A stretch of 64,000 nucleotides of DNA, taken from the NCBI RefSeq assembly GCF_001457035.1, contig NZ_KQ758618.1, positions 372,001-436,000 of the forward strand, in the 5' to 3' direction. Source of the stretch: Fictibacillus enclensis. GTDB lineage: Bacteria > Bacillota > Bacilli > Bacillales > Fictibacillaceae. Each line of letters starts with the position of its first letter. Position 1 is the first letter of the stretch. Under the pieces are notes generated by a model. The model was not told the origin of the DNA, did not search any database, and saw nothing but the letters and a program-made list of their open reading frames with translations. Made by a program: the position numbers and the translations under genes. This document shows, in pieces, positions 1 through 64,000 of the stretch.

Positions 1-344
1 TGACCCCAGGCAAGCACGGCATTCACTTTCATGAAAACGGCGTATGTGAAGTGCCAAAATTCGAATCAGCCGGCAAGCACTTTAACACCACCAATAAACA
101 GCATGGATTTGAAAACCCAAAAGGACCGCATGTGGGAGATTTAAAAAATATTATGGCCGACCAATCCGGAAATGCAAGCGCTGATTTAATGTCATCTTTT
201 GTTACGCTTCAGGAGGGCAAGGATAATTCTCTGCTGAAAGAGGGAGGTACGGCTCTTGTTGTACACGCCCAGGAGGATGATTACAAAACCGATCCTACCG
301 GTAATTCAGGGGACCGGATCCTTTGCGGCGTCATCAAAAAATAA
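1..344 (+). CDS. Cu/Zn superoxide dismutase family protein, C-terminal part
   Basis: The reading frame is open from the left edge (first full codon at base 3), so the start lies outside the window. The first visible residues, GKHGIHFHENGVC, match the copper-ligand segment of the SOD_Cu family, and the tail GNSGDRILCGVI matches the family's C-terminal end with its conserved Arg and disulfide Cys. The domain converts superoxide to peroxide and oxygen in the cell envelope; bacillar homologues such as YojM are lipoproteins, but the N-terminus is not visible here. A long terminator follows directly, so this is the last gene of its transcript. Whether all metal ligands are kept cannot be judged from the fragment. 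Confidence 0.88.
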   Translation, partial: TPGKHGIHFHENGVCEVPKFESAGKHFNTTNKQHGFENPKGPHVGDLKNIMADQSGNASADLMSSFVTLQEGKDNSLLKEGGTALVVHAQEDDYKTDPTGNSGDRILCGVIKK

Positions 345-394
345 AAACTCTAAAAACCGGCTTCTGGAAATAGAAGCCGGTTTTTAGAGTTTTT
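343..394 (+). terminator. Rho-independent terminator after the superoxide dismutase gene
   Basis: A 23-bp perfect inverted repeat (343-365 and 372-394) around a 6-nt loop, flanked by A-run and T-run, overlapping the stop codon. It could work in both directions. Confidence 0.93.
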
Positions 395-450
395 GTACGA
401 AGTTGCTATATCGTTTGGATTTTAACTGTTTTCTCCTTGAAAATATAAAG

Positions 451-515
451 ATTTGTTCGGAAAACAAACTTTTTTCCGAACGATACTTTCTTTTTCTCAA
501 GAATTATTTTATAAT
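451..515 (+). promoter_or_regulatory. PurR box pair and promoter for xpt-pbuX
   Basis: GTTCGG at 455-460 and CCGAAC at 476-481 form two facing half-sites, each within an A/T-rich flank as in the Bacillus PurBox (AWWWCCGAACWWT). A TATAAT -10 element lies at 510-515, just downstream; no good -35 is visible. This is the arrangement expected of a PurR-controlled purine gene, repressed when purines are plentiful. Confidence 0.72.
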
Positions 516-530
516 GTGTCTAACTTCATA

Positions 531-603
531 GACTCGTATAATAGCAGGGATATGGCCTGCAAGTCTCTACCGGATCGCCGTAAATGATCCGACTACGGGT
601 GTC
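531..603 (+). ncRNA. Guanine (purine) riboswitch aptamer
   Basis: The sequence contains the purine aptamer's conserved strings TATAAT..GGATATGGC, AAGTCTCTACCGG and CCGACTACGGG. The base that pairs with the ligand is C (GACTACG), which specifies guanine/hypoxanthine rather than adenine. It precedes xpt-pbuX and an intrinsic terminator, so ligand binding should switch off transcription. Confidence 0.95.
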
Positions 604-663
604 GCATAAAACGTGTTGTTTCTTTGTTTAGTGAAACTTCATGTTTCTCTTTCGGGGGATCTA

Positions 664-718
664 AGATCTGGGAGAACGCTTCATTCGTAGAGAGGCGTTT
701 TTCCGGGTCTTTTTTTCG
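664..718 (+). terminator. Riboswitch expression-platform terminator
   Basis: AGATCTGG (664-671) pairs, with G-U pairs, to CCGGGTCT (703-710), enclosing an inner AACGC/GCGTT stem, and a T-run follows. It sits between the guanine aptamer and xpt. Confidence 0.8.
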
Positions 719-743
719 TACTTTTATCAGTAAACCCTCGTAA

Positions 744-1348
<605 letters not shown>

Positions 1349-1349
<1 letters not shown>

Positions 1350-2668
1350 TGAAAATGACAAATGGAAAGTTGTTTTCACTGGGCATTCAACATGTTTTGG
1401 CGATGTATGCAGGTGCGGTGATCGTGCCTTTAATCGTGGGAGGAGCTTTGAAGCTTTCGACCGAACAGCTTGCCTATCTCGTTTCTATTGATTTATTAAC
1501 GTGCGGTCTTGCAACCCTGCTGCAAGTATGGAATAACCGTTTTTTCGGAATCGGCCTTCCAGTGGTTCTTGGATGTACGTTTACAGCGGTAGGGCCAATG
1601 ATTGCTATCGGCTCCCAGTATGGCATATCCGCTGTCTATGGCTCTATTTTGGTCGCAGGCATTGCCGTTGTATTATTAGCTGGTTTGTTCGGCAGAATTC
1701 TTAAACTTTTCCCGCCGATTGTAACCGGATCGGTTGTCACAATAATTGGGGTTACCCTCATCCCGGTTGCCATTCAGGATATGGCAGGGGGCCAGGGAAG
1801 CAAAGACTTCGGCTCACCGGAAAACCTGATGCTGTCGTTTGGCGTGTTGGCATTTATCATTATCGTTTACCGTTTGTTCACCGGTTTTATACGTGCTGTC
1901 TCCATTTTGCTCGGCTTGGTGGCAGGAACGCTGGCCGCTTCCTTTATGGGAAAAGTCGATTTCGGACCGGTAGCAGATGCCTCATGGTTCCATATGGTAC
2001 AGCCATTCTATTTCGGAGCTCCAACCTTCCATGCAAGTGCCATCCTCACGATGGTTCTTGTGGCCATTGTCAGCATGATTGAGTCGACCGGAGTATTTAT
2101 TGCCCTTGGAAAAATCTGCGGCAAGGATGTTACACCGAAGCAAATGACAAAGGGATACCGTGCGGAAGGATTGGCGATCATTCTTGGAGGTATTTTCAAT
2201 GCCTTCCCTTATACGACCTATTCCCAGAACGTCGGGCTTGTGCAGCTTTCCGGCATCCGGACCAAAAATGTGATTTATACTGCCGGAGGAATGCTTGTCG
2301 TGCTTGGCCTTGTTCCAAAAGTGGCCACGCTGACGACATTAATCCCTACACCTGTTATGGGAGGCGCCACGGTCGCCATGTTTGGTATGGTCGTGGCTTC
2401 CGGCATCAAAATGTTGAGTGAAGTGGATTTTGGCAAACAGGAAAACCTGTTGATTATCGCTTGTTCTGTCGGGATCGGCCTTGGTGTGACGGTTGAGCCG
2501 GATTTGTTCGCAAAACTTCCGCAGGGCATACAGATTTTAACCGATAATGGCATCGTAGCAGGCAGCTTAACGGCTATTGTCTTAAACCTTGTTTTTAATA
2601 CAGAGAGAAAAAAGGTAAATGCTAAACAGCGGAAGGAAGCAGCTGTCCAGGCTATTTCCGTTAAATAA
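1349..2668 (+). CDS. pbuX: Xanthine permease, NCS2/NAT family
   Basis: A 439-residue polytopic membrane protein with the glycine-rich, repeated hydrophobic segments of the nucleobase-ascorbate transporter fold. The NAT signature is visible as QNVGLVQLSGIRT (about residues 294-306), preceded by the acidic motif SMIESTG. It imports xanthine, probably by proton symport, and delivers it to Xpt encoded directly upstream. The TGATG overlap with xpt and the SD AGGAGG at 1333-1338 inside xpt support the ATG at 1349. Expression should follow the guanine riboswitch of the operon leader. Confidence 0.94.
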
Positions 2669-2671
2669 ACA

Positions 2672-2709
2672 ATGGCCGGGCAGCAGAATGGATGCTGTCC
2701 GGCTTCCAT
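2672..2709 (+). terminator. Hairpin after pbuX
   Basis: CCGGGCAGCA and TGCTGTCCGG form a stem just after the stop codon. No strong T-run follows, so termination efficiency is uncertain. Confidence 0.5.
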
Positions 2710-2784
2710 TATAAAAAGGTTTTCATTTCAAAAAATCCGGGTATAAATGGATAGAGCAAGTCAGCAAGTAAAAGGAGGAAAAAA

Positions 2785-2922
2785 ATGAAATACTGCAAAG
2801 ACTGTTTAACTATTCTTCATCACGATCATGGAAGTGAAGGGTGCCCTGTTTGTGAAGGAACCAATACACAGGATATCGTAATAACCGTGTTAAGCAATGA
2901 ACGAAATAAGCAAGGCGCATAA
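2785..2922 (+). CDS. Small zinc-ribbon-like protein, 45 residues
   Basis: A short reading frame encodes MKYCKDCLTILHHDHG followed by a second CPVC pair near residue 28, so two CxxC knuckles are spaced as in a minimal zinc ribbon. The SD AAAGGAGG at 2771-2778 lies 6-7 bases before the ATG, and a hairpin with eight Ts follows the stop, so it looks like an independent, expressed gene. It is too short for common ORF cut-offs. The function is unknown; a zinc-binding or nucleic-acid-contacting role is only an inference from the cysteine pattern. Confidence 0.72.
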   Translation: MKYCKDCLTILHHDHGSEGCPVCEGTNTQDIVITVLSNERNKQGA

Positions 2923-2949
2923 GACATATGATATGTCTTATTTTTTTTG
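2919..2949 (+). terminator. Terminator after the small zinc-ribbon gene
   Basis: TAAGACATAT and ATATGTCTTA pair around one base and are followed by eight Ts. Confidence 0.88.
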
Positions 2950-3173
2950 CAATTGCATAACTTCTCCCATTTTACTGTAGGATTTTCAATGAAAGTGTAT
3001 AATAAGTCATCCATTCATATTTCAAATAGGTAATGGAGGCATAAATTACATTTGCTCAAGGGATTTCCTTTTGTTTACAATACAGATATCGTCATATTTG
3101 CTCAAAACACATCGAAATGTTGTGAAGTTATCAGCGTAACACCGATGTATAGAAGTTGGGAGGAATGTTTTAC

Positions 3174-3950
3174 ATGAAACAAACAATGGATGACAAAATA
3201 AAAAACAGGAACAGCTGGTTTAAAATCCTTTTGATCAGCTTATTTTGCATGGTACTCATGTTTAAAGTGGCCACGGCCAAATTTACGTTTCATTTTTCGG
3301 ATTTATTATCATTTATTCTGGCTGTATTTGCGATCGCCATTTCTGTACTGTATTACTCCAAGGTGAATGAGGTCATTCAACTGCTGGGAGGAAACACGGG
3401 CAGTATGTTTAACCGAAACAGGAAAAATGATGGAAACTCTGTAACAGATGCTTATGGGCCTGCGAAAAATGAAGCTGAACTGCAATTGGATCTGGAAGAA
3501 CATAAAGACCAGCTGAAGCGGGTAAAAAAGGTGCAAAATGAAATCATTGACCGTCTGATGGCCAATCAGGATCTCCTTGAAGATGATAGACGCGATTATA
3601 TCGGCTATCTTTTGCAAAAAGAAAAAGAGGCTGCGATGATCCAACTCGATATGGATAAGGTGCTCACTCAGCTTTCCCAGCAGGATGAATCATTAGATGA
3701 TGAAGGATCTGCTGACGGCAAGGAAATCAACAGTGTGAATGATGTAGTGGCCGTTCTGGGGAAAGATGTAATCTTGAGCGCAACGTTTGACGAACTCAAT
3801 CAAAAGGTTAAAGCCGTACAGCCGAAAATGAGCAGTACTGCTTCCGAAGCTCTTTTGGATACCGGACTGGTGGACCAACATTTCAACATCACACGTAAAG
3901 GGCTTAAAGAATTTCGCAGTACCGCCAAGAAAATGAAAAAAAGAGCATAA
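3174..3950 (+). CDS. Hypothetical membrane-anchored coiled-coil protein
   Basis: I do not recognise the family. The product (258 residues from ATG 3174) has two closely spaced hydrophobic segments near residues 15-32 and 40-60, then a charged, heptad-like stretch from about 85 to 175 that suggests a coiled coil, and a basic C-terminus ending KKMKKRA. The SD GGGAGGA (3158-3164) is spaced nine bases from ATG 3174; the in-frame TTG 3156 and ATG 3165 would overlap or abut it. The gene stands alone, and a repeat element starts 13 bases after its stop. A membrane-bound cytoplasmic scaffold or regulator is possible, but nothing in the sequence proves it. Confidence 0.7.
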   Translation: MKQTMDDKIKNRNSWFKILLISLFCMVLMFKVATAKFTFHFSDLLSFILAVFAIAISVLYYSKVNEVIQLLGGNTGSMFNRNRKNDGNSVTDAYGPAKNEAELQLDLEEHKDQLKRVKKVQNEIIDRLMANQDLLEDDRRDYIGYLLQKEKEAAMIQLDMDKVLTQLSQQDESLDDEGSADGKEINSVNDVVAVLGKDVILSATFDELNQKVKAVQPKMSSTASEALLDTGLVDQHFNITRKGLKEFRSTAKKMKKRA

Positions 3951-3963
3951 TGCGGATTTTGAA

Positions 3964-4308
3964 GGGGCTGTCCTGAAAGTCAAAATTGACATTCAGGCAG
4001 CTCCTTTCTGCGTAAAAAGCTTCCATGAAAAGTTGATTGTAGTGGAAGGCGCGAGATCCTCGAAAATGAACACCACATTTTCTTCGTGCGATGTTTCGCT
4101 GCCGAAGCGTTCCTTGTCCTGTGGGACTAGCGTGACAGGTGAGACTAGGTAGGTGCTGGCACCGGTACCGCAGACGCTTGCGCCAAAAGGTAGGCGTTCA
4201 CGCCGGTAAGGCTCACCGCACGCCCTGCGAAAGTAGGCGTCGCGTTCACGCCGGTAAAAGCGAGCAGCCTGGAACGAAAATCGACGGCTCCCGGACTTCG
4301 ACAGCCCC
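3964..4308. repeat. Intergenic repeat-like element with terminal inverted repeats
   Basis: A 345-bp gene-free stretch is bounded by GGGGCTGTC (3964-3972) and GACAGCCCC (4300-4308). It is more GC-rich than its surroundings and full of short palindromes. A 16-bp unit, GCGTTCACGCCGGTAA, occurs at 4194-4209 and again at 4242-4257. Its parts (GCGTGACAGGTGAGAC, GGCTCACCGCACGCCC, CGAAAATCGACGGCT) resemble the dispersed repeat family common in Bacillaceae intergenic regions. The right end is followed by a T-run, so it may also terminate transcription. There is only one copy in this window. Confidence 0.6.
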
Positions 4309-4358
4309 TGTTTTTTTTCCTTTAGAAGGGGAATGGATGCAATAAAGGAGGGTGTGCT

Positions 4359-5471
4359 GTGGAATTTACTATTCGAACCGTAAATGATCATCAGGAGCTG
4401 GAGAATGCAATCAATCTTTTGGGAACGGTTTTCCCGGAAGAGCAGCTTTTTTTCCAGAATCGCCTCGAAAAGGAACCAGCCTACTCATTCAAAACCACAT
4501 GGATTGCCGAGAAGGAGGGGGATATGGCCTCTGTCGTTCAAATCTTCCCTTTTTCCATCTGGGTGTCCGGAGTTGAGGTGAAAACAGCCGGCATAGGGAA
4601 CGTCGCCACCCATCCGGACTACCGCGGGCATCGGCTGACCCACCGGATTTTGGAGGAAATTGAACAAAAGCTGTTGGAACAGCAATATGGTTTGTCCAAC
4701 TTATTCACCGGTATTCCGGGCTTTTATGAAAAGGCAGGATGGCAGACGGTAAATCAGACCATTCCCATTATAAAAGCCGGTCACATGAAACAAGTATGGG
4801 ACGTTGCGTTTCCTGGCGGTAAGCTGGACATTCAAACGGTAACCGGAAATGATTTGGAATCCATCCGTGCCATTTACGAAGCAGTTTCAACTACCCTGAA
4901 TGGCCCACGAATCCGGTCTGAAGAGTATTGGAAGAAACAAATAGAAAACGAGAACGAGAACGATTATTTTCAAAAGGCAGTAAGGGACGATATAGTGTTG
5001 TCGTATATTCGTGCTGAAAAAAAGAGTGACGTCCTTACGATCCATGAACTTTGCAGTCTGGACGGAGAAAAAGAAAGCATGGTTCCGTTAGTTCTTTCCC
5101 TGCTCGATCCCCAAATCAAAACGGTAAGGTGCCTGCTTCCCATGAACCATTTTATCTTGAAAGATGTACCTTATGATATAGAAGAAAATAGAGAAGGCAT
5201 GTGGAAGATCATCGATCAGGATGAAGTGCTGCAGCAATTTCAATCCGTTTTTGAGAAGCGGGGCCGTCATCTTGGTATGGATCATCTGCAATTATCATTT
5301 CTTGAGGATTCCTGGCTTTTCAGCTGGGAGAACGGCAATACAGAGTTAAAGCAATCCGAGTTTCTTCACTATCTTATGAGGGGAGCGGATGAGATCCCTG
5401 ATCGGCATTCAATCATTAAGGAGCTGTTTCCTGAGTCATCGTATATTTTTTGGTCCAAAGACCGGTTTTAA
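4359..5471 (+). CDS. GNAT family N-acetyltransferase
   Basis: A 370-residue cytoplasmic protein whose N-terminal half carries the acetyl-CoA-binding motif of GNAT enzymes, GNVATHPDYRGHRLTHRIL (about residues 79-97), with beta strands typical of the fold before it. The length, about twice a minimal GNAT domain, suggests a two-domain protein with a C-terminal extension of unknown function. The GTG start at 4359 follows AAAGGAGGG at 4343-4351. The next gene, a PIG-L-type deacetylase, starts 25 bases after the stop, so the two probably share a transcript and pair an acetyltransferase with a deacetylase. The substrate is unknown. Confidence 0.85.
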   Translation: MEFTIRTVNDHQELENAINLLGTVFPEEQLFFQNRLEKEPAYSFKTTWIAEKEGDMASVVQIFPFSIWVSGVEVKTAGIGNVATHPDYRGHRLTHRILEEIEQKLLEQQYGLSNLFTGIPGFYEKAGWQTVNQTIPIIKAGHMKQVWDVAFPGGKLDIQTVTGNDLESIRAIYEAVSTTLNGPRIRSEEYWKKQIENENENDYFQKAVRDDIVLSYIRAEKKSDVLTIHELCSLDGEKESMVPLVLSLLDPQIKTVRCLLPMNHFILKDVPYDIEENREGMWKIIDQDEVLQQFQSVFEKRGRHLGMDHLQLSFLEDSWLFSWENGNTELKQSEFLHYLMRGADEIPDRHSIIKELFPESSYIFWSKDRF

Positions 5472-5495
5472 ATCGTACAAGGAGGAAGAATCACA

Positions 5496-6008
5496 ATGAA
5501 AGAACCCAATAAACTAATGGTCGTAGCACACCCGGATGATGAGATTTTTTTCGGGGGAGATGAACTGATCCAGGAAAAGGGCTGGAAAGTGATTTGTATT
5601 TCGGACCGAAATGATGCTACCCGCAAGAAGGAATTTGAAACCGTCATGAAAGAGGTTGGAGCAGAACATGAGATCTGGAACTATCGGGATGCCTGGACCG
5701 AACACGTGAATCGCCATGAACTTGAAACCGATTTACGCCGGGTTCTGGCAGAGAGGGAATATAAGAAAATTGTCACCCACAACCTGAAAGGCGAATATGG
5801 CCATCCCGAGCACAAAGCTCTGTCAGAAATAATGGATAATATGGTTGATAAAAATCTTTATATGTTTGATTTTACGATTAAGAAACTGCTGTTCTTCGAT
5901 ATACTCAAACGCAAGCTTGAAATTCTGGAATTGTATAAAAGTCAAAAACCTGCCGTGATTGAACTGCTTGATCTCATTGCCATTGCTCGGACCGTAAAAG
6001 TCAAATAA
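5496..6008 (+). CDS. PIG-L family deacetylase
   Basis: The 170-residue product begins with the zinc-binding AHPDDE motif (VVAHPDDEIFFGG, about residues 9-21) and has the second signature GEYGHPEHKAL near residue 105, supplying the third metal-binding His. Such enzymes remove N-acetyl groups from sugar conjugates such as GlcNAc-malate in bacillithiol synthesis or GlcNAc-PI. It is shorter than BshB-type deacetylases (about 220-235 residues), so the substrate may differ. The SD AAGGAGGAAG precedes ATG 5496, and the gene follows the GNAT gene closely. Confidence 0.87.
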   Translation: MKEPNKLMVVAHPDDEIFFGGDELIQEKGWKVICISDRNDATRKKEFETVMKEVGAEHEIWNYRDAWTEHVNRHELETDLRRVLAEREYKKIVTHNLKGEYGHPEHKALSEIMDNMVDKNLYMFDFTIKKLLFFDILKRKLEILELYKSQKPAVIELLDLIAIARTVKVK

Positions 6009-6090
6009 ATGTGAACAGAGTAGTTTCCCCGGTGATTTTATGGTAAGTTACTAACGATACATAAAAACTCACAGGGGGACTTTTTTATAT

Positions 6091-7173
6091 ATGCTGTTTG
6101 TGGCAAAGGCTGTTTTATATCTTGTTTTTTCTCTTTTTATCGGTACTTTTATTCTCTATTCCCTATCTGATAAACGGCGTCCCTCCATTCATGTTTCAAA
6201 GAAAGGGCTCTTGTTGTGGATTGCCCTCATCCCTGTGACGGCATTTTCTCAAGTGCTCGAACTGGCATTAAGTCTTGGGAAGGATTTTGGTTTCTGGCCA
6301 ACCCTTAATGATATCTTATTTACCTTTGACATCGGCAAAGGGTGGTTTTTTATTCTTGCATTATCATTGCTTTTATTTGTGATGGTTTACTTTAACGATG
6401 TTTCGAAGGACCGTTTTTTGTCCAGGCTTTCTTTAGGCATAGGCGTCGTCCTCACCATCGCAATTGGATATACAAGTCATGCGGCTTCACTAAATCAATG
6501 GGGCGGGCTTTTTGCACATGCCCTTCACTTTCTTTCCGTTACAGGCTGGACGGGAACGCTGCTGATTGTCAGCTGGTTTTCAAAGGACAGGGAAAAGCTG
6601 CCTGCCTTTTTTAAATGGTTTACTCCATTTGCCTTCATTTGCCTTCTTGCAACCATTGGAGGGGGAATTTGGCTGATGGGCTATATTGTTCCTGAATATT
6701 TCAACTCATGGATGATCAATTATGGACAGGCTCTTCTGATCAAGCATGTACTGTTGATCGTTGTGGTCTTTTACGCAGGAATCAACACCATCTGGGTACG
6801 GAAAAACCTGGCCGACACGTCTTTTGTTCCGTACAAATGGATGAGACTTGAAGGTATGATTCTCCTTATTATTTTTGCGGTAACCGGCTTTATGACCCAG
6901 CAGGAGCCACCACATGATGTTTCGCAGACACTGGCCTTTCAAAAGCCATCCAAACTGTTCACTGCCTTTGTTGACGGAAAGGTAAAAATCAACTCTACTG
7001 TAGAAATCGCTCCGACTTTGATCGGCGCGGGATTTTTGGTGGCAGGTCTGCTGCTGCTTGCCGTCAGTTATTTTACGATCCGACTGAACGTTTCAATGTT
7101 GGTGGTTTTCCTGCTATCTTTGGGCGCTGCTCTTTCGTTTTATCTCGCCGTCATGTTCTCGGCTTTCATATAA
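6091..7173 (+). CDS. CopD-family copper resistance/import-like membrane protein
   Basis: The 360-residue product has about eight to nine hydrophobic segments. The central part, including HALHFLSVTGWTGTLL, NYGQALLIKHVLLIVVVF and a WVRKNL loop, matches the CopD domain (PF05425-like), whose His residues on the outer face are thought to bind copper. Bacillar relatives are stand-alone membrane proteins (compare YcnJ). There is no CopC-like domain at the N-terminus here. ATG 6091 follows a CAGGGGG box. A role in copper handling is known for the family; the direction of transport is not shown by the sequence. Confidence 0.8.
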   Translation: MLFVAKAVLYLVFSLFIGTFILYSLSDKRRPSIHVSKKGLLLWIALIPVTAFSQVLELALSLGKDFGFWPTLNDILFTFDIGKGWFFILALSLLLFVMVYFNDVSKDRFLSRLSLGIGVVLTIAIGYTSHAASLNQWGGLFAHALHFLSVTGWTGTLLIVSWFSKDREKLPAFFKWFTPFAFICLLATIGGGIWLMGYIVPEYFNSWMINYGQALLIKHVLLIVVVFYAGINTIWVRKNLADTSFVPYKWMRLEGMILLIIFAVTGFMTQQEPPHDVSQTLAFQKPSKLFTAFVDGKVKINSTVEIAPTLIGAGFLVAGLLLLAVSYFTIRLNVSMLVVFLLSLGAALSFYLAVMFSAFI

Positions 7174-7286
7174 GAAAAAGCAGGTTGGTACCTTTGTTGC
7201 TCTGAATGTGGTTGATTTCCTCACTGGTCAATGAAGCTTATTAAAATAAAGGTTCCAAAGGCTATATTTTAACAAGGATAAAAAAT

Positions 7287-7314
7287 AAAAAGGGTTCCAA
7301 CAGGGATCCTTTTT
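7287..7314 (+). terminator. Terminator upstream of the DUF2573 gene
   Basis: A 12-bp stem with two G-U pairs (7287-7298 with 7303-7314), loop AACA, followed by a T-run. It probably ends the copD-like transcript. Confidence 0.75.
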
Positions 7315-7382
7315 TTGTTTGCCCGCTGCCTTTCTTTTTGGGAATACCCTTGTTACAATGGCGGAAACAGGAGGGATCAGCG

Positions 7383-7637
7383 ATGGAACAGCAGCTTCGG
7401 GAACAGTTTGATGGTCTGTTGGAGAAATACACGGAATTGCTTCTTGGGGAAAGTGATGATGACAAAAAAGAAAAGGTGAAGATGTGGGCTTTGTATTCCT
7501 ATATATCGAAAACGATGCCTGCCTTGGCAAAACATTGGAATGAGGAGTATCCGGAAGGAAAACAAGGCATAAAAGAAGTAGTATCCGAGATTAAGCAGCT
7601 GAATGAAAAACACCGCAGGAATAGCGGGAAATCTTAA
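7383..7637 (+). CDS. DUF2573 family protein (YusU-like)
   Basis: An 84-residue acidic protein, MEQQLREQFDGLLEKYTELL, with a central KVKMWALYSYISKTMPAL segment, resembles the short YusU family of Bacillus; this is recognition from memory rather than a search. No membrane segment, signal peptide or catalytic motif is visible; it looks helical and cytoplasmic. ATG 7383 follows AGGAGGG at 7369-7375; a longer frame upstream lacks a ribosome binding site. It lies before the fad/yus gene set as in related genomes. The function is unknown. Confidence 0.68.
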   Translation: MEQQLREQFDGLLEKYTELLLGESDDDKKEKVKMWALYSYISKTMPALAKHWNEEYPEGKQGIKEVVSEIKQLNEKHRRNSGKS

Positions 7638-7866
7638 TTTTTTGCCGATGACATAGAGGAGCTTCTCCTTTTTCTTTCATATACTGATATAAGGAAAAAA
7701 CAATACCCAAGCAGGTTTTTCAACAAAAAATGTCGAAATTTTTCAAAAAAGACAATATAGGAAAAACTAATGATATGATTAAAGCGCATACATCATTGAA
7801 AGTTCAGTAAACTTCGGTGCCTGGCACCATGAAAGAGAGAGACTGAATCTATAGGGGGAATTAACG

Positions 7867-8784
7867 ATGGAACAGGCGATGAGAGATTTCTTTCTGTTTC
7901 TAGCAAAAAACAAAACGATGACAAAACTGGCAAAAAGGTACGGCCTGAAATTCGGGGCGAGCCGTTTTGTCGCCGGAGCTTCACTGGACAGCTCAATCTC
8001 GGCCATCAAAAAATTGAATGAAAAAGGAATGCCTGTCACGATTGACCATCTCGGTGAGTTTGTTGACAACGAACTGGAAGCAAAAGAAATGACAGAGCAT
8101 TGTATTGATGCCATCAAAGCCATTTCAAAGGAAAATGTAAATTCCCAGTTATCCTTAAAGCTCACTTCCATGGGACTGGACATCAGTGATGACCTGGTGA
8201 TGGCCAACATGAGAAAAATCATGGAAGCCGCCGAAAAATACAATGTATTTGTGACCATTGATATGGAAGATTACAGCCGGTGTGAAAAGACACTGGAGAT
8301 CTTTAAAAGGCTAAAAAGGGAATTTGATAATATATCAACAGTGATCCAGGCGTATCTTTACCGGTCGCTGGATGACGTTAAAAATCTGAATGAGTATCAT
8401 CCCAATCTCCGGCTCGTGAAAGGCGCCTATAAAGAATCACAGGAAGTTGCTTTTCCTGAAAAATCAGATGTGGATGAAAACTATAAGAAGCTGATCGAAA
8501 CTCATTTGCTGAATGGCAATTATACAGCCATTGCCACTCACGATGATGAAATTATCAATTATACGAAAGACCTGGTTAAAAAACATTCCATCCCGTATGA
8601 CCAGTTTGAATTCCAAATGTTGTTCGGTATAAAAGTAGAGCGGCAGGAGCAGCTGATGCAGGAAGGATATAAAATGCGCATCTATGTACCTTACGGAAAC
8701 GACTGGTACGGTTATTTCATGCGCCGCCTGGCCGAACGCCCGGCAAACGTCATGTTTGTCGTTAAAGGTGTATTTGGAAAGTAA
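7867..8784 (+). CDS. Proline dehydrogenase
   Basis: The 305-residue product is the FAD-dependent enzyme that oxidises proline to pyrroline-5-carboxylate at the membrane. The TIM-barrel motifs are visible: LKLTSMGLD, RLVKGAYKE (about 182-190) with the conserved Lys and Glu, ATHDDEI and FQMLFGI, then YVPYGNDWYGYFMRRLAERP near the C-terminus, including the substrate-carboxylate Arg pair. Length is normal for the short bacillar type. ATG 7867 follows AGGGGGAA. Relatives include PutB and the fad-linked FadM (YusM); the location beside the fad cluster favours the latter, but separation by a convergent operon leaves the name open. A 13-nt palindrome, GGTGCCTGGCACC, lies at 7816-7828 in the leader. 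Confidence 0.92.
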   Translation: MEQAMRDFFLFLAKNKTMTKLAKRYGLKFGASRFVAGASLDSSISAIKKLNEKGMPVTIDHLGEFVDNELEAKEMTEHCIDAIKAISKENVNSQLSLKLTSMGLDISDDLVMANMRKIMEAAEKYNVFVTIDMEDYSRCEKTLEIFKRLKREFDNISTVIQAYLYRSLDDVKNLNEYHPNLRLVKGAYKESQEVAFPEKSDVDENYKKLIETHLLNGNYTAIATHDDEIINYTKDLVKKHSIPYDQFEFQMLFGIKVERQEQLMQEGYKMRIYVPYGNDWYGYFMRRLAERPANVMFVVKGVFGK

Positions 8785-8814
8785 AAAAAGGATGCCCATG
8801 CGGGTATCCTTTTT
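8785..8814. terminator. Terminator between convergent genes
   Basis: A 13-bp stem (8785-8797 with 8802-8814) around ATGC, with an A-run on the left and a T-run on the right. It can serve proline dehydrogenase and the minus-strand hydrolase operon. Confidence 0.88.
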
Positions 8815-8823
8815 TATTTAACT

Positions 8824-10362
8824 TTAATTTCCGGCCGTCGTAAACGGATCATGCTCTTCACCTGTCTTTAAGTCAATCACTTTCGTATTATCTTTCGGGA
8901 CAGGAACGGTTTTGCTTTTTGGCGCTTTCTTGTGATTCTCCACCCAATCCACGAGCAGGTCAAAGGATTGATACACATACGGAAGCAAAGGCTGCATTTC
9001 TTTATGAGGATCCGTGACCGCATTCCATACCAAACTGTCCACATGGTTTCCTTTCTCGATGGTGTACAGGCGGTGGAGATTGCCGCGCCCGTTTTTCTTG
9101 ATCAGCTTGTCATAGGGATCCGCATGAACGGAAGGGAAAATCAATGAATCCCAGGAGCCTGTCAGGCTGATCAACGGAACATCGATTCTGCCAGTATTCT
9201 GGATGGCTTCTACATTCCTTTTTACAGAAGCAGGGCGGGTGTTGTAGTCATAGTTTTGAAAAATAGAGTCATAGGTCCGGTCCCTGACACCGTTGGTAAA
9301 ATTCAAGTAATTTTGCCATGGAATCCGGTTTGGTGCATTAGGATCGAGCTCGTCCCTGTATATATTTAATGTAACAAACCAGTAGACCTGATCATGGTAG
9401 GACCAAAGCTTTTCAGAACCCTTCGGAAGCCCGGCTTTATACAGTTCTTTTCTTGCCTCTGCCTGCTCGGAGGGTGTTCCGTACAATGCCCTTTCAGCTG
9501 AATTTACCACAGGGGTGAGAGATGTAATTAAATTCGGTTCATGCGCTCTCCATAAAACGCCTTCCCAATCAATTCCGCCATCAAATAAAGATGGCCTGCC
9601 GGATTTTTTCATGCCGTCATGTTCGAGTGCATAGCGGACCACATAACCGCCATTGGAAATACCAACGGCATAGGTAGGGACGCGGTGTTTTTTTGTAACG
9701 AGTTTGCTCGCCGGATTGTCCTTATCACTTTTCTTGATCAGCTGGTGAGGATAATTCTTTTCAAGATAGTGCTGGGCAGCAATCGTTATCTGCCTGAATC
9801 GCTGATGCCATTCCGAGATGCTGTCTTCCTCACTGGCAAGCGCATTCTTCACTTTTGCAAAAGGGTCGTCAGGATCGGATGTTCCTTGTGTACCTTTATC
9901 GATGGCTGCAAAAGCATAGCCTTTCGAAAGCATATAATCACTGAACAGAAGATCGGTTGAGGTTTCATTTCTGGTTGCCGGGATGCCTGCCACCACAAGC
10001 TTTCCGTTCCAGTCATGGGGCACCCTGATTACAAACTGTGCATCCTCGAATGCGCCATTTACTTGTGTTCCTGTAATTTCAGCAGGCTGATACAGTTTAT
10101 TCCAGCCAGTGCCTTTCGCTTTATCTCCCCAATTGTAGGGAGCAAGGCCCAGGTTTCCATAAACGGTAGCGGCTTCATATTGTTTTGGATTTTTGGTCGT
10201 CAGCCAGTTACCATCTTTTCCATCATATATTGTTTCTCTAACATCATGTGCGCCTTTAAATTCGGGATAGGGGGAGTCTTTCTTGTCGGCATGTGCGGTT
10301 TGCATGCTGGAGAAGATCAACAGTGAAGCGGCCGCGATGATTCCAAAACATTTTCTTTTCAT
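8824..10362 (-). CDS. Secreted alpha/beta hydrolase, candidate 3-hydroxybutyrate ester/oligomer hydrolase
   Basis: The 512-residue product starts with a classic signal peptide ([19 protein letters not shown], likely cut after AHA, residue about 26). A lipase box GISNGGYVV gives the likely nucleophile Ser; [11 protein letters not shown] and GNHVDSLVW near the C-terminus could supply the Asp and His. It is the last gene of an operon whose other members take up and oxidise 3-hydroxybutyrate, so a role in releasing 3-hydroxybutyrate from esters or polyhydroxybutyrate oligomers outside the cell is an inference from context. ATG 10362 is preceded by GGAGGAATC; the upstream in-frame starts lack this. 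I cannot assign it to a named esterase family with certainty. Confidence 0.75.
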
Positions 10363-10447
10363 AAATGATTCCTCCATATAAACAAAGAAGAGCCCGGGTA
10401 AATTTAAGCGGACTCTTCTCGTTGTTATTTTGTTCGAACTCACGTAT

Positions 10448-11230
10448 TTATTGAGCTGTATAACCGCCGTCGATTACGACGGCCTGCCCGGTCACTCCAG
10501 CGGCTTTATCGCTTGCCAAAAAGATGGCATAATCCGAGATTTCTTTAACCGTAAGCAATCGTCTTTGCGGAACTAATGGATAGATGACATCTTCAAGTAC
10601 TTTTTCAAGCTCCACGTTGCGCGTGCGGGCCAGATCTGACAGCTGGTTCCGTACAAGCGGAGTGTCGACATAACCGGGGCAGATCGCATTGACGGTAATG
10701 CCATGTTCAGCCCCTTCAAGTGCTGCTACTTTAGTTAAGCCGATGACACCGTGCTTGGCGCTGTTATAAGCGGCTTTACCGGCGAATCCAACGAGTCCGT
10801 TGATAGATGCCATATTAAGGATACGTCCAAAGCCCTGCTTTTTCATAATGGGAAAAGCATGTTTTGTAGCCATGAACGGAGCAGTGAGCATCACCTTGAT
10901 CAGAAGCTCAAACTTCTCTGTCGGGAATTCTTCCAATGGTGACACATGCTGTAGGCCAGCATTGTTGATGACCACGTCCAGCCTGCCAAACTCACTGACG
11001 GTGTCATCCATGGCTTGCTTTAAGGCGTCTTCGTTACTAACATCACATGCAGTGCCAATGGCTTTGAAGCCTTGTTCTTTAAGGGAGGCAGCCGCACGTT
11101 CAGCCTTTTCAGCGTTCAGGTCGCAAATGGCCACTCTTGCTCCTTCTTTCGCAAAATCAGTGGCCATTTCCAGTCCGATCCCGCTTGCGGCGCCTGTGAT
11201 GAATGCAACTTTATTTTCAAGTAATGCCAT
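10448..11230 (-). CDS. 3-hydroxybutyrate dehydrogenase, SDR family
   Basis: The 260-residue product is a short-chain dehydrogenase with the NAD-binding motif [12 protein letters not shown] (about residues 12-23), NNAG near 88, catalytic Ser in MASING, and YNSAKHG with the catalytic Tyr and Lys. The C-terminal [15 protein letters not shown] is typical of 3-hydroxybutyrate dehydrogenases, which convert (R)-3-hydroxybutyrate to acetoacetate. The upstream CoA-transferase would activate acetoacetate. Start ATG 11230 follows AAAAGGAG. It corresponds in position to yxjF of the B. subtilis sco cluster. Confidence 0.9.
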
Positions 11231-11273
11231 TTCTGATTCTCCTTTTGGTGTATGACTATTTCTCTCTCTATTC

Positions 11274-12668
11274 CTAAACAATTCCAAACAGGTAATAGAG
11301 ACCGATAACAAAAAAGACGGCAATGGTTTTTATGATCGTCATGGCGAATATGTCAAAGTATGATTGTTTATGTGTTAAACCTGTAACAGCAAGAAGGGTA
11401 ATGACCGCTCCATTATGAGGAAGGGTATCCATTCCTCCGCTCGCCATGGATGCGACCCGGTGAAGTACTTCTGGATCAATGCCGAGCTTATCTGCCTGTT
11501 CCACATATTTATCACCCATGGTCGCTAAAGCAATACTTAAGCCCCCTGATGCAGAACCGGTAATACCAGCAAGGGCGGTTGTTGTCACTGCTTCGTTTAC
11601 GAGGGGATCCTGGATGGTGTCTGCCATACCTTTATTTACAGAGGCAAAGCCAGGCAGTGCAGCGATGACACCCCCAAATCCGTATTCGGAAGCCGTGTTC
11701 AGGGTTGCGAGCAAAGCCCCGCCGATGGAGACGTTGATTCCGGCATTGAAATTTGTTTTGACCTGCTTGAAGGCAAAAATAAGAACGGTTACAATTCCGA
11801 TGACAAGGGCACCTTCCACCGCCCAAACTGCTGCGAGTTTAGGGATTTCAACAGGCGGAACATCCTTCATTCCGACCTTCGAAAAATCAAAAACGGTTCC
11901 GTAATATTTAGGAATCATAGAGGTGAATACTTTATTGAAGATTCCTACAAGAAGGAGCGGCAATATGGCAATAAATGCATTGGGGAGGTTCTCATCAGGA
12001 ATCTGATCCGGCTCATTGATGTGGCCGGTTCCATAGCCCTCTCCTGCTTTTGCGGCCTTCCTTCTTCTCCATTCCAGATACGCCATCCCTACTGCAAGAA
12101 CAAAAAGTCCGCCAATCAATCCAAGCCATGGTGCAGCCCATGTATCGGTTTTGAAAAAGGTGGTGGGAATGATGTTTTGAATCTGCGGAGTACCGGGAAA
12201 AGCATCCATCGTAAATGTAAACGCCCCAAGAGCAATGGTTCCTGGTATTAAGCGTTTCGGGATGTCTGCCATTTTGAACAGTTCAGAAGCAAAAGGATAA
12301 AGAGCAAACGCTACCACAAATAGTGAAACCCCGCCATAAGTCAGGATGGCACCAACCAGAACGATGGCGAGCATGGCCCGGCTTGGCCCAATCAGTTTAA
12401 TAACAGCTCTTGTAATGGATTTGGCAAAGCCGGACATTTCGATCACTTTTCCGAAAATTGCACCCAGCAAGAATACCGGGAAATACAGTTTAATGAACCC
12501 CACCATTTTTTCCATAAATACACCCGAGAAAAACGGAAGAACATGGCCCGGGTCGGTCAACAATACGGCAAACAGGGCCGCGATTGGCGCAAACAGGATA
12601 ACGCTAAAGCCGCGGTAGGCGACAAACATAAGAAAAAACAGCGCCAGTAAAATAATAATAATATCCAC
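11274..12668 (-). CDS. GntP family permease, probable 3-hydroxybutyrate/short-acid importer
   Basis: A 464-residue integral membrane protein with 12 or more hydrophobic segments and GntP-family features such as GGVSLFVVAFALYPFA, TALAGITGSASGGLSIAL and the GGMDTLPHNGAVITLL motif. GntP members import gluconate or other hydroxy- and ketoacids by proton symport. Between CoA-transferase and 3-hydroxybutyrate dehydrogenase genes, the natural substrate is probably 3-hydroxybutyrate or acetoacetate; the equivalent B. subtilis gene is yxjC. The start codon is GTG 12668 behind a weak GGGGG box, and the gene lies 53 bases after scoB. Confidence 0.88.
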   Translation of the reverse strand: MDIIIILLALFFLMFVAYRGFSVILFAPIAALFAVLLTDPGHVLPFFSGVFMEKMVGFIKLYFPVFLLGAIFGKVIEMSGFAKSITRAVIKLIGPSRAMLAIVLVGAILTYGGVSLFVVAFALYPFASELFKMADIPKRLIPGTIALGAFTFTMDAFPGTPQIQNIIPTTFFKTDTWAAPWLGLIGGLFVLAVGMAYLEWRRRKAAKAGEGYGTGHINEPDQIPDENLPNAFIAILPLLLVGIFNKVFTSMIPKYYGTVFDFSKVGMKDVPPVEIPKLAAVWAVEGALVIGIVTVLIFAFKQVKTNFNAGINVSIGGALLATLNTASEYGFGGVIAALPGFASVNKGMADTIQDPLVNEAVTTTALAGITGSASGGLSIALATMGDKYVEQADKLGIDPEVLHRVASMASGGMDTLPHNGAVITLLAVTGLTHKQSYFDIFAMTIIKTIAVFFVIGLYYLFGIV

Positions 12669-12721
12669 TACAAAAACCCCCTATACTTTTCATGCCAAGA
12701 TTTCTTTTTTTTAAAACAGCT

Positions 12722-13399
12722 TTAATAAGCATCCATTTTAACGTGCTCTGAAATGATGAGAGACGGGTCGGTGCATTCTTTGATGTCCTCAATACTGTAG
12801 CCTGTGGCTACTTCTGCAAGCAATAGTCCGTCTTCAGTCACATCAATGACGGCACGTTCAGTAATAATACGGTTGACAACGCCCTTGCCGGTGAGGGGCA
12901 GGGTACATTCCTTTAAGATTTTGCTTGTACCGTCCTTGCTGACATGATCCATAATGACGATGATTTGTTTGGCACCATGAACAAGGTCCATCGCACCGCC
13001 CATTCCTTTGATCATTTTTCCTGGAATCATCCAGTTGGCAAGATCGCCTTTCTCTGACACCTCCATACCGCCAAGGATGGCGATATCGATGTGTCCCCCT
13101 CGAATCATGCCAAAGGATTCCGCACTGTCGAAATAGGAAGCACCTTCTATGGCAGTGATTGTTTCTTTCCCGGCATTAATTAAGTCAGGATCAACGTCCT
13201 TCTCAGCAGGATAGGGGCCAATCCCAAGAAGCCCGTTCTCAGACTGTAGGACGACGCTTTTGTTGGCTGAAATGTGATTTGCAACCATGGTGGGCATTCC
13301 GATTCCCAAATTGACATAGAAACCGCTTTCAATTTCCTGCTCGGCTCTTTTGGCAATCTTTTCTCTTATCGCTTTTTTGTCTAGCATTTTCGTGCTCAT
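12722..13399 (-). CDS. scoB: 3-oxoacid CoA-transferase subunit B
   Basis: The 225-residue beta subunit contains the active-site motif [12 protein letters not shown] (about residues 53-64), whose Glu forms the thioester with CoA, and NLGIGMPT for CoA binding. With subunit A it moves CoA from succinyl-CoA to acetoacetate, making acetoacetyl-CoA for thiolysis. ATG 13399 follows GGAGGAGAG, and the gene starts 18 bases after scoA. The length matches bacterial ScoB. Confidence 0.94.
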
Positions 13400-13417
13400 A
13401 TGCTCTCCTCCAATCTT

Positions 13418-14107
13418 CTAGTTTGCTACAGTCAGCTTTTCAATTCTTTTTTCCTGTATCCCAACGATTAGTGACTGAACATATATGCCAGGAGTATGGA
13501 TCTCGTCGGCACCCAAGCTTCCTGTTTCACATAGCTCTTCAACTTCCACAATCGTAACTTTTCCGGCTGCAGCCATCATGGGATTGAAATTTCGGGCAGT
13601 TTTGTGATAAACCAAATTCCCCATGTTGTCTGCTTTCGCGGCACGGATCAAACTGAAGTCGGCTTGAAGCCCTGTCTCCAGCATGTATTCTTTTTCATTA
13701 AATGTACGGATTTCCCTTCCCTCAGCAAGAGGCGTACCTACTCCAGCAGGTGTATAAAAAGCCGGAATGCCTGCGCCGCCCGCCCGAATTCTCTCGGCCA
13801 ATGTTCCCTGGGGGATGAGTTCCACTTCAATCTCTCCAGCCAGCACCTGGCGTTCAAACTCTTTGTTCTCTCCCACATAGGAACCAATCATTTTCTTGAT
13901 CTGCTTGTTTTTCAGCAGCAGGCCGAGCCCCCAGTCATCTACTCCGCAGTTATTTGAAATGATAGTCAAATCTCTGGTTCCTGCTTCAACAAGAGCAAGA
14001 ATCAAATTTTCCGGAATGCCGACCAGTCCAAAACCACCCACCATTAGAATGGATCCGTCTGGTATTACTTTAACGGCTTCTTGAAACGAAGATAATACAG
14101 GCTTCAT
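13418..14107 (-). CDS. scoA: 3-oxoacid CoA-transferase subunit A
   Basis: The 229-residue alpha subunit shows the CoA-binding glycine motif [11 protein letters not shown] (about residues 22-32) and [12 protein letters not shown], both typical of class I CoA-transferase alpha chains. It is the first gene of the 3-hydroxybutyrate operon, and ATG 14107 follows AAGGAGTGAACATC. The upstream region carries a sigma-54 promoter and three enhancer-like palindromes. Confidence 0.94.
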
Positions 14108-14143
14108 GTGATGTTCACTCCTTTTTCAGACTCGTTCAGTAGT

Positions 14144-14162
14144 CTTGCAAGTTTCATGCCAA
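14144..14162 (-). promoter_or_regulatory. Sigma-54 (SigL) -24/-12 promoter for the sco operon
   Basis: On the minus strand TTGGCATGAAACTTGCAAG has GG (14160-14159) and GC (14148-14147) separated by exactly ten bases, the invariant spacing of sigma-54 promoters, with good TGGCA and TTGCA context. It lies 38 bases upstream of the scoA start codon. Transcription should therefore need an ATP-driven enhancer-binding activator; none is encoded in this window. Confidence 0.82.
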
Positions 14163-14224
14163 GACTAATCCAACCTGTAGAATAAAGAGTTGAACGATTT
14201 GTGAACAATTTTAGGTTGCCAAAT

Positions 14225-14330
14225 TTTCCGGTAATCCGGAAATGTTTGGTCTTCTTTTTTGAAAAAACAGAGTCTTATTATGATAGGAACTCATTCCGGA
14301 AAAGCGGAAAGTGTTCCGGTTTCTCGGAAA
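14225..14330 (-). promoter_or_regulatory. Three enhancer-like palindromes upstream of the sigma-54 promoter
   Basis: Three 18-bp sites fit TTTCCGG-N4-CCGGAAA: 14225-14242 (perfect arms), 14293-14310 and 14313-14330 (one mismatch in each arm). The last two are 20 bp apart, about two helical turns. Their distance of roughly 65 to 185 bp from the -24/-12 promoter is that of upstream activator sequences for a sigma-54 activator. Confidence 0.75.
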
Positions 14331-14332
14331 AA

Positions 14333-15211
14333 CTATGAAATACCGTTCACCTTTTTCCATTGCTCGGAGAGAGACAGCGCAATTTCTTTAATGATTTTGT
14401 CAGTCTTGAAATAAAAAATATGGGAGAAGGGGGACCAGGATGTAAAAATATTTCCACTGCTAACCTCAATATCTTTTTTCACCGACCGGTTGTACACTTC
14501 ATTTAATGATTTCAAGGGGAAAGCAATTACATCATCCTGGTCATAATAGTTGATCCATTCCCCACTTAAATAGGGAAAGTGTTTTTTGAGTTGAGGAGAA
14601 GGGACTTCAATCGGTTTGTCAAAGTCGTTATACCGGAGGGTCCATAAAGGCATAGGAGTTCCGAGAGTATAAAAATTGGCAAGGGTTTCTCCATTTTCTA
14701 GAGGATTATCCGATTTTAATTGCTTAATGGCATCGGGAATCTTTTCTTGAAGATATTGCAGGTCATAAAAATAGTTGCTGGCAATCACCGTGCCGAGGCT
14801 GTGGGAAACAACGGTAAGAGGGGACAGATCACCTGTCTTCTCCCGAAGCTTGTGCATCCCTGAGGCCACCGCTTCATGCACTCTTTCATAATTTGGATTC
14901 AGATGTGGAAATGAAACGGGCGATGGCTGGTAAGCTATGGCATCACCGAAAAAACGGATAACAAACTGACGGAGGAAGGAATAGTTCAACGTTTTTTGTT
15001 TATTGACCTTTGCCCATAATTCGTCCTCCCGTTCATTAAAAACGCTACCCCAATAAATGGGCACCATCTCCACCTGTGAACCAGGGGCAGGGTGTAAGGA
15101 GGCAATATTTTTTGCAAAGTGGCTGCGGAGTGCTTTCATAAAGTCGTCGGCATAGGTTTCATCTTGGTTGCCGATCCCATGCAAAATGAGAATACCAAGT
15201 TTAATAGACAT
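14333..15211 (-). CDS. Alpha/beta hydrolase, lipase-like
   Basis: The roughly 292-residue cytoplasmic product begins MSIKLGILILHGIGNQD, with an HGIGN oxyanion-type motif near residues 12-16, and has the nucleophile elbow VVSHSLGTVIAS, a Ser-His-Ser-Leu-Gly lipase box. No signal peptide is seen. It resembles uncharacterised esterases/lipases of Bacillaceae; the substrate is unknown. The start is ATG 15211 or the adjacent ATG 15214, both behind AAAGGAAG; the spacing favours 15211. It is transcribed away from fadN and toward the sco enhancer region. Confidence 0.75.
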   Translation of the reverse strand: MSIKLGILILHGIGNQDETYADDFMKALRSHFAKNIASLHPAPGSQVEMVPIYWGSVFNEREDELWAKVNKQKTLNYSFLRQFVIRFFGDAIAYQPSPVSFPHLNPNYERVHEAVASGMHKLREKTGDLSPLTVVSHSLGTVIASNYFYDLQYLQEKIPDAIKQLKSDNPLENGETLANFYTLGTPMPLWTLRYNDFDKPIEVPSPQLKKHFPYLSGEWINYYDQDDVIAFPLKSLNEVYNRSVKKDIEVSSGNIFTSWSPFSHIFYFKTDKIIKEIALSLSEQWKKVNGIS

Positions 15212-15293
15212 CATGCCACTTCCTTTCAATAGAGGAACCTTTTTACCATTTAACTATGACAAAAAGCTTTAAAAAAAGAAAGAAAATTCTATG

Positions 15294-15322
15294 TTGTCAA
15301 AATAATTGAAATGACTTATGAT
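15294..15322 (+). promoter_or_regulatory. SigA-type promoter of the fadNAE operon
   Basis: TTGTCA (15294-15299) and TATGAT (15317-15322) are separated by 17 bases. An inverted pair AAATGACT (15309-15316) / AGTCATTT (15348-15355) overlaps it and may add control. Confidence 0.72.
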
Positions 15323-15371
15323 GAGTGTAGAACTAAATTTAAAAAGTAGTCATTTATTTTTGGGCTAAAAA

Positions 15372-15389
15372 TGAATGAGTGTTCATTCA
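15372..15389 (+). promoter_or_regulatory. FadR operator
   Basis: TGAATGA-GTGT-TCATTCA is a perfect 7-bp inverted repeat with a 4-base spacer, matching the operator known for the Bacillus fatty-acid repressor FadR (TetR family, released by long-chain acyl-CoA). It lies between the promoter and the SD of fadN. Confidence 0.85.
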
Positions 15390-15410
15390 ATAGCTGAAGG
15401 AGGAAATAAG

Positions 15411-17807
15411 ATGGCCATAACCATTCAAAAGGCTGCTGTATTAGGGTCTGGTGTGATGGGTGCAGGAATAGCAGCACACCTTGCAAATGTGGGAATTCCT
15501 ACATTGCTTCTGGATATGGTGCCGAGGGAATTGTCAGATGCCGAAAAATCCAAGGGATTGACAGAAGAAAGTCCTCAGTACCGAAACAGGCTCACACTGC
15601 AGGCAAAGGAACGCATGCTGAAACAAAAACCGGCACCCCTGGCAGTAAAAGAAAATCTGGATTTAATTTCAGTCGGGAACTTTACAGATGATTTATCCAA
15701 ACTGAATGATGTGGACTGGATTATTGAAGTAGTTGTTGAACGCCTGGATGTGAAACGCCAGATATTTGAGCAGGTGGAGCAGTTCAGGAAAAAAGGGTCC
15801 ATCATCAGCTCGAATACATCGGGAATCTCCATTGATGCAATGGCAATGGATCGGTCGGATGATTTTAAAAAGCATTTCCTGGGAACCCATTTCTTTAATC
15901 CGCCAAGATACTTAAAATTGTTGGAAATCATTCCAACGGAAGATACCAGCCCCGAAGTAGTATCCTTTATGAAGGAATTTGGGGAAAACATACTCGGCAA
16001 AGGTGTTGTTGTCGCTAAAGACACACCGAACTTTATTGCCAACCGGATTGGGACGTACGGTCTGATGGTCACTGTGCAGGAAATGATGAAACAGGGGTAC
16101 AGTGTTGGGGAAATCGATTCCGTCACGGGACCGCTCATTGGCCGTCCGAAAAGTGCTACATTCCGGACACTCGATGTAGTTGGACTGGATACCTTCCTTC
16201 ATGTGGCAAGAAACGTGTATGACCAGGTGGAGGGCAAAGAAAAGGAAGTGTTTGATGTTCCGCCGTTTTTAAATGAGATGGTGGAAAAGGGCTGGATGGG
16301 AAGCAAATCCGGTCAGGGCTTTTATCTGAAACAGAAGAGCAAACAGGGAGGAGAAATCCTTGAGCTTGATCCTTCAACGCTGGAATACAAGCCACGGCAA
16401 AAGCTGAAAACGCCAACCACAGAACAAGCTAAACAGTTAAAGACAACAGAGCAAAAAGTGAAAGCGCTTTTATACAGTAAAGACCGGGCAGGTGAAATGC
16501 TGTGGTCTATCGTCAAGCCAGTATTGATCTACTCGGCAGAAAAAGCCTACGAAATTGCAGATGATATTGTAGCCATTGATAATGCCATGAAATGGGGATT
16601 CGGATGGGAGCATGGGCCATTTGAAATCTGGGATGCCATTGGTGTCAGTGAATCGGTTAAACGGATGGAAGAAGAAGGCGAAACCGTTCCGGCCTGGATT
16701 CATGAGATGGTGGAAGGTGGAAATAACTCGTTTTATCAGACTGAGAATGGCGGGGTTTCGTTCTATCATAAAGGTGACTACAAAAAAGTCAATGAAAATC
16801 CAAAAACCGTTCATCTGTCACTGCTTAAAAATAAAGGCGGCCTTATCACGAAGAATACTGGCGCCAGCCTGATTGATATGGGCGATGGTGTTGCCTGCCT
16901 TGAATTCACATCACCAAACAATGCCATTGGGCCGGACATCATTATGATGATCCATAAAGCACTGGAAGAAGTAGAACGAAATTACGAAGGTTTGGTCATT
17001 GGAAACCAGGGCAAGAACTTTTGTGTCGGTGCCAACTTGATGCTGATCCTGATGGAAGCACAGGATGATAACTTTTTTGAACTCGATATGATGGTCCGCC
17101 AGTTCCAGAATACGATGAACATGGTTCGATACAGTAAAAAACCAGTGGTTACAGCAAACTTTGGCATGAGTCTTGGTGGCGGAGCAGAAATTTCCATGCC
17201 TGCAGCCGAAATGCAAATGTCCGCTGAAACGTATATGGGTCTCGTGGAAGTCGGCGTCGGACTGATACCTGGCGGAGGCGGAAACAAAGAGCTTCTTCGC
17301 CGCCAAGTGGAACGCCTGCCTAAAGGTGCAAAGCTGGATCTGCAGGGAGTCGTCAATCAAGTATTTGAAACCATCGCCATGGCCAAAGTGTCCACTTCTG
17401 CACAAGAAGCTGCAAAACTTGGTTACCTGCGTCCTCAAGACGGTATTTCTGTAAATGGGGATCACCTGTTATATGATGCCAAGCAGCGTGTGCTGTCTCT
17501 GGCAAAACAGGGCTATCAGCCGCCAAAGCGCTCAAAGATTCCGGTGGTCGGCGAAGCGGGTTTTGCAACCCTTTGTCTTGGCGCAGAAACAATGCGTTTC
17601 GGGGGATATGTATCGGATCATGATTTGAAAATCGCGAAAAAGCTTGCTTTTGTGCTTGCAGGAGGAAGAGTTCCTGAAGGGACATTGGTTGATGAACAAT
17701 ATTTACTGGATCTTGAACGGGAGGCCTTCCTGAGTCTTGCCGGAGAACCAAAATCACAGGCAAGAATGCAGCACATGCTGACAAAAGGAAAACCGCTTCG
17801 CAACTAA
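15411..17807 (+). CDS. fadN: 3-hydroxyacyl-CoA dehydrogenase/enoyl-CoA hydratase
   Basis: The 798-residue bifunctional beta-oxidation enzyme has an N-terminal Rossmann domain ([14 protein letters not shown], about residues 10-23), 3-hydroxyacyl-CoA dehydrogenase motifs [17 protein letters not shown] and PNFIANRIG, and a C-terminal crotonase domain ([13 protein letters not shown] and [21 protein letters not shown]). Dehydrogenase-first domain order and length match bacillar FadN (YusL). The start ATG 15411 follows GAAGGAGG at 15396-15403; a longer frame begins before the FadR box and is unlikely. It forms an operon with fadA 14 bases downstream. Confidence 0.95.
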
Positions 17808-17821
17808 AAGGAGGGGAAAAC

Positions 17822-19003
17822 ATGCAAAAAGATGCTGTAATCGTAGCAGGAGCAAGAACGCCGATAGGCAAAGCAAAAAAAGGATCCTTCGCTCAAATGC
17901 GTTCGGATGAGCTGGCAGCAATAACTGTAAAAGAAACGCTGCGTCGCGCAGGCGGATATGATGGTCCAATTGATGATCTGATTATGGGCTGTGCCATACC
18001 GGAGGCCGAACAAGGAATGAATATGGCCCGGCTGATCGGTGCACGCGCAGGTCTTCCGGATACCGTTCCGGCAATCACGGTCAACCGGTTCTGTTCTTCA
18101 GGACTGCAAAGTATTGCCTATGGCGCAGAAAAAATCATGCTTGGTCATGCACAGGCTGTATTGGCCGGCGGAGCGGAATCCATGAGCCTTCTACCGATGG
18201 AAGGGCATGTGATCAAACCGAATCCGCAGCTCGTGGAAACCGTCCCGCAATATTACATGGGAATGGGATATACAGCAGAAGAAGTGGCCAACCGGTTTGG
18301 TGTGACGCGTGAAGATCAGGATGCGTTTGCGGTCAGGAGCCATCAAAACGCTGCGCGCGCCATCAAGGAAGGGAAATTTAAGGATGAAATCGTTCCGGTT
18401 ACCGTCACGAAACGATGGCTGGGTGAAGACAATAAACTAAAAGAAAAAGAATTTACGGTGGATACGGATGAGGGTGTTCGACCTGATACATCGTTGGAAG
18501 GACTTGCACGGCTGCGCCCGGCCTTTTCAGTACGAGGTTCGGTAACAGCAGGCAATGCATCTCAAACCAGTGACGGGGCGGCCACTGTACTTGTAATGGA
18601 CCGCGAGAAAGCAGAAGCAGAAGGGTTAACGCCGCTTCTTAAATTCAGAAGTTTTGCTGTGGCAGGCGTGCCACCGGAAATTATGGGAATCGGCCCTGTA
18701 GCTGCAGTCCCGAAAGCACTTAAACTTGCGGGCCTTGAGGTGGCTGATATCGGGTTGTTTGAATTGAATGAAGCATTCGCCTCCCAGGCGGTTCAAGTGA
18801 TACGGGAGCTTGGTCTTCCTGAAGACAGAGTCAATGTGAATGGAGGCGGAATCGCTCTCGGCCATCCGCTCGGGTGCTCCGGGGCCAAACTGACGCTTAC
18901 TCTTCTTCATGAGATGAAGAGAAGAGGAGAACAATTTGGAGTGGTAACCATGTGTATTGGCGGCGGAATGGGTGCTGCCGGCGTTTTTGAACTAGTGGAC
19001 TAA
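17822..19003 (+). CDS. fadA: Acetyl-CoA C-acyltransferase (3-ketoacyl-CoA thiolase)
   Basis: The 393-residue thiolase cleaves 3-ketoacyl-CoA with CoA to give acetyl-CoA and a shortened acyl-CoA. The acyl-accepting Cys is in NRFCSSGLQ (Cys 91), the catalytic His in [16 protein letters not shown] and the second Cys in [15 protein letters not shown] 17822 follows AAGGAGGGG. Gene order fadN-fadA-fadE is that of the B. subtilis operon, and only 21 bases separate it from fadE. Confidence 0.95.
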
Positions 19004-19024
19004 GCCAAAACAGGAGGGGAAAAC

Positions 19025-20809
19025 ATGTCTAACACAATGGAAAAAGTATTTAAAGGCGGAAGTTTTTTAGTGGAGGATATTCAGGCGGAGGATCTGTTTA
19101 CACCGGAAGATTTTTCAGAAGAACATTTAATGATTGCTAAAACAACGGAAGATTATGTGGTAAAAGAAGTGGTGCCGCAAATTGACAAAATTGAAAATCA
19201 TCAATTTGATATTTCAAGAAAACTGCTGACCAAAGCGGGAGAGCTCGGCCTGTTGGGTGCCGATGTTCCGGAAGCTTACGGCGGCCTTGAGCTCGACAAA
19301 ATTTCATCTTCACTGATTACGGAAAAGTTTGCCCGTGCCAGAGGCTTCTCCTTAAGTTATGGCGCACACGTAGGAATCGGTTCTCTTCCTATAGTACTGT
19401 TCGGAAATGAAGACCAGAAACAACGGTACCTTCCTGATCTGGCCACGGGAACCAGAATTGCCGCATATGCTCTGACAGAACCAGGATCAGGTTCGGATGC
19501 TTTGGGGGCGAAAACCACTGCAAGGTTGAATGAAGAGGGTACACACTATATCCTAAACGGTGAAAAACAATGGATTACCAACTCGGCATTTGCAGATGTA
19601 TTCATAGTATACGCGAAGATTGACGGCGAACAATTCTCTGCATTTATCGTGGAGCGGAACTTCCCTGGTGTTTCCACGGGTCCAGAAGAAAAGAAAATGG
19701 GAATTAAGGGCTCTTCAACAAGAACATTGATCCTGGAGGATGTTTCTGTGCCAAAAGAAAACCTGCTCGGCGAAGCGGGAAGAGGCCATGTGATTGCCTT
19801 CAACATATTAAATATTGGCCGTTATAAGCTTGCGGTAGGCTGCGTGGGCGGGTCAAAGCGCGGAATTGAGGTCTCAGCCAAATATGCCAATGAACGTTCC
19901 CAGTTCAAACGCAAAATCAGCTCATTCCCGCTCATTCAGGAGAAAATCGCTAACATGGCCGTAAAGACATATGCTTCCGAAAGCTCGGTTTACCGTACGG
20001 TCGGTCTTTTTGAAAAGCGGCTGGGCGGATTGGATGCTGAGGCGCAAAAAGATGGCAAAGAAGTGGCAAAAGCCATTGCTGAATACGCCATTGAGTGCTC
20101 CCTGAATAAGTTCTTTGCATCAGAAGTTCTTGATTACGTGGTGGATGAAGCAGTACAAATCCATGGGGGATATGGCTTCATGGCCGAATATGAAGTAGAG
20201 GGAGCGTACAGGGATTCCCGTATCAACCGAATCTTTGAAGGAACGAATGAAATCAACCGTTTGCTGGTTCCGGGGACTCTTGTCCGCAAAGCGATGAAAG
20301 GTGAATTGCCGCTGATTGAAAAGGCAACTGCCCTACAGAATGAATTAATGATGATGATGCCTCAGGAAGTGGGAACTGAACCGCTGGAACAGGAGAAGTA
20401 TCTCGTCAGCATGGGTAAGAAGATCATTTTAATGGTCGCAGGTCTTGCCGTGCAAAAGTTTGGTCAGAAGCTTGAAAATGAACAGGAGATCCTGGCAAAC
20501 CTTGCAGATCTGGTGAGCGAGGTATACGCGATGGAATCAACAGTATTGCGTACAGAAAAAGCCATAAACCGAACCGGCCTTGAGAAGAACACACAAAAGC
20601 TGTTAATGACCCAGGTGTTCTGTCAGGAAGCCTTCAACCGTATGGAAGCTCATGCCAAAGAATCGATTATCGGAGTAGAAGAAGGAGATACCCTTCGCAT
20701 GATGCTGTCTGCTCTGCGCAAGCTCACACGCCATACACCGACTAATGTCATCAAGAAAAAACGTGAAATAGCCGCTGTTGTATTGGAGGAAGAACGTTAC
20801 GTTATTTAA
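19025..20809 (+). CDS. fadE: Acyl-CoA dehydrogenase
   Basis: The 594-residue flavoprotein carries out the first step of beta-oxidation. Motifs include AYALTEPGSGSDA (FAD/substrate loop, about residues 140-152), QWITNSAFADVF, the QIHGGYGFMAEYEVE segment and RINRIFEGTNEINR. About 200 residues follow the catalytic domain, the long C-terminal extension typical of bacillar FadE (YusJ) and VLCAD-like enzymes. ATG 19025 follows CAGGAGGGG. A strong terminator after the stop ends the operon. Confidence 0.94.
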   Translation: MSNTMEKVFKGGSFLVEDIQAEDLFTPEDFSEEHLMIAKTTEDYVVKEVVPQIDKIENHQFDISRKLLTKAGELGLLGADVPEAYGGLELDKISSSLITEKFARARGFSLSYGAHVGIGSLPIVLFGNEDQKQRYLPDLATGTRIAAYALTEPGSGSDALGAKTTARLNEEGTHYILNGEKQWITNSAFADVFIVYAKIDGEQFSAFIVERNFPGVSTGPEEKKMGIKGSSTRTLILEDVSVPKENLLGEAGRGHVIAFNILNIGRYKLAVGCVGGSKRGIEVSAKYANERSQFKRKISSFPLIQEKIANMAVKTYASESSVYRTVGLFEKRLGGLDAEAQKDGKEVAKAIAEYAIECSLNKFFASEVLDYVVDEAVQIHGGYGFMAEYEVEGAYRDSRINRIFEGTNEINRLLVPGTLVRKAMKGELPLIEKATALQNELMMMMPQEVGTEPLEQEKYLVSMGKKIILMVAGLAVQKFGQKLENEQEILANLADLVSEVYAMESTVLRTEKAINRTGLEKNTQKLLMTQVFCQEAFNRMEAHAKESIIGVEEGDTLRMMLSALRKLTRHTPTNVIKKKREIAAVVLEEERYVI

Positions 20810-20856
20810 GTTTCATACTACCACTGCCTTATCTTGAAAGTACTCTCTCATATTTG

Positions 20857-20886
20857 GCTCCGGTACATTGCCGGAGCATTTTTTTT
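20857..20886 (+). terminator. Terminator of the fadNAE operon
   Basis: GCTCCGG (20857-20863) and CCGGAGC (20871-20877) pair around a 7-base loop, with a run of eight Ts after. Confidence 0.9.
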
Positions 20887-20973
20887 GTGTTAATCATGAT
20901 GAGACTGATGATTAATTTCCCTTTACGTGGCAACACTATTTTGTGTTACTATGGAAAGGAAGGAGTGAAACAA

Positions 20974-21336
20974 ATGAGCCTGACTTTTTACCAGTATCCC
21001 AAATGCGGAACATGCCAGAAAGCAAAGAAATGGCTGGAAAATCATGATGTTCCATTCGAATCTGTCCATATCGTTGAAAACCCTCCTTCAAAAGAGGAAA
21101 TCAAGGAACTTGTCTTGAAAAGCGGACTGGATTTAAAAAAATTCTTTAATACGAGTGGAATGAAGTACAGAGAGCTCGGCTTAAAGGATAAAATCAAAAG
21201 TGCTTCCAATGAGGAACTGTTTGATTTACTCGCTTCTGACGGCATGCTGCTGAAGCGCCCGATTGCCACCGATGGAACACAGGTAACCGTCGGATTTAAA
21301 GAAGATACATATCAACAGACATGGGCATCAAAATAG
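20974..21336 (+). CDS. ArsC/Spx-family thioredoxin-fold protein (YusI-like)
   Basis: The 120-residue protein begins MSLTFYQYPKCGTCQKAKKW, giving the CxxC redox pair (Cys 11 and 14) of the Spx/ArsC family, followed by the conserved SGMKYRELGLK and LLKRPIATDG segments. The Arg and Pro of KRPI are typical of ArsC-like proteins. It is neither a classic arsenate reductase of the LMW-phosphatase type nor Spx itself, and its position before gcvH matches yusI. ATG 20974 follows AAGGAAGGAG; the longer frame from 20854 would run through the fad terminator. Confidence 0.85.
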   Translation: MSLTFYQYPKCGTCQKAKKWLENHDVPFESVHIVENPPSKEEIKELVLKSGLDLKKFFNTSGMKYRELGLKDKIKSASNEELFDLLASDGMLLKRPIATDGTQVTVGFKEDTYQQTWASK

Positions 21337-21403
21337 TTGCTTAACTATAATAAATTTAATATTATAGTTATTATAAATAACAAGAAAGCCTGGAGGGATA
21401 CGA

Positions 21404-21790
21404 ATGAATTTTCCAAAAGAATTGCGTTATTCAGAAGAACATGAATGGGTTAAAGTTGAAGAAGGAAATAAAGTAAGAATTGGTATTACCGATTTTGCAC
21501 AAGATGAGCTGGGTGATATCGTATTCGTAGAACTGCCGGAAGTAGGCGACGAAATCAAAGCGGACGAGCCATTTGGCAGCGTTGAATCCGTGAAAACCGT
21601 TTCCGAGCTTTATGCTCCAATTTCCGGAAAAGTCGTTGAAATCAATGAAGAGCTGGATGACAGCCCGGAACTCGTAAACGAATCTGCTTATGAAAAGGCA
21701 TGGATGATTGTGGTTGAAGCATCTGATCTTTCTGAAACAGAAAACCTCATGTCAGCTGAACAATATGAAGAAATGACAAAAGAGGATTAA
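21404..21790 (+). CDS. gcvH: Glycine cleavage system H protein
   Basis: The 128-residue lipoyl carrier has the lipoylation motif [15 protein letters not shown] with Lys 64 as the attachment site, and the typical N-terminal EEHEWVKVE. It shuttles the aminomethyl group in glycine cleavage, and in Bacillus GcvH also acts as the donor protein in lipoate assembly, which links it to lipA in this window. ATG 21404 follows CTGGAGGG. The rest of the glycine cleavage genes are not in the window. Confidence 0.96.
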
Positions 21791-21871
21791 TCCGTTACAA
21801 AGAATTTCAATGAGTAGGGCGCTTCTTTCCGGAGACAATAGAAACATCTTCTCCGGAAGGAAGTGACTTCA

Positions 21872-22126
21872 TTGAACATGAACGATTCGAATCAAAATGC
21901 GAAATCAGATATCACAACTAAGGTGTATGGAAAAATGGATGCGGGCTACATGTCTTTGTTCCATGACAACCAAAAAATCGGACGCGTCGTTTTTTCCGAT
22001 CAGGGCAATCAATATGAAATGGCTGAAGGTTTTGAGTTTGATGCTGAAAAAATCTATAAAAAGAATGATTCAGCACAGAAATATCCCAAAAGCTATGTTC
22101 AGGGATGCGATGAGGGCTGGTGTTAG
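21872..22126 (+). CDS. YusG-like small protein (DUF2553-like)
   Basis: An acidic protein of about 84 residues with a short beta-rich core, TTKVYGKMDAGYMSLFHDNQ, and a C-terminus ending GCDEGWC with two cysteines. Location right after gcvH and resemblance to YusG suggest this family; the match is from memory. TTG 21872 is best spaced from GGAAGGAAG; GTG 21863 and ATG 21878 are alternatives. The function is unknown. Confidence 0.62.
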   Translation: MNMNDSNQNAKSDITTKVYGKMDAGYMSLFHDNQKIGRVVFSDQGNQYEMAEGFEFDAEKIYKKNDSAQKYPKSYVQGCDEGWC

Positions 22127-22169
22127 TTCATGCCTTGTAAGTCCGGCACACTTTGATGATTATTTTGTA

Positions 22170-22207
22170 GCAAAAAAGGACAAGCCCTCGGGCTTGTCCT
22201 TTTTTGC
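22170..22207. terminator. Bidirectional terminator between yusG-like and gsiB-like genes
   Basis: An 18-bp perfect stem (22170-22187 with 22190-22207) closed by a very tight turn, with A-run and T-run inside the arms, between two convergent genes. Confidence 0.95.
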
Positions 22208-22217
22208 TTGATATATA

Positions 22218-22607
22218 TTAATCGTTGTTATTGCGGCTGTTACCGCCTTTTTGTCCAATATCTCTGTAAAAATCTTTATCGTGGCTTTCGGAAGTAGCTT
22301 CTCCGCCTTTTTTACCGATTTCCTGATAAAAATCTTTATCATGGCTGTCGGCTGTGGACTCCCCGCCTTTTTTACCAATGTCCTGGTAGAAGTCTTTATC
22401 ATGGCTGGAAGCAGTTGACTCTCCGCCTTTTTTACCGATTTCCTGATAGAAGTCTTTGTCGTGGCTTTCGGAAGTAGACTCCCCGCCTTTTTTGCCGATC
22501 TCCTGATAGAAATCTTTCCCATGGGTTTTGGATGTTTTTTCTCCGCCCATGCGACCGGCTTCTTCTCTGCTCATTCCATCTCTGTTGTCATTATTGTTTC
22601 TAGCCAT
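22218..22607 (-). CDS. gsiB: General stress protein with KGG repeats (GsiB-like)
   Basis: The 129-residue hydrophilic protein contains five tandem copies of a 20-residue unit built on KDFYQEIGKKGGES, the KGG motif of GsiB and LEA-like stress proteins. There is no hydrophobic core or signal peptide, so it is likely disordered and cytoplasmic, protecting during desiccation or general stress. ATG 22607 follows AAGAGGAGGAATT. A SigB-type promoter and a 5' stem-loop lie upstream on the same strand. The 60-bp DNA repeats are visible directly (for example at about 22260, 22320, 22380, 22440, 22500). Confidence 0.9.
   Translation of the reverse strand: MARNNNDNRDGMSREEAGRMGGEKTSKTHGKDFYQEIGKKGGESTSESHDKDFYQEIGKKGGESTASSHDKDFYQDIGKKGGESTADSHDKDFYQEIGKKGGEATSESHDKDFYRDIGQKGGNSRNNND
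22258..22557 (-). repeat. Five 60-bp tandem repeats within gsiB-like gene
   Basis: The coding strand repeats about every 60 bases with AAAGACTTC/AAAGATTTT and GGCGGGGAG blocks and small synonymous differences. Copy number could vary by slippage or recombination. This is a coding repeat and not a CRISPR array. Confidence 0.8.
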
Positions 22608-22641
22608 TTCTAATTCCTCCTCTTATGGTAAAAAGTAATTT

Positions 22642-22671
22642 TTCAACAGTTGTTTTCTTGGTACTGTTGAA
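22642..22671 (-). promoter_or_regulatory. 5'-end stem-loop in the gsiB leader
   Basis: ACTGTTGAA (22663-22671) and TTCAACAGT (22642-22650) make a 9-bp stem with a 12-base loop. It starts only a few bases from the transcription start predicted from the SigB promoter, a position where hairpins stabilise Bacillus mRNAs. Confidence 0.55.
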
Positions 22672-22684
22672 CTTAGAGAAACAA

Positions 22685-22709
22685 TATCCCCTTTTCGTTA
22701 TCGTTAAAC
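22685..22709 (-). promoter_or_regulatory. SigB promoter of gsiB-like gene
   Basis: On the minus strand GTTTAA (22709-22704) and GGGATA (22690-22685) are spaced by 13 bases, matching the general-stress SigB consensus (GTTTAA, N12-14, GGGWAW). Confidence 0.78.
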
Positions 22710-22906
22710 GACTTTAGGAGAAGTTAGTACGATTTTCCTTACTGGGTTGCCTTCTTGTGGTAATAAAGGGTGGTTACCCAGAAGAAACGGACAGTTTTAT
22801 TAACACTTGAAAGAGGATTCTAATAAAATAAAGGGTATTATAATAACTAAGAGAAATATCAATCGTTTTAATACTTGTTCTTTAGAAGAAATAGGAGAGA
22901 TGATTG

Positions 22907-23254
22907 ATGGATAACAACAGTGATAAAGTTATAATCGTTGAAGGCAAATCTGACAAGGATAAGCTGATCTCCATACTGAATGAGCCTGTTGAAATTATCT
23001 GCACCAATGGAACAATGGGGCTTTCACGCCTCGAAGAACTGGCAATCGAAATTGAAAACAGAGATGTTTATATATTGGTTGATGCAGACGAAGCCGGTGC
23101 AAAACTGCGAAAAATGCTGCAAAGAGAACTTCCGAACGCTGAACATTTATACATTCATAAGATGTACCGGGAAGTGGCAAAGACTCCACTCATGTACCTT
23201 GCTAATATTTTGCTGGGTGCCCGTTTTACGATAAATAAAAATTGTTTGGGATAG
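22907..23254 (+). CDS. Toprim-domain protein (YusF-like)
   Basis: The 115-residue protein is a single Toprim domain: KVIIVEGKSDKDKL gives the conserved Glu, and YILVDADEAGAKLRKML gives the DxD motif, as in primases and small ribonuclease M5-like proteins. It is a stand-alone Toprim protein as YusF in B. subtilis; the nucleic-acid substrate is unknown. ATG 22907 follows AGGAGAGA with good spacing, while the adjacent TTG 22904 is too close. The next gene starts 9 bases after the stop, suggesting co-transcription. Confidence 0.85.
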   Translation: MDNNSDKVIIVEGKSDKDKLISILNEPVEIICTNGTMGLSRLEELAIEIENRDVYILVDADEAGAKLRKMLQRELPNAEHLYIHKMYREVAKTPLMYLANILLGARFTINKNCLG

Positions 23255-23263
23255 GAGGAATGT

Positions 23264-24301
23264 ATGTACCGCTTTTGCCTGTTGCTGCTGCTGATCTTGA
23301 CTGCATGTTCTTCTGAGGAAACCGGAAAAAAAGAAAAGCGACCACAGGAAAAAACAAAGATCTTTGCAAAGAATTTAAACGTTCCCTGGCAGATCGATTT
23401 TTATAATGGAGAGACCTATATTTCTGAAAGGACCGGGAAAATGACGAAAGTGACGAAACAAGGAAAGAAGGTTCCTGTGTCATTATCATTTTCCAAAAAG
23501 GTTCTTTCAGAAGGGGAGGGTGGTTTCCTTGGCTTTTTATTTGATCCGGAGGCCGGGGAGAATCACAGGGCTTATGCCTATTACACGTATCAGGAAAAGG
23601 GAAAGGTGTACAATCGAATCGTCTCTTTAAAAGCAGGACAGGCATCTTTGAAAGAAGATCGTGTGCTCCTTGAAGGGATACCTGGAGGGTCGATTCATAA
23701 TGGCGGAAGAATCAAATTTGGACCTGACGGAAAACTGTATGCAACCACCGGAGATTCAGGGGATGATTCGCTTGCCCAGAACAAGGACAGTCTTGCTGGA
23801 AAAATTTTAAGAATGAATGCCGATGGATCCATACCAAAGGATAACCCGTTTAACCATTCTTATGTGTATTCCTACGGACACCGCAATCCACAGGGGCTTG
23901 CATGGGATGGAGACAAAATGTTTTCAACTGAGCATGGTTCAACCAACTATGACGAAATAAACGGGGTCAAAGCTGGGGAAAATTACGGGTGGCCGGTCAT
24001 TAAAGGGGATGAATCCAAAGAAAACATGGAAAAGCCTCTTCTTCATTCGGGAAGAAAGACATGGGCACCGTCGGGTATTGCCATCAAGGACAGCAAGATT
24101 TATATTGCCTGTCTGCGCGGAGAAAAGATCATTAAAGTAAACACATCCGGCAAGCAGATGGAAACGATGGCGAGCAATCATGGCCGTATCAGGGATGTTC
24201 AAGTTCATAACGGGGCGCTTTATTTCTTAACTAACAATAAAGATGGCAGGGGAACACCGAAACAAAATGATGACAAGATGCTCGAAATGAGCAGTTTTTA
24301 A
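23264..24301 (+). CDS. Lipoprotein, PQQ-dependent sugar dehydrogenase (GSDH) family
   Basis: The 345-residue product has a lipoprotein signal (LLLLLILTACSSEE; Cys about residue 15) and a beta-propeller domain with the glucose/sorbosone dehydrogenase motifs PWQIDFY, GGSIHNGGRIKFGPDG, YATTGDSGD, SYGHRNPQGLAW and FSTEHGSTNYDEIN. Soluble glucose dehydrogenases of this family oxidise aldose sugars using PQQ; many bacillar homologues have no proven substrate and no PQQ synthesis genes. ATG 23264 follows AGGAGGAA and the gene is tightly linked to the Toprim gene. Confidence 0.9.
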   Translation: MYRFCLLLLLILTACSSEETGKKEKRPQEKTKIFAKNLNVPWQIDFYNGETYISERTGKMTKVTKQGKKVPVSLSFSKKVLSEGEGGFLGFLFDPEAGENHRAYAYYTYQEKGKVYNRIVSLKAGQASLKEDRVLLEGIPGGSIHNGGRIKFGPDGKLYATTGDSGDDSLAQNKDSLAGKILRMNADGSIPKDNPFNHSYVYSYGHRNPQGLAWDGDKMFSTEHGSTNYDEINGVKAGENYGWPVIKGDESKENMEKPLLHSGRKTWAPSGIAIKDSKIYIACLRGEKIIKVNTSGKQMETMASNHGRIRDVQVHNGALYFLTNNKDGRGTPKQNDDKMLEMSSF

Positions 24302-24317
24302 AGGATTGGGGAGAAGT

Positions 24318-24647
24318 ATGAAGGATTTAACTAACTTAGAGACACAGGATTATATTGAGGAGTCGGCAGAGGTACCGGCGGCTCTCTATATTCAAACACC
24401 ACTTTGCGGCACCTGCAAAATGGGCAGGCGAATGCTTGAGATCACACTGGAAGCGTTGGACAAGCCAGGAAACAAACAGCCCAAGGTGGGCGCAATCAAT
24501 TTAAATGCCATGCCAGAACTGGCTGAAAAATACAACATTACCAGTGTACCGTGCCTCCTTTTTTTAAATCGCGGGATTGCCGTACGCAAGATTTATGCCA
24601 TGCAATCTGTTGATTTTTTGTATCATAACTTAAAAAAGTACCTTTAA
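24318..24647 (+). CDS. Thioredoxin-like protein (YusE-like)
   Basis: The 109-residue protein has the thioredoxin-type active site PLCGTCKMGRRML (CGTC) near residue 32 and the cis-Pro loop TSVPCLLFL near residue 77. The active-site dipeptide GT differs from the GP of thioredoxin, so the redox potential may differ. It probably acts as a thiol-disulfide oxidoreductase in the cytoplasm. ATG 24318 follows TTGGGGAG; the 12-base-upstream TTG has no SD of its own. The gene is 16 bases after the GSDH lipoprotein, so it likely belongs to the same transcript. Confidence 0.86.
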   Translation: MKDLTNLETQDYIEESAEVPAALYIQTPLCGTCKMGRRMLEITLEALDKPGNKQPKVGAINLNAMPELAEKYNITSVPCLLFLNRGIAVRKIYAMQSVDFLYHNLKKYL

Positions 24648-24670
24648 AGGCACATTCAGTGTCTTTTTTC
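24646..24670 (+). terminator. Terminator after the yusE-like gene
   Basis: AAAGGCAC pairs with GTGTCTTT (one G-U pair) around ATTCA and a T-rich run follows. Confidence 0.75.
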
Positions 24671-25044
24671 TTTTTTAGGGGGTGTTTTTTAAATGTAATA
24701 CATGGTTGGTGTGGTAAAATAAAACAAAAATATGTAAATCATTTTACATCACATTTCAGCCATTAAAACAGATGAAATTCCCTTGAAAAAGCTATGATAC
24801 CAAGCAAGTCAGTGGTAATTTCTGATTTATCGGCACAGAAGCTAGTTTTTTCTTTTTCAGAAACGTGACAGAAAGATTACAAAAAGGCGGTAGTCCTGTA
24901 ATATTGTTATACAACTGTATCCTACAAACCTACAAATCAATGGTATAAATGTATAGGAGAGCTTGAAACTTGTTTGCTCCTGTCGACTTTTGGGGAATTT
25001 CGTCCTCCGAAAGTTAAAACAACCTGGATTTAAGAGGTGAAATA
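24671..25044 (+). other. Gene-free leader upstream of sigI
   Basis: No reading frame with a ribosome binding site is visible. The stretch is A/T-rich and ends with the SD GAGGTG of sigI. SigI promotes its own gene in B. subtilis, but I could not place a convincing SigI or SigA promoter here by eye. Confidence 0.5.
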
Positions 25045-25800
25045 ATGTCAATGTCTACTGCATTTGTATCAAGAATAAAAAACAGCACTAGCGCTATAAA
25101 TAATATTGAAGATAAAGTTATGAACATCCAAAGAGGAAATGATTTTTTACGAAATGAACTGATTGAAGCCTATCAGCCCTTTATTAAAAAGGTGACATCA
25201 AAGGTTTGCAGTCAATATATAGATCGAACAATGGACGAATTTAGTGTAGGTCTGTATGCATTCAATGAGGCAATTGATCAATACCAGGAAGGACAGGGAA
25301 GCCGATTCCTCTCTTTTGCTGATATGGTGATCCGCAGAAGAGTGATTGATTATATTCGTAAAGAAGTAAGGCAGAACCGGTTAATTTATCTCCAGCCTGA
25401 TGAAGAGGACGAAGAAGGCCGCGTTGAGGATAGCTATGCTGAACAAAAAGCGGCAATGGATCATTATGAAGAAAGCATTCAGGCTGAAAATCGTGTGTAT
25501 GAAATTGAGGAGTATCAAAAGCTGCTAAAAGATTTCAACTTGAATTTCAAAGTGCTAAGCAAACATTGTCCGAAGCACGTTGATGCACGTGAAAATGCGA
25601 AAGAAATTGCCCGGCTGCTCGTTGAAAACCGGGAAATGGCTGAGTTTTTATTGGAGAAAAAACAACTTCCCATAAAAGATTTGTTAAGCATGGTCTCCTG
25701 CAGTCGTAAAACGATAGAGCGAAATCGAAAGTATATAATAGCGGTATCGCTAATATATCTAGGGGACTTTAAAGCGTTAAAGTCTTATATTCAGCCTTAA
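25045..25800 (+). CDS. sigI: RNA polymerase sigma factor SigI
   Basis: The 251-residue protein has sigma region 2 motifs (FSVGLYAFNEAIDQYQEG and FLSFADMVIRRRVIDYIRKE) followed not by a standard region 4 but by the SigI-type C-terminal domain ending in a helix-turn-helix-like CSRKTIERNRKYIIAV. SigI in B. subtilis serves heat and cell-wall stress; clostridial paralogues respond to polysaccharides. ATG 25045 follows GAGGTG. The next gene encodes its cognate anti-sigma factor RsgI. Confidence 0.94.
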   Translation: MSMSTAFVSRIKNSTSAINNIEDKVMNIQRGNDFLRNELIEAYQPFIKKVTSKVCSQYIDRTMDEFSVGLYAFNEAIDQYQEGQGSRFLSFADMVIRRRVIDYIRKEVRQNRLIYLQPDEEDEEGRVEDSYAEQKAAMDHYEESIQAENRVYEIEEYQKLLKDFNLNFKVLSKHCPKHVDARENAKEIARLLVENREMAEFLLEKKQLPIKDLLSMVSCSRKTIERNRKYIIAVSLIYLGDFKALKSYIQP

Positions 25801-25904
25801 ATAAGGGGAAGTTAAACGGTTGTAATTATTCGTGTGGCCTAAAAGCTGGCTCATGATGGTTATGATACGAAGCAGATCCTTCGCCTTCAGGGGGGATATG
25901 TGGA

Positions 25905-27194
25905 ATGAAGAACGGTATTTTGATGGAAGTTAAGAAAGGAAAAGCGATTCTTTTAACAAAAGACGGGTCATTTGTCTCGGTTAAACTGCCACGGGGAAAA
26001 AAACTGGTGCCGGGAATGGAATATGACGTCTCTAGTTTATACAGAAGCAAGACCAGGCGCTTTTTTCTTCCTTCACTTTCTTTGTCTATAGGAGCACTAC
26101 TCATATTTGTGTTATTTTCGGGTGTAAACCCGTTGAGCCGCAACGACCATACTGTTGCGGCTTATGTCAGTTTTGACGTGAATCCGAGCCTCGAGGCTGC
26201 GGTTAATGAAAATCTTCAGGTCGTTCAAGTAAAAGCGTTCAACCCGGAAGGAGAAAACCTGATCCACTCCCTTCAGTATGCGAAGGATGTCAGCCTGTTT
26301 CAATTTGCTTCTTCACTGTTGAATGCTTATGACCAACAAGGTTATCTTTCCAAGAATCCGGACGTGCTGATTGCGTCTACTATTGTGGATCAAAGTGATA
26401 AAAAGATGTCTTCATCCCTCCAAGATGCTGTAACAGCCATTAAACGCAATGCTGCTGTCTATAATGAGAAAGCAGCCATCGACATCAAGAGCCTTGATAT
26501 AAAAAAGCGTAATGCAGCAAAGAAAAATGGAGTATCGCCAGGGAAATATTTGATGTATCTTTATGCAAAGCAAAACCATGATCCGCTTTCTTTAAAAGAC
26601 GTCAAAAAGATGTCATTTTCCGAGCTGAAAAAAAAGATGGAGAAGAAAAACGACCAGCAGCATAAAAAGAATAAGGAAAACATGGAAGTACCCGAAAAAA
26701 TCAAGCGGAACGAGAGAAATATCCAGCCTGAAAAGACCCATCCAAAAAAGGCGGTTAAACAACCATCCGCCAAGACTGAACCAGTAAGAAAAACCTCATA
26801 TAAAGAAACGAATAAAAAAGCGGATTCGATGCAAAGCAATAAAAAAATGACAGTTAAATCTGCTGAACCTGCCCAGCAGGAGAATAGGAAAGTGATGAGT
26901 CAAAATAATCAGGCCGGGTTTCATTCATTCGGCTCTGTACATAAACATCCGGATAAAAAATGGAAGAAACCACCGGGAAAAGGCCAGCCAACGCCGCAGC
27001 CTTCTTTCCGAAATTCACCGAAGGATCAAAACAAGATGAAGGTGAAAACCGTACCCGTCCATAAGAAAAAGATGAACAAAGACAAACCGGGGCCGCAAAA
27101 ACAACGGTTTAACCATGAGAAAAAGTGGGGCAGAGGCCAAGCCACGCCCAAAAAGGAACATCCAGGTCATCGTCATCAAAAGAAAGCAAGCTAA
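25905..27194 (+). CDS. rsgI: Anti-sigma-I factor RsgI
   Basis: The 429-residue protein has the N-terminal cytoplasmic RsgI anti-sigma domain (residues 1 to about 45, MEVKKGKAILLTKDG), one transmembrane segment (about 53-73), the conserved juxtamembrane extracellular region AAYVSFDVNPSLEAAVN, and then a long low-complexity tail from about residue 230 rich in Lys, Gln, Pro and His. It should hold SigI inactive at the membrane until an external signal triggers release. ATG 25905 follows GGGGGAT. A 104-base gap separates it from sigI. No carbohydrate-binding module is visible in the tail. Confidence 0.9.
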   Translation: MKNGILMEVKKGKAILLTKDGSFVSVKLPRGKKLVPGMEYDVSSLYRSKTRRFFLPSLSLSIGALLIFVLFSGVNPLSRNDHTVAAYVSFDVNPSLEAAVNENLQVVQVKAFNPEGENLIHSLQYAKDVSLFQFASSLLNAYDQQGYLSKNPDVLIASTIVDQSDKKMSSSLQDAVTAIKRNAAVYNEKAAIDIKSLDIKKRNAAKKNGVSPGKYLMYLYAKQNHDPLSLKDVKKMSFSELKKKMEKKNDQQHKKNKENMEVPEKIKRNERNIQPEKTHPKKAVKQPSAKTEPVRKTSYKETNKKADSMQSNKKMTVKSAEPAQQENRKVMSQNNQAGFHSFGSVHKHPDKKWKKPPGKGQPTPQPSFRNSPKDQNKMKVKTVPVHKKKMNKDKPGPQKQRFNHEKKWGRGQATPKKEHPGHRHQKKAS

Positions 27195-27295
27195 AAATCG
27201 ACAGAAGGACCCTTTAACTGTCGAAGGATCCTTACAGGAAGAGGGTCCAGCCTCCTCGAACCCTTTTAGAAGGGATATAACGAGGGGGAATTTTG

Positions 27296-27619
27296 ATGAA
27301 TTGGGATCAATGGGTGGATCATATTCAAAAAACAGATTTTCTCCGTCCGCTTGTGGGGAATGAGAGGGCGAGTGTATCACTGGAAGGGAAAACCATCTGT
27401 ATCACCTTTATCAACACCATCACGGAGAAGCAAAGAAAAATACTGCTTTCAGGCAATGATGAGGAATTACGGCTTGTTTGCAATGGTGAAAGTCATTTGA
27501 GCAAACTGATCAAACAAGGAAAGCTGTCTTTTACAGGGACATACAGAGAACAGTTAAAACTCGAATCATTACTGTACTTGGCCCGCAGTCAACGAACAGG
27601 GACAAAAGAAATGGTTTGA
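27296..27619 (+). CDS. SCP2-like sterol-carrier fold protein (YusD-like)
   Basis: A 107-residue protein, MNWDQWVDHIQKTDFLRPLV, whose alternation of strands (ASVSLEGKTICITF, LRLVCNGE, GKLSFTGTYREQLKLESLL) fits the SCP-2 sterol-transfer-like fold assigned to YusD. The position between yusE-like genes and metN agrees with that. ATG 27296 follows GAGGGGG. There is no catalytic motif; lipid or acyl-CoA binding is inferred from the fold only. Confidence 0.62.
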   Translation: MNWDQWVDHIQKTDFLRPLVGNERASVSLEGKTICITFINTITEKQRKILLSGNDEELRLVCNGESHLSKLIKQGKLSFTGTYREQLKLESLLYLARSQRTGTKEMV

Positions 27620-27676
27620 CAGTAAATGTACGTGATGATAAAATCCATACTGCAAGCTGAAAACTTAAACATTTCG

Positions 27677-27791
27677 TTCTTATCGCGAGAGGTGGAGGGA
27701 CTGGCCCGATGAAACCCGGCAACCGTTAAACAGCAATCCTGTTTAAAATGGTGCCAATTCCTGCAAAGCGCATGCTTTGGGAGATGAGAGA
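27677..27791 (+). ncRNA. SAM-I (S-box) riboswitch upstream of metN
   Basis: The conserved S-box strings CTTATCGCGAGAGG, TGGAGGGACTGGCCC, GATGAAACCCGGCAACC and a closing GATGAGAG are present in order. SAM binding should favour the terminator that follows, shutting down methionine import. Confidence 0.95.
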
Positions 27792-27807
27792 TGGCGCATA
27801 TTAATTC

Positions 27808-27845
27808 AATGCCCTTCTGCTCATATTCGCAGAAGGGCATTTTTT
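27808..27845 (+). terminator. S-box terminator before metN
   Basis: A 13-bp stem (27808-27820 with 27829-27841) followed by T-run, 17 bases after the aptamer. Confidence 0.93.
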
Positions 27846-27868
27846 ATGAAAGTGAGGAATCCAGTCTT

Positions 27869-28894
27869 TTGATAACTTTAGATGCAGTGCGCAAGATCTT
27901 TAAGACGAAAGACGGACAGGTCAATGCGGTTGACCAGGTCAATCTTACAATAGATCAAGGTGAAATTTTCGGAATAATAGGATATAGCGGTGCCGGAAAA
28001 AGTACGTTGATCCGTATGTTGAACATGCTGGAACGGCCGACGAGCGGAAGTGTAACGGTAGCCGGACAGGATTTGTCCAAGCTGAGCAAGAGCGGGCTTC
28101 GGAAAGCTCGTCAGGAAATCAGCATGATTTTCCAGCATTTTAATTTGCTTTGGTCCCGTACCGTAAGGGAGAACATTGCTTTCCCTCTTGAAATTGCCGG
28201 GGTGGCAAGAGCTGAACGGTTAAGAAGGGTGGATGAACTGATTAAACTGGTTGGCCTCGAAGGCCGGGGAGAATCTTATCCGTCCCAGCTGAGCGGAGGA
28301 CAAAAACAGAGGGTCGGTATTGCCCGGGCATTGGCCAATAACCCAAAAGTGCTTCTTTGTGATGAAGCGACATCGGCGCTTGATCCGAAAACCACCGACA
28401 GCATCCTGAATCTGTTGGTTGAGATTAACGAAAAACTCGGATTGACGATTGTCCTGATTACTCATGAAATGCATGTCATACGGAAGATCTGCCATCGGGT
28501 TGCTGTCATGGAAAACGGAAGAGTGGTAGAGCAGGGACCAGTCCTGGACGTCTTCCGTCATCCTTCCGAGGAAATTACGAAAGATTTTGTGAAGCAGATC
28601 ACAGAACCGGAAGAAACAACGGATGTGATTAAACAGCTGGCTTCAGAAAAGCCGCAAAACAAGATTGTACAGCTGACATTTGTCGGAGGACGCGCTGAGC
28701 AGCCTATTATCACAGAGGTTATCCGAAAATTCAACGTTCAGGTTAACATTCTTCAGGGCAAGGTTTCACAAACACAAAACGGTGCATATGGATCACTCTT
28801 TATACAGCTCGAAGGGGTTGATTCAGAAGTTTCTGATGCAATCAATTACATGAACCAACAGCAGGTCGAAGTGGAGGTGGTTTCATATGAGTAA
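27869..28894 (+). CDS. metN: Methionine ABC transporter ATP-binding protein
   Basis: The 341-residue ATPase shows Walker A GYSGAGKST, signature LSGGQKQR, Walker B VLLCDEATSALDP and H-loop LITHEMHV, then a C-terminal NIL (ACT-like) domain that senses methionine. The start TTG 27869 behind GTGAGGA gives MITLDAVRKIF and exactly the usual family length; the longer frame from 27791 would run through the riboswitch terminator. It overlaps metP by 8 bases. Confidence 0.96.
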   Translation: MITLDAVRKIFKTKDGQVNAVDQVNLTIDQGEIFGIIGYSGAGKSTLIRMLNMLERPTSGSVTVAGQDLSKLSKSGLRKARQEISMIFQHFNLLWSRTVRENIAFPLEIAGVARAERLRRVDELIKLVGLEGRGESYPSQLSGGQKQRVGIARALANNPKVLLCDEATSALDPKTTDSILNLLVEINEKLGLTIVLITHEMHVIRKICHRVAVMENGRVVEQGPVLDVFRHPSEEITKDFVKQITEPEETTDVIKQLASEKPQNKIVQLTFVGGRAEQPIITEVIRKFNVQVNILQGKVSQTQNGAYGSLFIQLEGVDSEVSDAINYMNQQQVEVEVVSYE

Positions 28895-29552
28895 TCTGTT
28901 CCCGAATGTAGAATGGGATGTGATGTTAACATCTACAGGTCAGACGCTGTACATGACTGCAGTAGCTGTTATTGCCACCTTCGTTATTGGCTTGTTTTTA
29001 GGATTGGCTTTATTTCTTACGGGGAAAGGAAACTTGTGGGAGAACAAGCTTTTTAATGTAATTACAGCGGCAATCGTTAATATTTTTCGTTCGATACCCT
29101 TTATCATCTTAATCATTTTGTTGATACCATTTACACTCTTTTTGGTTGGCTCCATGCTTGGTGCCAATGCTGCGCTCCCGGCACTTATAATCGGGGCAGC
29201 GCCATTTTATGCACGAATGGTTGAGATCGCTCTCCGCGAAGTGGATAGAGGAGTCATTGAAGCTGCGAAATCCATGGGATCGAGCAATACCCAAATCATA
29301 TTTAAAGTGCTTATTCCTGAAAGCTTGCCCGCTTTGATTTCAGGGATCACTGTAACCTCCATCGCGCTTGTGGGCTATACCGCAATGGCTGGTGTGGTTG
29401 GCGCAGGGGGTTTAGGTGACCGGGCTTTTCTAGACGGCTTCCAGCGTACACAAAATGATGTTACGTTTGTTGCCACAGTTATTATTTTGATTATCGTCTT
29501 CCTTATCCAATTTATCGGGGATACTATTACCCGACGCCTGGATAAACGATAA
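28887..29552 (+). CDS. metP: Methionine ABC transporter permease
   Basis: The 221-residue permease has five hydrophobic segments and the EAA-loop GVIEAAKSMGSSNTQIIFKVLIPES that contacts MetN, followed by the family end GGLGDRAFLDGFQRT. It carries methionine across the membrane. ATG 28887 lies inside the end of metN with an AGGTGG SD there, consistent with translational coupling. metP is the B. subtilis name (metI in others). Confidence 0.95.
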   Translation: MSNLFPNVEWDVMLTSTGQTLYMTAVAVIATFVIGLFLGLALFLTGKGNLWENKLFNVITAAIVNIFRSIPFIILIILLIPFTLFLVGSMLGANAALPALIIGAAPFYARMVEIALREVDRGVIEAAKSMGSSNTQIIFKVLIPESLPALISGITVTSIALVGYTAMAGVVGAGGLGDRAFLDGFQRTQNDVTFVATVIILIIVFLIQFIGDTITRRLDKR

Positions 29553-29576
29553 AAATAGACAATCAGGAGGAAAACC

Positions 29577-30404
29577 ATGAAAAAATTGATTACACTCATT
29601 CTTTTGTTGGCCATGACAACAGCCCTTGCTGCGTGCGGTGCAAACAGCGGAGGAGATAAAAAGCTTGCTGATAACAAAATTGTTGTAGGGGCATCCAACG
29701 TTCCGCATGCCGAAATTCTTGAACAGGCTGTACCGCTAATGAAGAAAAAAGGAATTGATCTTGAAATCAAAAAGTTTCAGGACTATGTATTACCGAATAA
29801 AGCTCTTGCAAATAAAGAGATTGATGCCAACTACTTTCAGCATATTCCTTATTTAGAGTCACAAATGAAGGAAAACAAAAACTACAAATTTGAAAATGCA
29901 GGCGGAATTCATATTGAGCCGATCGGTGTATACTCCAAAAAGTATAAATCGCTAAAAGACCTTCCAAAGGGCGCAACCATCATTATGAGTAATTCTGTAG
30001 CCGACCATGGCCGTATGCTGTCACTGCTTGAAAAAGAAGGGCTGATCAAGCTCAAAAAAGGCAAAGGCTATAATGCTCAAATCAAGGATATTGCAGAAAA
30101 TCCAAAGAACCTTAAATTCAAAGCGGATGTTGAAGCAGGACTACTTCCAAAAGCCTACCAAAATGGTGAAGGCGATGCGGTGCTGATCAATACCAACTAT
30201 GCGATTGATGCTGGATTGAATCCTCAAAAAGATGCGATCGCACTTGAAGGCGCAGATTCACCGTTTGTCAATATTATCGCTGTACGTAAAGGCGATAAAG
30301 ATGCCAAAACAGTCAAAACCCTTGTGCAGGTTCTTCATTCAAAAGAAATCCAGGATTTCATTAAGAAGAAGTACAAAGGAGCAGTTGTACCAGTAAACAA
30401 ATAA
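29577..30404 (+). CDS. metQ: Methionine-binding lipoprotein
   Basis: The 275-residue lipoprotein has a signal peptide ending LAAC (Cys 20) and the NlpA/MetQ domain: VGASNVPHAEILEQA, NYFQHIPYLES and NTNYAIDAGLNP. It captures D- and L-methionine outside the membrane and hands it to MetNP. ATG 29577 follows CAGGAGGA. A strong terminator closes the operon. Confidence 0.95.
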   Translation: MKKLITLILLLAMTTALAACGANSGGDKKLADNKIVVGASNVPHAEILEQAVPLMKKKGIDLEIKKFQDYVLPNKALANKEIDANYFQHIPYLESQMKENKNYKFENAGGIHIEPIGVYSKKYKSLKDLPKGATIIMSNSVADHGRMLSLLEKEGLIKLKKGKGYNAQIKDIAENPKNLKFKADVEAGLLPKAYQNGEGDAVLINTNYAIDAGLNPQKDAIALEGADSPFVNIIAVRKGDKDAKTVKTLVQVLHSKEIQDFIKKKYKGAVVPVNK

Positions 30405-30412
30405 GGTGCCAT

Positions 30413-30442
30413 AAAAGGACAGCCACAGGCTGTTCTTTTTTT
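30413..30442 (+). terminator. Terminator of the metNPQ operon
   Basis: A perfect 12-bp stem (30413-30424 with 30428-30439) around ACA with a long T-run. Confidence 0.93.
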
Positions 30443-30500
30443 TGTCCCATTGTAATAAAGTTAGATGACTTAAAACTAACCAATCAGGGAGGGGTACAAG

Positions 30501-30935
30501 ATGGACGTTCAACAGCCAGCGGGATTTTGGATCAGGGTAGGAGCCTGTTTGCTGGATGGCATTATTATCGGCATTCCATTAGCTATCATTGGTTTTTTAA
30601 TTACCGGAGACTTTGCTTCCGGTCAACCGGGAGAAAATTGGTACCTCGATATCATCAGTTTCCTCTATGCCCTATTGCTGCCCATCTATTGGCAGGGGTA
30701 CGTGGTTGGAAAGAGAATCTGCGGGGTTCGGATCGTTAAAGCTGATGGCAGCAAGCTGGGGCTTGGTGCCATGCTGATGCGAGTTCTGGTCGGAGGGATT
30801 ATTTACGCAGTAACGCTTGGAATTGGATTGATTGTCAGTGCTTTTATGGTTGGGATTCGAAAAGATAAAAAAAGTATTCATGATTTTATCGCAGGAACCT
30901 ATGTCACCCATCTTCCGCCTCAAAAGGAAGGATAA
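30501..30935 (+). CDS. RDD family membrane protein
   Basis: The 144-residue product is an RDD domain: the start GFWIRVGACLLDGIIIGIPL carries the Arg and Asp of the motif, YWQGYVVGKRICGVRIVKADG follows, and DKKSIHDFIAGTYV ends it. Three transmembrane segments are visible. The function of the family is unclear; some members relate to ion or osmolyte homeostasis. ATG 30501 follows AGGGAGGGG. It is flanked by terminators and is a single-gene unit. Confidence 0.88.
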   Translation: MDVQQPAGFWIRVGACLLDGIIIGIPLAIIGFLITGDFASGQPGENWYLDIISFLYALLLPIYWQGYVVGKRICGVRIVKADGSKLGLGAMLMRVLVGGIIYAVTLGIGLIVSAFMVGIRKDKKSIHDFIAGTYVTHLPPQKEG

Positions 30936-30941
30936 GTAAAG

Positions 30942-30977
30942 AAGACGGCTTCCAGGTCCGGGAGCCGTCTTTTTTGT
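30942..30977 (+). terminator. Terminator after the RDD gene
   Basis: AAGACGGCT (30942-30950) pairs with AGCCGTCTT (30963-30971), extended by TCC/GGG, then a T-run. Confidence 0.9.
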
Positions 30978-31017
30978 TTTCGTAACTTTGTTGCTGGAAA
31001 TTCCCACAAAAATGTTT

Positions 31018-31863
31018 CTATTCTAAAACAATGGATGTAATCTCCGGCCTGCAAAAGAAGCGAAAGGGAAGGTGGGTCGTTCCCATTCCTCTGTTGGTAT
31101 ACAAATGTTTCTCTTCTGACTCATAATGGCCGGTGTGGAATTTTCTTCCCATACGTGAAGTGATAATTGGCCCGTACAGCGGCATCCGCACTTGACCGCC
31201 GTGGCTGTGGCCAGACAGCTGAAGATCGATGGGGAATTTTGAGCTTACCTTAAAATAATCCGGTTCATGGGCGAGAAAAAGTGTGAACTGATCCTCCGGA
31301 ATGCCCTCCAGAGATTTCTCAATATCTGCTTCTCCTTGCAGGTAGTCATCAAGTCCTGCGATATAGAAGTTGTCATTCCCCTTTGTCAGTTTCCTGTTCT
31401 CATTTACAAGCAGTTCGAAGCCGCTTTTTCTCAATAGCTCAGAGATCGTATCAATGTCTTCAAGGTAATCATGGTTTCCGAGCACAGCGAATTTTCCAAG
31501 CGGAGCTTCAATACTTTTTAAGCCTGGTATGCTTTTTACTGCAGACCTGCGAGAACGTTTCGAATTGACCAGGTCTCCGGTAAAAATGACAAGGTCCGGT
31601 TGCAGCTTCTGTATTTTTTCAGCCATCTTATTGATATGTCTTGTTCTGAAATGAAATCCAAGGTGGAAATCACTGATCTGAACAATATGTACCCCTTTAA
31701 ACGCTTCGGGAAGGCGAGGCAGTTTGATGGTCACTTTCTTAATGTCAAACCAGTAAGGCTCTATGAATGAAGAATAAATTGCGGCAGTGCCTGCAACAGC
31801 TGCTATTGTCCCTAAACCAACAGATCCGGCTATCAATGATTTTTTAACTTTTTCCTCTTCCAT
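31018..31863 (-). CDS. Metallophosphoesterase, YkuE-like
   Basis: The 281-residue protein has an N-terminal hydrophobic anchor (about residues 10-30) and all calcineurin-type metal motifs: QISDFHLG (DxH), FTGDLVNS (GDxxD-like), VLGNHDY (GNHD), LAHEPD and SGHSHGGQ (GHxH). YkuE of B. subtilis is a cell-wall-associated esterase exported by Tat; here the N-terminus has KK rather than the RR twin-arginine pair, so export by that route is not shown. Start ATG 31863 follows AAGGAGAAAG; the longer frame lacks an SD. Confidence 0.88.
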   Translation of the reverse strand: MEEEKVKKSLIAGSVGLGTIAAVAGTAAIYSSFIEPYWFDIKKVTIKLPRLPEAFKGVHIVQISDFHLGFHFRTRHINKMAEKIQKLQPDLVIFTGDLVNSKRSRRSAVKSIPGLKSIEAPLGKFAVLGNHDYLEDIDTISELLRKSGFELLVNENRKLTKGNDNFYIAGLDDYLQGEADIEKSLEGIPEDQFTLFLAHEPDYFKVSSKFPIDLQLSGHSHGGQVRMPLYGPIITSRMGRKFHTGHYESEEKHLYTNRGMGTTHLPFRFFCRPEITSIVLE

Positions 31864-32021
31864 CTCTTTCTCCTTCTGTTTTCTTATAACGTCTTTTCTC
31901 TCATTATATTCCCTTTTTAAGTGGAAACAAAAATTTCTGTTGGAAAAAGTGAAAGGCATAAGACAAGAAGCATTAACTCATACTAAGACTTGTCTACTTT
32001 AAGGACAGGAGGATGAAACAA

Positions 32022-32396
32022 ATGGAACATCAAGAAATGGCCGGAAAGAATTCAACGCAATTTCATTTGATCAGGTATAAGGAAGGCCTTGGAAAGTATA
32101 CGGACCATATGCCCGAACTGGCTCATTCCTACAATGAATTTACCCGTCACTGCTTTAAAGAGGGGGAAATCACTGAGAAAAATAAACAGCTGATTGCCTT
32201 GGGAATCAGTATTTGTGCCCAGGACGAATATTGTATTATTTATCACACAAAAGGGTGTCTGGATCAGGGAGCCAGTGAGAATGAAATCCTCGAAGCTGTT
32301 GGAGTAGCAGCAGCTTTTGGAGGAGGTGCGGCGATGAGCCAGGGAGTGACACTGGTACAGGAATGCATTCAGGAATTAAATAATCCCATGCAGTAA
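32022..32396 (+). CDS. Carboxymuconolactone decarboxylase (CMD/AhpD-like) family protein
   Basis: The 124-residue protein shows the CMD fold motif: [20 protein letters not shown], where a Cys and a His three residues later correspond to AhpD-like ExxxCxxxH sites, followed by [20 protein letters not shown]. Such proteins act as alkylhydroperoxidases or thiol-dependent decarboxylases; the substrate here is unknown. ATG 32022 is nine bases after AGGAGG; the upstream ATG 32013 directly abuts the SD and is unlikely. Confidence 0.86.
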
Positions 32397-32426
32397 AAAG
32401 GAGTTCCAGAGGGAGCTTCTTTTTTC
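32396..32426 (+). terminator. Terminator after the CMD gene
   Basis: AAAAGGAGTTCC pairs with GGAGCTTCTTTT (two G-U pairs), and a T-run follows. Confidence 0.75.
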
Positions 32427-32620
32427 GCTTTTCAGAAAATGGAAGAACGGGAGAGGATTTAACCGGATTTATAAGGATATGGAAGGCATTAAAGTGCATC
32501 CGGTGTATACCGTATAGGCTTTTTTCATATCGTAGAATATGGAAATTGATAAGGAATCATACGTTTGTTAGGCTAATAGTGGTAATAATTAGTGTTCATA
32601 ACACGAAAGGATGATTTATT

Positions 32621-32803
32621 ATTCACTCGATTAAAGTTAACCACACTTCTGAAATGGAAAAGGCTATGCACAAGAATCATGGCATTGGTTACGCTGAGTA
32701 TGAACGCAATCTTGACAAACGGTTGGATATTGAACAAGAACGTGAAAAAGAATATCAAAAAAGTTTGGAAGTAAGTAATGAAATGGAACGAAAAATCCTA
32801 TAG
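32621..32803 (+). CDS. Small charged protein without a canonical start codon
   Basis: A frame of 60 codons reads IHSIKVNHTSEMEKAMHKNH and continues with a Glu/Lys-rich, helix-like segment ending EMERKIL. Its codon choice looks coding, but there is no ATG, GTG or TTG at the front: the frame opens after a TGA at 32612-32614 and the first codons are ATT (32618 and 32621). An SD-like GAAAGGA ends at 32611, spaced properly for an ATT start. An internal ATG at 32654 is the alternative. I do not recognise the protein. Confidence 0.45.
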   Translation: MHSIKVNHTSEMEKAMHKNHGIGYAEYERNLDKRLDIEQEREKEYQKSLEVSNEMERKIL

Positions 32804-32880
32804 TATATGAAGTGGGATCAGCATTCAACCAACGAATGCTGATTTTCTGTTTGATTTATCTTTTTCCGGAAAGCTCATAA

Positions 32881-32909
32881 GGTTGAAGATAAAATAAATT
32901 TGTTATAAT
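32881..32909 (+). promoter_or_regulatory. Probable promoter of the suf operon
   Basis: A consensus TATAAT lies at 32904-32909; the nearest -35-like TTGAAG (32883-32888) is only 15 bases upstream. About 100 bases separate it from sufC. Confidence 0.5.
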
Positions 32910-32935
32910 ATTAGAATGAGAATAAATTGAGAATG

Positions 32936-32956
32936 GAATGAGAGAAGCTTTCATTC
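32936..32956 (+). promoter_or_regulatory. Palindrome in the suf leader
   Basis: GAATGA (32936-32941) and TCATTC (32951-32956) flank an AAGCTT core. It lies downstream of the putative -10 element and could be an operator or an RNA hairpin. No regulator is proven. Confidence 0.4.
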
Positions 32957-33009
32957 TTGTTCACATTAACAATATATTTCATTGAAATATAAGATGGAGG
33001 TAAATGCAT

Positions 33010-33795
33010 ATGTCTACACCAAACTTAAAGATTGAAAACCTGCGTGTTTCTATCGAAGATAAGGAAATTATCAAAGGGTTAAACCTTGAAATAAATGGCG
33101 GGGAAATCCATGCAATCATGGGACCGAACGGAACAGGTAAATCCACTTTATCTTCAGCGTTAATGGGGCACCCAAAGTATGAAGTAACCGAGGGTAACGT
33201 TACATTTGACGGAAAAGATCTTTTTGAGATGGAAGTTGATGAACGTGCAAAAGCAGGACTTTTCCTTGCAATGCAATACCCAAGTGAAGTAAGCGGTATT
33301 ACGAATGCGGACTTTTTGCGCTCTGCCATTAACGCCCGCCGTGAGGAAGGCCAAGAAATCTCTCTCATGAAATTTATCCGTGAGCTTGATAAGAAAATGG
33401 AACTTCTTGAAATGGACAGCTCATTTGCACACCGTTACTTGAATGAAGGCTTCTCCGGTGGTGAAAAGAAACGTAACGAAATTCTTCAATTAATGATGAT
33501 TGAACCGAAAATTGCAATTCTTGATGAAATTGACTCCGGTCTTGATATTGACGCACTTAAAGTTGTTGCCAAAGGCGTAAATGAAATGAGAAACCCTGAG
33601 TTTGGCTGCTTGATCATCACTCACTACCAGCGTTTGCTTAACTACATTACGCCGGATAAAGTCCACGTAATGATGCAAGGCCGCATTGTGAAATCAGGAG
33701 GACCTGAACTTGCACAGCGCCTTGAAGCAGAAGGCTATGACTGGATTAAGGAAGAACTCGGAATCGAAGACGAAACTGTTGGCCAAGAGGCGTAA
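33010..33795 (+). CDS. sufC: Fe-S cluster assembly ATPase SufC
   Basis: The 261-residue ABC-type ATPase has Walker A GPNGTGKST, signature FSGGEKKR and Walker B IAILDEIDSGLD. It forms the SufBCD scaffold complex with the products of sufB and sufD in the same operon. ATG 33010 lies nine bases after GGAGG; ATG 33004 is too close. Gene order sufC-D-S-U-B is the Bacillus order. Confidence 0.96.
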   Translation: MSTPNLKIENLRVSIEDKEIIKGLNLEINGGEIHAIMGPNGTGKSTLSSALMGHPKYEVTEGNVTFDGKDLFEMEVDERAKAGLFLAMQYPSEVSGITNADFLRSAINARREEGQEISLMKFIRELDKKMELLEMDSSFAHRYLNEGFSGGEKKRNEILQLMMIEPKIAILDEIDSGLDIDALKVVAKGVNEMRNPEFGCLIITHYQRLLNYITPDKVHVMMQGRIVKSGGPELAQRLEAEGYDWIKEELGIEDETVGQEA

Positions 33796-33816
33796 GCAAG
33801 TTAGGAGGATTTGTAC

Positions 33817-36765
<2,949 letters not shown>

Positions 36766-36886
36766 AAAAGCGAAAAGGACAGGAGCACGGCCCCCTGCCT
36801 GTTTCCTTGTGATAAATGCATGATGTGCTACAATAAGAATAAGTGCCATTGCAAGAGAATTGTATCCTTTAAGGAGGGATGAAACG

Positions 36887-38284
36887 ATGGCTAAAAAAAT
36901 GCCTGAAATCGGCGAATACAAGTATGGTTTTCGCGATAAAGACGTTTCGATTTTCCGCTCAAAACGCGGATTGACAAAAGAAATAGTAGAAGAAATCTCC
37001 AAAATGAAAAACGAACCACAATGGATGCTCGATTTCCGTTTGAAATCATTAGAGCAATTTTATAAAATGCCTATGCCTCAATGGGGCGGAAACCTAAAAG
37101 ACTTAAACTTTGATGACATTACGTACTATGTAAAGCCGTCCGAGAAGTCTGAAAAGTCATGGGATGAAGTGCCGCCAGAAATTAAAGCGACATTCGACAA
37201 ACTTGGAATCCCTGAAGCTGAGCAAAAATACCTTGCTGGTGTTTCGGCACAGTATGAATCAGAGGTTGTATATCACAACATGAAAGAGGATCTTACTGAA
37301 CTGGGTATTCTGTTTACCGATACAGATACTGCGCTTCGTGAGCATGAAGAGATCTTCAAGCAGTATTTTGGTACTGTAATCCCTCCATCCGACAACAAGT
37401 TCGCAGCATTGAACTCAGCTGTTTGGTCCGGTGGATCCTTTATCTATGTGCCAAAAGGCGTGAAATGTGATACTCCGCTGCAAGCCTATTTCCGAATTAA
37501 CTCGGAAAACATGGGTCAATTCGAGCGTACATTGATCATTGCCGATGAGGACAGCTCTGTACATTACGTAGAAGGATGTACAGCACCGGTTTATTCAACC
37601 AATTCACTTCACAGTGCGGTTGTAGAAATCATTGTTAAGAAGAACGCCTATGCGCGTTACACAACGATTCAGAACTGGGCAAACAACATCTATAATCTTG
37701 TTACAAAGCGTGCGGTTGCCGAAGAAAATGCAACAATGGAATGGGTCGACGGAAACATTGGTTCACGTTTGACCATGAAATATCCTGCTGTTGTCATGAA
37801 AGGCCGCGGAGCAAAAGGCACTATCCTTTCCATCGCGATTGCCGGTAAAGGACAGCACCAGGATGCAGGGGCAAAAGTTCTTCACCTCGCACCTGACTGC
37901 TCATCCACCATTGTTTCGAAGTCCATTTCAAAACATGGCGGTAAAGTAACGTATCGCGGAATTTCACACTTTGGGCGCCGTTCTGAAGGATCCAAGTCCA
38001 ATATCAAGTGTGATACGCTGATTATGGATAACCAATCCACATCAGATACCATTCCGTACAACGAAATTTTAAACAACAACATCACGCTGGAGCACGAAGC
38101 TACCGTTTCTAAAGTTTCAGAAGATCAGTTGTTCTATCTCATGAGCCGCGGTATTTCTGAACAAGAAGCAACAGAAATGATCGTAATGGGCTTCATCGAG
38201 CCATTTACAAAAGAACTTCCAATGGAATATGCGGTTGAAATGAACCGTCTCATCAAGTTCGAGATGGAAGGTTCTATCGGATAA
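36887..38284 (+). CDS. sufB: Fe-S cluster assembly protein SufB
   Basis: The 465-residue scaffold subunit has the typical N-terminus [35 protein letters not shown] and the C-terminal [18 protein letters not shown] with [10 protein letters not shown] at the end. ATG 36887 follows AAGGAGGGA. A 121-base gap after sufU holds a weak hairpin. Its last 11 codons are repeated twice about 8 kb downstream, which suggests that the 3' end served as an integration site. Confidence 0.97.
38252..38284. other. Attachment-site-like core, copy A (sufB 3' end)
   Basis: The last ten codons and stop of sufB ([10 protein letters not shown]) recur at 46211-46243 and 46564-46596. Downstream of this copy, paired arm-like repeats TTGCCAACT (38347-38355) and GTGCCAACT (38358-38366) are spaced 11 bp. 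Confidence 0.7.
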
Positions 38285-38290
38285 ATAGCG

Positions 38291-38330
38291 AAAAGCCTTG
38301 GTATATAAGGAATATACCGAGGCTTTTTTA
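38291..38330 (+). terminator. Terminator of the suf operon
   Basis: A 16-bp stem (38291-38306 with 38312-38327; one G-U pair) around AAGGA and a T-run. A related hairpin follows copy C of the sufB end at about 46604-46640. Confidence 0.92.
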
Positions 38331-38338
38331 TGTATTTA

Positions 38339-38395
38339 TTAATGTCTTGCCAACTTTGTGCCAACTCGAAATTTTTTATTTGTTTTTTCAGCCAT
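38339..38395 (-). pseudogene. Integrase 3'-end remnant
   Basis: The minus-strand frame reads MAEKTNKKFRVGTKLARH then stop, like the extreme C-terminus (GTKLA) of tyrosine integrases that read toward their attachment site. Only about 18 codons remain and upstream sequence does not continue the family. The arm-like repeats lie inside this coding end. The assignment is by pattern memory. Confidence 0.45.
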
Positions 38396-38479
38396 TATGG
38401 TGCAAGTTTTCTTGCAGAAAGAGGGAAGTAAGTGGCTTGTGAATCGATTCCGACAAGTGAATGCTGAACCAATATAGTT

Positions 38480-38626
38480 GATTATTGCTGTTTGACTTTT
38501 AAATTTGTAGAAGTTATTAACCGCTTGGCACAAGCAGGTAAGACATTGGGTATTGAAGTTCTGGATCATTTAATTGTAAATGCTCAAGCAAATTATACAA
38601 GTCTTAAGGAAAAGGGCTATGTGTAA
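38480..38626 (+). pseudogene. RadC/JAB-domain protein, C-terminal fragment
   Basis: The open frame ends with VEVINRLAQAGKTLGIEVLD then HLIVNAQANYTSLKEKGYV and a stop, matching the C-terminus of RadC-type proteins common on mobile elements. The N-terminal two-thirds, including the JAMM metal motif, are absent, so it is a remnant. Confidence 0.8.
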
Positions 38627-38841
38627 AAACAGGAGGAAGGGATGAAAATCTCTTCCTTCTATTTTTTCAAAATGCTGTTTTTATTAACTTGCCATCCTCT
38701 GGAATCAACACATATTTGTCATCCCTCAAAAAAATAAGTTTAAACTAAAACTTAAAAGCTTTGTAACTAAAAGTTAATAATTGAACATTAGTCTTGATAT
38801 GTAACAGAATCTTCAATCGGTACGATATAAAGGAGACAGCT

Positions 38842-40353
38842 ATGAAAAAGTTATTCAGTGTAATGGGAATAGCCGCTTTATGCTCTACGATGGCATGTTC
38901 TACAACGCATGCAGGGAACAACACGCAAGTTAATCCAGACCTAGATACTAAAACACCGATTAAACACGTGGTTGTTTTATTTGGTGAAAATGTTTCATTT
39001 GACCACTATTTCGGCACGTATCCACATGCTAAAAATCCAGACGGTGAACCTAAATTTACTGCTAAGCCAAACACACCATCGGTGAATGGCTTGTCAAAAG
39101 AACTTCTTACCAATAACCCAAACCAATTTAATCCAAAGCGATTAAGCCGTGCACAAGCAGTAACAGATGATATGGACCATGAGTATACTGCTGAACAAAA
39201 AGCATTCAACGGTGGGAAAATGGACAAGTTTGTGGAGAATACATCAGGTGGAACCGATAAATCCCTCGTAATGGATTATTATGATGGCAATACAGTTACC
39301 GGCCTGTGGAATTACGCGCAAAACTACGCAATGAGCGATAATTCATTTAATACAACGTTTGGGCCTTCCACTCCAGGAGCACTTAACTTGATCTCTGGCC
39401 AAACCCACGGTGGAACAGGATTTGTAAATGGTGTGAAAGTAGGAGATATTGAAGAAAATATCGCAAATGGATCAGTGATTGGTGACCCGGACCCTCATTA
39501 TGACAATGCTTCTAATACAAAACGGGCACAAGCCGCTATGGATGGAAAAAATGTTGGGGATCTTTTGAACAAAAAATCCGTTACATGGGGCTGGTTTCAG
39601 GGAGGTTTCAGAGATACCACTGCTAAACACGCCAACATAGCGGGCCAATACAGTACAGATTACAATCCGCACCATGAGCCATTCCAATACTATAAATCAA
39701 CAGCCAATCCGGACCACTTGCCGCCAAGTTCTGTTGAAAAAATTGGGCATAACGATCAAGCGAACCATCAATATGATCTTGAAGACTTTTGGAAAGCAGC
39801 CGATAAAGGTAACATGCCAGCTGTAAGTTTCCTCAAAGCGGCCAACTATCAAGATGGCCATGCAGGTTATTCTGATCCGCTCGATGAACAGCATTTCATC
39901 GTTAATACCATTAACCATCTTCAAAAGCTGCCAGACTGGAAACAAACTGCCGTTGTATTAGCCTACGATGATTCAGATGGTTGGTATGATCACGTGATGC
40001 ATAACCCTCTGGTTAACGGTTCAGATGATCTGAAAACAGACGCACTTTATGGTCCTGGAGATGCTGGAAAGCCTCGATTGGGCTCCTATAAAGATCGAGC
40101 CGGATTTGGTCCTCGCTTGCCATTGCTTGTAATTTCGCCATATGCGAAGAAGAATTTTGTGGATCATTCATTAACGGATCAAACATCCATTCTTCGATTT
40201 ATTGAGGATAACTGGAGTCTTGGAAAAATAGGAGATTATTCGTTTGATTCGGTTGCAGGCAGCATGGAAAACATGTTTGACTTAAATCATGCCCCTTCGG
40301 ATAAAAAACTGTTCCTTGATCCAGAAACCGGACAGCCAATCAAGAAGAAGTAA
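38842..40353 (+). CDS. Secreted phosphoesterase (phospholipase C/acid phosphatase family)
   Basis: The product, about 503 residues, has an N-terminal export signal, MKKLFSVMGIAALCSTMACS, possibly a lipoprotein signal. The PF04185-like phosphoesterase domain shows HVVVLFGENVSFDHYFGTYP with the catalytic and metal residues, FGPSTPGALNLISGQTHG, PAVSFLKAA, AYDDSDGWYDHV and GPRLPLLVISPYAKKNFVDH. Such enzymes cleave phosphate esters or phospholipids outside the cell. ATG 38842 follows AAAGGAGA. It is the one clearly intact, full-length cargo gene in the decayed integration region. Confidence 0.9.
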   Translation: MKKLFSVMGIAALCSTMACSTTHAGNNTQVNPDLDTKTPIKHVVVLFGENVSFDHYFGTYPHAKNPDGEPKFTAKPNTPSVNGLSKELLTNNPNQFNPKRLSRAQAVTDDMDHEYTAEQKAFNGGKMDKFVENTSGGTDKSLVMDYYDGNTVTGLWNYAQNYAMSDNSFNTTFGPSTPGALNLISGQTHGGTGFVNGVKVGDIEENIANGSVIGDPDPHYDNASNTKRAQAAMDGKNVGDLLNKKSVTWGWFQGGFRDTTAKHANIAGQYSTDYNPHHEPFQYYKSTANPDHLPPSSVEKIGHNDQANHQYDLEDFWKAADKGNMPAVSFLKAANYQDGHAGYSDPLDEQHFIVNTINHLQKLPDWKQTAVVLAYDDSDGWYDHVMHNPLVNGSDDLKTDALYGPGDAGKPRLGSYKDRAGFGPRLPLLVISPYAKKNFVDHSLTDQTSILRFIEDNWSLGKIGDYSFDSVAGSMENMFDLNHAPSDKKLFLDPETGQPIKKK

Positions 40354-40370
40354 ATAAATGAAGGAAAGAT

Positions 40371-40396
40371 GAGTTGGCCTTTTGGCCAACTCTTTT
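40371..40396 (+). terminator. Terminator after the phosphoesterase gene
   Basis: GAGTTGGCC (40371-40379) and GGCCAACTC (40384-40392) around TTTT, then Ts. Confidence 0.9.
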
Positions 40397-40737
40397 AATT
40401 AAGAAAGTGTGGATAAAATATTGTGGAATCCTTATTCTTGTTAACTAAAGCGATTGTTTCCCCGCAGTTAATGAACGAGGCTACTTTTTGTCATATTCGT
40501 GCCTTTTCCATATTCACCGTACATTGTTTTTTAATGAATGTCGGTTCAACGTTCTTCTTCTGGATCTTAACCCCCATATAGACGTTGAAGCTAACGCCAA
40601 ATCAAGTAGAAATGTACTTAATAAACTCCATGTGCAATTTAGCGTTTAAAAAGTGTGCAATTTTTCTCTTAAAGTCACACCAGGTCTCTTTCTTGTATTT
40701 ATTTGTTCTCAAACTAATTTCAAAAACAAAATCCTAA
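40397..40737. other. Gene-free, A/T-rich stretch
   Basis: No supported reading frame, RNA or repeat was found apart from a short AACTAAAG string at about 40443. It looks like degraded DNA between two insertion fragments. Confidence 0.5.
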
Positions 40738-41483
40738 ATATGTACCTTTTTGACTGGATCTGGAGATATGGGGAGAGATGTAGTCGGCTATATAAAATAT
40801 ACACAAGATGAGAACGCTGAGTGGGATACAAGCATTACAATGGACCAATTACTCCTAAAACGGCATTGTTAAAAATAGGAAAAATGATTTATTACACATA
40901 TAAAAAGGAATTCTCTGTTCCTAAAAACTACTACTTTGTATCCCCAAAAGGTGCTGGGCCACAATTAAGTAAATTAATTGATAAACCTAACGATTTCAAA
41001 AAGAAGCTTTTAAAAGAATGGGATAAGACATGTAAGGATGACATTACTAAGAAGGAACAAGTGCTTTTAGAAGGTGATTTTAAGGATTATCTTGAGAGTT
41101 TCGATTTCTCGATTATTAAGGATATCGAACCCCAAGAACTTATTGTACAACACTCTGAAACAAGATATCACTTTTATAGATTTGGAGGAATAATTCCATC
41201 TAGACCTGAATCATTTTTACCACCTGACGATATAAATGAACACGAACAGATATATGTTGAGAAACTACTCGAAGCATATTCTGTTTATCACAAAAATTCA
41301 ATAAATACTACTTTAGAATTAAATCAATTTGATACTGAGTTAAATCACTTTATTAGACAAAAAAATGTTTTTTTGAAGCTGAAATCTTTGAAATTATTCG
41401 AGAGAGATATTTTACCTGATGGTATTAATGCGTTTGAGGAATTAAAAAATGATGTTTTTGAAGGCATAATTGATCACGCTTAA
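40738..41483 (+). pseudogene. PD-(D/E)xK-type nuclease-like defence protein, truncated and frameshifted
   Basis: A first frame gives TGSGDMGRDVVGYI, like the GxxGxD..GRD catalytic segment of a restriction-endonuclease-like fold, and runs to a stop at about 40872. A second frame, open from 40821, continues with YKHYNGPITPKTALLKIGK (where intact relatives have a Q-x-K/CKHY motif), YYTYKKEFSVPKNYYFVSPK and a C-terminal KLFERDILPDGINAFEEL. The two halves join near 40815-40825, so one indel has broken the gene, and the N-terminus is missing. The architecture recalls the nuclease component of ABC-3C-type or related conflict systems. Confidence 0.6.
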
Positions 41484-41600
41484 AAAAGTAAAAGAAGTAA
41501 GCAAGATTGCGAGAAATTTATCAATTAGAACTTACCCCCTAGAATCAAAGGTTAAGGGGAATGATGTAACGCCGGTACAACGATGTGGGATGGAGGATCA
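41464..41600 (+). pseudogene. Possible partner-gene fragment of the defence system
   Basis: Directly after the nuclease frame, another frame reads KVKEVSKIARNLSIRTYPLE then SKVKGNDVTPVQRCGM before running into unrelated sequence. It resembles the start of a small middle component seen next to such nucleases. Short and truncated; the assignment is tentative. Confidence 0.35.
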
Positions 41601-41639
41601 TGGTCATCAACCTGGATTTTTTAAACTAGACAAACAAAA

Positions 41640-41666
41640 AAAGGAGTGCATCTATAGCACTCCTTT
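41640..41666 (-). terminator. Terminator of the nucleotidase remnant
   Basis: AAAGGAGTGC and GCACTCCTTT pair around seven bases; the T-run lies on the minus strand (A-run at 41634-41642 on plus). Confidence 0.82.
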
Positions 41667-41681
41667 CGCCATACTTATTAC

Positions 41682-41945
41682 TTATTTATTTAACTTTGTA
41701 ATTCGGCCGTCGATCGAAGGATTTACTTCGCCTTTTGACTTGATATATTTTACTAATGCATCGATATCAACGATATCAACGACTTTGTTTTGGCCATCTT
41801 ATAATGTGGTATAACCATCTCCACCGCTTGCCATGAAGCTGTTCACTGTTGCAGTATAGGTTTTAGACGGGTCGAGCGGTGTACCATCTGGCAGTGTGAT
41901 TTCTACAACCTTTTCTCCTGCAGGTTTAGAATCGTCATACTTTAC
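41682..41945 (-). pseudogene. 5'-nucleotidase/nucleotide phosphoesterase C-terminal remnant
   Basis: The minus strand encodes KYDDSKPAGEKVVEITLPDG, then PLDPSKTYTATVNSFMASGG and VDIDALVKYIKSKGEV, ending SIDGRITKLNK. This is the C-terminal domain of UshA/YfkN-type secreted nucleotidases. An in-frame TAA after GYTTL and the loss of everything upstream of 41945 make it a dead fragment. Confidence 0.85.
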
Positions 41946-41974
41946 TTAACTGGGATGGCTGCGGTGATCCCGTT

Positions 41975-41998
41975 TTTTTTATTGTGCTAACGGGCAGG
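41975..41998. repeat. Dispersed GGGCAGG motif, copy 1
   Basis: TGCTAACGGGCAGGTTAGTT has CTAA/TTAG arms. Related strings are at about 43070-43090 (AACTAAAGGGTGCGTTAGTT), 43133-43147 and 44574-44592, all within the decayed region. Confidence 0.4.
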
Positions 41999-42116
41999 TT
42001 AGTTCAACAAGGTTCGGCAAAAAAGAATAATGGTTTAAGCGCATATATAAATAGGGTAGTAACAATAAATAAGTAATTGACCACTTAACATAGAGCATCT
42101 ATGGGGAGGTAGAACT

Positions 42117-42200
42117 ATGGCTTACTTGTTGGGAAATCTAAAAGCATCTTTAGAGCAAACCCTAGGAACTTTTAAATCTTCTCAACGAACGTGGTGTTGA
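42117..42200 (+). CDS. 27-residue peptide frame with strong SD
   Basis: ATG 42117 follows GGGGAGGT (42103-42110) and encodes MAYLLGNLKASLEQTLGTFK plus seven residues ending WC. It could be a small peptide gene or a broken front end of a longer gene. I do not recognise it, and coding status is uncertain. Confidence 0.3.
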   Translation: MAYLLGNLKASLEQTLGTFKSSQRTWC

Positions 42201-42443
42201 AACATTAAACATTCTTTATCCAGGACTAAATTATGGTGGAATGCTTTATTATCAGCTTTTAGAATCTTTTCACAGCCGAATCCTTGAATTTTGGAAATAT
42301 ATCCTGAAAAGTATGAAAATTTCAGATAAGTGCTGTTATTTAGGTAAATGACTGATTGTGAAAATATATTTTTTATTCCGATATTCACTTGTCTTGATGT
42401 ATGTTTTGTAGTGTTACAATACAGTTAAAAAGGAGACCATACG

Positions 42444-42989
42444 TTGAAATTATCCAATGGAGAACATATATTTTATCACTTTGAACAAATTGACTATTAT
42501 ATAGAGAATGCTGTCTCTTTTATAGTCTCCGGTATTAAACAAGGAGACCATATAATATTAATCGAAAATGAAAGCATTTCTGTAAGGATATTTAATAAAG
42601 TTAGATTAGTGCTTACCGCTGAAGAATTGTCTAACGTACACTATACAGACAACTTTGCTTTCTACTGTAAACACGGGGATTTTCATACGCCAACGATTGT
42701 AGCGGATTTTGGCGAAATTTTAAAACCGTTCCTTGATGAAAATTTAACGATTCGAACATGGGCTCATGTAGAGTGGGGGCATCAGCTAGAAATAGAACAA
42801 AAATTAAATCAATTTGAAGAAGTAGCAAATAAAAGCGTAAATGAAATGGGGTTAGTATCAGTTTGCGCATATGATACAGCAACAATAACTGAATCTATAA
42901 TGCAAAATTTAATGAAAAGCCATGAATTCCTCATGACAGACATTGAACTTCGTCCTTCCGCTTATTACATCAGAACAATTATAGAATAG
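42444..42989 (+). CDS. MEDS-domain protein
   Basis: The 181-residue protein matches the MEDS (DcmR-type sensory) domain: GEHIFYHFEQIDYYIENAVS at the front with IVSGIKQGDHIILIEN, and VCAYDTATITESIMQNLMKSH near the end. MEDS domains bind small ligands and are normally fused to or partnered with regulators; here the domain stands alone. TTG 42444 is nine bases after AAAGGAGA. It is A/T-rich like its surroundings and is one of few intact genes in the accessory region. Confidence 0.72.
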   Translation: MKLSNGEHIFYHFEQIDYYIENAVSFIVSGIKQGDHIILIENESISVRIFNKVRLVLTAEELSNVHYTDNFAFYCKHGDFHTPTIVADFGEILKPFLDENLTIRTWAHVEWGHQLEIEQKLNQFEEVANKSVNEMGLVSVCAYDTATITESIMQNLMKSHEFLMTDIELRPSAYYIRTIIE

Positions 42990-43606
42990 TTGCTATGTTT
43001 AGTTTTGTTCTCACCTAATTCATTTTGATATTCAAAACTGACTGCATGAACGGCGGCTTTTTTCTTGTTGAACTAAAGGGTGCGTTAGTTGAGGAAGGAA
43101 TGACTGCTTTGGCAGCCGGTTTTTTTGTTTCAGTATAGGGCAGGTTACGTTTAATTAAAATATATTGAATAAATGATTAAATATATAACTTACCTAATCA
43201 AGGAATTTACAACTACTTGCACGATAAGGCATAAAATTAAAGAGACTAAAATATGCAAGTTTTTATGCACTACTTGCGTATTTTGGCTCTTTTTACATTC
43301 ATAAAAGATACTGCCATTTATAGCATTTTTTAATTGCCAAATAAGCTAACTGATTTGCTCTAAAGCGAATCAGTTTTTTTTTAATTGACTTTATGTAAAC
43401 TAGACCACATCTACGCCCACTATTGAATATTAATATTCAAAAGTATTGCTTCGGGCTCCATTATTAAATACATGTTTATAGTTATGTTTATTAATTAGAA
43501 AAGAAACAAGGTAACGACTCCGTGTTTGTCCCTGTCTCTTCGGCGTCGAACCGCATTTAATAAGTATATAACGATTAAATTCAGTATAAGGGAGGTAAGT
43601 AAAGAA
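42990..43606. other. Gene-free stretch with repeats and a palindrome
   Basis: No supported gene. It holds the AACTAAAGGGTGCGTTAGTT motif (about 43071-43090), a second GGGCAGG string at 43138 and a perfect 18-bp palindrome at 43423-43440. Confidence 0.5.
43423..43440. repeat. Perfect 18-bp palindrome
   Basis: TTGAATATTAATATTCAA is its own reverse complement. It could be an operator for the gene starting at 43607 or a chance A/T palindrome. Confidence 0.45.
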
Positions 43607-43828
43607 ATGGCACCCCGACCGAAGGATATTGTGGTTATTGTGTTTGAAAGTATTCCCAGATCGAGACGTTTTCGTATTGCTGATTTTTCTATCATTGGCA
43701 GTGCAGGCCCGTGTAGAGAATTTCTAAGAAAAGGGGAAGATATAGTGCATGTGGAAAGTTGCCTTTTAAGAAATGGCTTTCGTGTTGTATTTGAAAGCTC
43801 GAATGTATTGTTGTTCGTTCGTAGGTAA
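43607..43828 (+). CDS. Hypothetical protein, 73 residues
   Basis: From ATG 43607 behind GGGAGG (43590-43595) the frame encodes MAPRPKDIVVIVFESIPRSR and a basic, beta-rich body ending VVFESSNVLLFVRR. No family is recognised. A longer frame from 43526 has no SD. It is isolated between A/T-rich non-coding DNA and an IS remnant, so it may itself be a fragment. Confidence 0.45.
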   Translation: MAPRPKDIVVIVFESIPRSRRFRIADFSIIGSAGPCREFLRKGEDIVHVESCLLRNGFRVVFESSNVLLFVRR

Positions 43829-43989
43829 ACTGCTCCATGTAGTCTTTTTTTAATCTGAAACCAAAAGTAAAAGGGATTCGTAAATATCCGTACTAATGAA
43901 AGTAGGTAAATCGAATCCTTCTTTTAATATATCAGTTTTCAGGCGGGGGTTCTCTATGTTTAAACCCGAACATTAAACCGAATTTTTCC

Positions 43990-44420
43990 TTTTATTCCTG
44001 CACCAGCCAAAACTCGTCATAAACTTGCTGACCAATAAAACAAAACAAATTGGTTCTCGGTCGCCATCTGTACGTTGTAGCCTGGTTTCAACTGGCCGTT
44101 CTTCATGTGGTCTTCTTTCATGCGCATAAACGTGGCCCGGTGTCCGTTTTGGAGTAACTTTTCCGATTTCCGAATTAATTCGTTCTGTTCCTTATATTTC
44201 GCTAAACGAGGCAAGAAATCTTTGCGAATGAGCTTAAGTGGCTTCTTAAACCTACTGCGTACTTGTCGCATCTCTTTGCGTTTTTCAGTATCCTTTTCAT
44301 TCTCTATACCGTTGGTAATGGGTCGAGACTTTTTCTTCAAGTCCCTGTGCGACTCCCTCTAATTCATCAAATAGTCCGTCAGGATCTTCTTCACCAAGTT
44401 CCACAGCTTCCACGCTTAAA
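43990..44420 (-). pseudogene. IS1182-family transposase remnant
   Basis: On the minus strand a frame from 44340 reads [20 protein letters not shown] and then [30 protein letters not shown], the conserved block of IS1182-type DDE transposases, before degenerating. Another frame just upstream ([20 protein letters not shown]) is a shifted earlier part. Both ends and the rest of the catalytic domain are lost. Confidence 0.8.
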
Positions 44421-44426
44421 GTAGGT

Positions 44427-44594
44427 ATTCGGGGTAAGAATAACTGGGAGCGAAACCAGCGGGATTATATTATTGGTTCCATTACGACTCCGAAGAAAAT
44501 CAATAAAGAGATTTTGAAAGTGATACAAGCAAATGGATGCCAGCAGCTGATCAGAAGCTCCTTTTCTTATGCAACTATAGGGCAGGATTGTTGA
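44427..44594 (+). pseudogene. Unrecognised protein C-terminal fragment
   Basis: An open frame joined to the IS remnant reads RGKNNWERNQRDYIIGSITT then PKKINKEILKVIQANGCQQL and ends at a stop at 44592. It looks coding but lacks a start and I do not recognise it. Confidence 0.35.
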
Positions 44595-44667
44595 AGAAAG
44601 AAAATACTAAATAAAAGTTGAAAAGTTGAAAATCCTCTTAAAACTAATATGGCAGGTGCTTATTAAA

Positions 44668-45106
44668 ATGAAAGATGTAAGAGATTTAATTCATACAGGG
44701 AAAATAGGGGTAGATGAGTCGGATATCAAAGCAACAGAAGATAAGTTAGGTGCAGTTTTTCCAGAGCAATATAAAGCACTTTTTAAATTAGTTAATAATG
44801 CAGAAATAGGTGAATGGATTCTTTATCCTATCAAAGACCATAGAAAATTCTAAAAAGACCTGGGATGATATTGTTAGACAAAACACTGAGTTTAGAGAAG
44901 AAGAACGTATGTCGAAAGACCTCATTACTATCGGTGATGATGGTACGGGAGATAAATTATGTCTTAAAGTAAATGACGGAATAATGGGGAATGAAATTTA
45001 TATTTGGAATCACGAAGATGGAGTGCTTGAAGAGTATACCCCTAATTTGAAAGAATTTAAAATCTCAATATCAAAAGAGAACGAGGTAGATTTTGAGGAC
45101 GAATAA
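44668..45106 (+). pseudogene. SUKH (SMI1/KNR4) family protein, frameshifted
   Basis: ATG 44668 opens a frame with DESDIKATEDKLGAVFPEQY KALFKLVNNAEIG, the SUKH signature start, which stops at 44851. The neighbouring frame continues with KKTWDDIVRQNTEF, LITIGDDGTGDKLCLKVNDG and EIYIWNHEDG, the rest of the domain. One indel near 44845-44858 splits the gene. SUKH proteins often act as immunity proteins against contact-dependent toxins; no toxin gene is adjacent. Confidence 0.78.
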
Positions 45107-45428
45107 ATATTTCTTCAACAATCGGGTGCGTTTATGAAAGATCCACAAATTAAAATTCGAAGGTTTTGGTTTCCTATTCTTCTATATTAGACGATTCAGA
45201 CGTCGTTTTTGGTCGCAATTCTTCATATGAAAAACATAGTTGTTCTTTTGCTGGGCTTTTTCAGTTCGATACCGATTTTTTTTATAAAAAATATGTAGAA
45301 TAGTAGCTGTTAAAATCGAATATGTTATTTTGAGAAAGGATCTATGTTAAAATCAATACATAAAATCTATTTACTTTGGGATTTTTGACTTTTCTTAGTC
45401 ACCCCCTTTGTAAGGAAGGGAGTAAGAA
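45107..45428. other. Gene-free stretch
   Basis: No supported reading frame or structure. The SD AGGGAG of the next gene lies at the right end. Confidence 0.45.
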
Positions 45429-45800
45429 ATGAATAAAATCAGTGTTTTCTTAGATGACTATAGGATAGAACCTGAAGGTTATGTTTTAGCGGAGACGATC
45501 GACGAGTGTTTAGAGTTGCTGCGAAATTTTAACATCGAACATCTTTCTTTGGATCACGATTTATTAAATAAAAACAGGAATGGTCTAATGCTAGTTCAAA
45601 TGATGGTGGATGAAAAACTATTTGCTAATCGCATAACCATTCATTCAGCAAATTCGGTTGGGGGCAAAGCGATGTTCAGATGTCTAAAACAGGCACAAAC
45701 GGATTCAATTCTTTCCCATTCTACCATTATATCTTTAAGACCACTGCCCCTGCATTTTTACCCGCCAGGGGTTCTGCAACATTATATAGACGTAATGTAA
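45429..45800 (+). CDS. Cyclic-phosphate-processing receiver-like protein
   Basis: The 123-residue protein starts MNKISVFLDDYRIEPEGYVL and continues with LSLDHDLL, RITIHSANSVGGKAM and ISLRPLPLHFYPP. The DDxR, DHD and HSAN motifs match the stand-alone receiver-like domain proposed to process cyclic phosphates (cREC). ATG 45429 is preceded by GGAAGGGAG. It appears intact. A role with RNA repair or nucleotide signalling is inference from the family description. Confidence 0.7.
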   Translation: MNKISVFLDDYRIEPEGYVLAETIDECLELLRNFNIEHLSLDHDLLNKNRNGLMLVQMMVDEKLFANRITIHSANSVGGKAMFRCLKQAQTDSILSHSTIISLRPLPLHFYPPGVLQHYIDVM

Positions 45801-45961
45801 GTTAATACATTTTTTTAAAAAATATAGGGTCAGGATAAAAGAACACTTAAATTACGAATAAAAGAGATAAAAGCCCAGGACTTTGAATCTGAGCTGCCCT
45901 TATGATATGAGTGTGGAGATAAGGGTAAATTAAGTCTATCCGATCTTCAATTTTTATAAAC

Positions 45962-45990
45962 AAAAGACTCGCCAATAACGAGTCTTTTTT
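45962..45990 (+). terminator. Terminator-like hairpin
   Basis: AAAAGACTC (45962-45970) and GAGTCTTTT (45980-45988) around nine bases plus a T-run. No gene ends close by, so the gene it served may be gone. Confidence 0.75.
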
Positions 45991-46090
45991 ATATTTAAGC
46001 TGAAAAAAAGTGTCATATCCCTTATTTATGAAAATGCACCTCAAAACTGAACTTATTGTTGGAGCTGATCGCCAAGGGACCATCAACGAC

Positions 46091-46243
46091 GTGCCGATTC
46101 AGTCCCGATTGAGTTTGAAAAATCCTAAAAAGCTTTGATAAGGTAATACTAGAAACCTTGATATTTCAACGTTTTTGCAAGTCTATGACACACTATGAAA
46201 ACTTCAATTAATCAAGTTCGAGATGGAGGGTGCAATCGGTTAA
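46091..46243. other. Attachment-site-like copy B with arm
   Basis: GTGCCGATT (46091-46099) and a degenerate second unit CCCGATT precede, by about 120 bases, a sufB-end copy at 46211-46243 encoding IKFEMEGAIG and stop. The 120-base interval resembles the one before copy C. Confidence 0.65.
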
Positions 46244-46443
46244 TATTAAGAAACCCTTGGTATTTAAAAAGATATGAAATATTTTAAAAACAAAAAAATT
46301 ATAAAGGCTGATTTACAGCAATTTGAGCATAATTTAAAAAGAAAAAAATTGGTGAGATAAGTTCCGTACACAAGTTCCTCTTTGGGACCCTATCTGTAGA
46401 ATATATAAAAATTTTGACAACAAAGAAACAGGGTTATATCAAC

Positions 46444-46640
46444 GTGCCGATTTTGTGCCGATTGAGTTTGAAAAACCTTAATTAGCTTTGAAAAGGAAAT
46501 TCTAAAAACGTTGATTCATCAACGTTCTTAGAAACATATGATACACTATGAAAAACTCAATTAATAAAGTTCGAGATGGAAGGTTCAATCGGCTAAAGTC
46601 CAAAAGATCTTGGTATATAACGAATATACCAAGGTCTTTT
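46444..46640. other. Attachment-site-like copy C with arms and hairpin
   Basis: Paired GTGCCGATT units at 46444-46452 and 46455-46463 (11-bp spacing) lie 120 bases before a sufB-end copy at 46564-46596 encoding [10 protein letters not shown] and stop. A suf-like terminator hairpin follows, then AGAGTCGTGCCAACTC at 46653-46668, like the arm next to copy A. Confidence 0.68.
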
Positions 46641-47061
46641 TATGTGAAAATTAGAGTCGTGCCAACTCAAAATCTTTTGTTCAGTACACGCAAGATAATT
46701 AAATAATTGTCGCTTCCGAAAGAGGTATTGAATCAGAAAACACAATCAATAGATAAATTTAAAAACCCTTGTCATAATAAGGAATTATGGTAATAGTTAT
46801 TATTATGATTTTGGTTCTTTTCGATTTTGTGAGGATTCAGAATTATTCTTGACAAGAACACGTTTTTGGTGTTCGTAGGAGGGATTGAAACGACCTCGAG
46901 GATATGGTTCATGTAGCTGGACGTTAGCATTAGTGAAAGTTTGAATAAAGTTATCTAGTTTTTGAGGGAATATACCTCAAAAACAAAAGGTTTGTCAGCG
47001 ACAAGAGATTCGAGGAGTGAAGCTGACGAAGAAAATCGCCGTTGATCACAAACCGATAGAT
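46641..47061. other. Gene-free stretch before the 5S rRNA
   Basis: A minus-strand integrase-tail-like trace (about 46655-46680) follows copy C. A hairpin TTTTTGAGG..CCTCAAAAA lies at about 46960-46983. No other gene is seen. Confidence 0.45.
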
Positions 47062-47178
47062 GTCTGGTGGCTATAGCGAAGAGGTCACACCCGTTCCCAT
47101 ACCGAACAGGGAAGTTAAGCTCTTCAGCGCCGATGGTAGTTGGGGGTTTACCCCTGTATGAGTAGGACGTTGCCAGGC
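47062..47178 (+). rRNA. rrf: 5S ribosomal RNA, isolated copy
   Basis: The sequence carries the conserved 5S blocks GCGAAGAGGTCACACCCGTT, GGAAGTTAAGCTCTTCAGCG, CCGATGGTAGTTGGGG and GAGTAGGACGTTGCCAGGC. The ends GTCTGG and CCAGGC pair to form helix I. No 16S or 23S sequence is present on either side, so it stands outside a ribosomal operon. A terminator follows. Confidence 0.92.
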
Positions 47179-47186
47179 ACGATTGA

Positions 47187-47221
47187 AGCACTGTTGGATT
47201 TTCCAGCGGTGCTTTTTTTTT
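47187..47221 (+). terminator. Terminator after the 5S rRNA
   Basis: An 11-bp stem (47187-47197 with 47203-47213; two G-U pairs) followed by nine Ts. Confidence 0.88.
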
Positions 47222-47421
47222 GTGAGATCGACAAAGTTCGATAAGACATATTACAATATTCACAAAATTATTTATATTGGAGGTTGTCCAAGAAAAATGT
47301 AGAAATAATTTTAGATGCGATTTTTACTTTCTCATTGAAGGTTCAAAAGAGAAAGAAATAATCTAAGAAATAATATAAAATGGGACGATGCTATTAATTT
47401 TTCGTTCAGGGAGGACAGCCT

Positions 47422-48675
47422 ATGAAAAAGTTTTTTGCTTTTCAAGTGTTAATTGCATTGGTTATAGGAGCGCTTATCGGACATTTTTTTCCTGAACTTG
47501 GCCAAGCTTTAAGACCAGTTGGCGACGCTTTTATTCATCTTATTAAAATGATTGTTGTGCCTATTGTTTTCACTACAATTGTCATTGGGTCATCAGGCGG
47601 CGGAAGCATGAAAAAAATGGGTTCATTAGGACTTAAAACAATTATTTGGTTTGAATTCATTACCACGTTGATTCTAGGTATTGGTCTTTTACTTGCTAAC
47701 ACTTTAAAGCCAGGTGCCGGGCTTAATATGTCTCATCTTGCAAAGAATGATATCGCACCATTAAATGAGGGCGTTTCCAAAGTTGTTGATTTTAAAACGA
47801 TGCTAGTTAACATCATCCCAAGCAACATTGTTGATGCGATGGCAAAAAGTGATTTATTAGCTGTTATATTCTTCGCTATATTATTTGGTGTTGCTGCTGG
47901 AGCCATTGGCAAAGCGTCAGAGCCGGCAATAAAGTTCATGGAGTCAGTCGCCAAAATTATGTTTAAACTGACACAAATGGTCATGGTAACTGCACCGATT
48001 GGTGTACTCGCTCTCATGGCAGCCTCTGTAGGTCAGTTTGGTATCGCCCTTTTAGTCCCTATGGCAAAGTTAATTGGGGTCGTGTATCTTGGGCTTGCTA
48101 TTGTTATTTTCGGTCTGTTTCCTTTGATCGCTTGGTTCTTAAAGATTTCTTACTTTAAATTGTTTCGAATGATATGGGATTTGTTCCTTATCGCTTTTTC
48201 TACAACAAGTACGGAAACTATTCTTCCGCAGTTAATGAGTAGAATGGAGGCATATGGTTGTTCGAAACGTGTTGTATCTTTTGTTATTCCTTCTGGACTA
48301 TCATTGAATTGTGATGGTTCGACATTGTACCTTTCAGTTTGCTCTATTTTCTTAGCACAAGCATTTGGAATCCCGATGGATTTTGGTCAACAGTTAATTT
48401 TAATGGGGGTTCTTGTTGCAACCTCAAAAGGAATTGCGGCTGTTCCATCCGGCTCGCTGGTTGTACTTTTAGCCACCGCCTCAGCAGTAGGGCTTCCTGC
48501 AGAAGGCGTCGCCATTATCGCAGGCATTGACCGTGTGCTGGATATGGCACGTACTGCCTGTAATACACCCGGACATGTTCTCGCTTGTATTGTGGTTTCA
48601 AAGTGGGAAAAAGAGTTCCGTCAGCAGGAATGGGTTAATACTCAAACTGAACAATCGAGCATTCGACAGGCATAA
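47422..48675 (+). CDS. Dicarboxylate/amino acid:cation symporter (GltP/GltT/DctP type)
   Basis: The 417-residue membrane protein has the DAACS features: HLIKMIVVPIVFTTIVIG, AFSTTSTETILPQLMSRME (serine-rich reentrant loop), SLNCDGSTLYLSVCSIFLAQ in TM7 and the second hairpin with AAVPSGSLVVLLATASAVGL, ending GIDRVLDMARTACNTPGH. It imports glutamate, aspartate or C4-dicarboxylates with protons or sodium. ATG 47422 follows GGGAGGA. It is the first intact core-type gene to the right of the integration region. Confidence 0.92.
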   Translation: MKKFFAFQVLIALVIGALIGHFFPELGQALRPVGDAFIHLIKMIVVPIVFTTIVIGSSGGGSMKKMGSLGLKTIIWFEFITTLILGIGLLLANTLKPGAGLNMSHLAKNDIAPLNEGVSKVVDFKTMLVNIIPSNIVDAMAKSDLLAVIFFAILFGVAAGAIGKASEPAIKFMESVAKIMFKLTQMVMVTAPIGVLALMAASVGQFGIALLVPMAKLIGVVYLGLAIVIFGLFPLIAWFLKISYFKLFRMIWDLFLIAFSTTSTETILPQLMSRMEAYGCSKRVVSFVIPSGLSLNCDGSTLYLSVCSIFLAQAFGIPMDFGQQLILMGVLVATSKGIAAVPSGSLVVLLATASAVGLPAEGVAIIAGIDRVLDMARTACNTPGHVLACIVVSKWEKEFRQQEWVNTQTEQSSIRQA

Positions 48676-48702
48676 GAGAAAAGTTACATATTCTCAAAGT
48701 TG

Positions 48703-48730
48703 AGGTGATGGTCTTCGGACCTCACCTTTT
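48703..48730 (+). terminator. Terminator after the symporter gene
   Basis: GGTGATGGTC and GACCTCACC pair (one bulge) around TTCG, followed by Ts. Confidence 0.75.
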
Positions 48731-48823
48731 CTGCTCCGGGTTTTCAGTCGATGATTCTCACTTTTTTATTTATTGTGACAATGGTGCTTCTAAAATCTAG
48801 TTGCCCCGGTAATAAGATTTTTG

Positions 48824-48950
48824 CAGGCTTCAATCGGTTCAACACTTCTTACCAAGAATGTTTACAATGTGGCTGAGTTTAGCTATGTTTCAGTCGTTGG
48901 TCTGGATGTAGCCAAAGGTGAAAGTGAAGCTCAAGTCTTTTTATTCATTA
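48824..48950 (+). pseudogene. IS110-family transposase N-terminal remnant
   Basis: The frame includes VSVVGLDVAKGESEAQVFL, the first beta strand of the DEDD catalytic domain of IS110 transposases with its Asp. It changes to unrelated sequence after about 48945, so only the N-terminal scrap remains. Confidence 0.68.
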
Positions 48951-49167
48951 AACCGTTTATGCTATATACATCAACCTGCAAATCAAAAAATTCCATTATC
49001 TTGACAGTGGTTATTAACTTTGAGATAAATGTAAAAAAGATCAAAGAAAAAGCCAGTCTTCTCGTTAGAACGCAAAGGATTGCTACATGACAACTTGAAT
49101 CATGTACATAAATCTTAACGAGATCAGTAAAGCTGCAAATATGCATTCTAATTAAGGATGGGGCTTT

Positions 49168-49680
49168 TCACCATGGCAAACCGGTACCGAAGTCCTTTGC
49201 CAGCTTCCCACTTTCTTTTCTTCTTTTTTTTCGGTTCGCTGCTCTCTCAGCTGCAGAATTGAATAATCCTTTTTCCTCATCCGTTTCTGGAATTACTTTT
49301 GGTACGAGGGTAGGCTTACCATCTTGATCAACTGCGACCATTGTTAAAAAAGAAAGTGCGCATACATTCCGTTCTCCTGATAATAAATCCTCTGCTATTA
49401 CTTTTACAAATACTTCCATCGAAGTTCTGCCTGCATATGTAACAAAAGCCTCTAGACAGACAGCATGACTGACATGAATAGGGTGTAAGAAGTCTACAGA
49501 ATCAGTCGAAGCTGTAACCGTATTTCTACGGGAATGGCGCATTGCGGCAATTGAAGCTACATCATCTATATAAGCCATTAGTTTTCCACCAAACAACGTT
49601 CCATGATTGTTTGTATCCGGTGGTAACACAATGCTCGTTTTTACTACAAATGAATCCCTGCATTTTTTTTGATCTATCAT
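49168..49680 (-). CDS. Acyl-CoA thioesterase, hotdog fold (YkhA-like)
   Basis: The 170-residue cytoplasmic protein matches the BFIT/YkhA thioesterase family: PPDTNNHGTLFGGKLMAYID contains the NHxxxxFGGxxMxxxD active-site motif, and ASTDSVDFLHPI and FVTYAGRTSMEVFV follow. It hydrolyses acyl-CoA. The C-terminal tail is basic. ATG 49680 is behind a modest GAAGGG box. Single-gene unit. Confidence 0.92.
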   Translation of the reverse strand: MIDQKKCRDSFVVKTSIVLPPDTNNHGTLFGGKLMAYIDDVASIAAMRHSRRNTVTASTDSVDFLHPIHVSHAVCLEAFVTYAGRTSMEVFVKVIAEDLLSGERNVCALSFLTMVAVDQDGKPTLVPKVIPETDEEKGLFNSAAERAANRKKRRKESGKLAKDFGTGLPW

Positions 49681-49742
49681 AAAATAACGACCCTTCTTTT
49701 TTTATATAGGAAGTTAGCAGTTTCCTGAAATATGCATAGGAA

Positions 49743-49868
49743 CTATTTATCATCTTGGTATTTAATTACTTTTATATGTTCATAGGTTTTTTTAACAACC
49801 ATTAATAGTTGATCATCATCCATATGGTCAGTAATTTCATTAGGTTTTTCACTTCTTTCCTCCGCCAA
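49743..49868 (-). CDS. Small acidic protein, 41 residues
   Basis: From TTG 49868 the minus strand encodes MAEERSEKPNEITDHMDDDQ and LLMVVKKTYEHIKVIKYQDD with a final Lys. AAAGGAG at 49884-49878 is spaced nine bases from the TTG, and the frame is clean. It lies just upstream of the thioesterase gene on the same strand. No known family recognised. Confidence 0.5.
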   Translation of the reverse strand: MAEERSEKPNEITDHMDDDQLLMVVKKTYEHIKVIKYQDDK

Positions 49869-49999
49869 AAGAGTCAACTCCTTTCTCAACCACAGTATTA
49901 ACGTTAGTTTTGTATTTCAATCAAATTGTAATTCCAATTGCCAAATTGTTACTTACTGCAAAGGGATGTTGCACAGTTTTCCTTTCTTAATGTATTTTT

Positions 50000-50120
50000 T
50001 ACATCCCAGCAAGTCTTACAATTGAAGATCCTGATGGCAATCTCATTCTTATACAGATAAAAGTAGAGAAGATATTTAACGATCATATACCGTGTAGTAC
50101 GAAGATGATACAGGATTTTT
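50000..50120 (+). pseudogene. Glyoxalase/VOC-family C-terminal fragment
   Basis: The frame at 50015 reads LTIEDPDGNLILIQIKVEK, the closing strand of a VOC/glyoxalase domain with its metal-binding-type Glu region. Upstream sequence does not continue the domain, so it is a remnant. Confidence 0.65.
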
Positions 50121-50171
50121 AAACTTTCGGTTGAATTATCTAATACGATAAACACTGAAGGAGTGAAAAAA

Positions 50172-50636
50172 ATGATTATGTCAAAGAAGGACTATTTTGA
50201 AATGATGGAAGGCAACAGAAGATTGACTCTAAGAGCTATTGAGGCGTTTCCGGAAGACAAATTTTTTGTGTATACACCCGATGAAAAGCTTCGCCCCTTT
50301 TCCGAAATGATAAAAGAGATTGTGAATATCGAAAGCGGTTATATGCACGGTGTGGCATTGGATAAGTGGGAGTACAAGGATGTATTTGAAGGGGCAAATA
50401 AAAAGGAAGAATTTCTTCAAATCAGCCAGGAAGTTCGTGATCAAACGAGAAAGCTGTTTGAGGAAATGAATGAGGAAAGATTGAATGTGGTGATGCAAGA
50501 TCCCTTCTTTGGACCGGAAATGAGCCATTTTGCACGCCTTCAATATGCATTGGAAAATGAAATTCATCATCGTGGACAGGGCTTTACATACCTTCGTCTG
50601 CTCGGAATTGAGCCTCCAGAGTTTTATGTGCGATAA
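50172..50636 (+). CDS. DinB family protein
   Basis: The 154-residue four-helix protein shows DinB features: FSEMIKEIVNIESGYMHGVA with the first metal His and ENEIHHRGQGFTYLRLLGI with the C-terminal His pair. Family members are metal-binding, some act as thiol transferases with bacillithiol. ATG 50172 lies eight bases after AAGGAG; the GTG 50163 overlaps the SD. A terminator follows. Confidence 0.87.
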   Translation: MIMSKKDYFEMMEGNRRLTLRAIEAFPEDKFFVYTPDEKLRPFSEMIKEIVNIESGYMHGVALDKWEYKDVFEGANKKEEFLQISQEVRDQTRKLFEEMNEERLNVVMQDPFFGPEMSHFARLQYALENEIHHRGQGFTYLRLLGIEPPEFYVR

Positions 50637-50646
50637 GCAAGTAAGT

Positions 50647-50678
50647 AAACCAAACCAGAATTCAGGTTTGGTTTTTTT
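50647..50678 (+). terminator. Terminator after the DinB gene
   Basis: AAACCAAACC (50647-50656) and GGTTTGGTTT (50665-50674) around eight bases plus T-run. Confidence 0.9.
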
Positions 50679-50974
50679 GTTTGAATAGATGAACGGTCAA
50701 AAGGCCGGCAACAACATGGAAAGAACGGCAAGAAACATCGTGGCATCCATGAGTATTACAGGCTCCTCCTTGCTTCGCAGACGGGAAGCAAATACTTGAT
50801 ATCGATTTCAAATTTTGAGATAATTATTGAAGAAGCGGGTACGTTTTGTTCCCTCTTTTTCTTTTTAAATGAGAAGATATGAATACAAGCGGACGCCAAA
50901 GGGGGTTCGCTTTTTTACATAATGAAATTTTGGGGAATAGAAAAGTAAACTTATGGCCAAAGAGGAGAATCCCA

Positions 50975-51820
50975 ATGATATTAGTTGGAGTGACCGGCTG
51001 GGGGGATCACCAGTCTTTATACACGGAAGGGACAAAATCTACCAATAAGTTAAAGTTGTACAGCGGTTATTTTCCCGTTGTGGAAGTGGATGCATCGTTT
51101 TATGCCATACAGCCGCTGAAGAATTATCAAAAATGGATTAAGGATACACCCGACCGCTTTTCATTTGTTATTAAGGCCTATCAGGGAATGACCGGACACG
51201 CCCGGGGGAAGATTCCATTTGAAACGACGAAGGAAATGTTCGACCTTTTTAAGGAGTCCATCAGGCCGGTGATGGAAGCCGGAAAGATGAAGGCGGTTCT
51301 GTTTCAGTATCCTCCATGGTTTGAATGCAACAAGGAAAGCGTTCAGATGCTCAGGTTTACGCGCGAGATGATGGAAGGAATCCCGGTAGCACTGGAATTC
51401 CGGCACCAATCCTGGTTTACGGATGAAATGAAGGATAAGACGATTGATTTTATGAGGGACGAACAATGGATCCACACCATCTGCGATGAGCCGCAGGCAG
51501 GGCAAGGTTCTGTGCCAACCGTTCTGGAACCCACGTCTTCGGATGTAACGATTATCCGGCTGCATGGGAGAAATGTACATGGATGGAACAATCATGGACA
51601 AGCTAACTGGAGAGAAGTTCGGTATCTGTACCGGTACAATGAAATTGAGCTATTGGAATGGAAACAACATGTAGAAGCGTTAGAGAAGCAGTCCAGGGAG
51701 ATTGTAGTGCTGTTTAACAATAATTCCGGCGGGGATGCAGCCGATAATGCGAGACAGTTTATTGATATGCTTCATCTGGATTATGAAGGGCTTTCGCCAA
51801 GGCAGCTGGATTTGTTTTAA
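50975..51820 (+). CDS. yunF: DUF72 family protein (YunF-like)
   Basis: The 281-residue protein has the DUF72 TIM-barrel motifs: VGVTGWGDH near the start, FPVVEVDASFYAIQP, RFSFVIKAYQGMT, LFQYPPWF, VALEFRHQSW and IRLHGRNVHGW. The reaction is unknown. ATG 50975 follows GAGGAG. Order with the next two genes (metallophosphatase, DUF1805) mirrors yunF-yunD-yunC in Bacillus. Confidence 0.85.
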   Translation: MILVGVTGWGDHQSLYTEGTKSTNKLKLYSGYFPVVEVDASFYAIQPLKNYQKWIKDTPDRFSFVIKAYQGMTGHARGKIPFETTKEMFDLFKESIRPVMEAGKMKAVLFQYPPWFECNKESVQMLRFTREMMEGIPVALEFRHQSWFTDEMKDKTIDFMRDEQWIHTICDEPQAGQGSVPTVLEPTSSDVTIIRLHGRNVHGWNNHGQANWREVRYLYRYNEIELLEWKQHVEALEKQSREIVVLFNNNSGGDAADNARQFIDMLHLDYEGLSPRQLDLF

Positions 51821-51906
51821 AGCACAGAAGCCTTGCGTTATAATCGAAATACTATACAGCTTGACCTGCCGAGTCATTGGCAGGTTCTTAAGGTTCAGGG
51901 GGCATT

Positions 51907-53301
51907 ATGCAAAATACATTAACCATCTATCATACAAATGATATTCACAGCCATTTTGAAAGCTGGACACGTATCGTTCACCATATAAAAACGGCACAAA
52001 AAAGAATGCAGGATAAAGAAGAGTCCGTATTTTATTTTGACTGCGGTGATTTTATGGACCGGGCGAATCCGCTTACCGAGGGGACGCTGGGTCAGGGAAA
52101 CACGCTTTTATTAAACCAGGCAGGAACCTTTGCAGCAACCATTGGCAACAATGAAGGGATTACACTGACTAAAGATGAACTGGATGCTCTCTATACCAAA
52201 GCGGACTTCCCGGTTCTTGCTGCTAATATTTTCAACGAACAAGGGGTGCGTCCACCGTGGGCGAAAAGGTCTGAGGTTTTTACGACAAAAGATGGCCTGA
52301 AGGTTGGTGTCACTGGCGTAACCATCGCTTTTCAGGCGTTCTATGAATCTCTCGGATGGCAGGTGAAAGATCCTTTTCTTCTGTTGCCGGAGATTGTCGC
52401 TGAGTTGAAAAAGACCAGTGATATTGTCATTGTGCTTTCACATCTAGGATTGAATTTTGATGAAAGAATGGCGGAGGAAATAGAAGGGATCGATGTTATC
52501 CTGGGTGCCCATACGCATCACGTGCTTCCCCAGGGCAAGGAGATCAATGGAACACTGATCGCCCAGACCGGGAAGTTCGGCATGTATCTGGGTGAAGTTA
52601 ACGTTCAATATGATACGTCTACCAAGAAAATCACATCTAAATCTGCCGTGCTGATCGATCCCTTCGATGAAGAGGAAGATCGGGAAGGGCTGCAGCTTTT
52701 AAACGAACTGATGATTAAAGGTGAGATGGAGCTGAAGCAGGAAGTTGGCACGTTAAAGAACCCTCTCCATATCTCATGGTATGAGCCTTCACCATTTGCC
52801 CAGCTGATGGCAGATGCGTTGAAAGAATGGTGCAAGACCTCATATTCCATGATTAATTCCGGCGTCATCCTGGAAAGCCTTCCTGCAGGGCCGGTAACAA
52901 AAGGAGACCTGCACCGGATCTGTCCGCATCCGATCAATCCTTGTCTGGTGGATCTGACGGGTGATGAAATAAAGGAGATTGTGAATGCCAGTCTGAGCCA
53001 GGAAATGATTCACAGGGAAGTGAAGGGATTTGGCTTTCGAGGCAAAGTGATGGGGCGCATGGCCTTTTCTGGAATTACAGCAGAGGAAGAGCTGCTTGAA
53101 GACCGGCAGCTCCATGTAAGACGGATTGAAATGAACGGTGAACCGATCGTAGATGAAGAGGTTTACAGGGTTGCCGTGATTGACATGTTTACGTTTGGAA
53201 AGCTGTATCCTGCGATTGCTCGCAACGAGAATAAAACCTTTATGCTTCCAGAAACGCTCCGTGATTTGCTGGAATGGAAGCTTGCATCCATGATTGGGTA
53301 A
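51907..53301 (+). CDS. yunD: Bifunctional metallophosphatase/5'-nucleotidase (YunD-like)
   Basis: The 464-residue protein has the calcineurin-like domain (TIYHTNDIHSHFESW, FDCGDFMDR, IGNNEG in place of GNHE, VLSHLGL, ILGAHTHHVLP) followed by the 5'-nucleotidase C-terminal domain (ALKEWCKTSYSMINSGVI). No signal peptide is seen, so it is probably cytoplasmic. The His of the usual GNHE motif is replaced by Asn, which may alter catalysis. ATG 51907 follows CAGGGGG. Confidence 0.88.
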   Translation: MQNTLTIYHTNDIHSHFESWTRIVHHIKTAQKRMQDKEESVFYFDCGDFMDRANPLTEGTLGQGNTLLLNQAGTFAATIGNNEGITLTKDELDALYTKADFPVLAANIFNEQGVRPPWAKRSEVFTTKDGLKVGVTGVTIAFQAFYESLGWQVKDPFLLLPEIVAELKKTSDIVIVLSHLGLNFDERMAEEIEGIDVILGAHTHHVLPQGKEINGTLIAQTGKFGMYLGEVNVQYDTSTKKITSKSAVLIDPFDEEEDREGLQLLNELMIKGEMELKQEVGTLKNPLHISWYEPSPFAQLMADALKEWCKTSYSMINSGVILESLPAGPVTKGDLHRICPHPINPCLVDLTGDEIKEIVNASLSQEMIHREVKGFGFRGKVMGRMAFSGITAEEELLEDRQLHVRRIEMNGEPIVDEEVYRVAVIDMFTFGKLYPAIARNENKTFMLPETLRDLLEWKLASMIG

Positions 53302-53360
53302 AACGTGGACGCACTCTTTCTCATCTTGTACATAAAGTATAGGAGGAAAGGGGTGGAAGC

Positions 53361-53663
53361 GTGATTGAATTGAACCCGGTTATCATTGACGGAAACCCAT
53401 TCACTGCGGTAACCGTCCAACTGCCCAAAACAAATCTGCTAGCGGTCTACAATGACAAAGGCTATATCATGTGCGGGGCTTTGGATGTTGGCCTCCTTAA
53501 TGAAAAGCTCTCTGACCGCAAAATTATTGCAGGCAGAGCTGTTGGTGTGCGAACGATAGAACAGCTCATAAACGCACCGTTGGAATCCATTACAACCGAA
53601 GCTTATGCCATAGGCATAGAAGTGGGCATGTCCGGCAGGGACGCACTTTTAAAAATGGTATAA
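53361..53663 (+). CDS. yunC: DUF1805 family protein (YunC-like)
   Basis: The 100-residue protein, with KTNLLAVYNDKGYIMCGALD then VGLLNEKL and AGRAVGVRTIEQLINAPLES, is typical of DUF1805/YunC. The function is unknown. GTG 53361 lies six bases after GGGGTGG. It sits 59 bases downstream of the YunD-like gene and is followed by a strong terminator. Confidence 0.85.
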   Translation: MIELNPVIIDGNPFTAVTVQLPKTNLLAVYNDKGYIMCGALDVGLLNEKLSDRKIIAGRAVGVRTIEQLINAPLESITTEAYAIGIEVGMSGRDALLKMV

Positions 53664-53665
53664 AG

Positions 53666-53700
53666 AAAAACTGTACTCCATTTTCGAGTACAGTTTTTTT
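53666..53700 (+). terminator. Terminator after the yunC-like gene
   Basis: A perfect 13-bp stem (53666-53678 with 53686-53698) around seven bases and a T-run. Confidence 0.93.
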
Positions 53701-53887
53701 AAATTTTATAGCGGTCTTTCATTAATTTTATCGCTATGAGGTTAAAGCAAAGGACGCCTATCATGACCTGAATCCGTTTCGTATTGCTGGTAAGGATATA
53801 AACAAACAAAAGATAAATGCCGCTGACAAAAAAGGCAATCTGCAAGTAATACATCCATTGTAACAGCCTTTTGAAATCCAAGGTCAT
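53699..53887 (-). CDS. Small two-helix membrane protein
   Basis: The product of about 60 residues has two hydrophobic segments (MYYLQIAFFVSGIYLLFVYI and MIGVLCFNLIAIKLM) with a short positive loop. ATG 53887 directly abuts the GGGGGG SD-like run; TTG 53881 has better spacing and may be the real start. The family is not recognised. It is convergent with the yunC-like gene, sharing its terminator region. Confidence 0.6.
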   Translation of the reverse strand: MTLDFKRLLQWMYYLQIAFFVSGIYLLFVYILTSNTKRIQVMIGVLCFNLIAIKLMKDRYKI

Positions 53888-54066
53888 CCCCCCTGTATTT
53901 CAATACCTAGTTAACTCCACTATCAGTATACCAATGATAGAGACAAAATGTGAGAAAATTTCAAAAATGTAATTAAAATGAGACAAACTTTTTTCGACTT
54001 TAATCCTCGTATTATTTAAGGTAGGATAGAGGAAATAGGAATGATTAAGAGAGGTGCACGGCTGGA

Positions 54067-54861
54067 ATGAGACAATATCTGGATTTGCTGCAGGATACAC
54101 TTGAAAATGGAACAAAAAAAGAAGATCGAACAGGTACAGGAACCATCTCCGTTTTTGGACGGCAGATGAGGTACAACCTTCAGGATGGATTTCCGGTAGT
54201 AACCACCAAAAAGTTGGCGTTGCGTTCCATCATACATGAACTGCTCTGGTTTTTAAAAGGAGATACTAACATTGCCTATTTGCGTGAACATAACGTAACC
54301 ATATGGGATGAATGGGCAGATGAAAATGGCGATCTAGGGCCGGTGTACGGCCATCAATGGCGTTCATGGCAGGCACCAAACGGGGAAACGATCGACCAAA
54401 TCTCCAATCTGATACATGACATCAAACATAACCCGGACTCCAGAAGGCTGCTTGTTTCTGCATGGAACCCGGCTGATGTTCCAAATATGGCACTTCCGCC
54501 ATGCCATACCCTTTTTCAATTTTATGTTGCAGATGGAAAATTATCCTGCCAGCTTTATCAACGGTCGGCGGATCTTTTTCTTGGGGTGCCGTTTAACATT
54601 GCGTCATACGCCTTGTTAACCATGATGATTGCGCAGGTTTGCGATCTGGAGCCGGGAGAATTTATTCATACGGTTGGTGATGCTCACATTTACTCAAATC
54701 ATCTGGATCAGGTGAAGCTGCAGTTGACAAGAGATCCAAAACCGCTGCCGGTCATGAAGCTCAACCCGGAAGTGAAGTCCATTTTTGATTTCACGATCGA
54801 AGATTTTGAGCTTGTGAATTATGAACACCATCCTAAAATCAAAGGCGAGGTTTCTGTATGA
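54067..54861 (+). CDS. thyA: Thymidylate synthase
   Basis: The 264-residue enzyme methylates dUMP to dTMP using methylene-tetrahydrofolate. The catalytic Cys 146 lies in [11 protein letters not shown], with [32 protein letters not shown] and [12 protein letters not shown] elsewhere. The length equals the E. coli-type ThyA. ATG 54067 follows GAGGTG with a ten-base spacing. Its stop overlaps the dihydrofolate reductase start by four bases (ATGA), a classic coupled pair. Confidence 0.97.
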
Positions 54862-55352
54862 TTTCCTACGTGTTCGCGATGGACAGGAACCGTTTGATTG
54901 GAAAGCAGAATGATTTGCCATGGCATCTGCCCGCAGATTTGAAACATTTTAAAAAAGTAACCATGGGCAAGCCAATTCTTATGGGCCGAAAGACTTATGA
55001 ATCCATTGGAAAACCTCTGCCCGGCCGTGAGAACATTATCTTAACAAGAGATGAATCCTTTCAGGCGGAAGGGTGCACCGTTTTGCACACGGTCCAGGAT
55101 GCACTGGACAGGCAGGACACGGAGCTTTGCGTAATTGGAGGGTCAGAGGTCTTCCGTCTGTTTATGCCTTATGTGGAGCGTATGTACGTTACTCGTATTG
55201 ATGAGTCTTTTGACGGCGATACCTACTTCCCGGCATATGATGAATCGGAATGGAACATTATTGACCGAACAACGGGGATTCTTGATGAAAAAAATAAATA
55301 TCCGCATGAATTTCTTACGTTTGAAAAAAACAATGATCCCGATAAAGAATAA
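54858..55352 (+). CDS. dfrA: Dihydrofolate reductase
   Basis: The 164-residue enzyme regenerates tetrahydrofolate from the dihydrofolate produced by thymidylate synthase. Motifs: [36 protein letters not shown] and [13 protein letters not shown]. The start overlaps thyA, and a terminator follows. Trimethoprim target type of Gram-positive bacteria. Confidence 0.97.
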
Positions 55353-55354
55353 AC

Positions 55355-55390
55355 AAATCCACCCGGTATCTAATGCCGGGTGGATTTTTT
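55355..55390. terminator. Bidirectional terminator between dfrA and the lytH-like gene
   Basis: AAATCCACCCGG (55355-55366) and CCGGGTGGATTT (55376-55387) around nine bases between convergent genes. Confidence 0.92.
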
Positions 55391-56390
55391 AATGTTTTCT
55401 GCTTGCTATGCGGTCCTGCCTTTCCCAGGCACGCAGGTAAGGATAGGGATCAAATGCCCATTCTGTATAGCCGTTATCGCGGTACATGCCGTAATGCAAA
55501 TGGGGTGGAAACTTACCGGAGGTGCCGGGTGGTCCGTATCCGGAGCTCCCCACATATCCGACGACCATGCCAGGTTCAACAATGCTTCCCTTTTTTATTC
55601 CTTTATTAAAGCTGGAAAGGTGGGCGAAATAGTGATAAACATTGTTGATATCACGAATTCCGATCCGCCAGCCGCCAAACCTGTTCCATCCTTTCATTTC
55701 CACAAACCCATAGGAGGTCGCTTTCACAGGAACCCCGTAATCCGCAAAGATGTCGGTGCCTTCATGAATGCGCAGACCGCCATATCCCCTTCGGTCTCCC
55801 CAGGTATTTTTGAAGCTGTAGTTGGAGCGCAGGGGAACAACAAACGAATGGCGGGTGAGTGCGACTGTTCCATACGATTTGTAGATTTTGGCGTTTTCCA
55901 TAACGATACTGACGGCTTTATCCCTTCGGTAAAAGTCCCATAAGCCGATTTTAAAATTTTCTTCATCAAAGCCGTATTTACCAATGAAATCTGAAAAGGT
56001 ATAAAGCAAATCTTCATCGTTATTACGATCGGCGATCCCATCGTTGTTTCCGTCCATGCCGGCTCCGCCAAAAATCCGGATGGAACCAGGGTTCTTATCA
56101 TCCATATTGGGATTAAGAGGCCCGGACCACTGAATGGGGGAGAAATAGATGCCCACTAGCCCTGAAACTTTGGGCAGGTCGGTTCTTGCACGCCGGACGC
56201 TTCGTTCGTACTGGTCAACACCTGCAAAGTAGTACCAGGGGATGTTTGTGATGGTTTCCATTTTCTTATAAAGAGCGAGCCGCTGGACATCTTCTTTACT
56301 GTATGAAGGGGCCGCAGCCTGTGCTTGTTTGACGGGCAGAATGAACCCGATGCATGAAGCAACTAAGAAAAGTCTTAGCCATTTTTTCAT
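55389..56390 (-). CDS. lytH: M23 family peptidase, LytH-like sporulation endopeptidase
   Basis: The 333-residue protein has a signal peptide (MKKWLRLFLVASCIGFILPV, cut after AQA) and a C-terminal M23 domain with the zinc ligands in RIHEGTDIFA and PHLHYGMYRD. LytH in B. subtilis cleaves L-alanine-D-glutamate bonds during spore cortex formation, made by SigK in the mother cell. The long N-terminal region (SYSKEDVQRLALYKKMETIT..GPLNPNMDDKNPGS) matches that family rather than general M23 proteins. ATG 56390 has AAAGGAG 14 bases upstream. Confidence 0.88.
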   Translation of the reverse strand: MKKWLRLFLVASCIGFILPVKQAQAAAPSYSKEDVQRLALYKKMETITNIPWYYFAGVDQYERSVRRARTDLPKVSGLVGIYFSPIQWSGPLNPNMDDKNPGSIRIFGGAGMDGNNDGIADRNNDEDLLYTFSDFIGKYGFDEENFKIGLWDFYRRDKAVSIVMENAKIYKSYGTVALTRHSFVVPLRSNYSFKNTWGDRRGYGGLRIHEGTDIFADYGVPVKATSYGFVEMKGWNRFGGWRIGIRDINNVYHYFAHLSSFNKGIKKGSIVEPGMVVGYVGSSGYGPPGTSGKFPPHLHYGMYRDNGYTEWAFDPYPYLRAWERQDRIASRKH

Positions 56391-56584
56391 GGTGAGTATA
56401 TCAACTCCTTTCCTGCATCATACCTTTAGTTTGGTTGCTATAAGAAATTTCATTTTATATAAATGATGGAAATATCCGTGATTGGAGTTTTTTTGGCATG
56501 TATGTTAAAGTTCTAATGTATCTCTACTTTTACAGCATAACTGAATTCTGTTGTGCTGGATGATGAAGAATTGGAGTGAGGATC

Positions 56585-57478
56585 TTGGCTAAGAAGGAAG
56601 AGCACATCCGGAAACCGGAATGGCTAAAAATAAAGCTGAACACAAACGATAACTATAAGGGCCTCAAAAAAATGATGCGCGAGAAGAAGTTACATACCGT
56701 TTGTGAAGAAGCACGATGTCCCAATATTCATGAATGCTGGGCAGTAAGAAAAACAGCAACCTTTATGATACTGGGTGATGTGTGCACGCGTGCATGCCGT
56801 TTTTGTGCGGTGAAAACAGGACTGCCGACAGAGCTTGACTTGCAGGAACCGGAACGCGTGGCCGAATCCGTGGAACAAATGGGATTAAAACACGTGGTAA
56901 TTACAGCGGTTGCACGAGATGATTTGAAAGATGGCGGAGCAACAGTTTTTGCCGAAACTGTACGGGCCATCCGCAAACGCAATCCGTTTTGCTCTATTGA
57001 AGTATTGCCTTCTGACATGATGGGGGTTTATGAGAATCTTGAAACATTGATGGATGCCAAACCCGATATCATGAACCACAACATTGAAACCGTTAAACGC
57101 TTGACACCAAGAGTCCGTGCACGTGCGACATATGACCGGACACTCGAATTTTTGCGTCGTGCAAAAGAAATGAACGCGAACATTCCTACAAAATCGAGCA
57201 TCATGATTGGACTTGGAGAAACGTGGGAGGAAATTATTGCAACCTTTGATGATCTCCGTGCCAACAATGTAGATATCGTAACGGTAGGGCAGTATTTGCA
57301 GCCAACCAAAAAACATTTGAAAGTTCAAAAGTACTATCACCCTGATGAGTTTGCTGAACTTCGCAAAATTGCGCTTAGCAAAGGGTTTAAACACTGTGAA
57401 GCAGGGCCGCTTGTGCGCTCTTCCTATCATGCAGATGAGCAGGTTAATGCAGCCAATAAAGCAGTACAAAGCAACTAA
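56585..57478 (+). CDS. lipA: Lipoyl synthase
   Basis: The 297-residue radical-SAM enzyme inserts two sulfurs into octanoyl groups. Auxiliary cluster Cys 40, 45 and 51 ([12 protein letters not shown]) and radical-SAM Cys 67, 71 and 74 (CTRACRFC) are intact, as is [10 protein letters not shown] at the C-terminus. TTG 56585 gives [15 protein letters not shown], matching B. subtilis; the upstream in-frame GTG 56576 overlaps the SD GGAG. Functionally linked to gcvH and the suf operon. Confidence 0.96.
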
Positions 57479-57480
57479 AG

Positions 57481-57510
57481 AAAAAGCCGGGATTTGCATC
57501 CGGCTTTTTT
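57481..57510. terminator. Terminator after lipA
   Basis: AAAAAGCCGG (57481-57490) and CCGGCTTTTT (57500-57509) pair, with A and T runs on each side, between convergent genes. Confidence 0.9.
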
Positions 57511-58156
57511 ATTTGTTTCTGTTCATATCCGTATTGGACATATTTTCATTTTCACCCTTCATTTCACCATTCGGATTTTCGCCGTCACTCACTTTGTAGC
57601 CTTGCGGTGACTGCTTCATCTCTTTGATCAGCCGGTCAATAATACCTTCCGCATTGTCTGTGTCGTAGTTCACGGAGCGGTACTGTTCAAGCTTCCCGAT
57701 CATCCCTTTTTTATCGGACACATAGACATGGTAATAGCGGGGGACAACTGAGAAAGCTGTTCTTTTCACGTTGTCGGCGATCGCCATTCTGTTCTTGCTT
57801 GTCGTTTCATAGGCCATAAGGACCTCTTCATCGGTCACCAGGACAGCCATGTCCTTGATGTTTGGCAGGCGGACGGCCATGTCGGTAATCATATCCGCCA
57901 ATTTTTGGCGGTCCATTTTCGGTATTTTGTTGGCGGAAAGGGGTTTGGTGTTTTCGCCTTTGTATTCATGGCGCACATAGCCAAAGTCCCCGTATCTTCT
58001 GTCGGTTCCCATCGTATCATTATCGTTTTTGTACTCTTTATAATTGGTATTGGAAAATTTATATCCGCTTGTTGTTTCTTTTCTTGTATCATCATCTGAG
58101 CAGGCCGCTAACAAAGCAATACAAAAAATCAGAGGAGCAGCAAGTTTCTTTTTCAT
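57509..58156 (-). CDS. yutC: YhcN/YlaJ-family sporulation lipoprotein (YutC-like)
   Basis: The 215-residue lipoprotein has a signal ending LLAAC (Cys about 19) and the YhcN/YlaJ domain with IPKMDRQKLADMITDMAVRL and AIADNVKRTAFSVVPRYYHV YVSD. Family members localise to spores or the cell surface during sporulation. ATG 58156 follows GGAGGTG. The location beside lipA and yutD matches yutC. Confidence 0.85.
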   Translation of the reverse strand: MKKKLAAPLIFCIALLAACSDDDTRKETTSGYKFSNTNYKEYKNDNDTMGTDRRYGDFGYVRHEYKGENTKPLSANKIPKMDRQKLADMITDMAVRLPNIKDMAVLVTDEEVLMAYETTSKNRMAIADNVKRTAFSVVPRYYHVYVSDKKGMIGKLEQYRSVNYDTDNAEGIIDRLIKEMKQSPQGYKVSDGENPNGEMKGENENMSNTDMNRNK

Positions 58157-58267
58157 GTGGATTTCACCTCCTTCCCCTTAGGGTGACCACAATAATGAAC
58201 TTTTTACAAAGAAATTGTTGGCTGTATTTTTAACGGACGTGGTAAACTATAAGGGTGAGGTGAGTTC

Positions 58268-58549
58268 ATGATTTGTATCGGTGAGCATTGCTACGAACTG
58301 GTAGAAAATAACAAAGGGGCCTTTGACGAGGAGCAGTTGAAGTCAAGGTATAGTGAAATTTTACATAAATACGATTATCTGGTTGGCGATATTGGCTATG
58401 AACAGCTTCGGCTGCGCGGCTTTTTTGACGATGGCCATGATAAAGCGACATATGACACAAAGATCAGTACTCTGCCGGAATACATTTATGAGTACTGCAA
58501 TTTTGGCTGTCCTTATTTTGTCCTGAAAAAAATAACCCCCGGTAAATAG
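58268..58549 (+). CDS. yutD: YutD family protein (DUF1027)
   Basis: The 93-residue protein, MICIGEHCYELVENNKGAFD with SRYSEILHKYDYLVGDIGYEQLRLRGFF-type core, matches YutD. It has several cysteines (CNFGC PYF near the end). Function unknown. ATG 58268 follows GAGGTG. Its stop lies in a hairpin shared with the convergent gene. Confidence 0.86.
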   Translation: MICIGEHCYELVENNKGAFDEEQLKSRYSEILHKYDYLVGDIGYEQLRLRGFFDDGHDKATYDTKISTLPEYIYEYCNFGCPYFVLKKITPGK

Positions 58550-58559
58550 GGGGTTATTT
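58530..58559 (-). terminator. Terminator of the minus-strand 97-residue gene
   Basis: AAATAACCCCC and GGGGGTTATTT (58530-58540, 58549-58559) pair; the T-run is on the minus strand. It overlaps the end of yutD. Confidence 0.8.
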
Positions 58560-58567
58560 GCATTGCC

Positions 58568-58861
58568 TTACGCCTTAAAGTTTTGGTATGGTTCTTCTGT
58601 ATTTTCATCCGGATCATCATGCGTCGGATGAGCACCCGGAAATTGACGTTCCAGCCCTTCGTGCAGATTTTTGTACTCATAGTTAAATGCACTATAAGAC
58701 CGCTGGTTTTCCTTCCATGGTGTCGACTTTCCGAGTTTTGCATTGATAGGTGAGCCATAAGGCCCTTCCGGAAGGTCTTCTGGAAGAACATAGCGTCTTC
58801 CCGTTTCAACATTGGAAAAGTCCGTATAGGTCTCTTCATCCTTGTTATACAAAACAACCAT
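58568..58861 (-). CDS. Hypothetical cytosolic protein, 97 residues
   Basis: A hydrophilic protein, MVVLYNKDEETYTDFSNVET GRRYVLPEDLPEGPYG, with an acidic C-terminus (HPTHDDPDENTEEPYQNFKA). No membrane segment or motif; the family is not recognised. ATG 58861 is close to GAAGGG. The codon use looks native and it sits in the conserved yut neighbourhood, so it is probably real. Confidence 0.62.
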   Translation of the reverse strand: MVVLYNKDEETYTDFSNVETGRRYVLPEDLPEGPYGSPINAKLGKSTPWKENQRSYSAFNYEYKNLHEGLERQFPGAHPTHDDPDENTEEPYQNFKA

Positions 58862-58879
58862 TCCCTTCAGGCAGGATCA

Positions 58880-58898
58880 GGATGGAAAATTTCCATCC
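58880..58898. repeat. Palindromic hairpin between minus-strand genes
   Basis: GGATGGAAA (58880-58888) and TTTCCATCC (58890-58898) around one A. There is no T-run; it may be a processing or regulatory hairpin. Confidence 0.4.
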
Positions 58899-58951
58899 TT
58901 CTTACATTGCCCATGGAATGGCTTTTTTGTGCAGGTTTTAAAAAATTCCCA

Positions 58952-59221
58952 TTATAGGGTTTCGTATAAAAATTCCCGGAGTTCCTGAGCATCTTCCTCC
59001 GTCAGATTGTAGGCATGCTCCAGATAGCCTTCTTCATCCAGATCATCTTCTCCAATAATAGCGAAACGGCTGCCTTGCATATCGAGGATTAAGCTCTTGC
59101 CATAGTGTCTTCCTGTTTTGACAATGGCGAGATCAAATCGCGTATTTGTACCCATGAAGCTGACAAACCGCGTTTCTGATTTTTCTGTATCGTCATATAG
59201 AAAAAAACGTTCTTCTCCCAT
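58952..59221 (-). CDS. DUF3055 family protein
   Basis: The 89-residue protein with MGEERFFLYDDTEKSETRFV, the beta-strand block TRFDLAIVKTGRHYGKSLIL and a C-terminal acidic helix (EEDAQELREFLYETL) resembles DUF3055 (SAV0927-like) of Firmicutes. Function unknown. ATG 59221 follows AAGGAGGACTGA on the minus strand. Confidence 0.75.
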   Translation of the reverse strand: MGEERFFLYDDTEKSETRFVSFMGTNTRFDLAIVKTGRHYGKSLILDMQGSRFAIIGEDDLDEEGYLEHAYNLTEEDAQELREFLYETL

Positions 59222-59374
59222 GTTCAGTCCTCCTTGCCATCGGCCAGTTGCTTCTTTTCCATTTCATCATAGCAGACAACTGAAAAGTTGCAAATAGCAT
59301 CCTGCTCACCCAATTTGTATTCCGATTTGTGATAAACTAAAAAGGAAGGACATTAACAAGGCAGGGTGGATGCT

Positions 59375-59824
59375 ATGTATTTTGTAGACAGAAAGAAAAT
59401 TGAACAAAACCTGGTATATCTTGAATTTTTGCTGAAGCATCTGGATGAACTTTCAGGCGGCGGATCTTCCATTGAGAAATTGGCATTGGAGCGTTCGGCA
59501 CATGTCATTATTGAAGGCATGATGGATGTGGGGAATGCAATGATTGATGGATTTATTATGAGAGACCCGGGTAGCTATGATGACATCCTTGATATTTTGG
59601 AAGATGAGAAAGTCATCACCGCGCCAGACGCAAAAGGGTTGAAACAAGTCATATCACTAAGGAAAATGCTTGTGCAGGAGTTCTCAAATGTGGATCATGA
59701 TGCCATCCATTCCATACTGGCAGACAATAAAGACCCACTGAACAACTTCCCTTTCAGAGTACGAAGCTACATTGAAAAAGAACTGGGTCCTGTTTCAGCG
59801 TTTTTACCGGAGGATCAACAATAA
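59375..59824 (+). CDS. yutE: HepT-like DUF86 protein (YutE-like)
   Basis: The 149-residue helical protein has HEPN-fold character: ALERSAHVIIEGMMDVGNAM IDGF is the DUF86 signature. No MntA-type nucleotidyltransferase gene is adjacent, so a HepT-MntA toxin-antitoxin pair is not present. In place of the RxxxxHxY motif only a partial R..H is seen, arguing against RNase activity. ATG 59375 after AGGGTGG is preferred to GTG 59366. Confidence 0.82.
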   Translation: MYFVDRKKIEQNLVYLEFLLKHLDELSGGGSSIEKLALERSAHVIIEGMMDVGNAMIDGFIMRDPGSYDDILDILEDEKVITAPDAKGLKQVISLRKMLVQEFSNVDHDAIHSILADNKDPLNNFPFRVRSYIEKELGPVSAFLPEDQQ

Positions 59825-59905
59825 GCAGCGTTTTTAAACATTTTTGTTTAAAATGTACTTTTGATGATTGATGTTGTAAGATAGGGGGAAGGAAGGTGAT
59901 GGTTT

Positions 59906-60547
59906 ATGGCTATGGCTAATAACACCTCTACCCGTTCAGAACTCATTCATTTATTAAAGCGCTATCGAAAATTAACCGTTACGGAAATGGCGGGCCAGCT
60001 CGGGATTACCGAAATGGCTGTACGCCGCCATTTAAATACATTAGAGAGAGACCGACTGATTGAATCCACTCTTGTCCGGCAGGCGATGGGCCGTCCGCTG
60101 AGTGTGTATCAGTTATCCGAAGCAGCTGATGAACAGTTTCCCCGCAATTACTCAGGTCTGACTGTGGAGTTTATGAAGGACATTCAGGAAATTGCAGGCG
60201 ATAAAGCGGTCCAAGAACTGTTTGTACGCCGGGAAAACCGCTTGAATGAAAAGTATAAAAAACGGATGGAGAATAAAAGCTTCGAGGAAAAAGTTGCCGA
60301 ACTCGCCACGATCCAAAATGAAGCCGGCTATATGGTGGAATGGGAAAAGACCGAAGACGGACAATTTGAATTAAAGGAGTTTAACTGCCCTATTGCCAAA
60401 GTGGCAAATGAATACCAACAGGCCTGTTCCTGTGAACTGTCTCTGTTCCAAAAAATGCTTGGCACAGAGAAGATCGAACGGACACAGTGCTTGGCAAAAG
60501 GCGGCTCCTATTGCAAATACTTGATATCTGAAGAGAAAAACGCTTAA
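59906..60547 (+). CDS. SufR-like transcriptional regulator with Fe-S cysteines
   Basis: The 213-residue protein has an N-terminal winged helix-turn-helix (LTVTEMAGQLGITEMAVRRH LNTLE) and a C-terminal domain with Cys in FNCPIAKVANEYQQACSCEL and RTQCLAKGGSYCKYLI. That cysteine pattern matches SufR-type regulators, which bind a [4Fe-4S] cluster and repress suf genes. ATG 59906 follows GGAAGGTGAT. It lies about 22 kb from the suf operon in this window. Whether it regulates suf is not shown. Confidence 0.82.
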   Translation: MAMANNTSTRSELIHLLKRYRKLTVTEMAGQLGITEMAVRRHLNTLERDRLIESTLVRQAMGRPLSVYQLSEAADEQFPRNYSGLTVEFMKDIQEIAGDKAVQELFVRRENRLNEKYKKRMENKSFEEKVAELATIQNEAGYMVEWEKTEDGQFELKEFNCPIAKVANEYQQACSCELSLFQKMLGTEKIERTQCLAKGGSYCKYLISEEKNA

Positions 60548-60642
60548 ATACCCTAACGGCAGAGCAGTCGATAGGGTTTCTTTTTTAGTAGTAAATATAG
60601 AAAGGAGCCTGTTTTTTTCTGCAGTGCTCCTTTCTTTATTCA

Positions 60643-61632
60643 TTATTGAACCTTTACAATCACGCGTCCTTTGTTGTTGCCTTCCACCGTAGCGCGTAAA
60701 ATATCCGGAAGCTCATCAAGGGTGACTTCTTGTCCCATTTTATCCGCTGCATGCTCAGTTTTTAAATCTGTGGCAATTCGCTCCCAAATGGTATTCCTGA
60801 CCGGTGCCGGACAAAAAACCGAGTCGATTCCGAGAAGGTTGATCCCTCGTAAAATAAAGGGATGTACTGTGGTATGAACATCGGTTCCCCCTGTCAGTCC
60901 GGAAACCGCAACAGAACCGCCGTATTGAATCGAGCTCAGAAGGAATTCAAGTGTTTTTCCTCCTACTGGATCAACGGCTGCTGCCCAGCGCTGGGAATAA
61001 AGGGGTCTGTTGTCTTTTTTCACCACTTCATCACGGTCAATGATGTCACTCGCTCCAAGTTCTTTTAAATAACTGTGCTCTGATTCCTTGCCGGTACTTG
61101 CTGTGACACGGTAGCCAAGATTGGAAAGCATGGCTACCGCTTGGCTGCCCACGCCTCCGGTTGCTCCCGTCACTATCACAGAGCCGCTTTCTGGAGTTAT
61201 TCCGTGCTCCTGAAGGCGATGGACCGACAGTGCAGCAGTGAAGCCAGCAGTTCCATAAAGCATTGCATCTTTGAACGTGAGTCCCTCGGGAAGGGGAACC
61301 ACCCATTCCGCGGGAACTCTTGCGTATTCACTGTACCCGCCAAAATGGGAAACACCGAGCTTATAGCCCGTTACAAGAACCTCGTCCCCTTCCTGAAAGT
61401 CAGGTGAAGAAGAATGGGAAACGGTTCCTGACAAATCAATTCCGGGAATCATGGGGTAGTTGGTTACGATGGAACTTTTATTTTGTGCTGCCAGTCCATC
61501 TTTATAATTGACGCTTGAATAAGCCACCCTTATGGTGACTTCGCCTTCTAGAAGATCGTCGAGAGATAACTCCTTTTTTGTAATATCGACCTGATCATTG
61601 TTTTTCTCGAGAACGATGGCTTGAAATGACAT
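60643..61632 (-). CDS. NADPH:quinone oxidoreductase, YhdH/YhfP (acryloyl-CoA reductase) type
   Basis: The 329-residue medium-chain dehydrogenase has the GroES-like part (YSSVNYKDGLAAQ, PGIDLSGTV) and the Rossmann motif TGATGGVGSQAVAM (about residues 155-168). The zinc ligands of alcohol dehydrogenases are absent, as expected for quinone reductases of this clade. It reduces quinones or enoyl thioesters with NADPH. ATG 61632 follows GGGAGGAATTT. Confidence 0.9.
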   Translation of the reverse strand: MSFQAIVLEKNNDQVDITKKELSLDDLLEGEVTIRVAYSSVNYKDGLAAQNKSSIVTNYPMIPGIDLSGTVSHSSSPDFQEGDEVLVTGYKLGVSHFGGYSEYARVPAEWVVPLPEGLTFKDAMLYGTAGFTAALSVHRLQEHGITPESGSVIVTGATGGVGSQAVAMLSNLGYRVTASTGKESEHSYLKELGASDIIDRDEVVKKDNRPLYSQRWAAAVDPVGGKTLEFLLSSIQYGGSVAVSGLTGGTDVHTTVHPFILRGINLLGIDSVFCPAPVRNTIWERIATDLKTEHAADKMGQEVTLDELPDILRATVEGNNKGRVIVKVQ

Positions 61633-61896
61633 GAAATTCCTCCCTTATATGACTATCATCTAATAAGTAATACCCTTTCATCAGATCGGGTTAAACGGCA
61701 GAAATATTTATTTTTACTATTTTACATATTCATGTTTGTTGGAATACCTTTATTAATCGCTGCTCTCCCGGGATATTTAGTTATACTTTTAACCTGGTGG
61801 TTTAGGAAACGGAAATTATCTTTATTCAATCGCGGGTTACATGATGGCTACAAAAAAACTTTCGCCAAGGCAAAACTCTGTAAAAATAAAAAACAA

Positions 61897-61925
61897 TTGA
61901 CACGAAGGATAAAGTTCAGTATTAT
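61897..61925 (+). promoter_or_regulatory. SigA promoter of metY
   Basis: TTGACA (61897-61902) and TATTAT (61920-61925) spaced 17 bases, about 25 bases before the S-box aptamer. Confidence 0.82.
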
Positions 61926-61950
61926 TCAAACTAACTTAATATTCAGATGT

Positions 61951-62053
61951 ATCTTATCCAGAGAGGTGGAGGGACTGACCCGATGATACCCGGCAACCAG
62001 CAGGAATGCATGGTGCTAATTTCAGCAGAACAGTATGTTCTGAAAGATGAGAG
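61951..62053 (+). ncRNA. SAM-I (S-box) riboswitch upstream of metY
   Basis: Contains CTTATCCAGAGAGG, TGGAGGGACTGACCC, GATGATACCCGGCAACC and the closing GATGAGAG. It differs from the metN copy in the variable P3/P4 arms but keeps the SAM-binding core. Confidence 0.95.
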
Positions 62054-62070
62054 CCGACGGTGTAAACTGC

Positions 62071-62100
62071 GACCTCTTCTTTTGGAAGGGGTCTTTTTTT
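62071..62100 (+). terminator. S-box terminator before metY
   Basis: GACCTCTTC and GAAGGGGTC pair around TTTTG and a T-run follows. Confidence 0.87.
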
Positions 62101-62103
62101 TAG

Positions 62104-63450
<1,347 letters not shown>

Positions 63451-63476
63451 GACGTCATACCCAACAAAGAAAAGAA

Positions 63477-63514
63477 AAAAACAGGAGGGGCAAGCCAGTA
63501 CCCTCCTGTTTTTC
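63477..63514. terminator. Bidirectional terminator between metY and the SASP gene
   Basis: A perfect 13-bp stem (63477-63489 with 63501-63513) around 11 bases, with A-run and T-run. Confidence 0.93.
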
Positions 63515-63699
63515 TATGAAAGCTGTTGTTCTGCCATTTGAATGAGGCGTTTTGTGATTTCTCCACCTACTGATCCATTCTGTCTTGCAGCCGTATCCGG
63601 CCCAAGGTTAACGCCAAATTCTCTTGCAATCTCCATTTTCATTTGATCCAGTGCATTTTGTACGCCTTGAACAACTGTTTGGTTTGTATTTTCAGCCAT
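63514..63699 (-). CDS. Alpha/beta-type small acid-soluble spore protein
   Basis: The 61-residue protein binds and protects spore DNA. The family blocks [20 protein letters not shown] and [20 protein letters not shown] are both present, with the EIA site cut by the Gpr protease on germination. ATG 63699 follows AAAGGAGGGCATCAT; the longer frame is unlikely. A SigG-type promoter precedes it, so it is made in the forespore. Confidence 0.94.
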
Positions 63700-63719
63700 A
63701 TGATGCCCTCCTTTTTTTA

Positions 63720-63749
63720 TAGAATGTGTAGTATATGGAAAAATATACA
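63720..63749 (-). promoter_or_regulatory. SigG promoter of the SASP gene
   Basis: On the minus strand TGTATA (63749-63744) and CATTCTA (63726-63720) are 17 bases apart, matching the forespore SigG consensus TGMATA / CATWMTA with one -35 mismatch. Confidence 0.75.
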
Positions 63750-63845
63750 TGATGAGGAAAATGATTGGTTTGCCAATCTCAATCTTTGTTAGAAACCGTT
63801 TATATTTGGTACACTAAAGCCGTTAATAAAAAAGGAGTCAAGATG

Positions 63846-64000
63846 ATGAAAAGTTATAAAGGATATTTGATTGATCTGGATGGAACCATGTACAGAGGAA
63901 AAGAACGAATTGATGAAGCGGTGGAATTTGTAAAAGAATTAAACCGCAGAGAGCTGCCATATCTGTTTGTAACCAACAATTCTTCCAAAACCAAAGAAGA
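63846..64000 (+). CDS. yutF: HAD-superfamily phosphatase, NagD/YutF-like, 5' part
   Basis: The frame runs off the right edge. The visible start [20 protein letters not shown] carries HAD motif I (DLDGT) and [13 protein letters not shown] carries motif II, both typical of the NagD/PGP subfamily and especially YutF of Bacillus. ATG 63846 is nine bases after AAGGAG; the preceding ATG 63843 is closer to the SD. The family dephosphorylates small sugar or nucleotide phosphates. Confidence 0.88.

Follow-up and report, generated by a model that had tools for sequence, protein, structure and literature searches.

ICEs of the ICEBs1/Tn916 type encode TcpC, TcpE, a TcpF-like VirB4, and a CwlT-like lysozyme/peptidase, and ICEBs1 has a tRNA gene as its attachment site. 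In streptococci, accretions of ICEs and IMEs with CIMEs and microCIMEs are described at the 3' ends of rpmG, rpsI, fda, and rplL, and according to the sections of PMC7563491 and PMC5704250 devoted to them, classical CIMEs measure 1.2-13 kb and contain cargo, and gene-less microCIMEs measure 130-220 bp. At or near sufB, prophages are named in PMC9641780, PMC11769447, PMC11919988, PMC5320670, and PMC8297860, and as far as the literature was searched, which names prophages there, no ICE was found at this gene. In Latilactobacillus sakei, the prophage att cores are, by our reading of the published Table 3, the reverse complement of the same last codons of sufB that are repeated at the locus described here.

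The window analyzed is a 64,000-nucleotide stretch of the Fictibacillus enclensis genome, in which the last ten codons and the stop of sufB (36890..38284, forward strand) constitute a core. The original prediction of three sufB 3' ends was confirmed by a pattern search, which placed cores starting at about 38252-38255, 46211-46214, and 46564-46567, namely copy A, the left attachment site (38252-38284), copy B (46211..46243), and copy C (46564..46596), all direct repeats on the forward strand. With up to three mismatches allowed, 0.00 cores were expected and none was obtained in 100 shuffles, and the exact pattern has no further occurrence in the whole 4.5-Mb genome. These repeats very probably represent a tandem accretion of decayed ICEs, consisting of an 8-kb cargo CIME, a 353-bp microCIME, and an eroded third unit. 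Like the streptococcal CIMEs, the units have lost integration and transfer genes, appear to have kept att sites, and are stacked at the 3' end of one gene, with sizes of 8.0 kb and 353 bp to be set against the ranges given above; they differ in their target, sufB, in their host family, which is that of Fictibacillus, in forming a stack without an intact ICE, and in having cores off the target gene as well.

When the copies were aligned, B and C shared a stretch of 179 nt with 79% identity ending 24 nt past the core, and A and C shared 104 nt with 80% identity beginning at the core. Direct repeats in a single orientation could also be produced by ordinary recombination duplicating the sufB 3' end in tandem without a mobile element, but this is exceedingly improbable, since B and C are each preceded by about 120 nt of common non-sufB DNA containing arms, and similar right ends recur across species and at further loci.

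The arm words occur where they had been predicted, on the forward strand and at fixed offsets counted from the core start. The pair TTGCCAACT/GTGCCAACT, 11 nt apart, lies at +92/+103 of core A (38347..38366), GTGCCGATT at -123 of core B, at the right end of unit A-B (46091..46099), a pair of GTGCCGATT arms with 11-nt spacing at -123/-112 of core C (46444..46463), and GTGCCAACT at +92 of core C (46659..46667), giving C, with arms on both sides, the appearance of an attP-like junction. By number alone these words are unremarkable (11 in the window versus 6.28 expected, with at least 11 in 7 of 100 shuffles). A wider motif, [GT]TGCC[AG][AG][CT]T, was searched around 51 distinct exact cores drawn from the loci collected, each with flanks of 300 nt; within 250 nt of the cores it occurred 48 times on the forward strand versus 0 on the reverse, with main offsets of +92, +103, -124, and -113. 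An upstream arm (-124, -113, or -112) accompanied half of the cores without sufB coding sequence directly before them (10/20) and none of those with it (0/31). Unit A-B has a core and arms at both ends, and its arm classes are different: in the window, CAACT arms lie downstream of A and C and CGATT arms upstream of B and C. Since the near-complete element of a relative, described below, has the CAACT class at both ends, unit A-B may combine ends from two elements. The differing arm classes were counted against the stacking of decayed ICEs.

A suf-type terminator had also been predicted after C. Such terminators are present at 38295..38329 after A and at 46606..46641 after C (forward strand; the latter from sequence reading and the A/C comparison), and they are element-borne. 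The native sufB terminator of Fictibacillus, the genus of the window, differs (GCGAACGCC..GGTTCGC), and the sequence after sufB at L024, L025, L026, and L120 differs from the window terminator after A; the native terminator of a second genus, CCTTGGTG..CACCAAGG, resembles the element-borne one. In the window, the native terminator is separated from sufB and found at 50889..50916 (forward strand), still ahead of the yunF-like gene. Repeated sufB tails with a terminator of the window type are thus element-borne in these genomes.

A stack of elements had been placed at 38252-46680; the stack stands, and the inserted region reaches farther, to about 50.88 kb, leaving approximately 12.7 kb between sufB and the next native gene. 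All features of the insert are on the forward strand unless indicated. The ICE genes found in unit A-B are 3'-end scraps of two only, one from a 188-aa ICE gene located after the CwlT-like gene (38388..38474; residues 160-188, 65.5% amino acid identity, E 1.8e-7; DNA 98.5% identical in G003:C1) and one from the ICE RadC gene (38507..38617; residues 109-145, 75.7% amino acid identity, E 1.3e-12); the unit is without functional integrase or transfer genes, as is characteristic of a CIME. Pfam searches identified its cargo as a phosphoesterase family protein (PF04185; 38842..40353; 99% identical DNA in G003:C1), a CTD6-domain protein of ABC-three-component systems (PF20282; 40821..41483), a MEDS domain protein (PF14417; 42444..42989), a SMI1/KNR4-type (SUKH) fragment (44626..44853) followed by a further frame at 44810-45106, and a cREC receiver domain protein (PF20274; 45429..45800). 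Unit B-C (46244..46563), microCIME-like and 353 bp from core to core, contains no listed frame of at least 50 aa. Within unit C lie a 5S rRNA gene (47063..47178), whose flanks have matches at 5S sites elsewhere in the family as well, a sodium:dicarboxylate symporter (PF00375; 47422..48675; 98.7% identical DNA in G003:C6), and a thioesterase on the reverse strand (PF03061; 49168..49680; 95% identical DNA in G003:C6:761559). A DinB family protein (50163..50636; Pfam) belongs, by genome comparison, to an older layer common to G001 and G005.

Weak tblastn matches in the insert to ImmA, DnaC, ConB, p143, and CwlT (E 0.003-0.7) were attributed to chance. A right-end core of the third unit was not detected in the window by local alignment (score 21, matched in 25 of 200 shuffles). 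The frames at A and C that had been described as integrase-tail-like are unlike the intact integrase of the relative, and a search of the insert with that integrase revealed no scrap of it at E 1. Both the lack of such a scrap and that of the third right-end core were counted against stacked ICEs.

This relative is Fictibacillus nanhaiensis (G016), of the same taxonomic family as the window, and its near-complete element at the same sufB place, together with the colinearity of unit A-B, supports the prediction that tyrosine-recombinase elements entered at the sufB 3' end and have since decayed. An intact 399-aa tyrosine integrase (PF00589 + PF14659) is encoded on the opposite strand, pointing towards sufB, in a frame that spans 1,347 to 151 nt past the sufB stop and has the arms outside it; its C-terminal end is NKFSVYTKRNKTTQKRNDPFST, and not GTKLA as had been proposed. 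Past the integrase are found an M78 (ImmA-like) protein, an HTH protein, a coupling protein, TcpC, TcpE, VirB4, TrbL, a lysozyme/M23 protein, and RadC, the coupling protein and VirB4 forming part of a type IV secretion module. The integrase, the ImmA-like and HTH regulators, and the proteins from the coupling protein to the lysozyme/M23 protein are shared with ICEBs1/Tn916, and the elements at sufB are conjugative, of the ICE type. Unlike ICEBs1/Tn916, the G016 element attaches at sufB and not at a tRNA gene, its cargo seems large by eye, no relaxase was identified among the searched frames (a weak MobC-like replication-relaxation match was below the cut-off), and its two ends are on different contigs: the left end is on C21, and C12 has a core (at 3822) with arms upstream of it and, beyond it, the native terminator and the downstream genes. 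The separate contigs and the lack of an identified relaxase were also counted against stacked ICEs. An integrase scan of the genome contigs yielded two loci, in G016 and G007.

Published prophages at or next to sufB (PMC9641780, PMC11769447, PMC5320670, and PMC8297860) and a G016 protein with a phage-replisome-organiser N-terminal domain would agree with an origin as prophages or phage satellites, in line with the prophages located at sufB in Staphylococcus and Latilactobacillus. This origin is very improbable: the sufB elements of those organisms are phages, whereas the module seen in the near-complete relative is conjugative, Pfam searches of 10 proteins from the window and 14 from G016 revealed no phage structural family, the relics in the units come from CwlT, VirB4, RadC, and the gene that follows CwlT, and a scan of viral contigs with the arm pair and flank pattern gave no match.

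Returning to ICEs, the left end of the first window unit, which includes the terminator after A, is 90% identical to the left end of the G016 element over 102 nt, after which the window matches element positions 18422-18497 and then 20225-20373, in order. Unit A-B is colinear with the G016 element except for large deletions. Together with the colinearity to a fuller copy in G003, this indicates that the window CIME descends from an ICE by deletion, and the first unit comprises a G016-like left end, a deletion jump to the 3' ends of two distal element genes in unchanged order, and then cargo.

In the 31 of 33 genomes in which it was measured, the stretch between sufB and the yunF-like gene was 87 bp at its shortest and 31,458 bp at its longest, the values for G000 and G005 possibly being off by a few nt and the other genomes having been anchored with queries from other genomes. 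The empty sites that the original prediction called for in relatives exist, as does a near-complete element with integrase: in G025, which belongs to another genus, the gap between sufB and the following gene is 87 bp, and in G011, G012, G015, G017, G019, and G022 about 1.9 kb of native genes are found at sufB without such insertions. Two or more cores between sufB and the yunF-like gene were present in 9 of the 33 genomes, counting up to four substitutions. Extra cores accompany extra DNA in the relatives compared, and none of these has, at this location, the DNA that lies between the window copies, so that neither repeats without an insertion nor shared ancestral DNA, the two outcomes named as refuting the prediction, was seen. 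An integrase adjoins sufB in 4 of 33 genomes, intact in one and as relics, likewise positioned, in G001, G030, and G032; this low number was counted against stacked ICEs. The sufB flank of G001 versus that of G005 contains one extra 386-bp unit, bounded by a degenerate core and with an integrase tail inside, the core scoring 47 in local alignment versus a null maximum of 31 (200 shuffles). A further right-end core was not found in G001 (score 22, 18/200 shuffles), nor was one in G002 (16, 148/200) or G005 (17, 124/200), and that of G006 is marginal (26, 1/200). Other relics are of CwlT in G003 and G004, VirB4 in G008, and RadC in G024 and G030. CwlT matches of 33-38% in L074, L090, L092, L109, and L120 were excluded from the relics, being regarded as ordinary M23 peptidases. 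Cores were located hundreds of kb away from sufB in G003 (C6), G006, and G024, and on contigs other than that of sufB in G003 (C1), G029, and G030, a remoteness likewise counted against stacked ICEs.

Window and G003 are 99.0% identical over 1,953 bp, although their sufB regions are only 87% identical, and some of the cargo has therefore moved recently. Cargo located at sufB in the window recurs, with 98-99% identity, at G003 loci away from this gene, as would be expected if the units were never-autonomous cargo cassettes moved in trans by a resident ICE integrase, in an integron-like or satellite-like array. Long open cargo frames in units of G003, G008, G018, and G024, among the units listed, and the lack of an integrase within 1.5 kb of sufB in 29 of 33 genomes, a count that covers empty sites, fit this too. 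We nevertheless regard such cassettes as unlikely, because several units contain conjugation or integrase relics, which in the window are in ICE order, pointing to deletion from ICEs, and because the sole comparison of a unit with a fuller copy, in G003, shows a deletion. No dedicated recombinase, by which an integron or cassette system would be recognized, was found beside the array. The one candidate examined, an XerC-like 280-aa recombinase, was rejected as the engine; it adjoins only two G003 arrays and was found at no other locus searched (window, L018-L026, L059-L078, L089-L096, L109-L120). A related and rather doubtful idea is that in this family the sufB 3' end serves as a portable boundary of cassettes, cargo with cores and arms crossing species and settling at sufB and elsewhere, with occasional sufB-specific ICEs serving in trans; if true, a sufB tail and terminator may be added to other genes, such as that of a dienelactone hydrolase in G003.

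For the favored accretion of decayed ICEs, we propose that a tyrosine integrase would recombine a core of about 30 bp spelling the last codons of sufB, and that the incoming element would supply its own copy of these codons and a terminator, keeping sufB whole. Later deletions would strip the integrase and conjugation genes, leaving cargo between attL and attR as a CIME, and because each right end would again be a sufB 3' end, the next element could land there and units would stack. We infer from sequence the recombination itself and the landing order; the units may still be capable of excision, or of mobilization as would be expected of a CIME beside which an ICE has integrated.

Our findings indicate sufB as an ICE site. 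Genome scars of this kind are known; the one described here occupies a new site, has a nearly complete relative for comparison, and presents one ICE hotspot of related species at base resolution, from insertion-free sites and a near-complete element through partial decay to a cargo CIME, a microCIME, and an eroded scar.

A 30-nt core formed by the last codons and stop of sufB occurs in the window at 38255 (copy A), 46214 (copy B) and 46567 (copy C), always on the forward strand, and none of 100 shuffled sequences contained any, which bears out the original prediction of three sufB 3' ends. A search of the 4.5-Mb host genome yielded no further copy of the exact core pattern. Copy A is the end of the real sufB. 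Because copies B and C have 179 nt in common, mostly upstream of the core (79% identity), and copies A and C have 104 nt in common from the core downstream (80% identity), B looks like the right end of an element and A like the left end of one, and C combines both, as at the junction of two elements.

Related genomes were expected to hold empty sufB sites as well as fuller elements with an integrase, and both were found. In one genome from another genus of the family (G025), 87 bp separate sufB from a conserved 280-aa gene, which we take to be yunF-like. Six genomes from a second genus (G011, G012, G015, G017, G019 and G022) have, after sufB, a terminator, two genes that are presumably ModA-like and nitroreductase-like, and then the yunF-like gene, ~1.9 kb in total. 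In the window, ~12.7 kb separate sufB from the yunF-like gene, and the native terminator (50889-50916) stands apart from sufB; the closest relative by sufB (G005) is without the window's 38.3-50.16 kb stretch at the corresponding place. Across the family, the sufB-to-yunF-like distance could be measured in 31 of 33 genomes and spans 87 to 31,458 bp; this count excludes G016 and G029, in which the gene lies beyond the stretch examined. In the 34th genome, F. aquaticus (G007), no match to sufB was obtained at E 1e-100. At least two cores, with up to 4 substitutions allowed, stand at sufB in 9 of the 33 genomes, and in two of the compared genomes, G003 and G004, the native terminator directly follows the rightmost core.

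The fuller element is found in Fictibacillus nanhaiensis KCTC 13712 (G016), where a 399-aa gene on the opposite strand directly follows sufB; it has the Pfam domains Phage_integrase and Phage_int_SAM_3, and its intact frame ends 151 nt past the sufB stop. Beyond it lie genes for an M78 (ImmA-like) protein, an HTH protein, an IstB/DnaA-like ATPase, a TraG/TraD-type coupling protein, TcpC, TcpE, a TcpF-related VirB4 ATPase, a TrbL/VirB6 protein, a lysozyme/M23 protein and a RadC protein. At C12:3822, on a contig other than that of sufB, a core with an arm pair (short repeats) upstream is followed by the terminator and the ModA-like and nitroreductase-like genes. Our reading is that this is an integrative conjugative element (ICE) at sufB. 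Two reservations apply: the ends of the element fall on separate contigs, and no relaxase was identified. Past the conjugation module (loci L089 and L090), a large cargo is apparent by eye, with copper-resistance-like, Feo-like and cytochrome-oxidase-like genes. In F. aquaticus, a 7.3-kb contig holds the left half of a comparable element, with an integrase 89-90% identical.

The left end of the G016 element aligns with window positions 38290-38391 at 90% identity. The next matches are to element positions 18422-18497, which cover the final codons of the gene following the CwlT-like gene, and 20225-20373, the final codons of RadC, both in the element's order. Judged by these alignments, the unit between cores A and B is a deleted version of a G016-like ICE. 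A fuller copy of this DNA lies away from sufB in G003 (C1:580.6-584.7 kb); it retains the C-terminal portion of the CwlT-like gene and most of the gene that follows, and matches RadC over its full length. Relative to this copy, the window has a junction at ~38387 and a ~1.05-kb deletion at ~38521. The DNA beside the deletion is 98.5% (134 nt) and 99.0% (1,953 nt) identical between the two, against 87% for their sufB regions, which argues that this DNA was exchanged between the window species and G003 after they parted. Among the cargo of unit A-B are genes for a phosphoesterase, an ABC-3C CTD6 protein, a MEDS protein and a cREC protein, together with a SUKH fragment. Arms in the window are of two kinds, CAACT downstream of A and C and CGATT upstream of B and C, and the G016 element has CAACT arms at both ends; given this difference, unit A-B may join ends from two elements. 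Three diverged copies of ~32 nt (69-75% to the reference), ending GGGCAGGTTA or GGGTGCGTTA, were seen at 41970-43147.

The third unit (unit C) opens with core C, a terminator and an arm, and its cargo comprises a dicarboxylate symporter and a thioesterase; a right-end core for it was looked for in the window and not found. Its left end (91%) and symporter (98.7%) recur in G003 at C6:1348.1-1343.9 kb, not at sufB. There (L158, C6:1348081, reverse), a truncated core starts ~75 nt after a presumably LD-carboxypeptidase-like gene and is accompanied by this left end and symporter. An apparent rRNA operon end piece with a 5S rRNA gene lies within unit C, at 46847-47240 of the window; no such piece was found in the G003 copy, which is otherwise 98.7% identical.

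Relics of such elements occur in other genomes. Opposite-strand integrase tails, placed as is the intact G016 frame, lie 28-139 nt (G001), 72-595 nt (G030) and 78-336 nt (G032) past the sufB stop; in the other 29 of 33 genomes, window included, no integrase match at E 0.01 was found within 1.5 kb of sufB (0.9 kb for G029). CwlT relics are present in G003 and G004 (71-76% over ~40 aa), a VirB4 relic in G008 (94% over 52 nt), and RadC relics in G024 and G030. Compared with G005, G001 has one extra 386-bp unit right after sufB, bounded by a degenerate core and containing the integrase tail; past it, a similar terminator and DinB gene are present in both. By sequence comparison, the DinB gene and following DNA in the window belong to an older layer, common to G001 and G005.

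The number of arm words in the window is by itself not unusual. In a set of 51 different exact cores, each taken with its 300-nt flanks, the wider arm motif occurred within 250 nt 48 times in the forward and never in the reverse orientation, mainly at +92, +103, -124 and -113 from the core start. An upstream arm (-124, -113 or -112) accompanied 10 of the 20 cores without sufB coding sequence directly before them and none of the 31 with it; among the 20, many occupy inner or right-hand positions in sufB stacks, B and C included.

Further cores stand hundreds of kb away from sufB in G003 (C6:741200 and 744395), G006 and G024, and on contigs other than that of sufB in G003 (C1), G029 and G030. 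These do not fit the simple picture; they may have been relocated by rearrangement or may mark integration at secondary sites. In G003, a dienelactone hydrolase gene ends in a sufB tail (L020:5631-6230); its counterparts in five other genomes end with ...LDFLE, ...LDFLA or ...LEFLA, and those in G016 and G020 have an apparent degenerate core and terminator after this stop. Short XerC-like recombinases, 83% identical over residues 20-280, stand upstream of two off-sufB core arrays in G003 (L018:854-1696 and L020:3340-4137). Near a core ~506 kb from sufB in G024 (L093:8059-12943), a gene that we take to be iron-alcohol-dehydrogenase-like and its neighbour are 83-87% identical to sufB-flank genes of G014, and a presumably germination-like operon resembles, by eye, one in the G018 sufB stack.

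For streptococci, two reports describe how ICEs decay to cis-mobilisable elements (CIMEs) and accrete at gene 3' ends; cargo CIMEs there measure 1.2-13 kb and microCIMEs 130-220 bp (PMC5704250, PMC7563491), against which unit B-C of the window, with 353 bp and no gene found inside, may be set. A printed table, as we read it, makes the corresponding part of sufB a prophage site in L. sakei, and prophages adjoin sufB in staphylococci. No report of an ICE at sufB was seen in the open-access literature searched, most of it judged without full text. In the proposed mechanism, a tyrosine integrase would recombine the sufB tail with the element's copy of that tail, and the incoming element would supply the last sufB codons and terminator. 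The window holds the pattern expected from such integration, in which the right end of the element would rebuild the sufB 3' end, making it usable again as a target.
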